A stretch of 64,000 nucleotides of DNA from Pedobacter sp. Leaf170 (GTDB lineage: Bacteria > Bacteroidota > Bacteroidia > Sphingobacteriales > Sphingobacteriaceae). The stretch lies in NCBI RefSeq assembly GCF_920984665.1, contig NZ_CAKLBP010000002.1, positions 744,001-808,000 of the forward strand, given 5' to 3'. Of this stretch, positions 1 through 64,000 are shown one piece after another; within the stretch, counting starts at the first letter, position 1; each line of letters begins with the position of its first letter. The notes beneath the pieces were generated by a model. The model was not told the origin of the DNA and made no database searches. It saw only the letters and a program-made list of their open reading frames with translations. The translations under genes were made by a program, and so were the position numbers.

Positions 1-299
1 AAGGGTTTTAATAAATAATCAACCGCATCGAGTTCAAAACTTTGCACTGCATGCTCCGTATAAGCAGTTGTAAATACTACCATTGGCGGATTGCTCAGGC
101 TTTTCAGAAAATCAATTCCGCTAATATCGGGCATTTTGATATCCAGAAAAATTAAATCTACCCTGTTATGCTGCAAATATGTAATCGCTTCAAAAGCATT
201 AGTAAAAACGGCACTAAGCTCAACAAATGGCACTTTCGAAGCATGCGAGCGGATTATATCAAGCGCTATTGGTTCATCATCTATTGCAATGGCAATCAT
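1..299 (-). CDS. LytTR-type response regulator, receiver domain (partial, runs off the left edge)
   Basis: Reading the minus strand from the ATG at 299 gives MIAIDDEPIALDII, then LIFLDIKMPDISGIDFL and VVFTTAYTEHAVQSFELDAV. This is a CheY-like receiver domain: the acidic DDE pocket is at residues 5-7, the phospho-acceptor Asp sits in FLDIKMP, the Thr switch residue is in FTTAY, and the domain ends in the typical DYLLKP. About 99 residues are visible; the DNA-binding half lies beyond the window. The AYTEHAVQSFELDAVDYLLKP ending is characteristic of LytR/AlgR (LytTR) regulators, so a LytTR output domain is inferred, not seen. The neighbouring kinase upstream on the same strand is LytS-like, the usual partner. 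Confidence 0.85.
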   Translation of the reverse strand, partial: MIAIAIDDEPIALDIIRSHASKVPFVELSAVFTNAFEAITYLQHNRVDLIFLDIKMPDISGIDFLKSLSNPPMVVFTTAYTEHAVQSFELDAVDYLLKP

Positions 300-550
300 T
301 TTTAAAGATACTATTAGATTTAATTTTTTTAAACTTCTATCCCCTTAAATTATTTTTTGAAGCACAAAGTCTTGTAATTCTTGGCAATTCTGTCCCGCCA
401 ATACTACAATCTTTTGGTTAATGTTTTCGCTGTAAATAATTAGTGCTCCCAAAAGTATTTTCGTTTTTGTCGGGGCTATTTAACAAAGTTATTAGCGCTT
501 TTGTAATTGTAGCACCTAGCTTAATTTTATAAATCTGCAACACCAACCTC

Positions 551-580
551 TGTCCATTTCGACTGAAGTGGAGAAATCTT
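551..580. repeat. Fragment resembling a dispersed Bacteroidota intergenic repeat
   Basis: The stretch carries the words CATTTCGACTGAAGTGG and GAGAAATCT. From memory, similar strings recur between genes in many Pedobacter and Flavobacterium genomes. Only one copy is seen in this window, so the repeat status is inferred. Confidence 0.4.
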
Positions 581-703
581 CACTCAATTTTAAAACCTCA
601 GCACATTAAATTTTTTAAGCACGTAGCGAAAACATTAATAGTTTTACCAGCCTGAGTAAGTTAAACCCGACAATAGCGAGCACGGAGTGTAACGGAGTAA
701 AGC

Positions 704-730
704 AAATGGCGGGGCTTTCGTCCGCCATTT
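704..730. repeat. Perfect 9-bp inverted repeat in the kinase-regulator spacer
   Basis: AAATGGCGG at 704-712 pairs perfectly with CCGCCATTT at 722-730 across a 9-nt loop. No T-run follows on either strand, so it is not a standard terminator. It sits just beyond the stop codon of the kinase gene. The rest of the 300-765 spacer shows no gene; it also holds the repeat-like fragment at 551-580. Confidence 0.5.
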
Positions 731-765
731 ACACTACCATACATTTTCAAAAAAAATGATAGATC

Positions 766-2271
766 TTAATCTAGCTGCAAGGTTAAATGCACAAAAAACT
801 CTTTTGCACTTTCGCGAATAATTAACTCATGTTTCCCGTGGTAAAGCAGGGTTAACCTTTGTTTTACGTTTTCCAGGCCGATGCCACTTTTAAGTTTTTC
901 CGGGTCGGTATCGGCCTTGTGGTAAATGCTATTGTTAACATCGAAAAATAAAGTGCGCTCTTTAGTTTGCAGCGTAATTTTTATATGAGAGGGTTGTTGT
1001 AAACTTATACCATGTTTAAAGGCGTTCTCTACAAAAGGAATTAAAAGCATGGGTGTAATTTCCAGATTATTCAACTGTTCGTCGATATGAGTTTCAATTC
1101 TAATATCAGCAGAGCGAGAAGTTCGAAGTTTTTGCAAATCGATATAATTGTTTAAATATTCAACTTCGCGGGTTAATGAAATTTTATCCTGCATGTTTTC
1201 GTGCAACATAAAACGCATCATATCTCCAAGTTTTTGAATGCCTTCGCCGGTTCTATCGGCATTTTCTTGTAATGCGGTTCCGTAAAGGGTATTTAGTGCA
1301 TTAAATAAAAAATGTGGGTTAATTTGCGATTGCAGGAAACTCAGGTTGGCATTAGATTTACCCAATTTTGTACGGAGGCTTGCCACCTCACTTTGTGTAG
1401 AAGTTCTTTGTTTGTAAACAAACCACGATAGCGGTACGGTTACAATAAGTTGTGTTGACAAATGGAATATGAATACTATAAAAAACATTTCTGCCCGCAT
1501 AATAAAAATGGTTGAAATTAAGCCGAGCGGAACGGCTAATAATATAGAAATGAAGAATACCTGCCAAAAGTAAACCTTAAATTTTTTGCCTTGCTCAAAG
1601 TTTTGTGGCAGTAATTTGTAAATGGAATATATAAATATGCCTATGGTGGAGAAGATGACAAGGCTCCAGCAAATGCTAATTTCTATTCCGGCTCTTGTTG
1701 TTATCCAAAGTAACAGCCCAACAAACCAAAATGCTAATCCGAAACCTACATCTAATTTAACTTGCGTTCGCTCATCGGCATCGCGGTATTTATTTTCTCT
1801 GATGTAAAGTATAAACTCCTTTACTAATCCATACGCTGCAATAATAACTATAGACCATAAACTGTATAAAAATCCTTCGTAAAATAGCCTATTGTACCCA
1901 TCCTGCAATTCATTGTACTCTACCAGAATGTATGCTTTGGTATAGGTATTACAAATGCTTATCACTAAGCCACCAATCAGGAATAATCCGGCAAGGAAAA
2001 AGCTGTTTGCTAATATGTTATGTTTTTTAATGAAAGAAGGAATAATGCAAAAGTTTATGGCAAGAAAGTTTGCATACAGAACAGAAAACCTAAAAAGCTC
2101 GGGTATCAGGTAATTTGTGATGTGCGAATAGGTTAAGTTAGCGCCCCGAAAATAGTAGTAATTATGGTTGTGATCTCTGCTTCCTGCATTGGTGATAACT
2201 AGTATTACGATAAGGATGTAAAAGCAGGTGGAAATCCAAAATTCAATTTTGTGTAAATCTTTAATAGCCAT
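766..2271 (-). CDS. LytS/YehU-type sensor histidine kinase
   Basis: 501 residues. The first ~290 residues are mostly hydrophobic, with about seven or eight membrane segments separated by short loops. The cytoplasmic part carries the His_kinase (PF06580) core SQINPHFLFNALNTLYG, with the phospho-accepting His in NPHFLFN, followed by an HATPase region with PFVENAFKHG (N box) and SGIGLENVKQRL (G box). This organisation is that of kinases paired with LytTR regulators. The regulator gene lies downstream on the same strand, 466 bp away, which is wider than usual for such pairs. The sensed signal is unknown; no periplasmic sensor domain is evident. Confidence 0.9.
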   Translation of the reverse strand: MAIKDLHKIEFWISTCFYILIVILVITNAGSRDHNHNYYYFRGANLTYSHITNYLIPELFRFSVLYANFLAINFCIIPSFIKKHNILANSFFLAGLFLIGGLVISICNTYTKAYILVEYNELQDGYNRLFYEGFLYSLWSIVIIAAYGLVKEFILYIRENKYRDADERTQVKLDVGFGLAFWFVGLLLWITTRAGIEISICWSLVIFSTIGIFIYSIYKLLPQNFEQGKKFKVYFWQVFFISILLAVPLGLISTIFIMRAEMFFIVFIFHLSTQLIVTVPLSWFVYKQRTSTQSEVASLRTKLGKSNANLSFLQSQINPHFLFNALNTLYGTALQENADRTGEGIQKLGDMMRFMLHENMQDKISLTREVEYLNNYIDLQKLRTSRSADIRIETHIDEQLNNLEITPMLLIPFVENAFKHGISLQQPSHIKITLQTKERTLFFDVNNSIYHKADTDPEKLKSGIGLENVKQRLTLLYHGKHELIIRESAKEFFVHLTLQLD

Positions 2272-2476
2272 GTTTTTGTTTTTGATGGAGCAATTTTAGC
2301 AACACCGCTGCAATATATTTTTAAAATGTGATGGATTAGCGAAAAAATGTGATGAACTAAAGTTGATTTCCGCTAGCCGCAGATTAAAAGAATATTTATC
2401 TTATACTTTCATTCAAATTCAATCATTCAATATTTGTTTAATCATCCTTACATTTGAGCATCAAATAAAAATAGAC

Positions 2477-2824
2477 ATGATAGTATACGGCATTCCAAAT
2501 TGTAACACGGTTAAAAAATCTCTGGATTGGTTAAAGGAACATAAAATTGATTTCGAATTTCACGATTTTAAGAAAAAAGGCATTACAAAGGAAAAGCTAA
2601 ACACCTGGTGTAACAATTTTGGATGGGAAACCGTGCTGAACAGGAAAGGTTTGACCTGGAAAAAATTACTAAAGGAAGAACAACAAGCAATTGATAATCA
2701 GGTAAAGGCAATAGATTATTTGGTAGAAAACACCAGTGCTATTAAACGCCCAATTATTGAGAAAGATGGCAAAGCCATTCTAATTTCTTTTGATGAAAAC
2801 CTTTACGCTGAAACACTTAGTTAA
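2477..2824 (+). CDS. Spx/ArsC-family thioredoxin-fold protein
   Basis: 115 residues from the ATG at 2477, which begins directly with the fold's first strand (MIVYGIPNCNTVKKSLDWL); an in-frame start further upstream would add an unrelated leader and is not preferred. PNCNTVKK is the CxxxxK-type active-site loop of the ArsC/Spx/YffB group: one N-terminal Cys, no CxxC pair. The C-terminal half contains IKRPIIEKDGKAILISFDENLY, matching the conserved RP(I/L)I motif with the arsenate-reductase Arg. It could be a glutaredoxin-dependent arsenate reductase or a YffB-like thiol protein; the sequence does not decide. It is divergent from the upstream kinase gene. Confidence 0.8.
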   Translation: MIVYGIPNCNTVKKSLDWLKEHKIDFEFHDFKKKGITKEKLNTWCNNFGWETVLNRKGLTWKKLLKEEQQAIDNQVKAIDYLVENTSAIKRPIIEKDGKAILISFDENLYAETLS

Positions 2825-2892
2825 AACCGTTGTTTTAATGTTAAAGATTGTTAAATAGGATTTTAACATTTAAAACTAATATATTTTTGGAT

Positions 2893-3642
2893 ATGTATAA
2901 GCTGATCATTTTTATTTTCCTTGCCCTTCCGTTTGCATCGTTTAGCCAAACTGTTAGTACCGGTACAATTTACGATTATTCTAAAAAATCATTAACAGTT
3001 CCGGGCGTTACCATTAGAAACTTAAATAACAAGAAAGTGGTTAGTGCCAACGCTGCCGGGAAATTTACAGTACCAGCCAAAGTTGGCGATTTGCTCGAAT
3101 TTTCTTTTGTAGGTTATACAACAGATACACTTTACCTTACCAACTTATTGCCAAAAACCATTTATATGGTTGTGCGCTCAAATAACTTAAATGATGTAAA
3201 CATTAATGGTGTAAAAATTAATAAAGAAGTTTTGTCGAAAGATCCAATGGCAGAAAAATACACTTTAATGGGTACTGGTGGTAATTTATACCGTAAAAAA
3301 ATGACGGATAAGGTTGGTGGATTAAGTTTAAATCTTGGTCATGGTAAATACAAACGCCAGCAGCGATTAGAAGCCGAACTTGAACAAAAGGAGAGTTATA
3401 ATGCAGAAATAGACCGAAACTTTACTGAAAAAACTATAAAAGAATTAACTAAACTGGATGGCGAAGAATTAAAAAACTTTATGATTATTTATCGCCCATC
3501 TACATTAAAAATTCAGGAACAAAGGCCTTTTAATTATCCATATTACATCGCTCAGGCTTATCAAGCTTGGTTAAAATTATCTCCGAAGGAAAAAAAACTA
3601 CAAGATTTGCCAAACTTGAAGAAAGTAGATAACCAAATGTAG
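2893..3642 (+). CDS. Exported carboxypeptidase-regulatory-like domain protein
   Basis: 249 residues from the ATG at 2893. The N-terminus is a signal peptide (LIIFIFLALPFASFSQ), cleaved after about residue 18. Residues ~20-95 form a CarboxypepD_reg-like beta-sandwich (GTIYDYSKKSLTVPGVTIRN, then LLEFSFVGYTTDTLYL). The C-terminal ~140 residues are Lys/Glu-rich and probably helical, with no recognised domain. An earlier in-frame ATG at 2848 would place extra residues ahead of the signal peptide and is unlikely. Such proteins are common at the Bacteroidota cell surface; the role is unknown. Confidence 0.7.
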   Translation: MYKLIIFIFLALPFASFSQTVSTGTIYDYSKKSLTVPGVTIRNLNNKKVVSANAAGKFTVPAKVGDLLEFSFVGYTTDTLYLTNLLPKTIYMVVRSNNLNDVNINGVKINKEVLSKDPMAEKYTLMGTGGNLYRKKMTDKVGGLSLNLGHGKYKRQQRLEAELEQKESYNAEIDRNFTEKTIKELTKLDGEELKNFMIIYRPSTLKIQEQRPFNYPYYIAQAYQAWLKLSPKEKKLQDLPNLKKVDNQM

Positions 3643-3738
3643 CATTCTGTGGTTTAGGATGTTGTAAAGTAACATTATAGGCACAAGAAAACATAATAAC
3701 GCCGATTGCTTATATTTGCCGCCTATAAAAATTTCAAC

Positions 3739-5724
3739 ATGACTAAAAAACTGAATAAACTTATAACTTTAAGCTTATCATGTTGTGCATTTGCTTTTTC
3801 TGCATTTGCTCAACAAGCGCCCAAAACTACGCCTGCTGCAACAAATTATAGTCCGGCAGAGGCATTCGGACCACTGTTTTACACGCAAAACGGAAACGAA
3901 TTTCGTTCTGCAATTGGTGTACCAGGGCCAAAATATTGGCAAAACAGAGTTGATTACAACATTACAGCCAGCCTTAACGAAGCAACCAGTACGGTAACGG
4001 GTAGTGTAACCATCACTTATAAAAACAACAGTCCCGATAAATTGCCATATCTGTGGTTACAATTAGATCAAAATACCTTTAAACAAACTTCCCGTGGTTA
4101 TGCGGTAACGCCTGCAAGAAGTCGTTACGGTGCGCAAGGCGAAAGTTTTAATGGCGGTTACAAAATCGAAAACATCAGTGTTTCTCAAAAATCGGCAGCA
4201 GTAAAATTTACTTCTTTGGTAGAAGATACCCGTATGCAAATCCGTTTAGACCAACCTATGGCTGCAAATGGTGATTTAATTACGGTTAAAATGGATTACT
4301 CTTACGTTGTGCCTAAAGAAGGTTCAGACAGAACCGGGCATTTAACTACTCAAAATGGAGAAATTTTTGCAATCGCACAATGGTTTCCACGCATGTGTGT
4401 GTACGATGATGTAATTGGCTGGAATACATTGCCTTATTGGGGCGGTGGCGAGTTTTATTGCGAATATGGCGATATCACTTTTGCAATTACTGCACCGGCT
4501 AATCATATCGTAATGGGTTCTGGAGAGCTTTTAAATCCACAGGAAGTATTTACGGCAGAGCAATTAAAAAGATGGAACGCAGCAAAAGCGAGCGATAAAA
4601 CTGTTCACATTCGTTCTGCTGAAGAAGTTAATGATCCTAAATCCCGCCCTGCGAAAGATAAGTTAACCTGGAAATTTAAAATCTTAAACGCCAGAGATGC
4701 TGCTTGGGCTTCGTCAAAAGCATTTGTTTTGGATGCCGCACGAATAAATTTTCCAAGCGGAAGAAAAGGATTGGCAGTTTCTGCACAACCTATCGAAAGC
4801 AATGGTAACGATAGCTATGGCAGAGGCGTAGAATACGTAAAATCTACCATAGAGCATTACTCTACAAAATGGTTCGAATATCCTTATCCAATGGCGGTAA
4901 ATGTTGCGACCAACATTGGTGGTATGGAATATCCGGGCATTGTATTCTGTGGTTGGAAGGCTAAAAATGGCTCGGCATGGGGCGTAATCGATCACGAATT
5001 TGGCCATACCTGGTTCCCGATGATTGTTGGTTCAAATGAGCGTAAATACGGTTGGATGGATGAAGGTTTTAACACTTTCATCAATGGTATTTCTTCTAAA
5101 AACTTTAATAATGGCGAATATAAATCGCGTGTTACAGATATGAATAATATCGGTAAACGTGTTATTGGTAACCCGGTTTTGGAAAATATTATGCTTATGC
5201 CCGATGGAATGGCAGAACGTAACATTGGTGTAAACCTTTACAGCAAACCAGGTTGGGGTTTAGATATTTTAAGAGAGCAGATTTTAGGCGAAGATCGTTT
5301 TGATTATGCTTTCCGCCAGTACATTAAAAACTGGGCATACAAACACCCAACACCGTTCGACTTTTTTCGCTCAATGGAGAACGGTGCAGGCGAAGATTTA
5401 GCATGGTTCTGGAGAAGCTGGTTTTTAAATAACTGGAAAATGGACCAAGCCATAAGTGATGTTCAAGCAGTTAAAACTGATGGAAAAATAACAAGTTACA
5501 ACATCAAAGTTGATAACCTTGAGAAAATGCCAATGCCTATTATCCTTCAGGTAAAAACTAAGAGCGGTAAAACCGATATAATAAAAGTTCCGGTTGATGT
5601 TTGGATGAAAAACACAAGCTGGTTAGTTCGCTATCCAACAACCGAAGAGGTAGTTTCGGTAATTTTAGACCCTAACAAAGTATTGCCAGATTCAAATCCG
5701 GATAACAACAGTTGGACAAACTAA
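3739..5724 (+). CDS. M1 family zinc aminopeptidase, exported
   Basis: 661 residues. The start at 3739 gives a clean signal peptide ([15 protein letters not shown]). The M1 signature is complete: substrate-binding GGMEYPG, then the zinc motif HEFGH followed 18 residues later by Glu in WMDEGFNTF. The enzyme removes N-terminal residues from peptides and would act in the periplasm or outside. A beta-rich N-terminal domain precedes the catalytic domain; the C-terminal ~100 residues (after [11 protein letters not shown]) form a further beta domain. No type IX sorting domain is seen at the C-terminus. A -7 box TATATTTG lies at 3711-3718, 20 nt before the ATG, without a clear -33 TTG. Confidence 0.92.
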
Positions 5725-5748
5725 ACTACACTTTACATGCATTATATA

Positions 5749-5780
5749 AACGCTCTGAATTTTCAGGGCGTTTTTTTTTT
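5749..5780 (+). terminator. Rho-independent terminator after the M1 peptidase
   Basis: An 11-bp stem (5749-5759 with 5762-5772, one G-T pair, GGGCG core) is followed by an unbroken T-run to 5780. Confidence 0.9.
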
Positions 5781-5835
5781 GGAAATGTACGGTAAAGTAA
5801 TGCTTCGGTTAATTCAGTCCCGCTGTACACTTTAG

Positions 5836-5854
5836 TCCCGATGAAAAATCGGGA
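5836..5854. repeat. Short perfect hairpin TCCCGAT-GAAAA-ATCGGGA
   Basis: A 7-bp perfect inverted repeat around a GAAAA loop. The arms resemble pieces of common Bacteroidota intergenic repeats. The 5781-6035 spacer shows no convincing gene. Confidence 0.4.
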
Positions 5855-6035
5855 GCTGCCGTTTCCATCGGGTTTACGATTAATGGTTTTGTTACTGCAA
5901 AAACAAAACACTCAAAAAAAACATTTTTTTCAAAAATTTTTGCTCAATTAGCGCTAAAAACTCTTTTAATATATTATTGCAAATTGCTAACACTGAAGGA
6001 AATTATAAATAATAGTTTTACCAGAAATAACTGAA

Positions 6036-6446
6036 ATGAAAAATAAAGTTTTAGAAATTAGTAATCCGGAAGGCATTTATGATCCGTGTCCGCATGGTTA
6101 TGCTCACGTTGCCACTGTATCAGCAAAAGATTTATTAGTATTTATTGCCGGGCAGGGTGGAAGCAGAATGGATGGGGTTTTAAGTACCGATTTCAGAACA
6201 CAGGTAAAAATAGTTTTCGAGAATATAAATATCGCTTTAGCGAGTAAAGGCATGGGCTTTAAAAATATCGCAAAGCTTACTACTTTAGTTGTAGATTACG
6301 ATGAGGAGAAACATCAGGTACTTATTGAAGAATCAAATTTAATATGGCCCGATTTGGAGTTTCCAGTAAATACATTAATTCCTGTTCAGAGATTAGCCTT
6401 AAGCGGCATGTTAATCGAAATTGATGCTACGGCAGTTGCTTTTTAA
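6036..6446 (+). CDS. RidA/YjgF/UK114 family protein
   Basis: 136 residues, the usual family length. It shows the trimeric RidA fold pattern: LLVFIAGQGGSRMDG (beta strands and turn), TQVKIVFENINIALASKGMGFKNIAKLTTLVVD, and the C-terminal NTLIPVQRLALSGMLIEIDATAVAF. The conserved Arg of imine deaminases is present in PVQRLAL, and the ending LIEIDATAV is typical. Canonical RidA hydrolyses reactive enamines and imines from PLP enzymes; subfamily members vary, so the substrate is not certain. A methyltransferase gene follows 9 bp downstream, suggesting co-transcription. Confidence 0.85.
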   Translation: MKNKVLEISNPEGIYDPCPHGYAHVATVSAKDLLVFIAGQGGSRMDGVLSTDFRTQVKIVFENINIALASKGMGFKNIAKLTTLVVDYDEEKHQVLIEESNLIWPDLEFPVNTLIPVQRLALSGMLIEIDATAVAF

Positions 6447-6455
6447 ATAAAAATT

Positions 6456-7061
6456 ATGGAAGGGAACCGGCAGAACGTGTTTGAAGTTTACAATAAAATT
6501 GGTGAGTGGTTCGCTGACAACCGGCCAACAAATTTAATCGAGAAAAAATACCTCGATAAACTAATATCCATTATCCCGGTAAGTGGAACTGTTTTAGATA
6601 TTGGCTGCGGTACGGGAATTCCATTATTAAAATATTTTAAAGATTCTGGTTTCCAGGTAACCGGAGTGGATGCCAGTAAAAAGATGCTCAGCATTGCTAA
6701 AGAGAATTTCGAGGATGTCGAATTTATTCTTGCAGACATGCGAAAACTTAAACTCGAAAGAAAGTTTAATGCAATAATTGCCTGGCATAGTTTCTTTCAT
6801 TTGCCTTTAGAAGAGCAGCCTGAAACACTTGATGTTTTTAAGAAGCATTTGCTTCCCGGTGGTGTTTTATTGTTTACCTCAGGTTCAAAAAATGGAGAAT
6901 CGTGGGGATTAAACGGTGGTGAAAATTTATTTCATGCTTCTTTAGCCACTAAAGAATACCAATCGATTTTAAATAAACATCAATTTAAAATAATTGAACA
7001 TAAAACTGATGATCCGGATTGCGGCGGTGCAACCGTTTGGATGGCGCAATATAATCCTTAA
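6456..7061 (+). CDS. Class I SAM-dependent methyltransferase
   Basis: 201 residues. Motif I is VLDIGCGTGIPLLKYF; VTGVDASKKMLSIA gives the acidic residue that binds the SAM ribose; FILADMRKLKL follows; and FNAIIAWHSFFHLPLEEQ is the motif IV region. This is the UbiE/Methyltransf_25 type. The substrate cannot be told. It starts 9 bp after the RidA-like gene, in the same direction. Confidence 0.85.
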   Translation: MEGNRQNVFEVYNKIGEWFADNRPTNLIEKKYLDKLISIIPVSGTVLDIGCGTGIPLLKYFKDSGFQVTGVDASKKMLSIAKENFEDVEFILADMRKLKLERKFNAIIAWHSFFHLPLEEQPETLDVFKKHLLPGGVLLFTSGSKNGESWGLNGGENLFHASLATKEYQSILNKHQFKIIEHKTDDPDCGGATVWMAQYNP

Positions 7062-7078
7062 TAAATCATAATTTGAAT

Positions 7079-7086
7079 TAACTTTG
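7079..7086 (+). promoter_or_regulatory. -7 box TAACTTTG, 4 nt before the VF530-like start codon
   Basis: Matches the Bacteroidota -7 consensus TAnnTTTG. No TTG lies at the expected -33 distance. The spacing implies transcription starting at or next to the ATG. Confidence 0.45.
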
Positions 7087-7090
7087 CCTC

Positions 7091-7315
7091 ATGGCAGAGC
7101 AGAAAAACAATCCCTTGCATGGTTTAACCTTAGAAAAAATTGTTACCGATTTACAAGTGCATTATGGCTGGGAACGGTTGGGTGGGCTCATTAAAATAGA
7201 TTGTTTTAATAGCGATCCTTCCATAAAATCGAGTTTAAAGTTTCTCCGCAAAATGCCTTGGGCCCGAAAAAAGGTTGAAGATTTATATTTGGATACTTTT
7301 CATAAAAGTAGATAG
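7091..7315 (+). CDS. VF530-like (DUF2132) small protein
   Basis: 74 residues. The sequence [28 protein letters not shown], then [30 protein letters not shown], matches what I recall of the VF530/DUF2132 family, small helical proteins proposed to bind DNA. The -7 box TAACTTTG at 7079-7086 ends only 4 nt before the ATG, so the mRNA may be leaderless. Confidence 0.8.
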
Positions 7316-7396
7316 TATATTCATCCATTCTTCATTTTGTATTTAGAGATTTATTAAACAATTAATAAGGTTTTATTAATCTTAAATCATAAGAAA

Positions 7397-7570
7397 ATGA
7401 AAGCAATTAAAATTTTAATGATCGCCCTGATAGCAGCTTTTACTGTTAATGCCGTTAATGCACAAACTACTACAGCTGTTAAAGCTAAAACTGAAAAAGC
7501 TCAGGAAAAAAAATCCCATAAAAAACATCATCACAAACAAAAAGCCAAAGCGGTTGCATCAAAAATGTAA
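7397..7570 (+). CDS. Small exported Lys/His-rich protein
   Basis: 57 residues: signal peptide KILMIALIAAFTVNAVNAQ, then a short Thr/Ala/Lys segment, then the basic run KKSHKKHHHKQKAKA. The mature part is about 35 residues, with no Cys and five His. Codon pattern, the signal peptide and the terminator right behind it support a real gene. Function unknown; the His/Lys cluster could bind metal or polyanions (inference). Confidence 0.7.
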   Translation: MKAIKILMIALIAAFTVNAVNAQTTTAVKAKTEKAQEKKSHKKHHHKQKAKAVASKM

Positions 7571-7590
7571 AATCTAAAATGTGTTTATAT

Positions 7591-7623
7591 AAAAACCTCG
7601 GCCTGAAACCGAGGTTTTTTTGT
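7591..7623 (+). terminator. Rho-independent terminator after the Lys/His-rich peptide gene
   Basis: Perfect 11-bp stem (AAAAACCTCGG at 7591-7601 with 7609-7619), 7-nt loop and a T-run. Confidence 0.9.
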
Positions 7624-7727
7624 TTTGTGTTAAAATGATTGTCACGTTTTAATATTTTTTGTGTCTTATACTTGAAAACGGATTAAAACCATCTATTTCA
7701 ACCAAACAAGAAAACTTAAAATTTAGT

Positions 7728-10541
7728 ATGAAGAACTATTTACTACTAATCCTGTGTGTAATATCTACGAAAGCCTTCGCACAACAATCTGCTACCCTAA
7801 CCGGTAAAATTTTAGAAGAAAAAACAGCTCAACCTATAGAATATGCTGGTATTGTGCTTACAAGTAAAAAAGATTCAACTATAAAAATTGGTGCTGTTTC
7901 GAACGCAACAGGAGAATTTATTCTTAAAGATGTTGCTAATGGCGATTATAAATTCAAAATAACGGTAGTAGGTTTTAATCCTGTCGAAAAAAATATAGCG
8001 GTAAATGGCAAGCCATTAAATCTTGGCGTTTTTAAGCTGAAAGAAGATGCCATTATGCTCAAAGATGTTTCGGTAAATGGTAGAATTGCAACGGCAACCA
8101 TAAAAAAAGATACTGTAGAATTTAATGCAGATGCCTATAAAACACAACCTAATGCTGCGGTAGAAGATTTGCTGAAAAAATTGCCAGGTGTTACAATTGA
8201 TAAGGATGGAAGTATTTTAGTGCAGGGGCAAAAAGTTAACAGGCTTACCGTTGATGGAAAAGACTTTTTTGGAACAGAACCAAAAACTGCCACCAAGAAT
8301 TTGCCTGCAGATGTGATTGCCAAAGTTCAATTAATTGATAGTAAAACTTTAGAAGCAAAAGCCACAGGCATTGATGATGGACAGCGGGAAAAGGTATTAA
8401 ATTTAACCATCAAGGAAGATAAAAAGAATGGCTGGTTTGGTAATGCAAATTTATCAGGCGGTACTACAGATAGATACAGCGGATACCTGAGTGCAAATCA
8501 TTTTACCAAAAAGATGCAGTTTGCTTTGTTAGGTATGAGCAATAACATTAGTAACTCAAGTTTTCAATATGAAGATTTAAATAGCTTTACCGGTGGAAAT
8601 ATCGGGAATATTTTTGCGCCACCTGGCGGAGGTGGTTTTTCTATCAATGTAAATAATGGGCGTACAACAATTGGTGGCTCAGGCGTGTTTGATAACAGCG
8701 CCATAGGCGAAGTAACCACACATAGCGGAGGTTTAAATTACAGCAATAGCTGGGGCAAAAAAGATAAGTTAACCTTAAGCAGTAGCTATTTTACTTATTT
8801 TAGTAAGGGTTTAGGTTACCGATTTTCGAACGTACAGGACATTAACCAGGATGACGTTTTAAGAACCGATGAAGTTTCAAACCGAAATTCGGACAACCAG
8901 GCACACCGTTTTAACTTTAAGGTAGAATTTCATCCCGATTCTTTAACAGATATTGCATTACGCTCTAATGCGATTTTGAATTACACCAGCAACATCAATA
9001 ACCGAACGTTTAATTCTACTTTTGATTTGGCCGGAAAAACCAATCAAGGTAACCAATACCTAAATCAGGAAAATGCTACGCCGTCTGTATTCGGTGAATT
9101 TTCTTTAACCAGAAGACTAAAAAAAGGTTCGGTAATTTTAGGCTTAAACGGAACGCAAAATACTTTTAATGCTGATTGGTTAAACAAATCTTTAATAAAT
9201 AATTATCGTGGAAACCTTATAGATGTTACCGATATAAATCAACAGGCAGAACAAGAAAACAAATCTAAAAATTATGGTTTCGCAATAAATTATATTCGCC
9301 CGCTTTTTAATAAAAAGTGGAGTGGAAACATCGCATACTTGCAAAATAATAGTGCCGTAGAAGCGCAACAAACCACCCTTAGTTATAACCCGCTTACCAA
9401 CACATACGATACGGTTGTGCCTGATTTCTCCAACACTTTGAATAATAAAACATGGTTGCAGAGTGCCCGTGTTGGTTTGATTTATAACCGCACACAATGG
9501 ACTTATAACCTGGGCTTAGGTTTTCAGGAAACCGGGCTCGATGCATCTACCTATAGCAGCACAGGTTTAAATACAAATAACATCGAAAGAAGATATTACA
9601 ATATTTTGCCACGATTAAACATCAGTTTCAGAAACCCTGCTAAACACACTTTGCAATTAAATTATAATGCAAATGTGAATCTGCCATCGGTTAACGATTT
9701 ACAGCCGGTACAAAATAATAGTAATCCATTGTATCAACGTGTTGGTAATCCAAATTTGGAGGCTCGTAAAAGTCATCGCATGTCGGTAAATTTTAACACA
9801 TTTAGTGCCGATAACAATAAATACTGGAATGGATATTTCCTTGTAAATTATGCTTTGGATGATATTGGCAACAGTATTAATTATGTAGAAGGTGTTCAAT
9901 ATGTGCAACCTGTTAATGTTGATGGTAACTATTATATGAATGCAGGTACTTTTTTTGGGCAACCGACCAAGCTTAAAGGTTTAAGAATGGGTTACGGGTT
10001 AAACCTATCGTTTTCGCACAACTCATCCTTCATCAACAGTGAAAAAAATGTAACAGATAGATATAATTTCGGGCCAAATGCCAACATGAGTTATGATGTA
10101 GCAGATAAATTAAATGCAGGAATTTATTTTGGCGTTCAGTATAGTAAGGTAAACAATTCGCAACCAAGTGCGCTCGACAATAAATTTATTAGTTTTTACA
10201 GTAGCACCAGTCTGAGCTATGAATTTATTAAGAATACAAGGTTTAATGCAGAGCTTAACCACAATGGTACAGCCGGAAGAGCAGATGGATTTAACAATAA
10301 TATTTTCCTTTTAAATGCCGGGATGGAGCAATATTTTATGCAGCGCAGAATTACTTTAGCGTTAAAAGGCTTTGATATACTAAATCAAAATACCAATATA
10401 GATAGAACTGTTAATGGTAGCAGGATAGAAGATATTCGTTTTAATAGTATAACCCGATACTTTTATGTTTCCTTAAATTACAAGATTACCAAAGTTGGTT
10501 CTAAAAGCGAAAGAAGCAACCCGAGAAGTACAGTAAATTAA
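7728..10541 (+). CDS. Outer-membrane beta-barrel protein, TonB-receptor-like, with regulatory N-domain
   Basis: 937 residues from the ATG at 7728, which gives a signal peptide (LLLILCVISTKAFAQQ). Residues ~25-110 are a CarboxypepD_reg-like domain (TGKILEEKTAQPIEYAGIVL). A plug-like region follows (AAVEDLLKKLPGVTIDKDGS, then QVNRLTVDGKDFFG-type motifs), then ~700 residues of alternating strands rich in Asn, Tyr and Ser. This fits the outer membrane beta-barrel family PF14905 rather than a classic SusC, since the SusC N-terminal signature is missing. Ligand unknown. No SusD-like partner is adjacent. Confidence 0.85.
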   Translation: MKNYLLLILCVISTKAFAQQSATLTGKILEEKTAQPIEYAGIVLTSKKDSTIKIGAVSNATGEFILKDVANGDYKFKITVVGFNPVEKNIAVNGKPLNLGVFKLKEDAIMLKDVSVNGRIATATIKKDTVEFNADAYKTQPNAAVEDLLKKLPGVTIDKDGSILVQGQKVNRLTVDGKDFFGTEPKTATKNLPADVIAKVQLIDSKTLEAKATGIDDGQREKVLNLTIKEDKKNGWFGNANLSGGTTDRYSGYLSANHFTKKMQFALLGMSNNISNSSFQYEDLNSFTGGNIGNIFAPPGGGGFSINVNNGRTTIGGSGVFDNSAIGEVTTHSGGLNYSNSWGKKDKLTLSSSYFTYFSKGLGYRFSNVQDINQDDVLRTDEVSNRNSDNQAHRFNFKVEFHPDSLTDIALRSNAILNYTSNINNRTFNSTFDLAGKTNQGNQYLNQENATPSVFGEFSLTRRLKKGSVILGLNGTQNTFNADWLNKSLINNYRGNLIDVTDINQQAEQENKSKNYGFAINYIRPLFNKKWSGNIAYLQNNSAVEAQQTTLSYNPLTNTYDTVVPDFSNTLNNKTWLQSARVGLIYNRTQWTYNLGLGFQETGLDASTYSSTGLNTNNIERRYYNILPRLNISFRNPAKHTLQLNYNANVNLPSVNDLQPVQNNSNPLYQRVGNPNLEARKSHRMSVNFNTFSADNNKYWNGYFLVNYALDDIGNSINYVEGVQYVQPVNVDGNYYMNAGTFFGQPTKLKGLRMGYGLNLSFSHNSSFINSEKNVTDRYNFGPNANMSYDVADKLNAGIYFGVQYSKVNNSQPSALDNKFISFYSSTSLSYEFIKNTRFNAELNHNGTAGRADGFNNNIFLLNAGMEQYFMQRRITLALKGFDILNQNTNIDRTVNGSRIEDIRFNSITRYFYVSLNYKITKVGSKSERSNPRSTVN

Positions 10542-10560
10542 TGGTAGATAGCCTGTCGGA

Positions 10561-10592
10561 AATTGGGGTTTAATAAATTTTAAACCTCAATT
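10561..10592 (+). terminator. Probable terminator hairpin after the barrel protein
   Basis: A 13-bp stem (10561-10573 with 10580-10592, one G-T pair) and a 6-nt loop. The T-run after it is short, so termination may be weak. Confidence 0.5.
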
Positions 10593-10726
10593 TATCGTAA
10601 CTATTAATTAGTGTTCAAATCAGCTTATTAAAAGGCTTTATTATAAATGCTGATTTCAAGTAAATTGAACACGCTAAAAAAAACTACGATTTTTCAAGAA
10701 TTGTACCTGCTACAACAAATTTTAAC

Positions 10727-10738
10727 GCAAACGATTGT
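10727..10738. promoter_or_regulatory. Degenerate LacI-type operator-like site
   Basis: GCAAACGATTGT differs at two positions from the perfect palindrome 205 bp downstream. It could be an auxiliary site for the same regulator, or chance. Confidence 0.3.
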
Positions 10739-10931
10739 TAGAAGTCGGTTTTTAATTTGGTTGACATCCCATAAAGGCAGAATGGATAGAAATATATGCT
10801 TGATAATAAGCTAAAATCACTTATTAATATCCTTAAACAAGCTATAAAATCTGTTAACTAACAGAAAACACTTCATTCTAAATAATTTCTTACAGATAAG
10901 CTTTAAAATTTCTTTAAAGGCTTGTGTTTGA

Positions 10932-10943
10932 GCAAACGTTTGC
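10932..10943. promoter_or_regulatory. Perfect LacI/GalR-type operator upstream of susC
   Basis: GCAAACGTTTGC is a perfect 12-bp palindrome with the central CG typical of LacI-family operators. It lies about 36 bp ahead of a -7 box (TAATTTTG, 10979-10986) and 195 bp before the susC start. No LacI-family gene is in the window. The rest of the 10593-11138 spacer shows no gene. Confidence 0.65.
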
Positions 10944-10978
10944 GTTGAGTTTGTAAGTTTTTTAATGCTTTAATCGTA

Positions 10979-10986
10979 TAATTTTG
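10979..10986 (+). promoter_or_regulatory. -7 box TAATTTTG of the susCD transcript
   Basis: Matches TAnnTTTG. The nearest upstream TTG (10951-10953) is 25 bp away, wider than the ideal spacing, so the -33 element is weak. The leader would be about 145 nt. Confidence 0.4.
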
Positions 10987-11138
10987 AGTTAATCAGGATG
11001 TAAAATCTCCTCGATTAGCAAACAGATAAGTTTAATTCTAACTAACTAACAAATCTACTTTATTATGCTGTAATGTGTCCAAACCATTAGTTCCCATTCT
11101 TAAACAAACAAACTAACCATTTTAACCAAATTTCTGTA

Positions 11139-14129
11139 ATGAAAAAGTTATCACTATTATTTTTTCTATGTGCTTTTGCTATATTAGTCAAGGCACAAAA
11201 TCTACCCATAACCGGTACAGTTGTGGATGTTGAAGGCAAATCTATTCCCAGTGCCTCTGTAAAAGTTAAGGGCACCACTCGGGTTTCTTCAGCCAATGCT
11301 TCAGGCGCTTTTACCATAGAAGCTAAAACAGGCGATGTTTTAATCATCAGCTATGTAGGCTATACTTCAAAGGAAATTACAGTTTCCAAACAATCTTTAG
11401 GAAATATTACATTGGCAGAATCTACTGAATCATTAAATGAAGTTGTTGTGGTAGGTTACGGTGTTCAAAAAAGAGAAAGTTTAACAGGTGCCTTAAGTAC
11501 CATTAAAGGTAGTGCATTACAAAATGTTACTTCACCAAATGTACAAAACCTTCTTGCCGGTAAAGCCCCGGGCTTATTTGTTGCCCCAGGTTCAGGCAGA
11601 CCAGGTTCTACGGGTGCAGTTATCATTCGTGGTCAGGCTACTTTAGGTGGAACAACCAGCCCGCTTTGGGTTATCGATGGTGTAATTATTGGCTCAAGTC
11701 CTGGTGATTTAAATCCGGAAGATATTGAAAATCTAACCGTATTAAAAGATGCTGCATCTACTGCAATTTATGGTTCGCAAGGTGCAAATGGTGTAATCAT
11801 CGTAACTACTAAAAGAGCAAAATCTGGTCAAATGACTATTGATGTATCTTCAAGGCTAGGTGTTACACAGCTTACTAATGGAAATCTACAAGTAATGAAT
11901 GGTGCAGAATTATATGATTACTTTGCTTCATTTGCAAATGCAAACACAATTAGTTTCCCTAGGTGGAAACCGGATTTGCGTAACAGTAATTTCGATTGGT
12001 GGGATTTAGCTACTAAAGAAGGTTTTAATCAAACCCATAATGTTACTATTCAAGGTGGAACAGAAAAATTACAATCGTTACTATCTGTTGGTTTTTATGA
12101 TGAATCAGGGGCTATAAGAGGTTATGATTATGAGCGTTACAATTTTAGGTTTAATACTGTTTACAAACCTTATAACTGGCTTACCATTAAACCATCGTTA
12201 GTTGGTGCTCGCCGTGGTGTAACCGATAAACAATATTCTGTAACTTCTATATATTCAAATTTACCATGGGATAGCCCTTATGATGCGAATGGAAATTTAG
12301 TTCCTCATCGTTCAAGTACCTGGGTAAACAGTGTTTCTACAAATTATCTTTATGATTTACAATGGAATAAAGGAGCGAACACAAATTATGAACTGATGGG
12401 TAATTTGGATTTCGACATCAAAATAACCGATAAGTTGACTTTTTCATCTGTTAATAACTATAGATTTAATACCTATTCTGCAAGTAGCTACACAGATCCA
12501 CGCTCAAATGGTGGCTTAAGTGTAAACGGACGTATTACCGAATATAGGGATGAATATACCCGTCGTTACACTAACCAGCTTTTAACATATATTAATTCGT
12601 GGGGTAAGCACAGTTTAAATTCTGTAGCAGGTTACGAGTTTAATGATTATAGAAGTAAATCTTTAGATGTTTACGGAACAGGTTTAATTCCAGGTTTTGA
12701 GGTGCTGGATGTAGTATCTAAACCAGAAAGAACCAAAGGAGGAATAAGCGAATGGGCAGTACAATCTTTACTTTTTAAAAGTAGTTATTCATTTGATGAT
12801 AAATACCTGGCACAATTATCGTTGCGTAGAGATGGTGCGTCTAACTTTGGAAAAAAATATGGTAACTTCTTTTCTGTTGGTGCCGGTTGGAATATTCACC
12901 GCGAAGATTGGTTTAAAGTTAAAAACATCGATAATTTAAAATTGCGTGCCGCTTTTGGTACAGTGGGTAACCGCCCAAGTTCTTTATATCCGCAGTTTGA
13001 TTTATATGCTGTAAATCCTGCTGCGAGTTATAATGGTATTCCGGGCCTTTTAATTAGCCAACTTGGAAACGAAAATCTTACCTGGGAAGAAACTTATACA
13101 AGTGGCGTAGGTTTAGATGCTGCTGCGTTTAATAACAGACTTAGGTTAAACGTAGATTATTACATCAAAAACACCAATAATATCCTTTATAATGTACCAA
13201 TTTCTGGTTTAACAGGCGTAACAAGACTTTATCAAAATGTTGGTAAAATGAGAAACCAAGGTATAGAGATAGCTTTAGGCGGTGATATTATTCGTACAAA
13301 CGATTTAACCTGGAGTTTGGATATGAATTTAGGTCACAATGTGAATAAACTTACTGATATCTATAAAACCCGTAATTTGGATGGCAGCTACACAGCTAAA
13401 CCAATCATTGTTGACGATGGTTTAGGCATCGCCGGTTCTGCAACACGTATACTTCAGGTTGGTTTGCCGGTAGATACTTATTATATGCCGGAATGGGCTG
13501 GGGTTAACCCTGATAATGGTTTGCCGCAATGGTATAGAGTAACCAGAGATGCAAATGGCAATGAAACCGAAAGGACAAAAACGTCTACTTATGCGCAAGC
13601 TACTCAAGAGAAGCTTTCGAAAGCGTCGCCAGATTTCTTTGGTGGTATTACAACATCATTAACCTATAAAAAATTTGATTTAAATGCTGTATTTGGATAT
13701 TCGATAGGTGGAGAAATTTACAATTATTCACGTCAGGAATATGATGCTGATGGAGCCTACACGGATAGAAATCAAATGAAACTTATTGATGGCTGGAACA
13801 GATGGCAAAAACCTGGCGATATTGCTACCCATCCTGTTGCCAAATACAATAATCAGGATAGAGGGAACTCAATGTCGTCACGTTACTTAGAAAGCAGCGA
13901 CTTTTTCAGAATGCGTTCTTTGGCGGTGGGCTATCGTTTTAATTTGACGAAATATAAAGTACGTAATTTAAGGGTGTTTTTATCTGGAGAGAACTTATTT
14001 GTTTTAACCAAATATTCGGGTGTAGACCCAGAATTACCTGCTAACGATGGTGCCGTTTTATTTTCTACCGGGCCATCTGTGTATCCTATGTCAAGAAAAT
14101 TTATGTTCGGGTTTAATGCTTCATTCTAA
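11139..14129 (+). CDS. SusC-family TonB-linked outer-membrane transporter
   Basis: 996 residues. Order: signal peptide (LSLLFFLCAFAILVKAQ); CarboxypepD_reg domain (ITGTVVDVEGKSIPSASVKV to LIISYVGYTSKEITV); the SusC signature SLNEVVVVGYGVQKRESLTG; plug (NLLAGKAPGLFV, GAVIIRGQATLGG, PLWVIDGV, LKDAASTAIYGSQGANGVII); then the 22-strand barrel. SusC works with a SusD lipoprotein to bring glycans or peptides across the outer membrane using TonB energy. susD follows 11 bp downstream. No glycoside hydrolase, sulfatase, peptidase or sigma/anti-sigma pair is adjacent, so the substrate cannot be guessed. A LacI-type operator lies upstream. Confidence 0.97.
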   Translation: MKKLSLLFFLCAFAILVKAQNLPITGTVVDVEGKSIPSASVKVKGTTRVSSANASGAFTIEAKTGDVLIISYVGYTSKEITVSKQSLGNITLAESTESLNEVVVVGYGVQKRESLTGALSTIKGSALQNVTSPNVQNLLAGKAPGLFVAPGSGRPGSTGAVIIRGQATLGGTTSPLWVIDGVIIGSSPGDLNPEDIENLTVLKDAASTAIYGSQGANGVIIVTTKRAKSGQMTIDVSSRLGVTQLTNGNLQVMNGAELYDYFASFANANTISFPRWKPDLRNSNFDWWDLATKEGFNQTHNVTIQGGTEKLQSLLSVGFYDESGAIRGYDYERYNFRFNTVYKPYNWLTIKPSLVGARRGVTDKQYSVTSIYSNLPWDSPYDANGNLVPHRSSTWVNSVSTNYLYDLQWNKGANTNYELMGNLDFDIKITDKLTFSSVNNYRFNTYSASSYTDPRSNGGLSVNGRITEYRDEYTRRYTNQLLTYINSWGKHSLNSVAGYEFNDYRSKSLDVYGTGLIPGFEVLDVVSKPERTKGGISEWAVQSLLFKSSYSFDDKYLAQLSLRRDGASNFGKKYGNFFSVGAGWNIHREDWFKVKNIDNLKLRAAFGTVGNRPSSLYPQFDLYAVNPAASYNGIPGLLISQLGNENLTWEETYTSGVGLDAAAFNNRLRLNVDYYIKNTNNILYNVPISGLTGVTRLYQNVGKMRNQGIEIALGGDIIRTNDLTWSLDMNLGHNVNKLTDIYKTRNLDGSYTAKPIIVDDGLGIAGSATRILQVGLPVDTYYMPEWAGVNPDNGLPQWYRVTRDANGNETERTKTSTYAQATQEKLSKASPDFFGGITTSLTYKKFDLNAVFGYSIGGEIYNYSRQEYDADGAYTDRNQMKLIDGWNRWQKPGDIATHPVAKYNNQDRGNSMSSRYLESSDFFRMRSLAVGYRFNLTKYKVRNLRVFLSGENLFVLTKYSGVDPELPANDGAVLFSTGPSVYPMSRKFMFGFNASF

Positions 14130-14140
14130 ATAATATAAAA

Positions 14141-15853
14141 ATGAAAAAGATATTAATTGTCATTTTTGCTGCAATTGCACTATCATCTTGTAAGGTTGAT
14201 AGAGAACCCTACGGTTCCTTGCAATCTGAAAAAATAAATCAAAATCCAGAGGAATCTATAGATGGATTGCTTAATGGAGTATATGCACAGCTTAAAGCAT
14301 GGTCAGATCCTATGCATCGCTTAGGCGAATATGCCGGAGATAATATGATGATCAGAGGTTCTTCTACAGATCCATTCTTCGAATTTATCTCTTTTGCCAG
14401 AACACCAAATAATGCAAGATTAACCACCTTTTGGGATAGTGGTTATAAGGCAGTGGCGCAGGCTTCAAACATAATTAACTTAATTCCGCAAGGGAAAAAC
14501 GCCACACTTGATAGTAAGTTGGGCGAGTGCTATTATGTTAGAGGAATGATGTATTTCTATTTGGTGCGTGCTTACGGACGTCCATACTACCAAAATCCGG
14601 AAACTAACTTAGGTGTGCCTATTGTTAACGGAACACCAAAAGACGTTATCAATTTAAATTTACCAGATAGAGCAACTGTTAAAGCTACTTATGAGCAGGC
14701 TATTGCTGATTTGAAAAAGGCAGAGGAATTGATAACGATTAACAAAGGACCTGATTTTGCATCTAAAGGCGCAGCGCAAGCTATGCTTTCCAGAATTTAT
14801 CTGTATATGAGTGGTACCTATGAAAACCCTAATCAAACAAATGCTCAGTTGGCGGTAGATTATGCGAACAAAGTTATCGCTAACACCTCTAATTATGGTT
14901 TGTTGCCACGAGATCAGTTTATGAAATATAATACTTTAATACCTGAGAATAATAGAGAAACTATTTTCGCTATTAAACGTGTTGCTTCAGAGTTTTCTGG
15001 TTCTGATCATTATTATGGTATTGGTGGTATGTATGCTAACATTGGCGGACAAGGTTGGGGTGAAATGTATGCAAGTGCAAAATATATCAGTTTATTAAAC
15101 GAAACGGGTAGAAATGACTGGCGACCAGATAAATATAAAATGGTTGATGCAAGGGCCGCATTTATCGAGCCGACTTATTCAAAAAATTCTGCAGGTGCTT
15201 ACACAGAGGTATTTAGATTTATTAAAGACGATGCAGGTAATGTTGTAAACTATGTACAAGCAACTGTAACCAGAAATGGAGGTACAATTACCTGTACCGA
15301 AGGTACAGATGTTTACACACTAACACCGGTAAATGCAGCGCAGGAAATTTATACCATTAACTATAAAAATGGTAAAACCTATACGGGTGTTATTGATTAC
15401 TTTATAACATTAAACCGTGTTTATCCTCAATTTTATATTGTTAAAGATTCTCGTGAAGGCGAAGATTCACATTTACATTCTCCGGTAATTAGCCGTTTAG
15501 GTGAGGTGTATTTAAACAGAGCGGAAGCTTATGCCAAATTACAAAGATTTTCAGAAGCGCTTAGTGATTTGAATACGATAAGAACACGTTCTATTGTTAA
15601 TGGTGGCTACGCTACTTTAAATGCATCAAACGCTGGTGATTTAATTGATAAAGAAAGACAGTTGGAACTTGCTTACCAGGCAGAACGTAGTTTCGATGTG
15701 TTCCGCAATGGAAAGGCGCTTAGCCGTCAATATCCTGGACCTCAAAATCAAAATGTTAATATTGCAGCTACAGATTTTAGAGTGGTTTATTACATCCCGC
15801 AAAGTGCTATTAACTCATACCCGGGTAAATTAACGCAAAACCCAACTCAATAA
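14141..15853 (+). CDS. SusD/RagB-family nutrient-binding lipoprotein
   Basis: 570 residues. A lipoprotein signal peptide ends in LSSC, with the lipidated Cys at residue 17. The N-terminal SusD-like region has the TPR-type helices (INLIPQ, GECYYVRGMMYFYLVRAYG, GVPIVNG), the middle has the KGAAQAMLSRIYLYMSGTY helix pair, and the C-terminal RagB/SusD domain has SRLGEVYLNRAEAYAKLQRF, ALSDLNTIRTRS and ERQLELAYQAERSFDVFRNG. It would cap the SusC barrel as the surface substrate receptor. Same operon as susC; a terminator follows directly. Confidence 0.97.
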   Translation: MKKILIVIFAAIALSSCKVDREPYGSLQSEKINQNPEESIDGLLNGVYAQLKAWSDPMHRLGEYAGDNMMIRGSSTDPFFEFISFARTPNNARLTTFWDSGYKAVAQASNIINLIPQGKNATLDSKLGECYYVRGMMYFYLVRAYGRPYYQNPETNLGVPIVNGTPKDVINLNLPDRATVKATYEQAIADLKKAEELITINKGPDFASKGAAQAMLSRIYLYMSGTYENPNQTNAQLAVDYANKVIANTSNYGLLPRDQFMKYNTLIPENNRETIFAIKRVASEFSGSDHYYGIGGMYANIGGQGWGEMYASAKYISLLNETGRNDWRPDKYKMVDARAAFIEPTYSKNSAGAYTEVFRFIKDDAGNVVNYVQATVTRNGGTITCTEGTDVYTLTPVNAAQEIYTINYKNGKTYTGVIDYFITLNRVYPQFYIVKDSREGEDSHLHSPVISRLGEVYLNRAEAYAKLQRFSEALSDLNTIRTRSIVNGGYATLNASNAGDLIDKERQLELAYQAERSFDVFRNGKALSRQYPGPQNQNVNIAATDFRVVYYIPQSAINSYPGKLTQNPTQ

Positions 15854-15886
15854 TAGCGTTTATTAATTCTTTTAAATTATTTTGAT

Positions 15887-15919
15887 AAGGCTGTACTATT
15901 TATTTGGTACAGCCTTTTT
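15887..15919 (+). terminator. Rho-independent terminator after susD
   Basis: Perfect 10-bp stem (AAGGCTGTAC at 15887-15896 with 15907-15916) followed by T residues. The following 15920-16270 spacer shows no gene; around 16226-16262 it has AT-rich words similar to the palindromic spacer elements near 37930 and 46050. Confidence 0.9.
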
Positions 15920-16273
15920 ATTTGCCAAATAAATTATTTAAAATGTTAGCTATTTTCAGAATGTTTTATGCAGGCCGGATTAATCTAAACCCGATATACG
16001 CGTAAAGCTGCCGATTTAAGCATCTGTATTTATGTTTTTTAGTATGCTTTCATGTTTACACAGGTTTTTTGGCGCTTGTAGCATTAGCGGGACCGAACAT
16101 AACCTAAGAACTACTGAAATTGCTTTTCAAAAAAAATCTCTACATGTTAATGTGAAATGCTGAAGTAGCTTGAGCAAGGCGAATGCACCATCAGGAATGT
16201 TTGAAATTTACAACTCCTTAATCTTCAACTTAAAACTTATTACTTACAACGTAAAACTTTTTACGCTAACCCC

Positions 16274-16304
16274 TTGATTTATAAAAAGAATTGTTCTACT
16301 TTTG
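16274..16304 (+). promoter_or_regulatory. Consensus Bacteroidota promoter of the str operon
   Basis: -33 TTG at 16274-16276, 20-bp spacer, -7 box TACTTTTG at 16297-16304, which fits TTG-N19/20-TAnnTTTG. The leader to rpsL is about 70 nt and holds a small possible hairpin (AGTCC with GGGCT, near 16306-16322). Confidence 0.8.
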
Positions 16305-16380
16305 CAGTCCGTTTTATGGGCTATCTGTAAGGATGCCGGGGGAGCGGTAAATTTTTTAATAAAAAACATAAAAAAGCACA

Positions 16381-16794
16381 ATGCCAACCATTCAACAATT
16401 AGTTAGAAAAGGTAGAGTAGCACTGGAGTTCAAGAGTAAGTCTCCAGCGTTGGACAGCTGTCCACAGCGAAGAGGTGTATGTACACGTGTGTACACCACT
16501 ACCCCTAAAAAACCAAACTCAGCAATGCGTAAAGTAGCCCGTGTTCGTTTAACGAACGGTAAAGAGGTTAATGCATACATTCCTGGGGAAGGTCACAACT
16601 TACAGGAGCACTCAATCGTATTGATTCGTGGTGGTCGTGTTAAAGATTTACCAGGTGTACGTTACCACATCATTCGTGGTGCACTAGATACATCAGGCGT
16701 TGCTGGTCGTAACCAACGTCGTTCTAAATATGGTACTAAACGTCCTAAACCAGGTCAGGCAGCTGCTGCACCTGCAAAAGGAAAGAAAAAATAA
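16381..16794 (+). CDS. rpsL: 30S ribosomal protein S12
   Basis: 137 residues, starting [12 protein letters not shown]. The decoding-site loops are intact: [18 protein letters not shown], with the Lys known as a streptomycin-resistance site, and the second loop [15 protein letters not shown]. The C-terminus has a short Ala/Pro/Lys tail. It is the first gene of the str operon here; rpsG follows 17 bp later. Confidence 0.99.
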
Positions 16795-16811
16795 TCGGGA
16801 GGAAATAAGAA

Positions 16812-17279
16812 ATGAGAAAGTCAAAACCAAAGAAGAGAATTATTCTTCCTGATCCAAAATTTAACGATGTTCAAGTAACTCGTTTTGTAAACAATATGAT
16901 GTATGATGGAAAAAAATCTATCGCATATTCTATTTTTTACGATGCTGTTGAAATTGCTGAGAAAAAAGCAGGTGAAAACGGTTTAGAAATATTCAAACGT
17001 GCTTTAACTAACATTATGCCAGCTGTAGAGGTTAAATCTCGCCGTGTTGGTGGTGCTAACTTCCAGGTTCCAACTGAGGTTAGACCAGAGCGTAAAACTG
17101 CTCTAGGTATGAAATGGTTAATTTTATATGCTCGTCGTCGTGGTGAAAAAACGATGAAGGAGAAATTAGCTGGCGAAATCGTTGCTGCTGCTAAAGGTGA
17201 AGGTGCTGCTGTTAAGAAGAAAGAAGATACGCATAAAATGGCTGAGGCTAACAAAGCGTTCTCTCACTTCCGTTTCTAG
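16812..17279 (+). CDS. rpsG: 30S ribosomal protein S7
   Basis: 155 residues with the S7 motifs [48 protein letters not shown] and [15 protein letters not shown], and the C-terminal [14 protein letters not shown]7 nucleates the 30S head. The start has an unusually strong Shine-Dalgarno for Bacteroidota, GGGAGG at 16797-16802, 9 nt before the ATG; most genes here lack one. Confidence 0.99.
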
Positions 17280-17301
17280 TAGTTTATTTACAAATTAGTA
17301 A

Positions 17302-17379
17302 GATTACACAGATTTAATTAGAAGATTATACTGATTAAATAAATTACACCGATTTGTTATTTAACATAATCGGTGTAAT
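17302..17379. repeat. Repeated words and perfect 12-bp palindrome in the rpsG-fusA spacer
   Basis: Three similar words run in tandem (GATTACACAGATTT at 17302, GATTATACTGATT at 17324, ATTACACCGATT at 17343), and the last forms a perfect 12-bp inverted repeat with 17368-17379 across a 13-nt loop. No T-run follows. It looks like a dispersed intergenic repeat or a processing hairpin. Confidence 0.55.
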
Positions 17380-17413
17380 CATTTAAAATCAGATAAATCA
17401 ACAAAAAAATATA

Positions 17414-19528
17414 ATGGCTAGAGATTTAAAATTTACAAGAAATATTGGTATTGCAGCTCACATTGATGCAGGTAAAACTACAACAACTGAGCGTATCCTT
17501 TATTATGCTGGTGTTAGTCACAAAATTGGTGAGGTGCACGAAGGTGCTGCAACAATGGACTGGATGGCACAAGAGCAAGAGCGTGGTATTACTATTACTT
17601 CTGCTGCTACTACAGTTAACTGGAAGTACAGAGATCAGAATTACCACATGAACATTATTGATACACCGGGACACGTGGATTTTACCGTTGAGGTAAACCG
17701 TTCGTTACGTGTATTAGATGGTTTAGTGTTCTTGTTTTCTGCAGTTGATGGTGTTGAGCCTCAATCAGAAACTAACTGGCGTTTAGCTAACAACTATAAT
17801 GTTGCTCGTATTGGTTTCGTTAACAAAATGGACCGTTCTGGAGCTGACTTCTTAAAAGTTGTTAAGCAAGTTAAAGATATGTTAGGTAGTAATGCAGTGC
17901 CTTTACAGTTACCTATCGGTTCTGAAGATTCATTTAAAGGTGTTGTTGATTTAATTAACAACCGTGGTATTGTTTGGAACGAGCATGATAAAGGTATGAC
18001 CTTTACTGAAGTGCCAATTCCTGATGATATGGTTGATGAAGTTGCTGAGTGGAGAGAGAAATTATTAGAATCAGTTGCTGATTATGATGAGTCTTTAATG
18101 GAGAAATTCTTCGAAGCACCAGAAACCATTACTGAGCGTGAAGTTTTAGATGCTTTACGTGCGGCTGTTTTAGATGCTAAAATCGTTCCTATGGTATGTG
18201 GTTCATCTTTCAAAAACAAAGGTGTACAAACTATGTTGGATTATGTAATGGAATTATTGCCTTCTCCTTTAGATTCTGAAGGTGTTACAGGTACTAACCC
18301 AGATACTAACGAAGAAATTTTATTAAAACCAAGCATTAATGAGCCATTTGCAGCTTTAGCATTTAAAATTGCAACTGACCCATTCGTAGGTCGTTTATGT
18401 TTCATCCGTGTTTATTCTGGTAACTTAGAGGCAGGTTCTTACGTTTATAACACTCGTTCAGAGAATAAAGAACGTATTTCTCGTATCTTCCAAATGCATG
18501 CGAACAAGCAAAACCCTGTGCCTAATGTGGCTGCTGGTGATATTGCTGCGGTAGTTGGTTTTAAAGATATCAAAACTGGTGATACACTATGTGATGAGAA
18601 AAACCCAATCATTCTTGAGTCTATGAACTTCCCTGAGCCTGTTATCGGTTTAGCTATTGAGCCTAAAACTCAAGCTGATGTTGATAAATTAGGTATGGGC
18701 TTATCTAAATTGGCTGAAGAAGATCCTACATTTAGAGTCCAAACTGATCAAGAAACTGGCCAGACTGTAATTTCTGGTATGGGTGAGCTTCACTTAGATA
18801 TTCTAATTGACCGTTTAAAACGTGAATTTAAAGTAGAAGTAAACCAAGGAGCACCACAAGTAGCTTACAAAGAGGCAATCTTTGGTACTACTCAACACCG
18901 TGAAACTTACAAAAAGCAATCTGGTGGTCGTGGTAAATTTGCTGATATCCAGGTTATTATTTCTCCAATCGATGCTGATTTCGAAAAAGGTGGTTTGCAG
19001 TTTGTAAACGAAATTACAGGTGGTTCAATTCCACGTGAGTTTATCCCTTCTGTAGAGAAAGGTTTCGCTTCTGCAATGTCGAATGGTGTGTTAGCCGGTT
19101 ATCCACTTCCTGATATGAAAGTACGTTTGATTGATGGTTCATTCCACGCAGTCGATTCAGATGCTTTATCATTCGAGCTTGCTGCTCGTATGGCATATCG
19201 TGAGGCTTTACCTAAATGTAAACCTACTTTGATGGAGCCAATTATGAAAATCGAAATCTTAACCCCTGAAGAAAACATGGGTGATGTTATCGGTGATATG
19301 AACCGTCGTCGTGGTCAGTTACAAGGTATGGATACTCGTAATGGTGCACAAGTTATCAAAGCATTAGTTCCACTATCAGAAATGTTTGGTTATGTAACGC
19401 AGTTACGTACAATCACTTCAGGACGTGCAACTTCTACAATGGAATTTGATCACTACGAGCCAGCGCCTAAAAACGTACAAGACGAAGTAATTGCTAAGTC
19501 TAAAGGGAGAATTAAATCAGAAGACTAA
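17414..19528 (+). CDS. fusA: Elongation factor G
   Basis: 704 residues. G-domain motifs: [18 protein letters not shown] (G1), the switch I Thr in [11 protein letters not shown] (G2), DTPGHVDF (G3) and NKMDRSGAD (G4). Domain IV carries the loop [10 protein letters not shown], and domain V ends in [15 protein letters not shown]-like sequence. It is a GTPase driving ribosomal translocation. Full length and typical; start [10 protein letters not shown]. The gene lies between rpsG and rpsJ, with repeat-like palindromes in both spacers. Confidence 0.99.
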
Positions 19529-19532
19529 TTCG

Positions 19533-19621
19533 CCCCTCCCTAACCCTCCCCAGAAGGGAGGGAATTAAAAATAATATTGCACTTGCTACCTCCCTCTCCT
19601 CTGGAGAGGGTTGGGGTGAGG
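19533..19621. repeat. Paired palindromic repeat of CCTCCCTAACCCTCCCC type between fusA and rpsJ
   Basis: Two C-rich/G-rich hairpins lie 25 bp apart: CCCTCCC-CAGAA-GGGAGGG on the left and CCCTCTCC-TCT-GGAGAGGG on the right. The arms AACCCTCCCC and GGGTTGGGGTGAGG are roughly inverted to one another, so the whole is an imperfect ~89-bp inverted repeat. From memory, such words are widespread between genes in Bacteroidota. It stands out as GC-rich against its surroundings. Confidence 0.7.
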
Positions 19622-19629
19622 CTTAATCC

Positions 19630-19662
19630 GATTCCTGTTGTTAATAGCTCTAACAGGGAATC
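19630..19662 (+). promoter_or_regulatory. Hairpin in the leader directly upstream of rpsJ
   Basis: GATTCC and TGTT (19630-19639) pair with AACA and GGAATC (19653-19662) with a one-base bulge and a 13-nt loop. It ends 15 nt before the rpsJ ATG. A role in ribosomal-protein feedback is only a guess. Confidence 0.35.
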
Positions 19663-19677
19663 ATAATTAAAAATAAG

Positions 19678-19983
19678 ATGAGCCAAAGAATCAGAATTAA
19701 ATTAAAATCTTACGATTACAACTTAGTAGATAAATCTGCTGAGAAAATCGTAAAAACTGTTAAACCTACGGGTGCAGTTGTAAGTGGACCGATTCCACTT
19801 CCTACAGAGAAAAAAATCTTTACTGTATTACGTTCTCCACACGTAAACAAAAAAGCTAGAGAGCAGTTCCAATTATGCGCTTACAAACGCTTATTAGATA
19901 TTTATAGCTCTAACTCTAAAACGGTTGATGCTTTAATGAAACTTGAATTACCAAGCGGTGTTGAAGTTGAAATCAAAGTTTAA
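19678..19983 (+). CDS. rpsJ: 30S ribosomal protein S10
   Basis: 101 residues: [20 protein letters not shown], then [29 protein letters not shown] and the loop HKRLLDI-like [10 protein letters not shown]. Assembly factor of the 30S head and NusE antitermination partner. In most bacteria the gene begins the S10 operon; here it ends the str operon, is followed by a strong terminator, and rplC lies 11.5 kb away. Confidence 0.99.
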
Positions 19984-20001
19984 TTGATTTTAAAAGAACT
20001 G

Positions 20002-20033
20002 AAGCCTTCGATGAAAATCGAGGGCTTTTTTTT
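20002..20033 (+). terminator. Rho-independent terminator after rpsJ
   Basis: An 11-bp stem (20002-20012 with 20017-20027, one G-T pair), GAAA tetraloop and eight T residues. It separates rpsJ from all later ribosomal genes. Confidence 0.93.
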
Positions 20034-20081
20034 GTACCATCTTTTTTGAAACAATGGATGCTGGTTATGGGTTTAATTTGT

Positions 20082-20339
20082 ATGAGCAAGCAAGAAAACA
20101 AGCCAGAGCACACGCAAGAAAATTTACCTATTGAAGGACAAGATTTTGCAGATCCTAAAGAAGAAATAAATAAAAAGCCGTCATCTCATGGAGAGGTAGC
20201 TAATCAAAAAGGTGGAGATTTCTCTGATCTAGAGGAAAGCAGAATGGAAAATCCTCCGGAAAAAAGAGATACTAATGGTTCAGATAAAGATGATGTAGAT
20301 GATTTAGCTGGAAATGTAAAACAAGAAGATGGTGTCTGA
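20082..20339 (+). CDS. Small disordered acidic protein
   Basis: 85 residues from the ATG at 20082 (MSKQENKPEHTQENLPIEG); an ATG at 20046 would prepend an unrelated 12-residue hydrophobic piece. Almost entirely Glu, Asp, Lys, Asn, Gln, Gly and Ser; no Cys, Trp or Tyr and no hydrophobic core, so intrinsically disordered. It resembles two other small hydrophilic proteins within 2 kb (21266-21514, 21789-22178). Function unknown; hydrophilin-like stress proteins are one possibility. Converges on the NarL-type regulator gene with 7 bp between. Confidence 0.6.
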   Translation: MSKQENKPEHTQENLPIEGQDFADPKEEINKKPSSHGEVANQKGGDFSDLEESRMENPPEKRDTNGSDKDDVDDLAGNVKQEDGV

Positions 20340-20346
20340 TTAATGG

Positions 20347-21006
20347 TTAATCGATAATTCTATTCCGCACTACAAAGTTTATCAAGGCCGCTGTATTTTT
20401 AGTACCGGTTTTATCAAGCAAGTTTTGCCTGTTGCCTTCGATGGTTCTTTTGCTGGTAAATAATTTATCAGCAATTTCACTATTGGTAAAGCCTTGTGCA
20501 ATTAAATTTAGGATTTCTATTTCTCTTTTAGAAATATCAACGTTAGCTTTAATTTTTTGGGCATTGTAATCCTGAGAAGCATCGGCCTGTGCCAGCAAAT
20601 TTAAAGAAATGCCAGTGCAGATATATTTGTAACCACCGGTAGTTTGCTGGATAGCGAATATAATCTCGTCAATGTTTACATTTTTAAGGAGATATCCATG
20701 TGCACCAGCTTTTAAGGCCTGGTTAACATATTTTTCATCCTCAAGCATTGTCAAAATGAGTACTTTAATATCTGGATAGCTTGAACGAAGCGCAGCAATA
20801 AGTTCGATGCCGTTCATATCTGGCATATTGATGTCAGTCAATATCAAATCTGGTTCAACACCCGATTCTAATAAACTTAAAACCTCTTCTCCGTTCTTCG
20901 CCTCGGCTATAATTTTAATGTTTTCCTCTTTTTCTAAGAGTGCCGCGATTCCATTCCTAACAATGGTATGATCCTCAGCGAGTAATACTTTAATATGATT
21001 TTTCAA
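20347..21006 (-). CDS. NarL/FixJ-family response regulator (orphan)
   Basis: 219 residues. Receiver: LLAEDHTIVRNGI acidic pocket, LILTDINMPDMNG with the phospho-Asp, LILTMLEDEKYV Thr, and the Lys in GYLLKNVNIDE. The LuxR-type helix-turn-helix output is at residues ~150-215: SKREIEILNLIAQGFTNSEIADKLFTSKRTIEGNRQNLLDKTG. It needs a partner sensor kinase, but none lies next to it. The surrounding genes for small hydrophilic proteins suggest a stress regulon (inference). Confidence 0.95.
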   Translation of the reverse strand: MKNHIKVLLAEDHTIVRNGIAALLEKEENIKIIAEAKNGEEVLSLLESGVEPDLILTDINMPDMNGIELIAALRSSYPDIKVLILTMLEDEKYVNQALKAGAHGYLLKNVNIDEIIFAIQQTTGGYKYICTGISLNLLAQADASQDYNAQKIKANVDISKREIEILNLIAQGFTNSEIADKLFTSKRTIEGNRQNLLDKTGTKNTAALINFVVRNRIID

Positions 21007-21265
21007 TTTCGGTTACAAAAAACTAGTTAGTCGATCTCAAATATCGAAATATTTTAAAACGTAAAGGCCCGTGTTTGTACTTCAAATTGTTGTATTAATA
21101 CGTATTAATTATACTTCGTATAAGTAAACAAAACCAACGTACTTTTGTTTAGATTTTCATTTTTTTCCTTCTTTAATTTTGCACTGCTTAAGCAGAAAAA
21201 AGAATTAAACCTTTTAAAATTTTAGATGTTATTATGTTAATACATCCTACCTAAAAATACCTGAA

Positions 21266-21514
21266 ATGAATACGAATAAAGAAAATAGCGGAGGTTCAAA
21301 TAAAGAGCATAAAGCAAACATCGATTTAGATAATGATACTTATGGTCATAGCTCAAACAATGAAGCTTTTAAAAGGAAAGATGAACCAGCTCATGATGGA
21401 GAAGATAATATTGATGCATCAGGAAAACTAAAAGATAAAAATCTTACAGAAAGTGATGATTTATCGAGTAGAAATAAGGGGGAGAATAAGGGAATTGGCG
21501 GTAAAGAACAATAA
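21266..21514 (+). CDS. Small disordered hydrophilic protein
   Basis: 82 residues, start MNTNKENSGGSNKEHK. Rich in Asn, Asp, Lys, Glu, Gly and Ser; a single Tyr, no Cys or Trp. No signal peptide and no recognisable domain. A -7 box TAATTTTG lies at 21174-21181, about 85 nt upstream. Similar in composition to the genes at 20082 and 21789. Function unknown. Confidence 0.6.
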   Translation: MNTNKENSGGSNKEHKANIDLDNDTYGHSSNNEAFKRKDEPAHDGEDNIDASGKLKDKNLTESDDLSSRNKGENKGIGGKEQ

Positions 21515-21536
21515 TATTCTTTTGCAAATATTAATA

Positions 21537-21570
21537 TATCTATTGATGAACGATTATTCATCAATAGATA
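21537..21570. terminator. Bidirectional terminator hairpin between convergent genes
   Basis: Perfect 14-bp stem (21537-21550 with 21557-21570), 6-nt loop, placed between the convergent genes ending at 21514 (+) and 21584 (-). T-runs on either side are weak. Confidence 0.6.
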
Positions 21571-21583
21571 AGATTTAATTTAT

Positions 21584-21778
21584 TTAGTACATGCCGCTCG
21601 TCTGGTTCAGATCCTGCTTCACATTTTCACCAAATCGTTTCGCTCTATCAATATAATCCGGAGCTTGTTCTTTTAAATCATCAACAATAGATTTTCCATC
21701 TATTCCTCTTTTTTTAGTTGCGTATTTGTACCCGTAAACAGCTGCTGCCCCAAGTATCACATATTTTAATAAACTCAT
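21584..21778 (-). CDS. Small membrane-anchored YtxH-like protein
   Basis: 64 residues. One N-terminal membrane segment (LLKYVILGAAAVYGYKYA), then a basic stretch and a charged, probably helical tail (VDDLKEQAPDYIDRAKRFGENVKQDL). The layout recalls YtxH-like or stress-induced small proteins, but homology is not certain. It follows the 129-residue gene on the same strand with 10 bp between, so they are probably co-transcribed. Confidence 0.65.
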   Translation of the reverse strand: MSLLKYVILGAAAVYGYKYATKKRGIDGKSIVDDLKEQAPDYIDRAKRFGENVKQDLNQTSGMY

Positions 21779-21788
21779 TTTCTTTTTT

Positions 21789-22178
21789 TTATATTCCTGT
21801 ATTTAAAGCATCATCCTCGTTTCTTTGCTTTATATTATTGCGTTGGGTGGTGTTAAAATCTTTAGATGAACTCCCAGTACCACTTGCAGCACTTTCAATC
21901 GTTGGGTTTTTATCTTTGCTATTATACGCATCATCACTTAAAGAATCTGCACCCTGAGTTCCGGTATTGTCAAAGCCATCTCGGGCAACGATTTTAGTCG
22001 AAGTATTAGCATTTTTGCTGTCATTATTTTCAGTCGGCTCTTTGCCAAATGAGGTAACCTCGTTACCATCATTACCGCTTTCAAAAGCTTTTTGAACATC
22101 AGATTTTACTTTTGCTTCATCGGTATTGCCAACAAAGCCTTCTAAATGTTCTTCTTTATTATAAATGCTCGTTTTCAT
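21789..22178 (-). CDS. Disordered hydrophilic protein
   Basis: 129 residues, start MKTSIYNKEEHLEGFVGNTD. Low complexity: Asn, Asp, Ser, Thr, Gly, Lys; no Cys or Trp. No membrane segment. Upstream of and probably co-transcribed with the YtxH-like gene. The third member of a group of disordered small proteins around the NarL-type regulator. Function unknown. Confidence 0.6.
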   Translation of the reverse strand: MKTSIYNKEEHLEGFVGNTDEAKVKSDVQKAFESGNDGNEVTSFGKEPTENNDSKNANTSTKIVARDGFDNTGTQGADSLSDDAYNSKDKNPTIESAASGTGSSSKDFNTTQRNNIKQRNEDDALNTGI

Positions 22179-22328
22179 GTTGCTGTATCTTAATTAAAAA
22201 ACAAGTAATTAGGTAAATGGTTTTGTTTTATTCGCTTTCATTCTTAGATAAATACAACTGTAGCGATAAAATTCTTCGTTATGAGTTTTCAGTTTTGCTT
22301 AACTTGCCAACCTAATAAAAGCTAATTC

Positions 22329-23672
22329 ATGGAGTGGAGTAAATTACTATCAAATAAACGTTTTGGTCAGGAACAATATGGTGCAAGCAATGATAGGGCT
22401 CGTTCTGATTTTCAACGTGATTATGACAGGTTAATTTTTTCTTCACCGTTTAGAAGGTTGCAAAACAAAACACAGGTGTTTCCCTTGCCTGGAAGTGTTT
22501 TTGTACATAACCGTTTAACACATAGTTTAGAAGTTGCAAGTGTGGCCCGCTCTATGGCAAATCTTTTTCTCAATAAAGTGGAAGATAAAAATCCGGCATT
22601 AATTAAAAGTGTACCACTGATAAACGAAGCTGGAAACATTGTTGCTGCCGCGGCACTTGCCCATGATTTAGGTAATCCGGCATTTGGACATTCGGGCGAA
22701 GCAGCTATATCCCGTTATTTTACCGATGGAGATGGAAAAGCTTATCAACAGGAAATGAATGAATCTCAATGGCATGATTTAATAAATTTTGAAGGCAATG
22801 CAAATGCAATAAGAATTTTAACGCATCCACTAAAAGGAAAAGGAAATGATGCCTACGCCTTAACTTACTCTACTCTGGCATCAATTGCAAAATATCCATG
22901 CGCATCAATAGCAGGCAAGCAAAAAGGATTATTACATCGCAAGAAATATGGTTTTTTTCAATCTGAACAGGAAAGTTTTTTAAAAATTGCTAATGAATTA
23001 GGGATGGAAAGGGAAGAAAGTGAGTTTTTGATTTATAAACGCCACCCACTTGTTTATCTTGTAGAAGCTGCAGATGATATTTGTTACAGCATTATTGATT
23101 TGGAAGATGCGCATCGGTTGAAAATTTTATCTTATGAAGAAGTGAGAGGTTTTTTGTTGCCTTTCGCCAATTCAAAAACCATAGAAGACAGACTTAAGAA
23201 CGATTATGAAGATGATGATGCTAAAATTGGATTATTACGTGCGAAAGCAATTAATACTTTAACCACAATTTGTGCAGGCCTATTTTATGATGAACAGGAG
23301 CATCTTTTAAGTGGGACTTTAAATAAAAGCCTGACGGATTTATTACCCGAACCATATATTAGTGCCTGGAAAGCAATCGAGAAGATATCTGTCGAAAGAA
23401 TCTATAATTTTTCATCAGTGATTCAAAAAGAAGTAGCGGGTTATAAAATAATGGCTGGTTTGCTCGAAGAATTTGTTCCTGCACTTATTCACAACAACAC
23501 ACATTATTATAAGAAACTTGTTAAACTTATTCCAAAACAATACCATACAGATAAAGAGGATATATATTCAAGAACCCAAAGTGTACTCGATTTTGTTTCC
23601 GGAATGACCGATTTGTATGCTGTTGATTTGTATCGGAACATTAAAGGCATTTCTTTCCCTTCGGAAACTTAA
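22329..23672 (+). CDS. dgt: dGTP triphosphohydrolase (HD superfamily)
   Basis: 447 residues. HD-domain metal ligands: RLTHSLEVASVARSMA gives the first His, AHDLGNPAFGHSGE the HD pair and a further His; HPLVYLVEAADDICYSIIDLEDAH gives the distal Asp. The N-terminus has RSDFQRDYDRLIFSSPFRRLQNKTQVF, typical of dGTPases. It cleaves dGTP to deoxyguanosine and triphosphate, affecting the dNTP pool and sometimes phage defence. The C-terminal Dgt domain is present, so it is full length. Confidence 0.93.
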   Translation: MEWSKLLSNKRFGQEQYGASNDRARSDFQRDYDRLIFSSPFRRLQNKTQVFPLPGSVFVHNRLTHSLEVASVARSMANLFLNKVEDKNPALIKSVPLINEAGNIVAAAALAHDLGNPAFGHSGEAAISRYFTDGDGKAYQQEMNESQWHDLINFEGNANAIRILTHPLKGKGNDAYALTYSTLASIAKYPCASIAGKQKGLLHRKKYGFFQSEQESFLKIANELGMEREESEFLIYKRHPLVYLVEAADDICYSIIDLEDAHRLKILSYEEVRGFLLPFANSKTIEDRLKNDYEDDDAKIGLLRAKAINTLTTICAGLFYDEQEHLLSGTLNKSLTDLLPEPYISAWKAIEKISVERIYNFSSVIQKEVAGYKIMAGLLEEFVPALIHNNTHYYKKLVKLIPKQYHTDKEDIYSRTQSVLDFVSGMTDLYAVDLYRNIKGISFPSET

Positions 23673-23854
23673 ATCATCGCCTTAGCGCTTTGGGGAATGT
23701 TTTTAGAAAATATTACTAATGCTGTTTTAATGTTATAACAGTCTTTGTGTAAAAATTTAATTTCATAATATTCATTTAACATACCATTATTAAAGTTTTT
23801 TTAATGCTTTAAAGGTTTTCGTGTAAACATCTCTATGTAGGATATACTAATTCA

Positions 23855-23862
23855 TAGATTTG
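23855..23862 (+). promoter_or_regulatory. -7 box TAGATTTG ahead of the adhesin module
   Basis: Matches TAnnTTTG, 58 nt before the ATG at 23921. No TTG at the expected -33 spacing. Confidence 0.4.
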
Positions 23863-23920
23863 AGAGTTAGGCCGTGCAATCATCCGCATGCTTACTCTAA
23901 AATGATCACATTCCTGTTAA

Positions 23921-26317
23921 ATGAAAAGAACTCTACTCACTGCTTTGCTATTATTTGGCATGGCATTTTTTGTTAAGGCTCAAACTCCTCAGCTATTTAA
24001 CTATCAGGGAGCTGCACGAAATTCAAATGGTACAGCACTGGCCAACAAAAACATTACATTAAAAATCAGTATTCTTGATGCCTCGGCTAACGGACCTGCA
24101 CAGTACTCCGAAGTACGAAGTGTGGTCACAAATGCTTTCGGGCTATACAGTGTTATTATTGGCAGCGCCGGTGCAACTTCCACAACAGGAACCATTGCAG
24201 GTGTTACCTGGGGCGCAAATTTAAAATTTATTAAAGTTGAAATTGATCCTGATAATGGAAACAATTTCAGCCTTGCAGGAACTGCCCAACTACTGAGCGT
24301 TCCTTATGCATTGTATGCTGCCAATGGCCCAACAGGAGCAAAAGGCGATACAGGAGTTGCTGGACCTATAGGTTTAACTGGCCCTGCTGGTCCGCAAGGT
24401 GCAACTGGTGCACAGGGCATTAAAGGCGATACAGGAGCTGCTGGACCTATAGGTTTAACTGGCCCCGCTGGTCCGCAAGGTGCAACCGGTGCGCAAGGCA
24501 TTAAAGGAGATACAGGAGCTGCTGGACCTGCTGGATTAACTGGCCCCGCTGGTCCGCAAGGTGCAACTGGAGCGCAAGGCATTAAAGGAGATACAGGAGC
24601 TGCTGGACCTGCTGGATTAACTGGCCCCGCTGGTCCGCAAGGTGCAACCGGTGCGCAAGGCATTAAAGGCGATACTGGAGCTGCTGGACCTGTTGGTTTA
24701 AATGGTCCAGCTGGTCCTCAAGGCCCAGTTGGGGCAACTGGTGCCCAAGGTATTGCCGGCGTAGCAGGAGTTAAGGGCGATAAGGGCGATAAAGGCGATG
24801 CAGGTATTCAAGGTCCAGTCGGTCCATCAACTGGTGTCGCCGGAGGAGATTTAGCAGGGAATTATCCAAATCCAACTATTGCTAATCTTCAGGGTAAAAC
24901 ACTTACCGCACCAAACCCTGTCAATAATCAGGTATTATTATATGATGGAGCTGTATGGAAACCGGTAACATTAGATGTAAGTAATATTGCAGGTGGCAAG
25001 GCACTTAACTCAACAGATTTAAGCATTGATGCAAATGGTGCTACAGCATTATTAAAGGATGTAGTTATAAACATTAATAATGGAGCTGTTACTACAATTA
25101 AATTGGCAGATGGAGCAGTTACAACAACCAAATTAGCTGACGCAGCTGTAACTTCAATAAAAATTGGTAATAAAGAAGTTAAAAATGCAAATATTGATGA
25201 TGCAGCAGTTGGTACCTTACAACTTGCAAACGCATCTGTTTCTGTAGCTAAGCTTACAACTGCAGGGGTAACTGATGCGAATAAAGTATACATTACGAAT
25301 GCAGCCACGGGTGTACCCGAATTAATCAGCAGAAATGCTTTTATAAATGCTTCAGGATGGGCACTAAGAGGTAATACCGGCAACCAAGATAATTTGACCA
25401 ACTTTTTAGGTAATACAGATGATGTTGCAATCAATTTCACTGTAAATGGTCAAAAATCGGGTAGAATTGGAAACTCTGCTGATTTAAATATTTCTTATGG
25501 CTATAGAACGATAACAAATAACATTACTGGTTATTACAATAGTGCTTTTGGTAAAGAATCACTTTCACTAAATAATTCTGGCTATGAAAATAGTTCTTTT
25601 GGTTATTTAGCCATGCAAAGAAACATGAGTGGTTTTAATAACTCTGCATTTGGTTCACAGGCATTACTTGTTAATACTTCAGGCTCTGATAATACAGCAA
25701 TTGGCACAAATTCTTTAATCAGAAATATTAGTGGAACAGGTAATACGGGTATAGGAAGCGGCACCTTAACCTTTAATACCGGAAATAATAATACAGCAAT
25801 CGGCCAACTAGCTGGTGCGGCAATTAGTAGTGGTACGGGTAATATTTTAATTGGCAGCAACGCCGGAAGCTCACTTACAACCAACAACAATACATTAGTT
25901 ATAGCAAATACCAATACAACACTGCCGTTAATTTTTGGGCAATTGGCAACAAATGGTGGCGCACTAACTGTAAATAATAGTTTAGGCGTTACAAGCTCTG
26001 CACCATCAGCCTCAAGCACCTTAAACATTAATGGTTCATTTGCAACGGGTATTTTAAGATACACAACAGGCGGAAGTTTAACATTAAATGAAAGTCATCA
26101 CACAGTTAGAGTTTTAGGAGCGCTTGCAACTTCCATTGCTTTACCACTTGCGGGCGATGCAAAGGGTAGGATATATAGAATTATAAATGGCTCATCAGCT
26201 GCTGTGAATTTGGCAAACGTTGTACAACCAAATGGAACCGCCATACCAACGCTTCCATCTAATGAGGTAATTACAATTCAAAGCGACGGAACGGATTGGG
26301 TAAAAATTTCGCAGTAA
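23921..26317 (+). CDS. Exported collagen-like protein with YadA-head-like repeats (adhesin or filament)
   Basis: 798 residues. Signal peptide ([17 protein letters not shown]). Residues ~20-135: a beta domain ([20 protein letters not shown]), often found at the start of Bacteroidota tail-fibre-like proteins. Residues 136 to ~303: uninterrupted Gly-X-Y triplets, about 56, including a 27-residue unit repeated four times nearly exactly. Then [17 protein letters not shown] and alanine/valine-rich stalk repeats. Residues ~540-650: head repeats of the NTAIG/NSAFG type, as in YadA heads. A C-terminal beta domain ends in DWVKIS. The design (stalk, triple helix, head) points to a trimeric surface fibre. 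No type IX sorting domain is evident. It leads an operon with CHU_C and PorP/SprF proteins. Confidence 0.85.
24344..24667 (+). repeat. 81-bp tandem repeat, four copies, coding for collagen-like triplets
   Basis: Four adjacent 81-bp units start at 24344, 24425, 24506 and 24587; a diverged fifth begins at 24668 and carries extra triplets. Each unit codes 27 residues (nine Gly-X-Y triplets). Unit-to-unit differences are mostly silent, and copies 3 and 4 share the change of Pro-Ile-Gly to Pro-Ala-Gly, which shows recent duplication. Copy number is likely to vary between strains. Confidence 0.95.
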
Positions 26318-26322
26318 ATGCC

Positions 26323-26841
26323 ATGAAAAGATTATACTCATTCATCAGCTGTGCTTTATTAATAGCAATTGGTTTAGTTGCCCAAGCGCAAACCAGTATT
26401 CCGGCCAATCTTCCGCAGGTGATAAATGCTGCGAGCAATTATGGTAAAATCAATAATTTATATTTTGATTTTTCAGTAGGAGAGATGGTATTGGTTGAAA
26501 CTTTCCAATCAAGTAACATTGCGCTAACACAAGGGTTTTTACAACCGATTATAATTTCTCAAACGGTAACAGATTTAATCATCACAAACAACTTTTTAAC
26601 CCCAAATGGTGATGGTAAAAATGATTTCTTTGTGGTGAAGGGCTTAGAGAAATATTTAAATAATAAAATTAAGATTGTTGATAGAGCAGGAAGAGTTATT
26701 TATAGTGCCGTCAATTATCAAAACGATTGGGATGGATATTACAATGGGCAACCGCTTGCAGAAGATACCTACTATTATCTTATCGATTTAGAAAATGCAG
26801 GTACTGTAAAAGGTTTTATATCTATTATTTATAAAAAATAA
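26323..26841 (+). CDS. Small exported protein with CHU_C (type B type IX sorting) domain
   Basis: 172 residues from the ATG at 26323; it begins 5 nt after the adhesin stop. Signal peptide (FISCALLIAIGLVAQAQ). Residues ~20-85 are a short beta domain (LYFDFSVGEMVLVETF, ALTQGFLQP). Residues ~90-172 are the gliding-motility-associated C-terminal domain: NNFLTPNGDGKNDFFVVKGL, IKIVDRAGRVIYSA, NDWDGYYNGQPLAEDTYYYLI, GFISIIYKK. In this family the domain directs export by the type IX system and surface attachment. It has almost no cargo of its own, which is unusual; it may serve as an anchor for the adhesin before it (inference). Confidence 0.88.
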   Translation: MKRLYSFISCALLIAIGLVAQAQTSIPANLPQVINAASNYGKINNLYFDFSVGEMVLVETFQSSNIALTQGFLQPIIISQTVTDLIITNNFLTPNGDGKNDFFVVKGLEKYLNNKIKIVDRAGRVIYSAVNYQNDWDGYYNGQPLAEDTYYYLIDLENAGTVKGFISIIYKK

Positions 26842-26846
26842 CAGCT

Positions 26847-27743
26847 TTGAAAAGGATAAAAATATATATAATTGGGCTGTTATTAATCTATGCAATTCAA
26901 CCTGCATACAGTCAATTAAATCCAATGGGTAGCGTTTACTACCAAAATCAATATTTGGCAAACCCTGCTTTGGCTGGTATTGATTCGATGATAAACTTAA
27001 ACGGTGCTTTTAAGGCGCAGTGGACTAGTATTAAAGGTTCTCCCAGAATTCAATACTTAACCGGCGATTTGCAATTGAAAAGCAAAAAGGTTGGGTTAGG
27101 GATATTAGTTTACAATGAAAGCGCAGGTTTAATTAACAGAACAAGGGCAACATTTAGCTATGCTTATCACTTAAAACTTAATGCAGATTCAAGCTATATT
27201 GATTTTGGCTTAGCAGCAGGTGTAATGAATGAATGGCTTGATTTAGGTAAAGCCATGGGCGATGTTAATGATGATATTCTGGCTAATTTCAGAGACAGGC
27301 AATTATACATTGATGGTGATTTCGGTATAGCCTATAGAAATGAAAAATTAACTATACAAGGCTCATTACCAAACTTAAAGCGGTTTTTTAAACGCGATCA
27401 GGTTAGAAATGTAGTAGATAGATCAATATATTTTCTTGCCGCTGGATACAAAATCAGCATGAAAAGTGAAACCCTTAATTTAATCGAACCTAAGGTTGTA
27501 TTTAGAGGAATAGAAAATTATAAGGGTATATTAGATGTTGGTGCAAACTTTAGTTTCTTGCAAGAAAAATTTGCGGTAAGTGGTATTTATCATAGTACAA
27601 ACAGCATCACATTTGGCGCTGGTCTAAACTATCAACGCAAGCTTCAGCTTTTGCTTCAGTATACTACCAACACATCTGGCCTGCAAAATTATAGCAATGG
27701 AGAGTTTGAAATTGGTTTACGTTACAGCTTTCGCAAGTTTTGA
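26847..27743 (+). CDS. PorP/SprF family type IX secretion outer-membrane protein
   Basis: 298 residues. Signal peptide (IYIIGLLLIYAIQPAYSQ), then the family hallmark NPMGSVYYQNQYLANPALAGID, and a small barrel with GLGILVYNESAGLINRT, ATFSYAYHLKL, SYIDFGLAAG and the C-terminal NGEFEIGLRYSF. PorP/SprF proteins help secretion or surface placement of specific type B type IX cargos and are usually encoded next to them. It starts 5 nt after the CHU_C gene. Confidence 0.92.
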   Translation: MKRIKIYIIGLLLIYAIQPAYSQLNPMGSVYYQNQYLANPALAGIDSMINLNGAFKAQWTSIKGSPRIQYLTGDLQLKSKKVGLGILVYNESAGLINRTRATFSYAYHLKLNADSSYIDFGLAAGVMNEWLDLGKAMGDVNDDILANFRDRQLYIDGDFGIAYRNEKLTIQGSLPNLKRFFKRDQVRNVVDRSIYFLAAGYKISMKSETLNLIEPKVVFRGIENYKGILDVGANFSFLQEKFAVSGIYHSTNSITFGAGLNYQRKLQLLLQYTTNTSGLQNYSNGEFEIGLRYSFRKF

Positions 27744-27751
27744 TATAAAAT

Positions 27752-27783
27752 AAAATCGGTCAGTTAACAACTGACCGATTTTT
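27752..27783. terminator. Strong bidirectional terminator
   Basis: Perfect 14-bp stem (27752-27765 with 27769-27782), 3-nt loop, with A- and T-runs making it usable in both directions between the PorP/SprF gene and the convergent minus-strand gene. Confidence 0.92.
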
Positions 27784-27790
27784 AAATATT

Positions 27791-28402
27791 TTACCTTCTA
27801 CCCATATCATCCCACTTATTTCGTTCATCCTGCAACTCTCTGGCAAGCTTCATTTCTTTATCCTTTGCCTTTACTTTATGTGCCTGAAATTCATCAGCAA
27901 CTTCCTGATATAATTGTGTTCTGTAGTTTGCCTCTTTTCTGTATTTTCCCGTCTGTAAAATCACAATCGCTAATCCGGCACCCAAAACTATAATTATTGC
28001 CCAAACAATGGTATTATAAGTTCCTTTATTAAAAGAAATCCCTAAAAAATTAATTTCATTTACAGAAGCTGTTGCACTCGCTAATGAACTCTCCTTGCCA
28101 GATACTTCACCCTTTAAGCCTGCAATATTTTCCGCCTGGCCTTTAATCTGTTGTTTAGCTTCGGCTAATTGTTTGCGTTCTTTTCGCAATGTATCGTTTA
28201 CACTTTTCCATAATGATGTTAATCTGGATGGATTAATGAGTTTTGCTCCATACAAGGTTTTCGATTTTTTTAACATAAACTGATACTGTCCGTTTAAAGA
28301 TGGGTCAGTATTTTTTGAAGTGTCTTGCTGTGCATGGGCAAATGCAACGTTTAAAAATAGTAGCGCTCCTAAACAATAAAGGATGTGTTTAATTTTTTGC
28401 AT
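27791..28402 (-). CDS. Exported coiled-coil protein with one central membrane segment
   Basis: 203 residues. Signal peptide (LYCLGALLFLNVAFAHAQQ), a soluble region containing LKKSKTLYGAKLINPSRL, a coiled coil at ~70-110 (RKERKQLAEAKQQIKGQAEN), a transmembrane helix at ~130-150 (NTIVWAIIIVLGAGLAIVIL), and a charged helical tail (KAKDKEMKLARELQDERNKW). Similar Bacteroidota proteins have, from memory, been labelled tRNA (guanine-N1)-methyltransferase, but nothing here resembles TrmD, so that name would be wrong. Function unknown. Confidence 0.75.
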   Translation of the reverse strand: MQKIKHILYCLGALLFLNVAFAHAQQDTSKNTDPSLNGQYQFMLKKSKTLYGAKLINPSRLTSLWKSVNDTLRKERKQLAEAKQQIKGQAENIAGLKGEVSGKESSLASATASVNEINFLGISFNKGTYNTIVWAIIIVLGAGLAIVILQTGKYRKEANYRTQLYQEVADEFQAHKVKAKDKEMKLARELQDERNKWDDMGRR

Positions 28403-28474
28403 AGTTTAAATGTAAATGTTAAAATGTAAAACTACATTTTTATATAATTTATTATAAATTAATTTCTGATAGAT

Positions 28475-28482
28475 TACATTTG
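28475..28482 (+). promoter_or_regulatory. -7 box TACATTTG, 4 nt before the prephenate dehydrogenase start
   Basis: Fits TAnnTTTG; no clear -33. Implies a leaderless or nearly leaderless transcript. Confidence 0.45.
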
Positions 28483-28486
28483 TTTC

Positions 28487-29743
28487 ATGCAAATAGGAAT
28501 TATTGGTTTAGGCGATATGGGTAAATTGTATGCGCATTCGTTTGTAAAGGCTGGTTATAAGGTGTGTGGAGCTGATATGCCCTTGCGTTATAATGATTTG
28601 AAATCAGAGCTCGAACCAAAAGGTGTAGAAGTTTTAAATGATGGACATGAAGTATCAAGAAAATCTGACTTTATAATCTACTGTGTAGAAGCAGAGAAAA
28701 TAGATGAAGTTGTTGCAGCTTTTGCGTTATCTACCAAATACGGGGCAATAGTAGCGGGGCAAACTTCTGTAAAGCATCCTGAAATTGCAGCTTTCGAAAA
28801 GCATCTTCCTAAAGAAACTCAAATTGTAACCTGCCATTCTTTGCACGGACCAGCTTTTAGTCCTGAAGGACAAACTCTGGTCGTTGTACGTCATCGGGCT
28901 ACGGATGAGGTTTATGCCAAAGCGCTTGAAATTTATCGCTCCCTAAAGTCGAATATTATAGAAATGGACGATTTCCATGAGCACGACCGCATTGTAGCCG
29001 ATACACAGGCGGTTACACATATGGGTTTTGAAAGCATGGGGTCAGCATGGAAAAATGCTGGTTTTTTCCCTTGGGATAATCCTTCTTATTCCGGTGGAAT
29101 CGATAATGTAAAGATTTTAACTACGTTAAGGATTTTTAGCTACAAATCGCACATTTATGCCGGTTTGGCCATTCTAAATCCATATGCTCAAAAACAGGTT
29201 AAATATTATGCTCAGGCAGAATCTGAATTATATAAGCTGATGATTTGTGAAAATGAAATTGAATTCCGGGCAAAAATTTATGCTGCCCGTGATTTTGTGT
29301 TTCATGAAAGTAGAAACCTTTTATTGCTAGATGATAATATCATGAAAGAGTTTAGCCTATCAGATGCGGAGCATAAACAGAAACCCAATTCGCATCTAAG
29401 CTTGTTGAGTATGGTTTATGCCTGGTATAAAATGGGTATAAATCCTTATGATAACCTAATTTGCCAAACGCCACCATTTAAACTTCGTTTAGGCATAGCC
29501 GAATATCTTTTTAAAAATGAGGAGATGTTAGAAGAATCTATTCAAACTGCTTTGTACGATAAATCCATCCGAGGGGATGATTTAGAATTCCATACCGCAG
29601 TTCATGAATGGGCGTCAATAATTGGTTACGGCGATTTGAAAGGTTACAAAGAACATTTTGAAGCTGCAAAATCTTTTTTCGCTAACAGATTAAACGATGG
29701 GAGAGATTTAAGTGCAGAAATGATTAAAAGGCTAGGGAAGTAA
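28487..29743 (+). CDS. Prephenate dehydrogenase-like oxidoreductase, fungal TYR1-like
   Basis: 418 residues. The N-terminus is a Rossmann fold, IGIIGLGDMGKLYAHSFVKAGY. The catalytic region has ETQIVTCHSLHGPAFSPEGQTLV with the conserved His pair, and the helical second domain has DRIVADTQAVTHMGFESMGSAW. Prephenate dehydrogenase turns prephenate into 4-hydroxyphenylpyruvate in tyrosine synthesis. The length (~420) and the CHSLHGP and QAVTHMGFESMG motifs recall yeast TYR1 rather than the ~280-residue bacterial TyrA. No other aromatic pathway gene is adjacent. The substrate is inferred. Confidence 0.75.
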   Translation: MQIGIIGLGDMGKLYAHSFVKAGYKVCGADMPLRYNDLKSELEPKGVEVLNDGHEVSRKSDFIIYCVEAEKIDEVVAAFALSTKYGAIVAGQTSVKHPEIAAFEKHLPKETQIVTCHSLHGPAFSPEGQTLVVVRHRATDEVYAKALEIYRSLKSNIIEMDDFHEHDRIVADTQAVTHMGFESMGSAWKNAGFFPWDNPSYSGGIDNVKILTTLRIFSYKSHIYAGLAILNPYAQKQVKYYAQAESELYKLMICENEIEFRAKIYAARDFVFHESRNLLLLDDNIMKEFSLSDAEHKQKPNSHLSLLSMVYAWYKMGINPYDNLICQTPPFKLRLGIAEYLFKNEEMLEESIQTALYDKSIRGDDLEFHTAVHEWASIIGYGDLKGYKEHFEAAKSFFANRLNDGRDLSAEMIKRLGK

Positions 29744-29979
29744 CGGAGATGTAGGATGTTTTTTGTTAGATGGATGATGTCTTGAATTTTATTCCAGCGA
29801 GAGCAAACTAAGGTATGCATTACTATTAGGAAATATCAAGCCGATGAAATCGTCCGGGATGAAAAATTAAAATTCCCCATCTCCATCTACCATTTTCCAT
29901 CTACCATTTTACATATTCCATATACCATATAGACTTTATTTAATTCTCTAAATCGTTCGTTTAGCCAAAATGTGTGCCT

Positions 29980-29987
29980 TATATTTG
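29980..29987 (+). promoter_or_regulatory. -7 box TATATTTG, 4 nt before the TauE start
   Basis: Fits TAnnTTTG exactly; no TTG at -33. Chooses the ATG at 29992 and implies leaderless mRNA. Upstream (29870-29935) is only a run of CCATCTACCATTTT-like words. Confidence 0.5.
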
Positions 29988-29991
29988 CCGC

Positions 29992-30828
29992 ATGTCGGTA
30001 TTACTATTTACCATTATTGTATTAGTTGGCGCTTTTTTAGCAGGTTTGCTAGGCTCCTTAACTGGTTTAGGTGGTGGCGTTATCATCATTCCATTGCTAA
30101 CTTTAGCTTTAGGTGTCGATATTCATTATGCAATTGGTGCATCAATTGTTTCAGTAATTGCAACCTCTTCGGGTTCTGCGGCGGCATACGTTAAAGAAGG
30201 TATTACCAACATCCGGATTGGTATGTTTTTGGAAATCGCCACGACAGTTGGTGCAATAAGTGGTGCTGTTGTTGCCGTTTATCTTAATGCAAATTACATC
30301 GCCATCATATTTGGTTGTATTTTAATTTTCTCAGCCATCATGACATTGAAAAAAAAGGTAGACCACTCTACTCTGGATTATTCAAATAAATGGGCTAAAT
30401 TTTTTAAACTTAATGGAAGTTATCCTGATAAAGGTATTGAGCATAAATATGCTGTAAAAAATGTACCAGGTGGTTTCCTTATGATGCTTTTTGCAGGAAC
30501 ACTTTCTGGGTTATTAGGTATTGGAAGCGGCGCCTTAAAAGTTATTGCAATGGATAATATCATGCGATTGCCTTTTAAAGTATCAACTACCACAAGTAAT
30601 TTTATGATGGGTGTTACAGCTGCAGCCAGCGCTATTGTTTATCTGCATAGAGGGCAAATAGACCCTGGTATTGCAATGCCGGTTTGTATTGGCGTTTTAG
30701 CGGGTGCAACCATAGGCTCAAAAATTTTGCTTAAAACCAATACCGGTAAGTTAAAAATTGTATTTGCAGTTGTAGTAGCGTTTTTGGCGCTTCAAATGAT
30801 TTATAAAGGCTTAACAGGTTTGATGTAA
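29992..30828 (+). CDS. TauE/SafE family membrane permease
   Basis: 278 residues from the ATG at 29992; an in-frame ATG at 29974 would lie upstream of the -7 box and is rejected. About eight membrane helices arranged as two related halves: LVGAFLAGLLGSLTGLGGGVIIIPLLTL and, after a loop of ~45 residues, MMLFAGTLSGLLGIGSGALKVIA. The paired Gly-rich motifs are the TauE signature (PF01925). Members export sulfite, sulfoacetate or other organosulfur anions; the substrate here is unknown. Its stop overlaps the next ATG by one base. Confidence 0.9.
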   Translation: MSVLLFTIIVLVGAFLAGLLGSLTGLGGGVIIIPLLTLALGVDIHYAIGASIVSVIATSSGSAAAYVKEGITNIRIGMFLEIATTVGAISGAVVAVYLNANYIAIIFGCILIFSAIMTLKKKVDHSTLDYSNKWAKFFKLNGSYPDKGIEHKYAVKNVPGGFLMMLFAGTLSGLLGIGSGALKVIAMDNIMRLPFKVSTTTSNFMMGVTAAASAIVYLHRGQIDPGIAMPVCIGVLAGATIGSKILLKTNTGKLKIVFAVVVAFLALQMIYKGLTGLM

Positions 30829-31208
30829 TGAAAGAATTAGAAGAGAAAGATATTCAGGTAATTTTGGGTACCCTATTAAGGGCCGGTGTAATCATCTCTA
30901 TGACCATTGTGTTAATCGGCGGCTTTATTTTCTTGGTGCATAACAAAGGTGCAGTTACCGACTATAAAGTATTTACGCCAGAGTTATCTAAATTTTCATC
31001 AATTGCAGAAATATTTGAAGGCCTGTTAACTTTTAAAGGTGATGCGATTGTTCAGTTTGGTGTTCTGATGCTAATTTTCACTCCCATTGCCCGTATAGTT
31101 TTCGCCATTTTTAGTTTTTTGCTCGAAAAAGATTATCTCTATGTATTAATAGGTTTTATCATTTTAGCCATTATCGCAATAAGTTTAAGTGGTGGTGTAG
31201 CGCATTAG
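30828..31208 (+). CDS. DUF1634 small membrane protein
   Basis: 126 residues with three membrane helices (LRAGVIISMTIVLIGGFIFLV; FGVLMLIFTPIARIVFAIF; YVLIGFIILAIIAISLSGG). DUF1634 proteins are commonly encoded directly after TauE permeases, as here, and probably form a complex or aid the transporter. Translationally coupled with the upstream gene (ATGTAATG). Confidence 0.85.
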   Translation: MKELEEKDIQVILGTLLRAGVIISMTIVLIGGFIFLVHNKGAVTDYKVFTPELSKFSSIAEIFEGLLTFKGDAIVQFGVLMLIFTPIARIVFAIFSFLLEKDYLYVLIGFIILAIIAISLSGGVAH

Positions 31209-31362
31209 CTCTATATTTCTGCTAACTCCCCATCTATCAGCAAATTATTTGAATACCTTCATGACTTTTACTCAAAAGGTGCATTTTTGTTAACAAAACC
31301 ATTATCGCTTCAGCGCCTTTGAAAAAAAATCAATAATAGTTGAAAAATATTTAGCTAACTAT

Positions 31363-31392
31363 TTGAAAATTAATAATTCTTGTCTATCTTTG
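31363..31392 (+). promoter_or_regulatory. Consensus promoter of the rplC (S10-spc-alpha) operon
   Basis: -33 TTG at 31363-31365, 19-bp spacer, -7 box TATCTTTG at 31385-31392: an ideal TTG-N19-TAnnTTTG match. Transcription should begin near 31398, giving a leader of about 70 nt. Confidence 0.88.
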
Positions 31393-31417
31393 CCCTCCCT
31401 TTCGGGGGATGCACAAC

Positions 31418-31451
31418 CACCTTGAACGAAGCCCTACTGCTTCGATGGGTG
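31418..31451 (+). promoter_or_regulatory. Stem-loop in the rplC leader
   Basis: Inner stem CGAAGC (31427-31432) with GCTTCG (31439-31444), loop CCTACT; outer stem CACC (31418-31421) with GGTG (31448-31451) across a small internal loop. It ends 17 nt before the rplC ATG, where an autoregulatory site would be expected. Ligand unknown. Confidence 0.5.
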
Positions 31452-31468
31452 TTAAATTAAAAGATAAA

Positions 31469-32086
31469 ATGTCAGGAATTATTGGAAAAAAAGTAGGAAT
31501 GACCAGTATCTTCGATGCAGATGGAAAAAACATTCCATGTACTGTAATCGAGGCTGGGCCTTGTGTAGTTACACAAGTGAAGACCGAAGAAAAAGACGGG
31601 TATTCATCTATTCAGTTAGGATATGATGAGAAAAAAGAGAAAAACACAACTCAACCGTTAAAAGGCCATTTCGCGAAAGCAAACACAACTCCGAAACGCA
31701 AACTTGTTGAATTCGATTCGTTTACAACTTCACTTAACTTAGGTGATGTAGTAACCGTTGATTCGTTCGCAGAAGGCGATTTTGTTGATGTTGTAGGTAC
31801 CTCAAAAGGTAAAGGTTTTCAAGGTGTTGTAAAACGCCACGGATTTGCCGGTGTTGGTATGCAGACTCACGGTCAGCATAACCGTTTACGTGCCCCAGGT
31901 TCATTGGGAGCGTCATCATTCCCATCACGTGTATTCAAAGGAATGCGCATGGCAGGAAGAACAGGTGGAGACAGAGTAAAAGTTCAAAACTTACAAGTTT
32001 TGAAAGTTTATGCTGAGCAAAACTTATTAGTAGTTAGTGGTTCCATTCCAGGAGCTAAAGGTTCTTACGTAATCTTAGACAAGTAA
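31469..32086 (+). CDS. rplC: 50S ribosomal protein L3
   Basis: 205 residues from the ATG at 31469 ([19 protein letters not shown]). An in-frame start at 31409 would put the leader stem-loop inside the gene and gives an unlike N-terminus, so it is rejected. Core motifs: [54 protein letters not shown]. Nucleates 50S assembly. First gene of the run to rplQ; in most bacteria rpsJ would precede it. Confidence 0.98.
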
Positions 32087-32090
32087 TCAG

Positions 32091-32720
32091 ATGGAAGTTA
32101 AAGTATTAAACATTTCAGGTAAAGAAACAGGTGCCAAGGTGCAACTTCCTGAATCGGTATTCGGTATCGAGCCTAACGACCACGCGATTTATTTAGATGT
32201 TAAACAGTATTTGGCTAACCAACGTCAAGGTACTCACAAATCTAAACAACGTAATGAGATTGCTGGTTCAACTCGCAAACTATACAAACAAAAAGGTACA
32301 GGTGGTGCAAGAGCAGGTAGCATTAAATCTCCGTTATTTAACGGTGGTGGTCGTGTTTTCGGTCCTCAACCACGTGATTACAGTTTTAAATTAAACAAGA
32401 AATTAAAATCATTAGCACGTAAATCTGCTTTAGCTTATAAAGCAAAAGATAACAACGTGGTAGTTTTAGAAGATTTTAACTTCGATACAATTAAAACTAA
32501 AAACTACACAAGTTTATTAGCCGCATTAAACGTAGGTACTCAAAAAACTTTGTTGGTTTTACCTTCACAAAATAATAATATCTATTTATCAAGCAGAAAC
32601 GTAGAGAAAACTAAAGTAATTACTGCAGCAGATTTAAATACATACGATGTATTAAATGCAGGTGTACTTGTTTTAACAGCAGATTCTGTAAAAACTTTGG
32701 AGGAGGCATTTGCCAAATAA
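32091..32720 (+). CDS. rplD: 50S ribosomal protein L4
   Basis: 209 residues. [34 protein letters not shown], then [25 protein letters not shown], is the long extended loop lining the exit tunnel. The globular part carries the helices [14 protein letters not shown] and [11 protein letters not shown]. In E. coli L4 represses its own operon; whether it does so here through the rplC leader is open. Its end overlaps the upstream side of rplW closely. Confidence 0.98.
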
Positions 32721-32721
32721 T

Positions 32722-33012
32722 ATGGAAATTTTAAAAAAACCAATATTAACCGAAAAAGCTTCAGGTTTAACTGAAAAATTAAACGTTTTCACGTTTAGCG
32801 TTAATCATAAAGCAAATAAATTACAGATTAAATCTGCAATCGAAAAACTTTATGGTGTAACTATCGTAGCAATCAATACTATGGTTGTAGATGGTAAAGC
32901 TAAATCTCGTTACACTAAAGCAGGTTTTGTTTCTGGCCGTAGCCCGAAATATAAAAAAGCAATTGTAACGTTGAAAGACGGTGAAACAATAGATTATTAC
33001 GCAAATCTTTAA
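32722..33012 (+). CDS. rplW: 50S ribosomal protein L23
   Basis: 96 residues from the ATG at 32722, one base after the rplD stop (MEILKKPILTEKASGLTEKL). An in-frame TTG at 32710 is less likely. A GGAGG at 32702-32706 gives a Shine-Dalgarno-like site inside the end of rplD. L23 sits at the tunnel exit and docks trigger factor and SRP. Confidence 0.97.
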   Translation: MEILKKPILTEKASGLTEKLNVFTFSVNHKANKLQIKSAIEKLYGVTIVAINTMVVDGKAKSRYTKAGFVSGRSPKYKKAIVTLKDGETIDYYANL

Positions 33013-33032
33013 TTTAATTATTAATTATAACT

Positions 33033-33857
33033 ATGGGCTTAAGAAAATTTAAACCAGTTACTCCGGGTACCCGCTTTAGAGTTGGGGCCAGCTTTACGGA
33101 GATTACAGCAACCAAGCCCGAAAAATCATTGGTTGTATCATCAAAAAAGTCTGGTGGACGTAACAATACAGGTAAAATGACTATGCGCTACATGGGTGGT
33201 GGTCATAAAAAATCATATCGTTTAATCGACTTCAAACGCGATAAATTTGATATTCCTGCAACAGTAGCTACTGTTGAATACGATCCAAACCGTACTGCCC
33301 GCATCGCATTGTTAAACTATGCAGATGGCGAGAAGCGTTACATCATTGCTCCTGAAGGATTACAAGTTGGTTCGGTATTATTATCGGGCGATACTGCAGC
33401 TCCGGAAGTAGGTAACACTTTAAAATTATCGAACATTCCATTAGGTTCTATCGTTCACAACGTAGAGATTCACCCTGGAAAAGGAGCACAATTAGCTCGT
33501 AGTGCAGGTGCTTACGCACAATTAGCTGCCCGCGATGGTAAATATGCAACCTTAAAAATGCCTTCTGGCGAAACCCGTTTAATCTTGACTACTTGTCTTG
33601 CTACTATCGGTGCTGTATCTAACTCAGATCACGCAAACGAAGTATTAGGTAAAGCTGGTCGTAAACGTTGGTTAGGTCGTCGTCCGAGAACAAGACCGGT
33701 AGCGATGAACCCAGTCGATCACCCAATGGGTGGTGGTGAAGGTAGATCATCAGGTGGTCACCCTCGTTCAAGAAATGGTGTTTTAGCTAAAGGCTACAAA
33801 ACCAGAGAACTTAAGAAATATTCTAATCGTCACATCATAGAGAGAAGGAAGAAATAA
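33033..33857 (+). CDS. rplB: 50S ribosomal protein L2
   Basis: 274 residues. Motifs: [52 protein letters not shown], and near the peptidyl-transferase centre [19 protein letters not shown] with its essential His. Its stop shares its last base with the rpsS start. Confidence 0.99.
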
Positions 33858-34123
33858 TGGCTCGTTCGATAAAAAAAGGACCTTATATTGACCATAACGT
33901 AGAGAAAAAAGTAAACTCTATGAATGATTCAGGCAAAAAGTCTGTAATCAAAACTTGGTCTCGTAGATCAATGATTTCACCAGATTTCGTTAATCATACA
34001 TTTGCAGTACACAACGGTAATAAATTTATTCCAGTGTACGTAACAGAAAACATGGTTGGTCACAAATTGGGAGAATTTGCTCCAACCAGAACATTCAGAG
34101 GACACGCTGAAAAGAAAAAATAA
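33857..34123 (+). CDS. rpsS: 30S ribosomal protein S19
   Basis: 88 residues: [64 protein letters not shown]. Head protein partnered with S13. One-base overlap with rplB. Confidence 0.99.
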
Positions 34124-34130
34124 TTAGACA

Positions 34131-34490
34131 ATGGAAGCAATAGCAAAATTAAATAATTGTCCAACCTCACCGCGTAAGATGCGTTTGGTTGTAGATCTTA
34201 TCAGAGGTGAACGTGTAGAGAAAGCATTAAGTGTTTTAAAGTTTACCAATAAAGAAGCAGCAATAAGAGTTGAGAAATTATTATTATCTGCAATTAATAA
34301 CTGGGAAGCTAAAAATGGTAAAACTTCTGATGGAAGCGAACTATTTGTTAAAACAATTATGGTAGATGGTGGTCGTCAGCTTAAGCGTTTACGTCCGGCA
34401 CCTCAAGGTCGTGGATATAGAATTCGCAAGCGTTCAAACCACATCACTCTGATTGTAGATAGTAAAAATACAGAAACAACTCAAAACTAA
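34131..34490 (+). CDS. rplV: 50S ribosomal protein L22
   Basis: 119 residues: [25 protein letters not shown], then the hairpin loop [28 protein letters not shown] that reaches the exit tunnel, where macrolide-resistance changes occur in other species. Confidence 0.98.
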
Positions 34491-34500
34491 TTTATAGGAA

Positions 34501-35346
34501 ATGGGACAAAAAGCAAATCCAATAGGTGCCAGATTAGGTATCATCAAAGGATGGGATTCTAATTGGTTCGGTGGCAATAACTACTCCGATAAATTAGTTG
34601 AAGATGAGAAAATAAGAAAATACCTTTCTGCTCGTATCGCTAAAGGTGGTGTTGCAAAAGTAGTTATCGAGCGTACATTAAAACGTATCACTGTAACTAT
34701 CCACACAGCTCGCCCGGGTATTGTAATCGGTAAAGCAGGTGCTGAGGTTGATAAAATTAAAGAAGAGTTAAAGCAATTAACTAAAAAGGAAATTCAAATT
34801 AACATCTTCGAAATTAAACGCCCAGAACTTGATGCACAATTAGTTGCAGAAGGTGTTGCAAAGCAATTAGAAGCAAGGATCTCATTCCGTAGAGCAATGA
34901 AATCTTCTATCGCATCAACAATGCGTATGGGTGCTGAAGGTATTAAAATCATGACTTCTGGTCGTTTAGGTGGTGCTGAGATGGCACGTACTGAGCAGTA
35001 CAAAGAAGGAAGAGTACCTTTGCATACATTCCGTGCTGATATCGACTATGCTTTAGCTGAAGCTTTAACCACTTATGGTAAAATCGGCGTAAAAGTATGG
35101 ATCTGTAAAGGTGAGGTTTATGGTAAACGTGATTTGTCTCCAAACATTGGTGCAACAAATAACGGTCCTAAAGGCCAATCTGATAAACCAGCATTCGGTG
35201 GAAGAGATAACAGAGGTGGTGGAAGAGATAACCGTGGCGGTGGTAACGACAGACGTGGTGGAAACCAAGGTGGTGGTCGTGGTCCAGGTCAAGGTGGTGC
35301 AAACAGAGGTGGTGGCGCAGGCGCTAACAGAGGTCCTCGTAAATAA
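34501..35346 (+). CDS. rpsC: 30S ribosomal protein S3 with a Gly/Arg/Asn-rich C-terminal tail
   Basis: 281 residues. The standard part runs to about residue 212: [18 protein letters not shown], the KH GxxG loop at 73-80 (GIVIGKAG), and the C-domain [33 protein letters not shown]. After it comes a ~60-residue tail made almost only of Gly, Arg, Asn, Asp and Gln, with repeated GGRDNRGG and RRGG units, ending NRGPRK. E. coli S3 is 233 residues. The tail resembles RGG RNA-binding segments and would project near the mRNA entry site. Codon use does not change abruptly, so it is part of the gene. Confidence 0.97.
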
Positions 35347-35386
35347 TTGATTTATTAACATCGTTTAACGATTAGAACAAAATAAA

Positions 35387-35809
35387 ATGTTACAGCCAAA
35401 AAGAACGAAGTTCAGGAAGATGCAAAAAGGCAGAATGAAGGGTTTAGCTTCTCGTGGAGCTGAATTAGCATTCGGATCTTTCGGTATCAAATCTTTAGAA
35501 GCAACTTGGATTACAAGTCGCCAGATAGAGGCTGCTCGTATCGCGGTAACACGTTTCATGAAACGTGAAGGCCAGGTATGGATCAGAATTTTCCCTGACA
35601 AACCGGTAACTAAAAAACCTGCCGAAGTACGTATGGGTAAAGGTAAGGGTGCTCCAGAATACTGGGTAGCAGTAGTAAGACCAGGACGTGTAATTTTCGA
35701 AGCTGAAGGTGTGCCTTTAGAAGTAGCTAAAGAAGCATTACGTTTAGCAGCTCAGAAATTACCAATCCAAACAAAATTTGTAGTACGTAGAGATTACGTA
35801 GAAGCATAG
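35387..35809 (+). CDS. rplP: 50S ribosomal protein L16
   Basis: 140 residues: [19 protein letters not shown], the conserved [45 protein letters not shown] with the Arg that is hydroxylated in E. coli, and [19 protein letters not shown]. Binds near the A-site tRNA. Confidence 0.98.
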
Positions 35810-35884
35810 TAAAGTGTGTTGAGATGAATGTTGTAAATACTTGTTTTTTATAACCGCTACACTCAACGTAAAAGAAAAATAAAA

Positions 35885-36097
35885 ATGAAAAATTCAGAAA
35901 TCACAGGGCTTTCAAAAGAAGAATTAGTAGCTAAGATTGCGGAAGAAAAAGAGAACTTGTCAAAATTAAAGTTCGCTCATACTATTTCAGCTATCGAGAA
36001 TCCTTCTCGTATTGCTAAAGTAAGAAAAGACATAGCCCGTTTAAACACTGAACTGACTAAAGTAAAAAACGCTGAGTCAGCTACTGAAACTAATTAA
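35885..36097 (+). CDS. rpmC: 50S ribosomal protein L29
   Basis: 70 residues: two-helix protein, [24 protein letters not shown] and [19 protein letters not shown], with a short acidic tail. A 75-bp spacer separates it from rplP. Confidence 0.96.
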
Positions 36098-36110
36098 TTT
36101 GAGAGTCGAA

Positions 36111-36365
36111 ATGGAAAGACAATTAAGAAAAACAAGAACCGGGTTAGTGGTAAGCAACAAGATGGATAAATCTGTTGTAGTGAGCGTGGAACGTAAAGTA
36201 AAACACCCGATTTATGGTAAGTTCGTAAAGAAAACTACCAAATTTATGGCTCACGATGAGAAAAATGAATGCGGTATCGGTGATACAGTATTAATCATGG
36301 AAACTCGTCCGTTGAGTAAAAACAAGAATTGGAGATTGGTACAAATTTTAGAAAGAGCTAAATAA
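36111..36365 (+). CDS. rpsQ: 30S ribosomal protein S17
   Basis: 84 residues from the ATG at 36111 ([24 protein letters not shown]). A TTG at 36099 in frame is not needed. OB-fold motifs: [25 protein letters not shown] and [21 protein letters not shown]. Confidence 0.97.
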
Positions 36366-36366
36366 G

Positions 36367-36735
36367 ATGGTACAACAGGAATCGAGATTAAACGTTGCTG
36401 ATAACAGTGGCGCTAAAGAAGTATTAGTAATTCGTGTGCTAGGTGGAACCGGCAAACGTTATGCTTCAATTGGTGATAAAGTGGTTGTAACTGTAAAAAG
36501 CGCTTTACCGTCAGGTAACATTAAAAAAGGTACAGTTTCTAAAGCAGTAGTTGTTAGAACTAAAAAAGAAATCCGTCGTAAAGATGGTTCTTATATCCGT
36601 TTTGACGATAATGCTGCTGTATTATTGAACGCACAGGATGAGCCAAGAGGTACACGTATCTTTGGCCCGGTTGCGAGAGAACTACGTGAAAAACAATTCA
36701 TGAAAATTGTATCATTAGCACCGGAGGTATTATAA
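36367..36735 (+). CDS. rplN: 50S ribosomal protein L14
   Basis: 122 residues: [27 protein letters not shown], then [26 protein letters not shown] and [28 protein letters not shown]. At the subunit interface; binding site of the silencing factor RsfS. Confidence 0.99.
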
Positions 36736-36736
36736 A

Positions 36737-37078
36737 ATGGGAAACAAAGTAAATACACCATCAAAACTTAAAATCCGCACAGGAGATTTAGTTAAAGTAA
36801 TTGCTGGCGATTCAAAAGGTCAACAAGGAAAAGTACTTTCAGTACAAATAGATAAAAACAGAGCCATTGTAGAAGGCATTAACTTAGTATCTAAACATAC
36901 TAAACCAAATGCTGCAAACCCTAACGGTGGTATTATTAAAAAAGAAGCTGCTCTTCACATTTCTAACTTAATGTTAGTTGATCCTAAATCAGGTAAAGCT
37001 ACCCGTGTTGGCCGTAAAGCTAATGCAGAAGGCAAATTGGTTAGAGTTGCTAAAATTTCAGGAGAGGAGATTAAATAA
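36737..37078 (+). CDS. rplX: 50S ribosomal protein L24
   Basis: 113 residues. KOW motif at residues ~14-40 ([24 protein letters not shown]), then [35 protein letters not shown]. Overlaps rplE by one base. GGAGG at 36723-36727 acts as a possible Shine-Dalgarno. Confidence 0.98.
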
Positions 37079-37641
37079 TGGCTACACCTAGATTAAAAAG
37101 CAAATACAAAGAAGAAGTTGTAAATGCACTAAAAGAAAAATTCCAGTACAAAACTGTAATGCAGGTTCCTAAATTGGAAAAAATCTGTATTAACCAGGGT
37201 GTTGGTCGTTTCTCGGTTACAGATAAAAAGATTATGGATACCACAATCGTTGAGTTGACTACAATTACTGGTCAGCAAGCGGTTCCGGCTAACTCTAAGA
37301 AAGATATCTCGAACTTTAAATTACGTAAAGGTATGCCAGTAGGTGTGCGTGTAACATTACGTGATAATAACATGTACGAGTTCTTAGATCGTTTAATTTC
37401 TGTAGCTTTGCCACGTATTCGTGATTTCAAAGGTATCAATGATAAAGGATTTGATGGAAAAGGTAACTACACTTTAGGTGTTACTGAGCAAATCATTTTC
37501 CCTGAGATTAATATCGATAAAATCAATAAAATTTTAGGTATGGATATAACTTTCGTAACTTCGGCAAAATCTGACGTAGAAGCCTTAGAGTTATTGAAAC
37601 AATTCGGTTTACCATTTAAAAATCAAAAAACAGCAGAATAA
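37078..37641 (+). CDS. rplE: 50S ribosomal protein L5
   Basis: 187 residues: [64 protein letters not shown] and [28 protein letters not shown]. Binds 5S rRNA. Overlaps both neighbours by one base, so the cassette is translationally coupled. Confidence 0.99.
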
Positions 37642-37910
37642 TGGCAAAAGAAGGTGTAAAAGCACGCGAAGTAAAGCGCCAAAAATTGGTAGCTAGATAC
37701 GCTGAGAAACGTGCAGCTTTAAAAGCTGCAGGAGATTTAGAGGGTTTAGATAAATTACCTAAAAACTCATCTCCGGTACGTTTACACAACCGTTGTAAAT
37801 TAACTGGTCGTCCACGTGGTTACATGCGTACCTTTGGTATTTCAAGGGTAACGTTCCGCCAAATGGCACTAGACGGTAAAATACCAGGTGTTAAAAAAGC
37901 ATCTTGGTAA
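37641..37910 (+). CDS. rpsN: 30S ribosomal protein S14, zinc-free type
   Basis: 89 residues, the long form. The core is [46 protein letters not shown] with one Cys only; the CxxC...CxxC zinc ligands of the short form are absent. Confidence 0.98.
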
Positions 37911-37926
37911 TATAGTTTAAAGTTTT

Positions 37927-37966
37927 AAGTTATAGGTTGTAAGTAAAAACTTACGACTTATAACTT
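37927..37966. repeat. 18-bp imperfect palindrome in the rpsN-rpsH spacer
   Basis: 37927-37944 pairs with 37949-37966 around an AAAA loop, with two G-T pairs. Related words occur at 46037-46085 and 16226-16262. Between it and rpsH, near 38000-38040, CCGATAG...CTATC encloses a small CCCA-CAGC-TGGG hairpin. Confidence 0.6.
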
Positions 37967-38053
37967 ATTACATATAACTCAAAATTAAAATTTAACCGAT
38001 AGCAGGTCCCACAGCTGGGTAGCAGAAGGAAACCACTATCAAAAACAATAAAA

Positions 38054-38452
38054 ATGAATACAGATCCAATAGCAGATTATTTAACAAGAGTAAGGAATGC
38101 CATTAAGGCCAACCACCGTGTTGTAGAAATTCCTGCATCAAACCTTAAAAAAGAAATTACTAAAGTTCTTTTCGACAAAGGTTACATCGCGAACTATAAG
38201 TTTGAAGATACTACAGTTCAAGGCACAATTAAAATTGCTTTGAAATATAATCCAATTACTAAAGTTCCTGCTATTCGTACATTAGTGCGAGTAAGTAAAC
38301 CAGGTTTGAGAAACTATGCTGGCGTAGAAAACATGCCAAGAGTATTAAACGGTTTAGGTATCGCAATCTTATCTACTTCTAAAGGTGTAATGACTGATAA
38401 AGAAGCAGCCAAATTAAACATTGGTGGTGAGGTATTGTGTCACGTTTATTAA
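38054..38452 (+). CDS. rpsH: 30S ribosomal protein S8
   Basis: 132 residues: MNTDPIADYLTRVRNAIKANHRVVEIPASNLKKEI, VSKPGLRNYAGVENMPRVLNGLGIAILSTSKGVMTDKEA and the terminal GGEVLCHVY. In E. coli S8 represses the spc operon at rplE; here a 143-bp spacer precedes it. Confidence 0.99.
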   Translation: MNTDPIADYLTRVRNAIKANHRVVEIPASNLKKEITKVLFDKGYIANYKFEDTTVQGTIKIALKYNPITKVPAIRTLVRVSKPGLRNYAGVENMPRVLNGLGIAILSTSKGVMTDKEAAKLNIGGEVLCHVY

Positions 38453-38471
38453 TATTTAGGAGAACAACACA

Positions 38472-39029
38472 ATGTCAAGAATAGGAAAAGCCCCAATTAC
38501 AATCCCTGCAGGTGTTACTGTGACCGTATCAAAAGATAACGTTGTAACTGTAAAAGGACCTAAAGGTGAATTAGTACAAGCAGTTGATGCAGACATCACT
38601 GTAGGACAAGAGGATGGTACATTAACAGTTAGCCGTCCATCAGAGCAAAAGAAACACAAAGCTTTACATGGTTTATACCGTTCATTAATTAACAACATGG
38701 TTGTTGGTGTAACTGAAGGTTATAAATTAGAGCAAGAATTAGTAGGTGTTGGTTACCGTGCAACAAATCAAGGTAATACTTTAGATTTAGTTTTAGGTTA
38801 TTCTCACCACTATGTATTTCAGTTGCCACAAGAAATTAAAGTAACTACGACATCAGAAAAAGGTCAAACGCCTAAAATCATTTTAGAAAGTATTGACAAA
38901 CAATTGATTGGACAAGTAGCAGCGAAAATCCGTTCGTTACGTGCACCAGAGCCATATAAAGGTAAAGGTATCAAGTTTGTAGGTGAAGTGTTAAGAAGAA
39001 AAGCAGGTAAATCAGCATCTAAAAAATAG
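38472..39029 (+). CDS. rplF: 50S ribosomal protein L6
   Basis: 185 residues: [30 protein letters not shown] and the C-terminal domain with [33 protein letters not shown] about 10 nt before the ATG acts as a possible Shine-Dalgarno. Confidence 0.98.
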
Positions 39030-39034
39030 TAATC

Positions 39035-39388
39035 ATGGCAGGTAAAAAATTATCAAGAAGAGATCGTATTAAAAAAGGGATCAGAAAAAGACTTACCGGT
39101 TCGGAAGAACGTCCAAGGTTATCTGTATATAGAAGCAATAAAGGTATTTATGCTCAGGTAATTAACGATATCACCGGTACAACAATCGCTTCGGCATCAT
39201 CATTATCCAAAGATTTTGCTGGTACTGGAAGTAAATCAGACCAATCAGTTGCAGTAGGTAAATTAGTTGCCGAAAAAGCAATTGCTGCAGGTGTTAAACA
39301 AGTTGTTTTCGATAGAAATGGCTATTTATACCACGGTCGTGTAAAATCGTTAGCTGAAGGTGCTCGCGAGGCTGGTCTAGTATTTTAA
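39035..39388 (+). CDS. rplR: 50S ribosomal protein L18
   Basis: 117 residues: [45 protein letters not shown], then [28 protein letters not shown]. Binds 5S rRNA with L5. Confidence 0.98.
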
Positions 39389-39406
39389 TCTGAAAGAAAA
39401 AGTAAG

Positions 39407-39925
39407 ATGTCAACTATCAATATAAAAAGAGTTAAAACCACCGATATCGAATTAAAGGATCGTTTGGTTAGTATACAACGTGTTGCCAAAGTAACCAAAG
39501 GTGGTCGTACTTTCAGCTTCTCAGCAATTGTTGTTGTTGGAGATGAGAACGGTGTTGTAGGTTACGGTTTAGGTAAAGCGAAAGAGGTAACTGAAGCTAT
39601 TGCAAAAGGAGTGGATGATGCTAAAAAGAACTTAGTAAAAGTTCCAATTTTAAACGGTACTGTTCCTCACGAGCAAATTGGTAAATTCTCTGGTGGTTTT
39701 GTTTTAATCAAACCAGCAGCAGTAGGTACCGGTGTAATTGCTGGTGGTGCAATGCGTGCTGTATTAGAAAGTGCTGGCGTACATAACGTATTAGCAAAAT
39801 CTAAAGGTTCATCAAATCCTCACAACGTGGTAAAAGCAACTGTTGATGCATTGACAAAAATGCGTGATGCTTATACAGTAGCTCAAACTCGTGGTATCGA
39901 TTTAAACAAAGTTTTTAACGGATAA
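39407..39925 (+). CDS. rpsE: 30S ribosomal protein S5
   Basis: 172 residues: [99 protein letters not shown]. The loop tied to spectinomycin binding is intact. Confidence 0.99.
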
Positions 39926-39929
39926 TATC

Positions 39930-40109
39930 ATGGCTAAGATCAAAATAACACAAATAAAAAGCGTTATCGATAGAAGCGAGCGTCAAAAAAGAACCGTTCA
40001 GGCTTTAGGTTTATCTAAAATGAACCAGAGTGTAGAGGTAGAAGCTACTCCTCAAATTATCGGTATGATTCGTAAAGTGAATCATTTAATCGCAATCGAA
40101 AGTATATAA
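39930..40109 (+). CDS. rpmD: 50S ribosomal protein L30
   Basis: 59 residues: MAKIKITQIKSVIDRSERQK, then ALGLSKMNQSVEVEATPQIIGMIRKVNHLI. Length and the KSVIDR...LGL pattern are those of L30. It starts 4 bp after rpsE. Confidence 0.97.
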   Translation: MAKIKITQIKSVIDRSERQKRTVQALGLSKMNQSVEVEATPQIIGMIRKVNHLIAIESI

Positions 40110-40116
40110 TTTTTCT

Positions 40117-40150
40117 AAAGATGTATCCGTTATTTAATGGATACATCTTT
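40117..40150 (+). terminator. Hairpin between rpmD and rplO (possible internal terminator or attenuator)
   Basis: Perfect 12-bp stem (AAAGATGTATCC at 40117-40128 with 40139-40150) and a 10-nt loop, followed by TATATTATTA rather than a pure T-run. It could reduce read-through to rplO-secY or stabilise the upstream mRNA. Confidence 0.5.
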
Positions 40151-40209
40151 TATATTATTAATCGTTGTGCCTGTTTAGTGAAAGCGAAGGGCAACACAAA
40201 TTCAAAAAA

Positions 40210-40656
40210 ATGAATTTAAGTAATTTAAAACCTGCAAAAGGTTCTACAAAAAACAGTAAGAGAATTGGTCGTGGTACAGGTTCAGGCCGTGGTGGTACTT
40301 CAACTCGTGGTCACAAAGGTGCTGGTTCACGTTCTGGTCACTCTACTAAAATCGGTTTCGAAGGTGGCCAAATGCCTTTACAACGTCGTGTGCCTAAAGT
40401 TGGTTTCAAACCAATTAACCGTACAGAATACGTTGGTGTAAACTTAGATGTTTTACAAGGCTTAGCTGAAAAATTTAACTTAACTACAATTGATTTCGCA
40501 GCTTTACAACAACATGGTTTAGCTTCTAAAAACGACTTAGTTAAAATTTTAGGCCGTGGTGAGGTTAAAGCAAAAATCGAAGTTACAGCACATGCGTTCT
40601 CTGCAACCGCACAAAAAGCTATTGAAGCAGCAGGTGGTTCAATTGTAAAATTGTAA
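40210..40656 (+). CDS. rplO: 50S ribosomal protein L15
   Basis: 148 residues from the ATG at 40210 ([37 protein letters not shown] pattern, seen in short blocks), the standard L15 start. A start at 40165 would add 15 unlike residues. The conserved [17 protein letters not shown] and the C-terminal [27 protein letters not shown] are present. Confidence 0.97.
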
Positions 40657-40663
40657 TTATTAA

Positions 40664-42010
40664 ATGAAGAAGCTATTTACTACTTTAAGTAATATCTGGA
40701 AAATACAAGAATTAAAAGACCGTATTTTATTTACGGTTATGATTCTTTTGGTATACCGTTTCGTATCTCACGTGGTTTTACCGGGTGTGGATCCAACTGC
40801 TTTAGGTGAAAACGAAAAATCGGGCATTTTAGGCTTACTAGATATGTTCGCCGGAGGTTCATTCTCTCGTGTTTCTATTTTAGCATTAGGGGTAATGCCT
40901 TATATCTCTGCGTCGATTGTGGTGCAACTATTGGGTATTGCTGTTCCTACTTTCCAAAAAATGCAGAAAGAGGGCGAAAGTGGTAGAAAAAAATTAAACC
41001 AGATTACACGTTATTTAACAGTAGCCATTACGATTGTTCAATCGGTTGGTTATGTTAAAACTCAAGTTCCGGAAACGGCAATCTTGCCTGTAATGAGCCA
41101 AACCATGTTTTATATTGTATCTACGTTTGTATTAACAGCAGGTACTTTATTTGTAATGTGGTTAGGTGAAAAAATTACTGATAAAGGTATTGGTAATGGT
41201 ACATCATTAATTATTATGGTGGGTATTATCGCTCGCTTACCGCAAGCTATTAGTCAGGAGTTTTCTGATAAAGTAGGTGCAGCAAGTACAGGTGGTGGTC
41301 CGGTTGCATTAGTATTAGAGGTTGTTGCCTTATTTGCTATTGTAATGTTTACCATTTTAATTGTACAAGGTGTACGTAAAGTACCAGTACAGTATGCAAA
41401 GAAAATTGTTGGAAACCGTCAGTTTGGTGGTGTTCGTCAATACATTCCTTTAAAGGTAAATGCTGCTGGTGTAATGCCAATCATTTTTGCGCAGGCTTTA
41501 ATGTTTATTCCTGGTGCGTTAATTCAATTTGTGCCTTCTTTACAAGGTTCTTGGTTAATTCAATTTAGCAACACAACTTCATTAGCGTACAGCTTAACAT
41601 TTGCATTTTTAATTATTGCATTTACATTTTTCTATACAGCCATTACGGTTAATCCAACTCAAATGAGTGATGATATGAAGAAAAATGGTGGTTTTATACC
41701 AGGTGTAAAACCAGGTTTTGCAACATCAACTTTTATCGATGATGTAATCTCTAAAATCACATTTCCAGGTGCAGTATTTTTAGCAATAATTGCCGTATTA
41801 CCTTCAGTTGCCGTTAAATTTGGTATTAAACAAGAATTTGCTCATTTCTTTGGTGGAACATCACTATTAATTTTGGTAGGTGTTGTTTTAGATACTTTAC
41901 AACAAATTGAAAGTTATCTATTGATGCGTCATTACGATGGTTTAATGAAAACAGGTAGAGTTACTGGCAGAACAGGGGTTCCTGCTGCAAGTAGCAATGC
42001 AGCATTGTAA
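40664..42010 (+). CDS. secY: Preprotein translocase subunit SecY
   Basis: 448 residues with ten membrane helices. KDRILFTVMILLVYR begins helix 1; the plug and pore region contains LLDMFAGGSFSRVSILALGVMPYISASIVVQLL; the cytoplasmic loops used by SecA and the ribosome contain QKEGESGRKKLNQITRY and PVQYAKKIVG. Forms the SecYEG channel in the inner membrane. Starts 7 bp after rplO. Confidence 0.99.
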   Translation: MKKLFTTLSNIWKIQELKDRILFTVMILLVYRFVSHVVLPGVDPTALGENEKSGILGLLDMFAGGSFSRVSILALGVMPYISASIVVQLLGIAVPTFQKMQKEGESGRKKLNQITRYLTVAITIVQSVGYVKTQVPETAILPVMSQTMFYIVSTFVLTAGTLFVMWLGEKITDKGIGNGTSLIIMVGIIARLPQAISQEFSDKVGAASTGGGPVALVLEVVALFAIVMFTILIVQGVRKVPVQYAKKIVGNRQFGGVRQYIPLKVNAAGVMPIIFAQALMFIPGALIQFVPSLQGSWLIQFSNTTSLAYSLTFAFLIIAFTFFYTAITVNPTQMSDDMKKNGGFIPGVKPGFATSTFIDDVISKITFPGAVFLAIIAVLPSVAVKFGIKQEFAHFFGGTSLLILVGVVLDTLQQIESYLLMRHYDGLMKTGRVTGRTGVPAASSNAAL

Positions 42011-42102
42011 TTAATAAAATATTGAATTTTGAATAATGAAATGAGTGAGTTACCTTTTGGTGGTTCACTCATTTTAAATTCAGACATTCAAAGCTGAAAA
42101 TA

Positions 42103-42888
42103 ATGTCTAAAATCTATTACAAATCTCTGGAAGAGATCGAGTTAATAAGAGAGAGTTCAATGCTTGTTTCAAGAACTTTGACTGAAGTAGCAAAGGTAAT
42201 TGGTCCGGGTATTCGTACAAATCAATTAGATAAGTTAGCTTACGAGTTTATAAATGATAATGGAGCAATCCCGGCATTTTTAAACTACAATGGTTTCCCT
42301 TACTCTTTATGTATTTCACCAAATGAACAAGTAGTTCATGGTTTTCCAAGTGATTATGTAATAAAAGAAGGCGATTTAATTTCAGTAGACTGTGGAGTAA
42401 TCAAAAATGGTTTTTTCGGAGATTCGGCATATACCTTCTCAATAGGTGAAGTTGATGCATTAAAGCAAAAATTAGTTGAGGTTACCAAACAGTGTTTATT
42501 ATTAGGGATAGAAAAGGCTGTGGTTGGAAAGCGTGTTGGCGATATTTCTTTTGCAGTGCAGCAGTATGCCGAGGCTAATGGATTTAGTGTAGTAAGAGAA
42601 TTGGTAGGTCATGGTGTAGGGGTGAAGCTTCACGAAAAACCAGATGTTCCTAATTACGGAAAACGCGGTAGCGGGCCAAAACTTGAAGAAGGAATGGTTA
42701 TCGCAATTGAACCTATGATAAATGCTGGCGTTGCCGGTGTTAATTTTCATAGTGACGGATGGACAATAACGAGTAAAGACAGTAAACCTTCAGCTCATTT
42801 TGAACACTCAATAGCAATAAAAAAGGGCAAGGCAGATGTTTTATCAAGCTTTTCTATAATAGAAGAAGTTTTACAACAAAAAAAATAA
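42103..42888 (+). CDS. map: Methionine aminopeptidase, type I
   Basis: 261 residues. Metal ligands: SVDCGVIKNGFFGDSAYTF gives the two Asp, GHGVGVKLHEKPDVPN the His, AIEPMINAG the first Glu and FEHSIAI the second. It removes the initiator Met. Follows secY after a 92-bp spacer with a short inverted repeat (GAGTGAGTTACC... GGTTCACTCATT). Confidence 0.98.
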   Translation: MSKIYYKSLEEIELIRESSMLVSRTLTEVAKVIGPGIRTNQLDKLAYEFINDNGAIPAFLNYNGFPYSLCISPNEQVVHGFPSDYVIKEGDLISVDCGVIKNGFFGDSAYTFSIGEVDALKQKLVEVTKQCLLLGIEKAVVGKRVGDISFAVQQYAEANGFSVVRELVGHGVGVKLHEKPDVPNYGKRGSGPKLEEGMVIAIEPMINAGVAGVNFHSDGWTITSKDSKPSAHFEHSIAIKKGKADVLSSFSIIEEVLQQKK

Positions 42889-42907
42889 ATAATTAAAATT
42901 TTTTATT

Positions 42908-42915
42908 TAATTTTG
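42908..42915 (+). promoter_or_regulatory. -7 box TAATTTTG, possible internal promoter for infA onward
   Basis: Fits TAnnTTTG, 45 nt before infA, in the spacer after map. No TTG at -33. Confidence 0.35.
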
Positions 42916-42959
42916 CAACCCGGTTTATAACCAGCTAAATAAGTAACAATCAATAAAAT

Positions 42960-43178
42960 ATGGCTAAACAAGCCTCAATTGAACAAGACGGAGTAATAAG
43001 AGAAGCATTATCAAATGCTATGTTCAGGGTAGAACTCGAGAACGGTCACGAGATTATTGCGCACATTTCAGGTAAGATGAGGATGCACTACATCAAAATT
43101 CTTCCTGGTGATAAAGTGAAACTAGAGATGTCGCCGTATGATTTAACAAAAGGTCGCATCACTTATAGATACAAATAA
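42960..43178 (+). CDS. infA: Translation initiation factor IF-1
   Basis: 72 residues, S1-like OB fold: [66 protein letters not shown]. Length and sequence are typical. rpmJ starts one base after its stop. Confidence 0.99.
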
Positions 43179-43179
43179 A

Positions 43180-43296
43180 ATGAAAGTTAGATCATCAATT
43201 AAAAAACGTAGCGCTGATTGCAAGATTATTCGCCGTAAAGGTAAACTTTACGTTATCAATAAGAAAAATCCAAAATACAAGCAACGTCAAGGGTAA
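43180..43296 (+). CDS. rpmJ: 50S ribosomal protein L36, zinc-free type
   Basis: 38 residues: [20 protein letters not shown] and the ending [10 protein letters not shown]. Of the four usual zinc ligands only Cys14 remains, so it is the non-zinc form. Confidence 0.97.
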
Positions 43297-43308
43297 TTAG
43301 AGATTATT

Positions 43309-43348
43309 GTAATGTACCGCACAACGGTGGCCCGCCGTTCGGAATTAC
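43309..43348 (+). promoter_or_regulatory. Structured leader before rpsM
   Basis: Nested pairings: GTAAT (43309-43313) with ATTAC (43344-43348), CCG (43317-43319) with CGG (43340-43342), AACGG (43323-43327) with CCGTT (43335-43339), with small bulges. It sits 18 nt before the rpsM ATG, at the head of the alpha cluster. In E. coli, S4 acts on a structure at this place; whether this one does is unknown. Confidence 0.45.
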
Positions 43349-43366
43349 TTAAAAACATAAACAAAT

Positions 43367-43744
43367 ATGGCAAGGATTTCAGGTATTGATTTACCAAGAA
43401 ACAAAAGAGGAGAGATAGGGTTAACCTATATCTACGGAATAGGTAGAACAACTGCACAACGTATTTTAACTACTGCAGGTATCGACTTAAACAAAAAAGT
43501 ACAAGATTGGTCTGATGATGAATTATCAGCAATCCGTACAATGATTAACGACGAGATTAAAGTAGAAGGTGCTTTACGTTCTGAGGTTCAGTTAAACATT
43601 AAACGTTTAATGGATATTGGTTGTTACCGTGGTTTGCGTCACAGAAAAGGTTTACCTTCTCGTGGTCAGCGTACTAAAAACAACTCACGTACTCGTAAGG
43701 GTAAGAGAAAAACAGTTGCTAACAAGAAAAAAGCTACTAAATAA
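43367..43744 (+). CDS. rpsM: 30S ribosomal protein S13
   Basis: 125 residues: [34 protein letters not shown], then [38 protein letters not shown]. The basic tail contacts tRNA and 16S rRNA. Confidence 0.99.
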
Positions 43745-43749
43745 TAGAT

Positions 43750-43882
43750 AGATGTGAGATCTGAGATTTGAGATGTGTTAGCATGTCTTTTAATCAGCTC
43801 AAATCTGGAATAAAACAGAAAAAGTAGGATACTGAGTATCGGGGTAGGGGAAGTCTCATATCTCAAGTCTCATATCTAAAAT
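43750..43882. repeat. Imperfect inverted repeat filling the rpsM-rpsK spacer
   Basis: GATGTGAGATCTGAGATTTG near 43752 and CTCATATCTCAAGTCTCATA near 43854 are approximate inverted copies, flanking ~75 bp. GAGATTTGAGATG-type words look like a dispersed Bacteroidota spacer element. Confidence 0.55.
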
Positions 43883-43894
43883 CTAAAAGATAAA

Positions 43895-44284
43895 ATGGCT
43901 AAGAGTAAAAAAGTAACCAAAAAACGTATCGTTGTAATTGAGCCTGTTGGTCAGGCACACATCAATGCTACTTTCAACAACATCATCGTTACCTTAACAA
44001 ACAACAACGGACAGACTATTTCATGGTCTTCTGCTGGTAAAATGGGCTTTAAAGGTTCTAAAAAGAACACCCCTTATGCAGCTGGTCAAGCAGCTTCAGA
44101 TTGTGGTAAAGTTGCGTTTGATTTAGGTTTACGTAAAGTTGAAGTGTTTGTAAAAGGTCCGGGTTCAGGTCGTGAATCTGCAATCAGAACTTTACAAGTA
44201 GCAGGTATTGAAGTAACATCTATTAAAGATATTACGCCACTTCCTCACAACGGATGTCGTCCTCCTAAAAAGAGAAGAGTTTAA
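43895..44284 (+). CDS. rpsK: 30S ribosomal protein S11
   Basis: 129 residues: [64 protein letters not shown] and the invariant [18 protein letters not shown] end. Confidence 0.99.
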
Positions 44285-44345
44285 TTAATTTTAAAGCTAA
44301 GAATCTTCAGTTACAGACTGAATGATACTTTAAAAACAGAAAAAA

Positions 44346-44954
44346 ATGGCAAGATATACAGGCCCAAAATCAAAAATCGCACGTAAATTCAGAGAACCAA
44401 TTTTCGGTCCTGATAAAGTGTTAGACAGAAAAAATTATCCTCCTGGCCAACATGGCGTTTCAAAAAGAAGAGGTAAACAATCTGAGTATGCAATCCAGTT
44501 AATGGAGAAACAAAAAGTAAAATATACTTACGGTGTATTAGAAAAGCAGTTCAGTAACTTGTTTAAAAAAGCATCTTCACGTGCAGGTATCACTGGTGAT
44601 AACTTACTTCAATTATTAGAAGCACGTTTAGATAATACAGTTTACCGTTTAGGTATCGCAACAACCCGTTCTGGTGCACGCCAGTTAGTTAGCCATAAAC
44701 ACGTAACTGTGAATGGTGAAGTTGTAAATATCCCTTCATATCAGTTAAAAGCTGGTGATGTTGTAGCGGTTCGTGAAAAATCTAAATCATTAGAATCAAT
44801 TAGTAACTCTGTTTCAGGCAGAACAATTAATAAATTTGCCTGGTTAGAATGGAATGCAAGCGATTTAACTGGTAAGTTCTTAACTTATCCTCAACGCGAT
44901 GAAATTCCAGAAAACATTAAGGAAAACTTAATCATCGAGTTATACTCAAAGTAA
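44346..44954 (+). CDS. rpsD: 30S ribosomal protein S4
   Basis: 202 residues: [42 protein letters not shown], and the S4 RNA-binding domain [47 protein letters not shown]. No Cys zinc-knuckle at the N-terminus, so the zinc-free type. Primary 16S rRNA binder. Confidence 0.99.
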
Positions 44955-45039
44955 TAAATAGAATAGTTAATTACCTCGAAAGGGTAATTAACTTTTTTCA
45001 TGTTACTATATATTCAATAACGAATTTAAAAAAATATAA

Positions 45040-46032
45040 ATGGCAATTTTAGCATTTCAGAAACCAGACAAAGTGATCATGCAGAAATCAACAGATTTCG
45101 ATGGCACATTTGAATTTCGTCCTTTAGAGCCCGGTTTCGGTGTAACAATTGGTAATGCCTTAAGAAGAATTTTACTTTCTTCTTTAGAAGGTTATGCTAT
45201 TACTACTATTCGTTTTTCAGGCGTTTCTCACGAGTTTTCTACCATGAAAGGTGTTGTAGAAGATTTAACTGATATCATCTTAAATTTAAAACAAGTTCGT
45301 TTTAAAAAGACTGGTGATTCTGGAGATACTGAGAAAGTTTTCATCATCGTTAATGGTCAAGATCAGTTTAAGGCTGGTGATATCACTAAATTCTCTAACA
45401 ACTTTACAGTTTTAAACCCTGAGCATGTTATTTGCAATATGGATAAATCTGTTACTTTGGAAGTGGAATTAACCATCAATAAAGGACGTGGTTATGTACC
45501 TGCTGAAGAAAATAAAGTTGCTGATGCTGTTGTAGGTGTTATCGCAATTGATTCGATTTATACTCCGATGAAAAATGTAAAATACACGATTGAAAACTTT
45601 CGTGTTGAACAAAAAACGGATTATGAAAAATTAGTTTTAGATATTTCTACTGATGGCTCAATTCATCCTGAAGAAGCATTAAAAGAAGCGGCTAAGATTC
45701 TTATCCAACACTTTATGTTATTCTCTGATGAGAATTTAGTATTAGAATCTCAAGCTAAAGAAGAAACTAAAGAAGTTGATGAGGAAATTTTACACATGCG
45801 TAAAATCCTTAAAACTGAATTAGTTGACATGGATTTATCTGTTAGAGCTTTAAATTGCTTAAAAGCTGCTGATATCCGCACTTTAGCTGATTTAGTTTCT
45901 TATGACGTTGCTGATATGTTAAAATTCAGAAACTTCGGTAAGAAATCTTTAACTGAGATTCAAGAACTTGTAAAATCAAAAGGTTTGTCATTTGGTATGA
46001 ACCTGTCTAAATTTAAATTGGACGAAGAATAA
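45040..46032 (+). CDS. rpoA: RNA polymerase alpha subunit
   Basis: 330 residues. N-terminal domain: [31 protein letters not shown] (dimerisation); C-terminal domain: [45 protein letters not shown], which contacts UP elements and activators. Linker is acidic ([17 protein letters not shown]). Usual length. Confidence 0.99.
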
Positions 46033-46107
46033 AATTGTTTAAGTTTTAGGTAGTACGTATTACGTAAAACTTACAACTTAATACTTTTATAATAATTATT
46101 ATTTCAC

Positions 46108-46145
46108 AGTGTATAATTCCCTCTGAGATAGAGACGGTATACACT
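46108..46145 (+). promoter_or_regulatory. Stem-loop before rplQ
   Basis: AGTGTATA (46108-46115) pairs perfectly with TATACACT (46138-46145); inside is CTCT-GAGAT-AGAG. Ends 14 nt before the rplQ ATG. Upstream (46037-46085) is an imperfect 20-bp palindrome of the same style as that before rpsH. Confidence 0.45.
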
Positions 46146-46158
46146 TAATTAAAGAACA

Positions 46159-46692
46159 ATGAGACACGGTAAAAAAGTTAATCACTTAGGCAGAACCGAC
46201 AGCCACAGAAAAGCGATGTTAGCTAACATGGCTACTTCACTTATTAAGCACAAAAGAATTACTACAACTTTAGCTAAAGCTAAATCTTTACGTACTTATG
46301 TTGAGCCAATTATCACTAAATCAAAAAATGATACTACTCACTCACGTCGTACAGTATTTGCTTACTTACAAGATAAAGAAGTTGTAACTATTTTATTCCG
46401 CGAAGTTGCTGAGAAAGTTGCTAACCGTCCGGGTGGTTATACTCGTATTATTAAATTAAACAATCGTTTAGGTGATAATGCAGAAATGGCTTTAATCGAA
46501 TTAGTTGATTTCAACGAAGTTTACGGTAAAGACGTAGAGGCTAAAGAAGAAAAGAAAACAACTCGTCGTGGTAGAAGTAAAGCAACAGCTGCTCCAAAAG
46601 CAAAAGAAGCTAAAGCTGAAACTACTGAAGAAGTTGCACCAGAAGCTACTACTGAAGAAGCTCCTGCTACTGAAGAGCCTAAAGGAGAATAA
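46159..46692 (+). CDS. rplQ: 50S ribosomal protein L17 with an acidic Ala/Glu/Thr-rich tail
   Basis: 177 residues. Core of ~125: [71 protein letters not shown]. Beyond it are ~50 residues: first basic ([21 protein letters not shown]), then acidic ([21 protein letters not shown]). E. coli L17 is 127 residues. Tail role unknown. Terminates the run. Confidence 0.98.
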
Positions 46693-46713
46693 TTTAATTC
46701 ACTTTAAAATCTT

Positions 46714-46748
46714 AAAAAGTCCTGTTCTAACGAGCAGGACTTTTTTTG
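46714..46748 (+). terminator. Rho-independent terminator after rplQ
   Basis: 14-bp stem (46714-46727 with 46732-46745, one G-T pair), TAAC loop, T-run. Ends the ribosomal transcript. Confidence 0.94.
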
Positions 46749-46780
46749 TTTATATTCAACTTCAAATTAATTATTAAAAA

Positions 46781-47605
46781 ATGCGAACATTAGCTTTTAT
46801 CATCAGCTTGCTATTATATACCTCAAAAACCTTTGCACAAGGTATTCCATCTCGCCAGTTATCATTAGAGGACAAGGTAATTTCTTTGAATAATATAAGA
46901 TTTGAGTTAAATGCTGATGGGCTTCCAAAGCAATCTAACATCGAAAATGATGGAAGGAATGACCAGCCTCAGCATCTTTTATACGAACCCATGCATTTTC
47001 ATTTTTATACATCTGCTAAGGCTCAGGAGAAAATGACCGTATTGAACCTTGATGTTGTTTCACAAAATAGGGATTCAATTGTGTGGAAAGCAACGAGCAC
47101 ATCGGCAAATTTAAAAATGAATGTATATGGTAAAATGCTCTCAAGTGGCTTAATAAAATATAGAATTAGTCTGCTACCAACAAATAATATCCATTTGGCT
47201 GCTGTAAATTTTCATATTCCATTTGAAAAATCTGTAGCCAGGTATTTAAAAGGATTGGGGCAGGATAGCTACATGAGACCAGATACTGTTAGATGGAATC
47301 AGGCTAGTTGGGAAAATATTGAACCCACTGTTTGGATTGGAAATGACTCATTAGGGCTTTATCTCGGCATAAAGGAATCAAGTAAGTGGTTGAAAAATAA
47401 TGGAGGAAGCATTCAAATTAATGTTAAAGGAAGTTCTATGCTTGCAGATGTTTATGCATCAAACATAACTTTAAACCAAGGGGATATATTGGATTTTGAT
47501 TTTAATTTGATTGTAACAGCTCAAACCAGTAAGGGGCAGTATTCTATCGCAAAGCGATTTAAAAAATATAAAAAATTGGATAAGAAAGCATCTAACAAAA
47601 ACTAA
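46781..47605 (+). CDS. Exported beta-rich protein of unknown function
   Basis: 274 residues. Signal peptide (LAFIISLLLYTSKTFAQG). The mature part is all beta in character: VISLNNIRFELNADGLPKQ, HFYTSAKAQEKMTVLN, LIKYRISLLPTNNIHLAAVNFHIPF. The stretch YLKGLGQDSYMRPDTVRWN followed by PTVWIGNDSLGLYLGIKES is reminiscent of the N-terminal beta-sandwich of GH123-like/DUF6067 proteins, but the catalytic barrel is missing, so no enzyme activity is claimed. Ends in a basic tail (KRFKKYKKLDKK). Function unknown. Confidence 0.7.
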   Translation: MRTLAFIISLLLYTSKTFAQGIPSRQLSLEDKVISLNNIRFELNADGLPKQSNIENDGRNDQPQHLLYEPMHFHFYTSAKAQEKMTVLNLDVVSQNRDSIVWKATSTSANLKMNVYGKMLSSGLIKYRISLLPTNNIHLAAVNFHIPFEKSVARYLKGLGQDSYMRPDTVRWNQASWENIEPTVWIGNDSLGLYLGIKESSKWLKNNGGSIQINVKGSSMLADVYASNITLNQGDILDFDFNLIVTAQTSKGQYSIAKRFKKYKKLDKKASNKN

Positions 47606-47607
47606 AA

Positions 47608-47633
47608 ACCGAAGCGCTGAAGAACGCTTCGGT
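47608..47633 (-). terminator. Terminator for the GMC/subunit-3 operon (minus strand)
   Basis: Perfect 9-bp stem (47608-47616 with 47625-47633), 8-nt loop; read on the minus strand it is followed by a U-rich run (TTTTAGTTTTTG). It lies between convergent genes. Confidence 0.75.
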
Positions 47634-47645
47634 AAATTATGCTTA

Positions 47646-48281
47646 TTATATTTTAACGTTTTGCATGCCGTATTGCTTTAACACGTCATCTGGAACTCCT
47701 GCCCATTGGTTAGGGCTATTCCCAACGTAACCAATATCTTTTACACCCATTTCGGTAGTGTAAAAACCTGAAGCTGTTAAATCTCTCATTCTATTGAAAA
47801 ATTTAACTCCAGGCAGCATTTCTGGCCTAGCCTTTTTTGGGTAAGCAATTTCATCTACAACAGATATTCTTTCTTTTTCTGTAGCTTCTGCAAATGATTT
47901 TTGGAATTTATTGAAGCAATAAATATCTAACCATTTTAAACCGCCTCGCATAGGAACTTTATGTTCAGGAATATCCTTAACAATAAATTCTATAAATTCT
48001 GGCACTTTAGCATCCGATGCACTTCCGGAAACATCATCTTTAGGGATAATGATATCGGCAAGAATTGTAATGGTTGCCATTTCATGTTTAGTAAAGAAAG
48101 TTTCAGAGTTAAGATTTTTATCTCTGTCGATTTCCCATTGTTCCCGCCCAGCCTCGCTAGCTTTTTCATCGGTAGCAGGGGCAACTTCTGTTTTACTTTC
48201 TGGTTGTTTACAAGCATCAATTATAACACTCGTACTTATCGCTGTTAAACCTAATGCTTTTAGTGAATCACGTCTGTTCAT
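47646..48281 (-). CDS. Gluconate 2-dehydrogenase subunit 3 family protein, Tat lipoprotein
   Basis: 211 residues. The N-terminus has a twin-arginine motif (NRRDSLKALGL) and a lipobox ending IIDAC. The mature part matches the family (EMATITILADIIIPKDDVSGSASDAKVPEFIEFIV, MRGGLKWLDIYCFNKF, EIAYPKKARPEMLPGVKFFNRMRDLTASGFYTTEMGVKDIGY). These small subunits carry their GMC partner through Tat and stabilise it. Encoded 10 bp after the GMC gene on the same strand. No cytochrome subunit is adjacent. Confidence 0.92.
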   Translation of the reverse strand: MNRRDSLKALGLTAISTSVIIDACKQPESKTEVAPATDEKASEAGREQWEIDRDKNLNSETFFTKHEMATITILADIIIPKDDVSGSASDAKVPEFIEFIVKDIPEHKVPMRGGLKWLDIYCFNKFQKSFAEATEKERISVVDEIAYPKKARPEMLPGVKFFNRMRDLTASGFYTTEMGVKDIGYVGNSPNQWAGVPDDVLKQYGMQNVKI

Positions 48282-48291
48282 AATATGATGC

Positions 48292-50028
48292 TTAAATGTT
48301 TTGTTTTTTCTTTTGAGCCAATATGTATTCGGCAGTCCTCATTGCCAATGCTAAAATAGTCCAGGTTGCGTTTTTATCCCCTTGTTGAACAAAAGGGCCA
48401 GCATCAACAACAAAGAGATTTTTACAATCGTGTGCCTGGCAATATTTATTTAATGCCGATTTTTTAGGATCATCACCCATTCTAATTGTTCCCACTTCGT
48501 GGATAATTTTACCTGGATTTAGCAAGCCATAATTGGTATCGGCTCCATGAATTTCTGAAGTTACAACAGCGCCCATTTCTTTCATAATTGATAAAAAGGT
48601 TTCTTGCATGTGTTTTGCTTGCAGAATTTCCTCTTTAGCCCATTTATAATTAAATCTTAATACCGGAATACCATATTTGTCAACCACATCAGGGTCTATT
48701 TCGCAATAATTATCTGCCCTTGCAATTGCAGTTCCTCTACCAGCCATACCAACACTTGTTCCGTAAAAGCGGCGATAATCATCTTTTAATGATTTACCAT
48801 AACCGCCAGCCTCTTTCTTGTTACCATTTCTATCTGGTACCATTCCGTTCATTTTTGCAACGCCGCCGCCAAATCCATAAGATGGCATACCTAAACCACC
48901 ACCGTATTCTATATGATAGCCGCGAGGGAAATCAAGCTTTTTATTATCGAGCCACCAGGGTGAATAAATGTGAACACTGCCTAAACCATCTTCATTATAA
49001 CGTTTTCTATCCATTAACTGAGGTAAGAAACCATAAACACCTGCACCGGTAGAATCGTGTAAATATTTACCTACAACCCCGCTGCTGTTGGCTAAACCTC
49101 CCGGATGCGCTGATGATTTTGAATTTAATAAAATACGTGCAGATTCGCAGGCACTAGCGCCTAAAATGACGAGTTTACCGGTAACCTGATATTCTTGCAG
49201 GTCTTTTCTATTAACATAAGATACACCTTTAGCATTTCCATCTTTATCCGTAATCACTTCTCTAACCATTGCATCGGTAATTACTGTTAAATTACCGGTT
49301 TTTACAGCCGGTATTACCAGGCAGGATGATGCAGAGAAATCTCCATAAACTTTGCAACTTCTACCGCATTGACCGCAGTAAAAACAAGGGGCACGGTCGT
49401 TATTGCCTTTTATAGATTCTGTCATTACTGCGCCACGGCCGGTAATTACTTTAACACCTGCTTTTTCAGCTCCTTTTTTTATGAATAGCTCATTTAATCT
49501 TGGTTTAGGAGGTTTCATGAAAATCCCATCGGGTTCATTTTCGATGCCTTCTGCCGTTCCGTAAATTCCAATCATGCGGTCAACCTTATCATAAAACGGT
49601 TTCACATCATCATAAGTGATAGGCCATGCATCCGTTAAACCATCTGTTGGTTTAAAATCTACCGGACCCATTCTAAGTGATATTCTGCCCCAATGGTTTG
49701 TTCTTCCACCCAGCATACGTGAGCGAAACCATTCAAACTCTGTTTTATTTTTTTGAGTGTAAGGTTCTCCTTCAAGTTCCCAGCCGCCATAAGAGGCATC
49801 AAAATCGCCAAAGGGCCGCACCGTTCCTGCACCTCTACGTGGAGATTCCCAAGGCCATTTTAATTGGTGAGAATCCATTCTGGGGTCGAAATACTGACCG
49901 GCCTCGAGCATTAAAACCTTTTGCCCGGCATTTGCTAACACGTAGGCTGCCATCCCACCGCCAGCACCCGAACCAACAACTATGGCATCGTAAACAGTGG
50001 GCGATTTTTTTATTTGAAAGTCACTCAT
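48292..50028 (-). CDS. GMC-family FAD oxidoreductase, sugar/glucoside dehydrogenase type
   Basis: 578 residues. FAD-binding motif at ~13-43 (YDAIVVGSGAGGGMAAYVLA, LMLEAG); RMLGGRTNHWGRISLRM; a four-Cys motif at 215, 218, 221 and 225 (CFYCGQCGRSC), which in related FAD dehydrogenases holds an iron-sulfur cluster; the catalytic His region HEVGTIRMG; and the C-terminal NLFVVDAGPFVQQGDKNATWTILALAMRTA. No signal peptide: the Tat-borne small subunit probably carries it out. Likely oxidises a sugar or glycoside, perhaps at C3 as in glucoside 3-dehydrogenases; the electron acceptor is not encoded here. Confidence 0.9.
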   Translation of the reverse strand: MSDFQIKKSPTVYDAIVVGSGAGGGMAAYVLANAGQKVLMLEAGQYFDPRMDSHQLKWPWESPRRGAGTVRPFGDFDASYGGWELEGEPYTQKNKTEFEWFRSRMLGGRTNHWGRISLRMGPVDFKPTDGLTDAWPITYDDVKPFYDKVDRMIGIYGTAEGIENEPDGIFMKPPKPRLNELFIKKGAEKAGVKVITGRGAVMTESIKGNNDRAPCFYCGQCGRSCKVYGDFSASSCLVIPAVKTGNLTVITDAMVREVITDKDGNAKGVSYVNRKDLQEYQVTGKLVILGASACESARILLNSKSSAHPGGLANSSGVVGKYLHDSTGAGVYGFLPQLMDRKRYNEDGLGSVHIYSPWWLDNKKLDFPRGYHIEYGGGLGMPSYGFGGGVAKMNGMVPDRNGNKKEAGGYGKSLKDDYRRFYGTSVGMAGRGTAIARADNYCEIDPDVVDKYGIPVLRFNYKWAKEEILQAKHMQETFLSIMKEMGAVVTSEIHGADTNYGLLNPGKIIHEVGTIRMGDDPKKSALNKYCQAHDCKNLFVVDAGPFVQQGDKNATWTILALAMRTAEYILAQKKKQNI

Positions 50029-50266
50029 GAATAGGAAATAGATTAAATTGAATTTCTAATCTAAGGCTTAATTTTTTTAAATAAAAGTATTTATACGGCA
50101 AATCTTCTTTTTGGAATGGTTATAGATAAAAACTGCATAGTTATCGCTAAATCGTATTAGCGGAGTGCTGGTTAAATAATTTTCAATAAATTTCGGGCTT
50201 ATCATTTTAGAAAGTCTTTTGAGTGTTACAATCATTCCAACATAGCCATTGCTTGGCAAACTTATT

Positions 50267-50274
50267 TATCTTTG
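50267..50274 (+). promoter_or_regulatory. -7 box TATCTTTG before the methyltransferase gene at 50290
   Basis: Exact TAnnTTTG, 15 nt before the ATG. The nearest TTG (50249-50251) is only 15 bp upstream. Confidence 0.45.
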
Positions 50275-50289
50275 TATTTTTTATAGAGG

Positions 50290-51495
50290 ATGGAAGTATC
50301 AGAATATATCGAACAGTTTGCAATCAAGATTAACGAAAGCCTGAAAATGCAGACATTTGTTAAAATTTCGCTCGGCAATTATCGTGGAAACGAAGAGGGA
50401 TTAAAACAGATTTTGGTTAGAAGAGTAATTATTAAGCGTGATGATAAATTAGCCTTAACTTTTAGATATAAAACTCGAGATATCGTTAAAAACTTTGCTC
50501 TAGACGAAGGAATTCAAATGATTTCTGATTATCTGGATAATGGATTCAAAATTGCGACTTTAATTACCACGCAAAACGACCACATTTTAGAGGAATTGAT
50601 TAATAAAAAAATCGTTTTCAGGACAATTGAATCATCTAACAAAAAATTACCTGAACTAAGCCACGATAAGGAAAAGGAAAGATTAATCAAACCTGGTTCT
50701 AAAGCTTATTTAAACGCACTTAAAATTACGGATACAGAAGGAAAGGTTTACAAAAATGCACAAGATAAATTCAGGCAGATAAATCATTATATAGAAATTT
50801 TAAGTTCTTTAATTAAAGAATTACCTGAAGGTACAATAAGCAAAGTTGCCGATATGGGTTCTGGTAAAGGATATTTAACTTTTGCTTTGTACGATTATTT
50901 GCATTCAGTTTTAAAACTGGATTCTGAAGTAATTGGTGTAGAATACCGAAAAGATATGGTTGACTTGTGCAATCGCGTTGCTTCTGAATCTTCATTTGAA
51001 AAACTGAAATTTGCAGAAGGCTCGATTCAGGATTTTGATGCAAATGATGTGAATTTATTAATTGCACTTCATGCATGCGATACCGCAACAGATGATGCGA
51101 TTTTTAAAGGCATTAAGGCAAATGCCGAATTAATTGTTGTTGCACCTTGCTGCCACAAACAAATCCGCAGGGAAATTGAGCAAAATAAAGTTAAGAATGA
51201 TGTTTCATTTTTAACCAAATACGGAATCTTTTTAGAGCGCCAGGCTGAGATGGTTACAGATGGAATTAGAGCGTTAATTTTAGAGTATTTTGGTTATAAA
51301 ACTAAGGTGTTGGAATTTATCTCTGATGCGCATACACCCAAAAATGTTTTAGTTGTTGGGATAAAAAAAAATCAAAAGTCTTTAGTCGGAAGTCCGATAA
51401 ATGAAACACAGAAGGAAATCCTTCAAAAAATCAAAGACAGCAAGGCGTATTTTGGCATTCAATATCATCATTTAGAAAGATTGTTGGGATTGTAA
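50290..51495 (+). CDS. SAM-dependent methyltransferase (METTL25/RRNAD1-like type)
   Basis: 401 residues. The N-terminal ~180 residues form a separate domain with no known motif. Then KVADMGSGKGYLTFALYDYL (motif I), VIGVEYRKDMVDLC and NLLIALHACDTATDDAIFKGI, and the signature VVAPCCHKQIRREI. This His-Ala-Cys-Asp and Pro-Cys-Cys-His pattern is that of Methyltransf_32 proteins such as METTL25, GSTCD and RRNAD1. Target unknown, possibly RNA. Confidence 0.8.
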   Translation: MEVSEYIEQFAIKINESLKMQTFVKISLGNYRGNEEGLKQILVRRVIIKRDDKLALTFRYKTRDIVKNFALDEGIQMISDYLDNGFKIATLITTQNDHILEELINKKIVFRTIESSNKKLPELSHDKEKERLIKPGSKAYLNALKITDTEGKVYKNAQDKFRQINHYIEILSSLIKELPEGTISKVADMGSGKGYLTFALYDYLHSVLKLDSEVIGVEYRKDMVDLCNRVASESSFEKLKFAEGSIQDFDANDVNLLIALHACDTATDDAIFKGIKANAELIVVAPCCHKQIRREIEQNKVKNDVSFLTKYGIFLERQAEMVTDGIRALILEYFGYKTKVLEFISDAHTPKNVLVVGIKKNQKSLVGSPINETQKEILQKIKDSKAYFGIQYHHLERLLGL

Positions 51496-51509
51496 ATTAC
51501 GCCTAAACC

Positions 51510-51968
51510 TTATTCGTAACGCTTGCCCTTTTTGTGCTTTAAACCTTCATCAACAGATAATGGGCCTGAGCCAATTACCCAAAATAAAATGAGCAAAAAC
51601 AACACTATCACAGATAACCAAAGCTCAGAATTAAGCATTGAAAAGCCCTGCAAAATATTCACGAAAAATACGGCGCAAAGTAAAATGGGCATTTGGATTA
51701 CTGCTGCAAATCGGGTAACTAATCCTAAAGTGATGAGTATGCCGCCAACCAAATGAGCGAAGGCAACTACGTGTATGGCAACGCTAATTAAAACGCTAGA
51801 AAAGCCAAAAACATTGTTCTGCGTTATTAGGTTTTGCAATGTGTTGGTATCACTAATAAATGAAATGCCTTTTCCAAAAATTATAAGGCCTAAAATTATT
51901 CTCAAAAAATCAAGCCATTTTGTTTGATGAACATCTCCCCAATGTTCAATTTTACGGATTACGTTCAT
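51510..51968 (-). CDS. DoxX-family membrane protein
   Basis: 152 residues with four membrane helices: WLDFLRIILGLIIFGKGISFI, SSVLISVAIHVVAFAHLVGGILITLGLVTR, VIQMPILLCAVFFVNIL, ELWLSVIVLFLLILFWVIGSG. The FGKG and HLVGGILITLGL words fit DoxX. Role unclear; some relatives act in redox or sulfur metabolism. Confidence 0.8.
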   Translation of the reverse strand: MNVIRKIEHWGDVHQTKWLDFLRIILGLIIFGKGISFISDTNTLQNLITQNNVFGFSSVLISVAIHVVAFAHLVGGILITLGLVTRFAAVIQMPILLCAVFFVNILQGFSMLNSELWLSVIVLFLLILFWVIGSGPLSVDEGLKHKKGKRYE

Positions 51969-52125
51969 GGTGAACCTCCCTTTTGGTGAATTTATATATT
52001 AAGTTACGAAAATCCTGATTTTAAAACAACATTACACACCTATTAATTTAACATAAAATTAATTTATACCATTTCGGTTTTTGGTATAAAATTTGTATTA
52101 TTGTAAAAATAGGAGCGTTTTTGTT

Positions 52126-52233
52126 ATGAGTAATGAAATTTTAGAAATCTCGGTATCTATTGATGAAAAATTTGATCTTCAATTTAATTGGTTAGGCTTT
52201 TGGGCTTCGGCGCTTAAATTTATTGGCAAATAA
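52126..52233 (+). CDS. Small ORF coding a 35-residue amphipathic peptide
   Basis: MSNEILEISVSIDEKFDLQF, followed by NWLGFWASALKFIGK. The first half is acidic, the second aromatic and hydrophobic with basic residues at the end. It lies alone in the 51969-52373 spacer. A downstream UUUUUC tract begins at 52235. No homolog is known to me. Could be a real small protein, or chance; the sharp polarity argues for the former. Confidence 0.4.
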   Translation: MSNEILEISVSIDEKFDLQFNWLGFWASALKFIGK

Positions 52234-52358
52234 TTTTTCATCAATTAATAATCTGTGTTAGACTCACCGGTCTAATAAATTCATACATCCTATTTTTCTG
52301 ATTTATTTGTAATCATTCTGTCCTGTTCTTTCAACTTTAGTCTTTCAGCTTTTAGCCT

Positions 52359-52366
52359 TATATTTG
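52359..52366 (+). promoter_or_regulatory. -7 box TATATTTG, 7 nt before the RlmD start
   Basis: Exact TAnnTTTG; no TTG at -33. Implies a very short leader. Confidence 0.45.
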
Positions 52367-52373
52367 CGGCATA

Positions 52374-53786
52374 ATGAGTAGAAGAAAACCTGGTACGGTA
52401 ACTATAATTCCAAACGTACAAATAATAGATATTGCAGAAGAGGGAAAAGGTGTTGGCAAAGCCGATGAATTGGTGATTTTTGTTGATAAAGCTGTGCCTG
52501 GCGATGTGGTTGACGTTCGGTTAACCAAAAAGAAAAAAAACTTTGCCGAGGCTATTATAGAGAAATTGCATGAGCAATCTGACCTGCGTACCGAACCATT
52601 TTGTGCTCATTTTGGAACATGCGGCGGCTGTAAATGGCAACACATGGGTTACGATGCTCAGTTAAAATTTAAACAAAAAAATGTTGAGGCTGCATTACAG
52701 CGACTCGGTAAAGTAGATACCTCATCAGCAGAACCGATTCTAGGTTCAGTTAAAAATAAATATTACCGTAATAAATTAGAATTTACCTTTTCGAATAAAC
52801 GCTGGCTTGAAAAAGTTGATGTGGATAAGGATGAGGATTTCGATATGAATGCTTTGGGATTTCATGTTCCGTTGCGTTTTGATAAAATATTAGATATTGA
52901 GCACTGTTATCTGCAAGATGAGCCATCAAATCAGATTAGAAATGCTGTCAGGAAGTATGCTCTGAAGAACGAGTTATCGTTTTACGATTTAAGAAACCAC
53001 GAAGGTGTTATGCGTAATTTGATTATCAGAACATCTACAACTGGAGAAGTTATGGTGGCGGTTGTTTTTGCTTATCCCGAAGAAGCACAAGTAAACGGTT
53101 TAATGAATTTTTTAAAGGCAGAATTCCCTCAAATAACATCGTTGTTGTATATCATCAACCAAAAGAAAAACGACACCATTTTTGATCAGGATGTAAATGT
53201 TTTTGCTGGTCGCGATCATATTTTTGAAGAAATGGATGGCATCAAATTTAAAATTGGTGTAAAATCATTCTATCAAACTAATTCTGAACAGGCTTTTAAA
53301 TTGTATAAAATTACCCGAGAGTTTGCCGGTTTTACTGGTAATGAATTGGTGTACGATTTATATACTGGTGCAGGTACAATTGCAAACTTTATTGCTAAAG
53401 ATGTAAAGCAGGTTGTTGGTGTTGAATATGTGCCAACGGCGATAGAAGATGCCAAGTTTAATTCAACCTTAAATGGGATTAACAATACCATTTTTTATGC
53501 AGGTGATATGAAAGACATTCTTACTTCAGATTTTATTTCAGCGCATGGCAAACCTGATGTGGTGATAACCGACCCACCAAGGGCCGGTATGCATACAGAT
53601 GTTGTGCAACGTTTATTAGAAATGGAAGCCGAAAAGATTGTGTATGTAAGTTGTAATGCTGCTACGCAAGCCCGAGATTTAGAACTATTGAAGGATAAAT
53701 ATGATGTAGCCAGAATAAAACCTGTTGATATGTTTCCGCATACGCAACACGTAGAAAATGTGGTATTATTGAAATTAAAAGGATAA
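52374..53786 (+). CDS. 23S rRNA (uracil-5-)-methyltransferase, RlmD/RlmCD-like
   Basis: 470 residues. N-terminal TRAM domain (VQIIDIAEEGKGVGKADELVIFVDKAVPGDVVDV); iron-sulfur Cys cluster CAHFGTCGGCKWQHM; then the SAM fold: KSFYQTNSEQAFKLY, VYDLYTGAGTIANFIA, VVGVEYVPTAIEDA, DVVITDPPRAGMH, and the catalytic Cys in KIVYVSCNAATQARDLELL. It methylates U at position 5 in 23S rRNA (U1939 in E. coli RlmD); the exact target in Bacteroidota is not certain. Confidence 0.93.
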   Translation: MSRRKPGTVTIIPNVQIIDIAEEGKGVGKADELVIFVDKAVPGDVVDVRLTKKKKNFAEAIIEKLHEQSDLRTEPFCAHFGTCGGCKWQHMGYDAQLKFKQKNVEAALQRLGKVDTSSAEPILGSVKNKYYRNKLEFTFSNKRWLEKVDVDKDEDFDMNALGFHVPLRFDKILDIEHCYLQDEPSNQIRNAVRKYALKNELSFYDLRNHEGVMRNLIIRTSTTGEVMVAVVFAYPEEAQVNGLMNFLKAEFPQITSLLYIINQKKNDTIFDQDVNVFAGRDHIFEEMDGIKFKIGVKSFYQTNSEQAFKLYKITREFAGFTGNELVYDLYTGAGTIANFIAKDVKQVVGVEYVPTAIEDAKFNSTLNGINNTIFYAGDMKDILTSDFISAHGKPDVVITDPPRAGMHTDVVQRLLEMEAEKIVYVSCNAATQARDLELLKDKYDVARIKPVDMFPHTQHVENVVLLKLKG

Positions 53787-53884
53787 GATAATTAATGATA
53801 GAATTAGTGAATAAGAGAATTTTAGATTTAGTAAATCAAACCCAATCACTCATTCAATAATTCATTCAATCAAAATTAAGAAAG

Positions 53885-54283
53885 ATGGATAGAGAAGAAT
53901 TATTAAGTGCGAAACCTGAAGATGATGGAACACCGAAGAAGGTTGAAAGCCCTTTAATTAGCTTAGAGAAAGATTTAGAATTTTATTCTGAAGCGATTAA
54001 AGAAGTTGCGGTTGAAATTATGGTTGAAGGTATTTCTGCTTATCCGATATTTATTGCACATCAGCATGAAGTTAGCCTGGGCGAGATTATTTTAAACCGA
54101 GAGGAATTAAATACGGATTGGACTATTCAGGCTTCTACACTGGAAGAGTTTGTAGAAAAGGGCATCATTAATAAAGAAAGAAAAGAGCAATTTTTAAAAG
54201 CCTACAAAAAACCAGAAGATTTTATGTGCGTTTTTGTAATCGTTCCGGAAGGGGCAAATTTTGTTTACTTCCCGTATAAATAA
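53885..54283 (+). CDS. Conserved hypothetical protein
   Basis: 132 residues. No signal peptide or membrane helix. Predicted alpha/beta: KDLEFYSEAIKEVAVEIMVEG, SAYPIFIAHQHEVSLGEIILN, DWTIQASTLEEFVEKGII, FMCVFVIVPEGANFVYFPYK. I do not recognise the family. Composition and codon use match neighbours, so it is a real gene. Confidence 0.65.
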   Translation: MDREELLSAKPEDDGTPKKVESPLISLEKDLEFYSEAIKEVAVEIMVEGISAYPIFIAHQHEVSLGEIILNREELNTDWTIQASTLEEFVEKGIINKERKEQFLKAYKKPEDFMCVFVIVPEGANFVYFPYK

Positions 54284-54316
54284 AAAAAGTGCTGTTTTGT
54301 ATCCGCAAAACAGCAC
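54281..54316 (-). terminator. Terminator for the GIN-domain gene (minus strand)
   Basis: Perfect 11-bp stem (54289-54299 with 54306-54316), 6-nt loop; on the minus strand the stem is followed by seven T residues. Confidence 0.85.
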
Positions 54317-54344
54317 CAGTAAATTAAATTAAACCTAAAACTAA

Positions 54345-55052
54345 CTAATTTACTTTAGTTACATCGCCACTTTTTGATGATGATGTTTTCTTTAAAGAAG
54401 CACTGCCTTTGTAATGCACATCGCTGCCACCACTAGCACCTGCCTCTAATCCTTTAGTTACATTTATATTTGCATCAGAACCTCCAGAAGCTGAAACTTT
54501 AGCATATTCCACCGGGAAATCGTATGCATTAACATCGCTACCGCCACTAGTTTGTAGTACCATATTTTCTGCTTTTCCGGTTAATTTTACGTCACTACCG
54601 CCGCTGCTTTGTATTTGTATATCTTTACAAACAAGGTTTAGTTTTACATCACTACCGCCTGATGAACGAATGGCAATTTTATCTGCTTTAATTTGATTTT
54701 GACTGAAAACATCACTTCCGCCGGATGCGGTTAAAGCATTTAATGTTTTAAAACTTAAATAAGCTTTGATGCTTTGGTTTCTAAACATGCTACTCCAATT
54801 TAAACCCTCTTTAACTTTGATGGTTAAATTGCCGCCGTTCTGTTCTACAACAACATTTTTAAGTAAATCTTCTGATGATTTAATATCAAGGTTTTCGGTA
54901 TTGCCTTGCGTTAAATATAAATCGATGCCGCTGCTTACAGTTACGCTGCTAATGTTTTTAATTGCAACATGTTTATTTTCCTGGGCACTTACATAATTAT
55001 TTGTAATCAGAAATAATATCAGCAATGCTGATGTTTTGAATAAGTTTTTCAT
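54345..55052 (-). CDS. Exported GIN-domain (DUF2807) protein with SGGSD repeats
   Basis: 235 residues. Signal peptide (ALLILFLITNNYVSAQ). The GIN/DUF2807 head domain (VTVSSGIDLYLTQGNTENLDIKSSEDLLKNVVVEQ, then LTIKVKEGLNW) continues into a right-handed beta-helix with six SGGSD-type turns spaced about 20 residues apart (ASGGSDVFSQ, SSGGSDVKLN, SSGGSDVKLT, TSGGSDVNAY, ASGGSDANIN, ASGGSDVHYK). Family members are surface or periplasmic proteins of unclear role, often called auto-transporter adhesin heads. Ends in a Ser/Lys tail. Confidence 0.88.
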   Translation of the reverse strand: MKNLFKTSALLILFLITNNYVSAQENKHVAIKNISSVTVSSGIDLYLTQGNTENLDIKSSEDLLKNVVVEQNGGNLTIKVKEGLNWSSMFRNQSIKAYLSFKTLNALTASGGSDVFSQNQIKADKIAIRSSGGSDVKLNLVCKDIQIQSSGGSDVKLTGKAENMVLQTSGGSDVNAYDFPVEYAKVSASGGSDANINVTKGLEAGASGGSDVHYKGSASLKKTSSSKSGDVTKVN

Positions 55053-55293
55053 CTGTTTATAATTTGTTTTAATGGTTTTTTAAGGCTCTAAGATTATTCA
55101 TTCCGTTTCTTGGTTTGAAAATCATGATGGTTTCTTATTGCGTTAAAGATTGTTTGAGTATAAATTTAATGTTTTAGGTTATTGATTAGACGTACACTAA
55201 TCGCAAACGTTGCAGTTCGTAGAAATTATTTTTGAAATAGTTTGAATTTCATCCTTAAAATCGTTCTTTTTGTAATCAAACCTTTTTATACAA

Positions 55294-55803
55294 ATGGCAA
55301 CATCTCAGGTACTAATTCTTGATAAAAAACAAATTCAGCAAAAAATAGATAGAATTGCATATCAAATTCTTGAAGATAACTTGAATGAGAAAGAGATTGT
55401 GCTGGCCGGTATTTGGGATAGGGGATATAAACTTGCCATAAGGTTAGAGAAAGTTTTAAAAAAAATTTCGTCGCTTAAAATCATTTTATTAAGAATAGAT
55501 TTAGAAAAAGAAAGCAGTAAGCTTATTGCCAAAACAGATTTAAACGAAAGTAATTGGAAAAACAAAGTAATTATTCTGGTTGACGATGTTTTAAACAGCG
55601 GTAAAACACTGGCTTATGGTTTAGGCGTTTTCTTAAATACACCTCATAAAAAAATACGCACAGTAGTTTTGGTAGATAGAAGTCATAAAATTTTCCCTAT
55701 TGCTACAGATTTTGTTGGCTTAGAGCTTGCTACAATTTTAAAAGAACATGTAGATGTGGTAATGGATGTTGAAGGCGAAGAAGACCGTGTTTATTTGAGT
55801 TAA
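55294..55803 (+). CDS. Phosphoribosyltransferase-domain protein, PyrR-like
   Basis: 169 residues. PRPP loop: NKVIILVDDVLNSGKTLAYG, with the two acidic residues and the following SGKT. N-terminal helix and strand IAYQILEDNLNEKEIVLAGIWDRGYKLA. C-terminal hood VVLVDRSHKIFPIATDFVGLELAT matches PyrR (R-SHK-FPI). PyrR has uracil phosphoribosyltransferase and, in some bacteria, RNA-binding roles. No pyr gene is adjacent; its link to the carotenoid genes after it is unclear. Confidence 0.85.
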   Translation: MATSQVLILDKKQIQQKIDRIAYQILEDNLNEKEIVLAGIWDRGYKLAIRLEKVLKKISSLKIILLRIDLEKESSKLIAKTDLNESNWKNKVIILVDDVLNSGKTLAYGLGVFLNTPHKKIRTVVLVDRSHKIFPIATDFVGLELATILKEHVDVVMDVEGEEDRVYLS

Positions 55804-55876
55804 ATTAACATTTCTTATTTACCAGAAAACAAAAGCATTACTTGCAATTAAGCCCAATTTTTTGCAATTTCCCTAA

Positions 55877-56500
55877 ATGTACCTTCCCAAAAAAAATACG
55901 ATAATCTACAGGTTTTTTACCTGGTACATAAAATTTATAATCAAGAAAGATTTTACGTCTTTTAAACACGATTCTGTTTCATTTCAACGAGATTCTTCTA
56001 TCTTAATTATTGCAAATCATTTTAGCTGGTGGGATGGTTTTTTTATTTTTTATTTGAATAAAATTGTCTTTAAAAAAGAATTTCATGTTCTGGTAAATGC
56101 AGAAAATTACCATAAAGTGAGCTTTCTGAAATACCTTGGTGCCTTTGCAACCTCTAGCGGAGGTAAAGATGTTTTAAATACTTTAAGCTATGCGGGAGAA
56201 CTTTTAAGCAACCCGAATAATCTCGTGCTTGTGTTCCCGCAGGGGAAGTTGCATTCTAATCATGCTCAGGAAATAAATTTTGAAAAGGGGGTTATGCAGA
56301 TGATAAACTCGAGCAATAAAAAGATAAATATCATTTTTGCTGCAACGTTTATCGATTATTTTTCCAGTAGAAAACCATCCGTATTTATGTATCTCCATAA
56401 TTGGGATACTGAAGAATATATAAGTTTGCAACTTTTAAAGAGCGCTTACAATAAACATTATAATACATCGCTTGTTAAACAGACACAAATTAAAGAATGA
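55877..56500 (+). CDS. PlsC-type acyltransferase, probably for carotenoid glycosides
   Basis: 207 residues. The HX4D motif is ANHFSWWDGFF; then FHVLVNAENYHKVSFLKYLGAFATSSGG and FPQGKLHSNHAQEINFEKGVMQM, the glycerophosphate acyltransferase blocks. Membrane-associated. Ends 4 bp into the next gene, the CruG-like glycosyltransferase, which suggests its substrate is the glycosylated carotenoid rather than a phospholipid (inference; compare CrtO of staphyloxanthin). Confidence 0.85.
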   Translation: MYLPKKNTIIYRFFTWYIKFIIKKDFTSFKHDSVSFQRDSSILIIANHFSWWDGFFIFYLNKIVFKKEFHVLVNAENYHKVSFLKYLGAFATSSGGKDVLNTLSYAGELLSNPNNLVLVFPQGKLHSNHAQEINFEKGVMQMINSSNKKINIIFAATFIDYFSSRKPSVFMYLHNWDTEEYISLQLLKSAYNKHYNTSLVKQTQIKE

Positions 56501-57594
56501 CGGTTTTTATTTACGCAGCATTAATTTTTCTGGTTATCAGGTTTTCGGTTACTGTATTCAATTTTCTTTCTAACCCAAAACTTCCCCGCACGGTTAAACA
56601 TTACGATTATAAGGTTTCAATTTTAATACCGGCAAGAAACGAAGCTGAAAATATAATTGGCTTATTGCAATCCATTAAAGAACAAGATTATCAAAATTAT
56701 GAGGTTTTAGTGCTCGATGATGATAGTAGTGATAATACTTATAATCTGGTTGCGTCTTTTTGCGAGGAGAACGATAAATTCAGTATATATCATGGCGAAG
56801 CATTACCAAAAGGATGGCTTGGTAAAAATTATGCCTGCCATCAGCTATCTAAACAGGCCAGCGGAAATTACTTTTTGTTTTTGGATGCTGATGAAGAAAT
56901 TAAAAAGGGCTTTATAAATAGCTTAATTTTCCGAATGGAAAACGGTGGATTGAGTTTGCTCAGCGTTTTTACTAATCAGATTATGCTAAGTTTTGGTGAA
57001 AAACTTACTGTGCCTTTGATGCATTTCATTTTATTGAATTTGCTACCATTAAGATTAGTTCGAGTTTCTGATAATCCGGCATTTTCTGCTGCAAGTGGGC
57101 AATGTATGTTTTTCAAAGCTTCAAATTACCAGGATAACAACTGGCACGAGAGCGTTAAAAATAAAATTGTGGAGGATGTAGAGATTATGAAACTGGTAAA
57201 GCAAAAAGATTTTAAAGCCGAAGCACTTTTGGCTAATGGCTTAATTTACTGTCGGATGTACAAAAATCTCAGCGAATGCATAAATGGCTTTAGTAAAAAT
57301 TTACTAGCAGGTTTTGGTAATAACATCATAATATTACTAATTTACCAACTTTTGGTTATTGCATGGCCAATAGTTTTAATTCTGAATTTCGATTTATCAC
57401 TACTTGCATTACCCTTAACATTAGTTATTTTAAGCAGATTGATGATATCATTTTTATCAGGACAGAACGTTTTACTTAATTTAGTTTTACATCCTTTACA
57501 AATGCTGTTCTATTTGCTAATATCATTAATATCAATAAAAAAGCATTTATTTAAAACCGGAACATGGAAGGGCAGATTAATCAAGCAGATTTAA
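56497..57594 (+). CDS. Glycosyltransferase family 2, CruG-like (carotenoid glycosylation)
   Basis: 365 residues. One N-terminal membrane helix (VFIYAALIFLVIRFSVTVF); GT2 core VSILIPARNEAENIIGLLQS, YEVLVLDDDSSDNTYNLV, GWLGKNYACHQLS, YFLFLDADEEIKKGF; later VEDVEIMKLVKQKDFKAEAL; and three C-terminal membrane helices (IIILLIYQLLVIAWPIVLIL onward). The DADEE metal site is present. CruG of cyanobacteria, a 2'-O-glycosyltransferase, is of this GT2 type and is a neighbour of cruF, as here. Overlaps the cruF-like gene by 31 bp. Confidence 0.8.
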   Translation: MTVFIYAALIFLVIRFSVTVFNFLSNPKLPRTVKHYDYKVSILIPARNEAENIIGLLQSIKEQDYQNYEVLVLDDDSSDNTYNLVASFCEENDKFSIYHGEALPKGWLGKNYACHQLSKQASGNYFLFLDADEEIKKGFINSLIFRMENGGLSLLSVFTNQIMLSFGEKLTVPLMHFILLNLLPLRLVRVSDNPAFSAASGQCMFFKASNYQDNNWHESVKNKIVEDVEIMKLVKQKDFKAEALLANGLIYCRMYKNLSECINGFSKNLLAGFGNNIIILLIYQLLVIAWPIVLILNFDLSLLALPLTLVILSRLMISFLSGQNVLLNLVLHPLQMLFYLLISLISIKKHLFKTGTWKGRLIKQI

Positions 57595-58220
57595 GAAAAA
57601 AGAAAATAGCGGTTGCTGTTATTATCATTTTTCATTTGGTTGGTTTAACAGGATTCTTAATTCCCTTATTGCAGCCATATTTTATGAAGCTTGTGCCGTT
57701 TCATTTATTGCTGATGTTTGCCATTATCATTTTTTCTTACAACGCCGACTTGAAAAGATTATTACTCTTTATTTGTGGCGTTTTTATTTGTGGTTATTTA
57801 GTCGAAGTATTAGGCGTAAAAACTGGGAAAATTTTTGGTAGTTACGCTTATGGTTCCACGCTGGGTTTTAAGCTTGCCAGTGTGCCTTTATTAATGGGCG
57901 TAAACTGGGTTATTTTAATTTTTAGCGCCGGACAAATGATTAGGAGTTTTAAAATTAGAAATGGAATACTGGCATCACTTTTAGGCGGGTTCTGTTTAAT
58001 TTTGTTAGACTTTTTTTTAGAGCCTATTGCCGTTAAATTCGACTACTGGCATTGGGATAAAAACATAATACCGGCTCAAAATTTTCTGGCCTGGTTTATT
58101 GTTTCGGTAATTTTGCTCAAGTTTTATTACGCTTTAGGCCTAAAACAACAGAAATTTATTGGCACAACCATGTATATTTCTCAATTGATATTCTTTGTTG
58201 TTTTATACATAACAAGATGA
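57564..58220 (+). CDS. CruF-like carotenoid 1',2'-hydratase (PF04240)
   Basis: 218 residues, about six to seven membrane helices. Family words: FICGVFICGYLVEVLGVKTGKIFGSYAYG, LASVPLLMGVNWVILI, LLDFFLEPIAVKFDYWHWD. The Glu in GYLVEVLG, GSYAYG and the Asp/Glu of DFFLEP are the conserved features of this carotenoid-synthesis family. CruF adds water to the psi-end of a monocyclic carotene such as gamma-carotene, giving the 1'-hydroxy group. Start overlaps the upstream gene. Confidence 0.85.
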   Translation: MEGQINQADLRKKKIAVAVIIIFHLVGLTGFLIPLLQPYFMKLVPFHLLLMFAIIIFSYNADLKRLLLFICGVFICGYLVEVLGVKTGKIFGSYAYGSTLGFKLASVPLLMGVNWVILIFSAGQMIRSFKIRNGILASLLGGFCLILLDFFLEPIAVKFDYWHWDKNIIPAQNFLAWFIVSVILLKFYYALGLKQQKFIGTTMYISQLIFFVVLYITR

Positions 58221-58234
58221 TAGGATATTTTGCT

Positions 58235-58242
58235 TAATTTTG
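58235..58242 (+). promoter_or_regulatory. -7 box TAATTTTG, 7 nt before ispH
   Basis: Fits TAnnTTTG; no TTG at -33. Suggests ispH also has its own short-leader transcript. Confidence 0.4.
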
Positions 58243-58249
58243 TAGCACA

Positions 58250-59098
58250 ATGAGTTATAATTTACAAGTCACTATTGATAAAGCTTCGGGTTTCTGCTTT
58301 GGCGTTGTTTACGCAATTGAAATGGCAGAAGATATTTTAGAAAACGAAGGGCGTTTATATTGCCTGGGTGATATTGTGCATAATGATGAAGAAGTTGAAC
58401 GTTTAACAAAAAAGGGCTTAAAAATCATCGACCATGAGGTTTTAAAAACCCTGAATAATGAAAAAGTGCTTATAAGGGCGCATGGCGAAGCACCTTCTAC
58501 TTATCAGTTAGCGCTTGATAATAATTTAACACTTATAGATGCTTCTTGTCCGGTAGTTTTGAAACTCCAAAACCGGATTAAAAATTCACATGATGATGAT
58601 GAGCAAATCTTAATTTTTGGAAAACATGGCCATGCTGAAGTTATTGGATTGCAAGGACAAACAGATGGGAAAGCAATCGTTTTTCAGGATTTAGCAGAGC
58701 TAGATAATGTAGAGCTGCCTTCTAAATTTACCCTTTACAGCCAAACAACAAAAAGTGTAGATAAATTTTACAGCATCAAAAATGATTTGTTAGGCCGCGG
58801 TTATGAAGTTAAAGCAAACGATACCATCTGCAGGCAGGTTTCTAATCGATACGAAGAGCTTGAAAATTTTGTAAGCCATTACGATAAAATTATATTTGTT
58901 TCGGGCAAGAAATCGTCAAATGGTAAGGTGCTGTATGATGTTTGTAAGAAATTTAACCAAAACTCTTACTTCATTTCTAATGTAGAAGAACTTGATAAAA
59001 ACTGGTTTGCCAGTAATGATAAAGTTGGTATTTGCGGGGCAACCTCTACACCAATGTGGCTAATGGAAAATGTAAAAGCTGAATTAGAACAGTATTAA
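58250..59098 (+). CDS. ispH: 4-hydroxy-3-methylbut-2-enyl diphosphate reductase
   Basis: 282 residues. The three iron-sulfur Cys are in ASGFCFGVVYAIE, LIDASCPVV and DTICRQVSNRYEE. Active-site His and Glu words: RAHGEAPSTYQ, FGKHGHAEVIGLQGQ; and GKKSSNGKVLYDVC, GICGATSTPMWLME at the end. Last step of the MEP pathway, making IPP and DMAPP. Placed within the carotenoid run, where it would raise precursor supply. A -7 box TAATTTTG (58235-58242) lies 7 nt upstream. Confidence 0.97.
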   Translation: MSYNLQVTIDKASGFCFGVVYAIEMAEDILENEGRLYCLGDIVHNDEEVERLTKKGLKIIDHEVLKTLNNEKVLIRAHGEAPSTYQLALDNNLTLIDASCPVVLKLQNRIKNSHDDDEQILIFGKHGHAEVIGLQGQTDGKAIVFQDLAELDNVELPSKFTLYSQTTKSVDKFYSIKNDLLGRGYEVKANDTICRQVSNRYEELENFVSHYDKIIFVSGKKSSNGKVLYDVCKKFNQNSYFISNVEELDKNWFASNDKVGICGATSTPMWLMENVKAELEQY

Positions 59099-59159
59099 GC
59101 AGATTTTAAAATCAAATCTTCTCTAAAACTGTTTACCTAATAAGTAACCTTAACCTTAA

Positions 59160-59834
59160 TTGAAAACAGTTAATAAAAATATTGGTGTTTTAGTTGCACT
59201 AACCATAATTGTTTTTTGGTTTACCTCACTGTATTTTCTTTTAAACTGGAATTTTTCCTGGTACAATCCATTAGTATATTTAATGGTTTTCATCCAGATG
59301 CATTTATACACAGGCTTGTTTATTACAGCTCATGATGCTATGCATGGAACCATTTCGGGTGATAAAAAAATTAATAATTTATTGGGTTATGTATCTGTAT
59401 TTTTGTACGCGGGCTTTTTTTACAATCGCCTGCTGGCAAAACACCATGACCACCACAAGCATGTACATACGGAACACGATCCAGATTATGCGCCACACGG
59501 ATTTTGGAAATGGTATTTCAGTTTTATGATGAATTACGTAAGCATTATACAGTTGGTTATTATGGCTATAGCTTACAATGTGTTAAAAATTTGGGTTAAT
59601 GAAGCCAACTTGTTGATGTTTTGGGTGCTTCCATCACTACTAAGTACTTTTCAGTTGTTTTATTTTGGAACTTATGTGCCTCATAAAGGCGAGCACGATA
59701 ACGAGTTCCATTCATCAACGCTCTCAAAAAATCATTTCATCGCTTTTATAACCTGTTATTTTTTTGGTTATCATTTAGAACACCATCAAAAACCATCAGT
59801 TCCCTGGTGGAAACTACATCAGCAAAAAGCCTAA
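59160..59834 (+). CDS. crtW: CrtW-like beta-carotene ketolase (fatty acid desaturase fold)
   Basis: 224 residues, TTG start (no ATG fits; MKTVNKNIGVLVALTIIVFW). Four membrane helices and the di-iron His motifs: HDAMHG, HHDHHKHVH and YHLEHH. The CrtW-specific block FYFGTYVPHKGEH, with later FFGYHLEHHQKPSVPWWKL, matches beta-carotene 4-ketolases rather than hydroxylase CrtZ or acyl-CoA desaturases. It adds the 4-keto group on the beta ring. Last gene of the carotenoid run. Confidence 0.88.
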   Translation: MKTVNKNIGVLVALTIIVFWFTSLYFLLNWNFSWYNPLVYLMVFIQMHLYTGLFITAHDAMHGTISGDKKINNLLGYVSVFLYAGFFYNRLLAKHHDHHKHVHTEHDPDYAPHGFWKWYFSFMMNYVSIIQLVIMAIAYNVLKIWVNEANLLMFWVLPSLLSTFQLFYFGTYVPHKGEHDNEFHSSTLSKNHFIAFITCYFFGYHLEHHQKPSVPWWKLHQQKA

Positions 59835-59896
59835 TATTTTACCTAAATATGTTTCTCGCTTTAATATAAGGATGCTTTTATCATACCGTAAAATAG

Positions 59897-59904
59897 TATT
59901 TTTG
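59897..59904 (+). promoter_or_regulatory. -7 box TATTTTTG before the TonB receptor
   Basis: Fits TAnnTTTG, 47 nt before the ATG at 59952; no clear -33. Confidence 0.35.
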
Positions 59905-59951
59905 CTTCCAATAAACTGTCTTAGCCATTTTAAAACCATCTAAAAATACGC

Positions 59952-62324
59952 ATGTACAAGAAACATTTCTTGCTCATTTTTTTTCTTTTGCTAAGTACCT
60001 TCGCTTTTGCACAAAACGGTGTAATTAAAGGAAAAGTTAGTGATGTTTACACCAATGAAGGGCTCGGAGCGGTAACTGTTATTTTGCAAGGTACAAATGT
60101 TGGTACGCAGACCGATACTTTAGGTAATTATTCAATATCTGGATTAAAACCCGGTGTTTACAACATACAGTTCAGGGCTGTTGGCTATCAAAATAAAACA
60201 TTTTTTGATGTTCAGGTAGCAAATGCTAAGCCGAGCATTATTAATTTAGCTTTAGAATCTGCCCAAAATGAAATAGGAGAGGTAACCATACGATCGCAGC
60301 GTTTCATTAAACCAATTGAAAGCCCATTGTCTTTACGCACCATCGGTGTTACAGAAATTAAAAGAAATCCTGGCGGCAATAGAGATATTTCCAAAGTAAT
60401 TCAATCACTCCCGGGTGTATCTGTACCTGTAAGCTTTCGTAACGATATTATAATTAGAGGTGGTGCACCCAATGAAAACAGATTTTTTATTGATGGTGTA
60501 GAAATTCCAAACATTAATCATTTTACAACACAAGGCTCATCCGGCGGTCCGGTTGGTTTAATTAATGTAGATTTTATAAATGAGGTAGATTTTTATTCAG
60601 GTGCATTTCCTGCATCACGTGGAAATTCTTTAAGTTCTGTTTTTGAGTTTAAACAGAGAGATGGCAATGCCGATAAACTTGGCGCATCTTTAACGGTTGG
60701 CTCAAGTGATTTCGCCTTAAGTATGGATGGGCCTCTAAGTAAGAAAACTACATTATTAGCATCTTATCGTCTATCGTATCTGCAAGGATTATTCAAACTT
60801 ATTGGTCTTCCTTTTTTGCCTTCTTATCAGGATTTTCAATTTAAGTTAAAAACTAAATTTAATACAAAAAACGAGCTTACCATTTTAGGTTTAGGTGCTG
60901 TAGACCGGTTTAAACTTAATTTTGACGCCGACCCAACGGAAGAAAACTTGTATACCTTATCGGTTATCCCGGTAAACAGTCAGGATAATTATACAATCGG
61001 TGCAGTTTATAAAAATTACCGTGAGCGTGGTTTTTCAACCTTAGTGCTTAGCAGGAATTATTTAAATACCAGTGCCGATAAATTTCAGGATAATGATGAG
61101 TCAAAATTAAAAACCTTAACCTATTCTTCAAAAGAAACGGAAAATAAGTTTCGGTTTGAAAATTCATCAAAAGAAGGTATTTACAAAATAAATTTTGGTG
61201 TTGGAGCAGAAACAGGCAATTACAATGTGCAAAACGCCGTTTTTTTACCAACAGGCTTGCAGAGTTATAATTCTGAATTAAACTTAATTAAGTACGGCGC
61301 CTTTGCGCAAGTTAGCGCTTCATATTTAGAGGATAAGTTAAACTTGTCGACTGGTTTTAGGATAGATGGAAGCAACTATGCTAAGCAGATGAACAATCCG
61401 TTTAAAACCTTTTCGCCCCGATTCTCGGCATCTTACAGTTTTACAGAAAAGTTCAGTTTTAACTTTAATACTGGAATTTACTATCAATTGCCTGCTTATA
61501 CACTTTTGGGTTACCGAGAAAATACCGGCTCGCCTTTGCTCAATAAAAATGTTAATTACATACAATCAACCCATTTTGTTGTTGGTTTAGAATACAACAG
61601 CTTAAAAAACACCAAATTTACTATAGAAGGATTTTACAAACGATATTCGAAATACCCGCTACTTAAACAACTTAATGATACTGTACCGCTTGCTAATTTA
61701 GGTGCTGATTTTGGTGTGGTCGGAAATTCAAGAGTAGTTGGGGAAACAGATGGCAGAAGTTACGGTGTTGAGTTTTTTGCTCAGCAACGCCTAACCAAAG
61801 GTTTTTACGGTATTTTTGCTTTAACTTTATTTAGAAGTGAATTTGAGGATAAAAGAAATATTTACGTTCAATCGAGCTGGAACAGCAGGTACATTTTAAG
61901 TGCTACAGCTGGTAAAGTATTTAAAGGAAATTGGGAAGCTGGTGCTAAGTTTAGATTTAGCGGAGGAAGCCCCTACACACCTTTTGATGCGCCTTTTTCA
62001 TCCTTAAAAACAAGTTATAGCGTATTACCAGAAGGCGTTAGAGATTTCGACCAACTAAATTCTTTACGCCTGGCAAACTTTTACCAACTGGATGTTAGGG
62101 TAGATAAAAAATTTCCTTTTAAGAAATTTAACTTTAACCTGTATTTAGATATACAGAATGTAACATATAACAAATATCAACTTCAACCGGCTTTAGTACT
62201 TGATAGAGATGCCAGTGGTAATCCACAGGATTTAGCAGGCGACCCATCACGTTTTAAAACGAAACTTTTAAACAATAGTGGAGGCAATATCTTGCCAACA
62301 TTAGGCATAATACTTGATTTTTAA
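59952..62324 (+). CDS. TonB-dependent receptor with regulatory N-domain
   Basis: 790 residues. Signal peptide (HFLLIFFLLLSTFAFAQ); CarboxypepD_reg domain (GVIKGKVSDVYTNEGLGAVTVIL to NIQFRAVGYQNKTF); plug with NRDISKVIQSLPGV, IIIRGGAPNENRFFIDGVEIPNINHF and VDFINEVDFYSGAFPASRG; barrel to the C-terminal LPTLGIILDF. SusC signature absent, no SusD partner. Two bases separate it from ferrochelatase, so they share a transcript; iron or heme-related cargo is suggested by that alone. Confidence 0.93.
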   Translation: MYKKHFLLIFFLLLSTFAFAQNGVIKGKVSDVYTNEGLGAVTVILQGTNVGTQTDTLGNYSISGLKPGVYNIQFRAVGYQNKTFFDVQVANAKPSIINLALESAQNEIGEVTIRSQRFIKPIESPLSLRTIGVTEIKRNPGGNRDISKVIQSLPGVSVPVSFRNDIIIRGGAPNENRFFIDGVEIPNINHFTTQGSSGGPVGLINVDFINEVDFYSGAFPASRGNSLSSVFEFKQRDGNADKLGASLTVGSSDFALSMDGPLSKKTTLLASYRLSYLQGLFKLIGLPFLPSYQDFQFKLKTKFNTKNELTILGLGAVDRFKLNFDADPTEENLYTLSVIPVNSQDNYTIGAVYKNYRERGFSTLVLSRNYLNTSADKFQDNDESKLKTLTYSSKETENKFRFENSSKEGIYKINFGVGAETGNYNVQNAVFLPTGLQSYNSELNLIKYGAFAQVSASYLEDKLNLSTGFRIDGSNYAKQMNNPFKTFSPRFSASYSFTEKFSFNFNTGIYYQLPAYTLLGYRENTGSPLLNKNVNYIQSTHFVVGLEYNSLKNTKFTIEGFYKRYSKYPLLKQLNDTVPLANLGADFGVVGNSRVVGETDGRSYGVEFFAQQRLTKGFYGIFALTLFRSEFEDKRNIYVQSSWNSRYILSATAGKVFKGNWEAGAKFRFSGGSPYTPFDAPFSSLKTSYSVLPEGVRDFDQLNSLRLANFYQLDVRVDKKFPFKKFNFNLYLDIQNVTYNKYQLQPALVLDRDASGNPQDLAGDPSRFKTKLLNNSGGNILPTLGIILDF

Positions 62325-62326
62325 AG

Positions 62327-63337
62327 ATGAGCAAAAAAGGAATTTTATTAGTTAATTTAGGAACTCCAGATAGCCCTGTAACTGCTGATGTGAGAAAATA
62401 TTTAGATCAGTTTTTAATGGATGAACGGGTGATTGACATCCCAAAATTTAACAGAACTCTATTGGTTAAAGGTATCATTGTGCCTTTTAGAAGCCCGAAA
62501 ACATCAAAATTATATAAAGAAATCTGGAATGAAAATGGCTCACCGCTTTTACATTACAGTAGAATTCAGGCTAAAATGCTTCAGGAAAAATTGGGCGAAG
62601 CCTACCATGTAGAATTAGCGATGCGTTATCAAAGCCCATCAATTGAAACTGCATTGGCAAATTTAAAAGCAGGCCTGGTAGAAAGTATACAAGTTATTCC
62701 ACTTTTTCCTCAATACGCATCGGCAAGTTCTGGCTCAGTAATTCAGCTGGTAATGGAATTGGTTAGCAAATGGCCAACGGTGCCGCCCATTTCTTTTGTA
62801 AACTCTTTCCACGATAATAAGTTGATGATTGAGGTTTTTGCAGAAAATGCTAGAAAACACAATCCGGAAACATACGATCATATCTTATTCAGTTTCCATG
62901 GTTTACCCGAAAGGCAACTTTTAAAATGTGACCATACCGGAAATTATTGCCTAAAGAATAAAGATTGCTGTCAAACATTAAACGACACCAATAAATTTTG
63001 CTATTCGGCACAAGGACATGATACGGCAAGATTAATTGCCCAGGAACTTGGTATTTCAAAAGATAGATATACCGTTTGTTTTCAGTCTCGTTTAGGAAAA
63101 GAGCCTTGGGTACAACCATACACAACTGATGTTTTGAAGAAGCTCGCATCCGAAGGCAAGAAAAGATTGTTGGTTTTTAGTCCGGCCTTTGTTGCCGATT
63201 GTTTAGAAACTTTATACGAAATAACGGTCGAATATCACGAAGAATTTAAAGAATTGGGTGGTGAACATGTTCAGTTAGTCGAAAGCTTAAACGATAACCC
63301 AAAATTTATTGATGCTTTGGCTGGGATGATACATTAA
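62327..63337 (+). CDS. hemH: Ferrochelatase
   Basis: 336 residues. KKGILLVNLGTPDSPVTADVRKYLDQFLMD start; FSFHGLPERQLLKCDHTGNYC with the metal-binding His; a Cys-rich insert (CDH, CLKNKDCC); FQSRLGKEPWVQPYT; and VFSPAFVADCLETLYEI with the catalytic Glu. Inserts Fe2+ into protoporphyrin IX (or coproporphyrin III). Its end overlaps the convergent waaA end by 4 bp. Confidence 0.97.
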   Translation: MSKKGILLVNLGTPDSPVTADVRKYLDQFLMDERVIDIPKFNRTLLVKGIIVPFRSPKTSKLYKEIWNENGSPLLHYSRIQAKMLQEKLGEAYHVELAMRYQSPSIETALANLKAGLVESIQVIPLFPQYASASSGSVIQLVMELVSKWPTVPPISFVNSFHDNKLMIEVFAENARKHNPETYDHILFSFHGLPERQLLKCDHTGNYCLKNKDCCQTLNDTNKFCYSAQGHDTARLIAQELGISKDRYTVCFQSRLGKEPWVQPYTTDVLKKLASEGKKRLLVFSPAFVADCLETLYEITVEYHEEFKELGGEHVQLVESLNDNPKFIDALAGMIH

Positions 63338-64000
63338 TTTGCAAAAAATTCTGCTAAAATTAAATCAGTAGCACCTTTATTTTGTAAAACATAATCTTCG
63401 GCAGCAGCCGAAGATTTTTTGTTTGCTTTTAAATAATCAAAAGCAACTAAAAGTTCCTCGTAATTGGAGATGCTTTTTGCTGCATCAATCGCAATCAAAT
63501 CTTTAGCTTCTTGAAATTTATGATACTTCGGGCCAAAAATAACGGGTAATCCAAATGCTGCGGCTTCCAAAGTATTATGAATTCCTGCACCAAAACCTCC
63601 GCCAATATAGGCCAGTTTTCCATATTGATATAGAAAAGAAAGCATACCAATATTATCAATGATTAAAATATTTGATGGCTTTAACCCGCTACTGTTAAGC
63701 TTGGAGAAACGAATAGAATTTATAAACAATCTTTCTATAGCTTCAATATGATTGTCGTTTACTTCGTGTGGAGCAATAATAAATTTCCAGCCTGGATGTT
63801 TGGAAGAGAGTTTAGCGATTAGTTTTTCATCTTCCGGCCAGGTACTGCCGCATATTATCGTGTTTGTATCTCCACAAAAATTTTCAATAATAGGTAGTTG
63901 TTTAGGGTTAATGGCGTTTTCATAAACGCGGTCAAACCTGGTATCTCCACTTACAGTTGTTGATTTTATATTGATTGAATTAAGAAGCTGCTCACTTTCT
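63334..64000 (-). CDS. waaA: 3-deoxy-D-manno-octulosonic acid transferase, C-terminal part (runs off the right edge)
   Basis: About 221 residues are visible; the frame is open to the edge, so the N-terminal half is missing. Seen in order: TTVSGDTRFDRVYENAIN, ICGSTWPEDEKLIAKL, FIIAPHEVNDNHIEAIERLF, IDNIGMLSFLYQYGKLAYIGGGFGAGIHNTLEAAAFGLPVIFGP, FQEAKDL. These are the C-terminal GT-B blocks of WaaA (KdtA), which transfers Kdo from CMP-Kdo to lipid A precursor. Internal TTG and ATG codons near 63729 are not the start. Confidence 0.95.
   Translation of the reverse strand, partial: ESEQLLNSINIKSTTVSGDTRFDRVYENAINPKQLPIIENFCGDTNTIICGSTWPEDEKLIAKLSSKHPGWKFIIAPHEVNDNHIEAIERLFINSIRFSKLNSSGLKPSNILIIDNIGMLSFLYQYGKLAYIGGGFGAGIHNTLEAAAFGLPVIFGPKYHKFQEAKDLIAIDAAKSISNYEELLVAFDYLKANKKSSAAAEDYVLQNKGATDLILAEFFAN

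Follow-up and report, generated by a model that had tools for sequence, protein, structure and literature searches.

What exports a long collagen-like fibre protein, or holds it on the cell surface, when the protein has neither a type IX secretion system (T9SS) signal nor an autotransporter anchor? The question is raised by three adjacent genes in a 64,000-nucleotide stretch of the Pedobacter sp. Leaf170 genome (contig NZ_CAKLBP010000002.1, positions 744,001 to 808,000), referred to here as the window. The open reading frames encode, in order on the + strand, a fibre, a small CHU_C protein and a PorP/SprF protein, and the re-derived coordinates agree with the 5-bp gaps between genes claimed in a previous sequence-only reading. 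The parts of the trio, in window coordinates, are as follows.

23921..26317, + strand: fibre gene (798 aa; has a signal peptide but neither a T9SS CTD nor an autotransporter anchor)
23984..24319, + strand: FND (fibre N-terminal domain), a Bdello_MAT_N-like base domain (NCBIfam match; high-confidence fold in a relative)
24326..24829, + strand: collagen-like stalk (56 Gly-X-Y triplets)
25532..25855, + strand: seven head repeats of ~17 aa (beta-roll-like; resemblance to YadA judged only by eye)
26323..26841, + strand: small T9SS type B protein, the proposed adapter/anchor (172 aa from ATG)
26413..26559, + strand: SVGE domain (~50 aa; unmatched in Pfam, NCBIfam and PDB), to which the fibre base is proposed to dock
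26581..26826, + strand: type B CTD, CHU_C/TIGR04131 (Pfam/NCBIfam matches, AlphaFold fold)
26847..27743, + strand: PorP/SprF carrier barrel (298 aa, TTG start, no cysteine, without the SprF CxC tail)

The host genome (4.47 Mb) encodes 10 CHU_C proteins, among which that of the trio is by far the shortest (open frame of 191 aa; the others range from 495 to 3141 aa), and a genome search found FND in a single copy. Upstream of the trio, two small, very hydrophilic proteins are predicted on opposite strands (21266-21514 and 21789-22178).

The fibre consists of a signal peptide, the ~112-aa FND, 56 consecutive Gly-X-Y triplets (aa 136-303; Collagen match in Pfam/NCBIfam, 1.9e-24), a stalk, seven ~17-aa repeats and a C-terminal tip. 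It had been described as a large protein with collagen triplets and no type IX signal, and we likewise found no CTD in it. Across the 56 related fibres scanned, none carries a T9SS CTD of type A or B, and none an autotransporter anchor, including the C-terminal YadA type. The YadA-like head that had also been claimed stands in part: seven NxAxG-type units (aa 540-641, spacing mostly 17 aa) resemble a beta-roll on visual inspection, but the Pfam YadA_head model has no match in this fibre and matches only 1 of the 56 related ones. Tips among these 56 fibres are diverse (S74 chaperone in 7, and also C1q, Fib_succ_major, Collar and others), and collagen occurs in 24. The NCBIfam model of the Bdellovibrio MAT N-domain (NF053851) matches all 25 diverse FNDs (best 7e-12), with the FND of this fibre scoring 32.2 bits, below the cut-off of 60. 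A PDB sequence search with FND gave nothing significant, and a Foldseek search with its model returned generic Ig-like matches only.

The small protein comprises a signal peptide (read by eye), the ~50-aa SVGE domain (pattern SVGE...TQGFxQP) and a T9SS type B CTD. It has the features of a type B substrate (TIGR04131, 76.8 bits against a cut-off of 35, 1.1e-21; CHU_C, 83.5 bits against 27, 1.2e-23). When the protein was modeled alone with AlphaFold, pLDDT was 81-89 in the CTD, whose model matches T9SS CTDs in Foldseek, and 46-54 in the SVGE part, for which no covering match exists in Pfam, NCBIfam or PDB. All 35 SVGE proteins scanned, called adapters here for their proposed role, have a CTD (29 of type A, 6 of type B). 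The export signal attributed to the small protein is thus real, but "near-cargo-free" does not describe it, since a conserved domain lies between signal peptide and CTD; because this domain recurs across the phylum, the protein is not an empty leftover. Large CTD proteins (2412-2938 aa) with an N-terminal SVGE domain adjoin a short fibre too. At loci L084, L086 and L097, giant CHU_C proteins (1632-2938 aa) with N-terminal SVGE lie between a fibre of 395-432 aa and PorP.

Among 60 genomes of relatives, profile searches for each domain found both FND and SVGE in the same 29 and neither in the same 31. On the same strand and within 3.5 kb of FND lie 48 of the 56 SVGE matches, versus 0.21 expected by chance; for the other CHU_C proteins of these genomes the count is 2 of 81, both in clusters that hold the pair. 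Copy numbers of FND and SVGE correlate (rho = 0.92), and the pair is adjacent in 12/12 single-fibre genomes. A separate phylum draw of 198 genomes gave SVGE adjacent to FND for 31/33 SVGE matches. In the same draw, 13 of the 35 genomes with strong FND had no SVGE match; inspection of ten of these 13 revealed a small CTD protein beside the fibre in every case; the SVGE profile scores in four of these loci, and the other six have a divergent "SAGE" form judged by eye. At loci L150-L153, L158 and L159, in another class of the phylum, the adapter with this divergent form has a CTD of type A, and its gene precedes a lone fibre gene. The SVGE profile was built from sequences next to fibres, so divergent unlinked copies may be missed; such seeding bias cannot account for the absence of SVGE from all 31 fibre-less genomes.

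The sequence-only reading had suggested looking for the trio in other Bacteroidota. The exact trio is kept in other Pedobacter genomes. The pair of fibre and small CTD protein is kept in many families and outside the class as well, and among the named genomes that have it are those of Pedobacter, Taibaiella, Flavobacterium, Kaistella and Mesonia. Gene order varies (SVGE upstream of the fibre in 78 cases, downstream in 16), and the pair persists, also across a change of CTD type. Fibres without an adjacent SVGE (30/82) are always in genomes with SVGE elsewhere. At loci L103 and L123, three or four fibre genes stand in tandem with just one SVGE adapter, and one adapter may therefore serve several fibres. 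No natural single-chain fusion of SVGE and FND was present among the fetched loci.

The third gene was correctly named as PorP/SprF: its product, which adjoins a type B substrate, scores 172 bits with PorP_SprF (cut-off 22.3; 2.4e-50) and 176 with TIGR03519 (cut-off 90.55; 8.3e-52). Of the 21 type B adapters, 20 have a PorP/SprF gene as a neighbour; of the 91 type A adapters, one does. At six type A loci (five same-genus genomes and one Chitinophaga), a second PorV comes after the adapter (365-405 bits; cut-off 250), and each of these genomes retains one housekeeping PorV elsewhere. The carrier thus follows the CTD type (PorP/SprF with B, a second PorV with some A): SVGE and FND are constant, while CTD and carrier switch together. 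The second-PorV loci (L138, L146, L131, L137, L147 and L226) combine a type A SVGE adapter with a long fibre, mostly of ~1000 aa. In the phylum draw, SprA is present in 50/50 FND-positive genomes versus 154/198 overall, with 44 genomes lacking it (p ~4e-7, uncorrected for relatedness). The CxC tail links SprF to the gliding track (PMC12635249). The PorP of the trio has no cysteine and hence no SprF-type CxC motif in its C-terminal tail. The fibre is therefore probably static, without transport along the gliding track; a gliding adhesin like SprB is accordingly not favoured.

In a comparison of 94 pairs, distances between SVGE domains correlate with those between FNDs (r = 0.52; maximum of 2000 permutations, 0.15), compared with 0.20 for SVGE and the CTD of its own chain and 0.02 for SVGE and the fibre tip, and tip divergence is unrelated to base divergence. 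Within type A only, the contrast is narrower (0.51 and 0.36), and the SVGE-FND value of 0.51 barely exceeds that of CTD-FND (0.46). Neither within-genome paralogues (n = 21) nor a partner-transfer test (26/42) discriminated. Structure prediction of the fibre with the CHU_C protein, another check that had been proposed, was carried out in AlphaFold with the adapter and FND of a relative (L244) as one read-through chain, without a trimer, and produced no confident 1:1 interface: FND and CTD fold, SVGE is of low confidence, and pTM is 0.51, on an alignment in which unpaired adapter rows are partly misaligned at their C-terminal ends.

From sequence evidence, we consider it probable that SVGE is the dock through which the fibre base is attached to an anchor exported by the T9SS, and that the trio makes up a surface fibre of two parts together with an outer-membrane platform of its own. 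The notion that the small protein is the exported anchor of the fibre thereby gains support from genome anatomy, in that both pair conservation and a carrier tracking CTD type are what an exported anchor or adapter predicts. Beyond the gene order, domains, genome-wide association and carrier rule that are directly observed, we infer FND-SVGE binding, its stoichiometry and an export route. Sec signal peptides would bring fibre and small protein into the periplasm, where the fibre would trimerise via its collagen stalk and beta-roll head, and the FND at its base would be bound by the N-terminal SVGE domain of the small protein, whose CTD the T9SS and the carrier, here PorP/SprF, would recognise. 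PorP/SprF barrels shuttle and anchor type B CTD proteins (PMC9143113, PMC12618676), and a CTD on its own determines destination (PMC12618676). Because T9SS substrates exit the SprA pore CTD-first and carrier-bound (PMC10994853), the adapter would emerge before the fibre base; it may tow that base, or hold a fibre surfaced by other means. At the surface, the CTD would remain on the barrel and the fibre would project with its tip outward. Somewhat short of even confidence, we conjecture that a trimeric fibre lacking a CTD leaves through the T9SS as heteromeric cargo, that an adapter of ~170 aa tows it base-first, with the N-terminal SVGE domain as surface dock for MAT-type fibres in Bacteroidota, and that adapter and dedicated carrier (PorP/SprF or second PorV) form a modular, phylum-wide fibre platform. 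We found no precedent in the literature for T9SS export of a CTD-less partner.

The small protein could instead be an anchor only, with the fibre crossing the outer membrane by another route and being captured outside by SVGE on PorP/SprF. Bdellovibrio is not known to have a T9SS. Its MAT fibres, which have a similar base domain, surface nonetheless (PMC10769870), so another export route exists somewhere, and the gene association data do not separate anchor from escort. We regard this alternative as rather unlikely, as the fibre has no known export module and FND in the phylum is confined to SprA-positive genomes. The poor folding of SVGE in the model of the small protein alone, and the position of its gene next to the fibre gene, would also suit a periplasmic chaperone or trimerisation helper whose CTD merely disposes of it. 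Such a helper would need no carrier of its own, yet PorP or a second PorV is kept according to CTD type, which makes this role improbable.

Adjacency can arise from co-regulation alone, and the two might be independent surface proteins that share only a co-regulated cassette. The identical phyletic sets of FND and SVGE, their matched copy numbers, the co-divergence of SVGE with FND and not with the fibre tip, and the position of the 2412-2938 aa SVGE proteins, which also adjoin a fibre, argue against a cassette, to which we give slightly less credence than to a helper. Least credible by far is a decayed adhesin that lost its cargo. It would fit a short protein nearly without cargo, but the ~50-aa domain and the short length are both found again in many families and outside the class, and we reject it because the short architecture is conserved.

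Parts of the proposed docking arrangement resemble known systems. SprB-SprF and PG1035-PorP likewise pair a type B CTD protein with a PorP/SprF barrel encoded by an adjacent gene, a barrel expected to shuttle and anchor (PMC9143113, PMC12618676); there, however, adhesin and CTD form one chain, whereas here the adhesive fibre is a separate protein, the CTD protein amounts to little more than a docking domain, and SprF has the CxC motif that the PorP of the trio lacks. With trimeric autotransporters (YadA), the fibre has in common a stalk, beta-roll head repeats and a presumed trimer, but the C-terminal membrane anchor is missing in 56/56 fibres. The collagen-like adhesins Lcl and Scl share the Gly-X-Y stalk (NCBIfam matches below cut-off) and differ in N-terminal domain and anchoring. 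Bdellovibrio MAT fibres resemble this fibre type in the N-terminal base domain that follows their signal peptide, in having a shaft and in swappable C-terminal tips including S74 (PMC10769870), although the match of this fibre to the NCBIfam MAT N-domain falls below cut-off. The surface element that holds their invariable N-terminal domain was described as awaiting identification (PMC10769870); here, a candidate holder, the SVGE adapter, is encoded next to the fibre. The tandem genes pep25/lbp26 of Flavobacterium collinsii were considered as a possible mutant of the pair, and the text consulted gave no link to it. The view of the sequence-only reading that no described system has this division of labour agrees with our literature search, with subscription journals and preprints mostly outside it, which found no published description of the adapter or of the fibre-adapter pair.

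Many Bacteroidota have long collagen-like or tail-fibre-like proteins without a known export or anchoring signal, and the SVGE adapter would supply one. If the proposed docking is true, it would be a case of T9SS cargo that lacks a CTD and depends on a partner for export or anchoring, and the question of what secures MAT-type fibres to a cell becomes testable in Bacteroidota.
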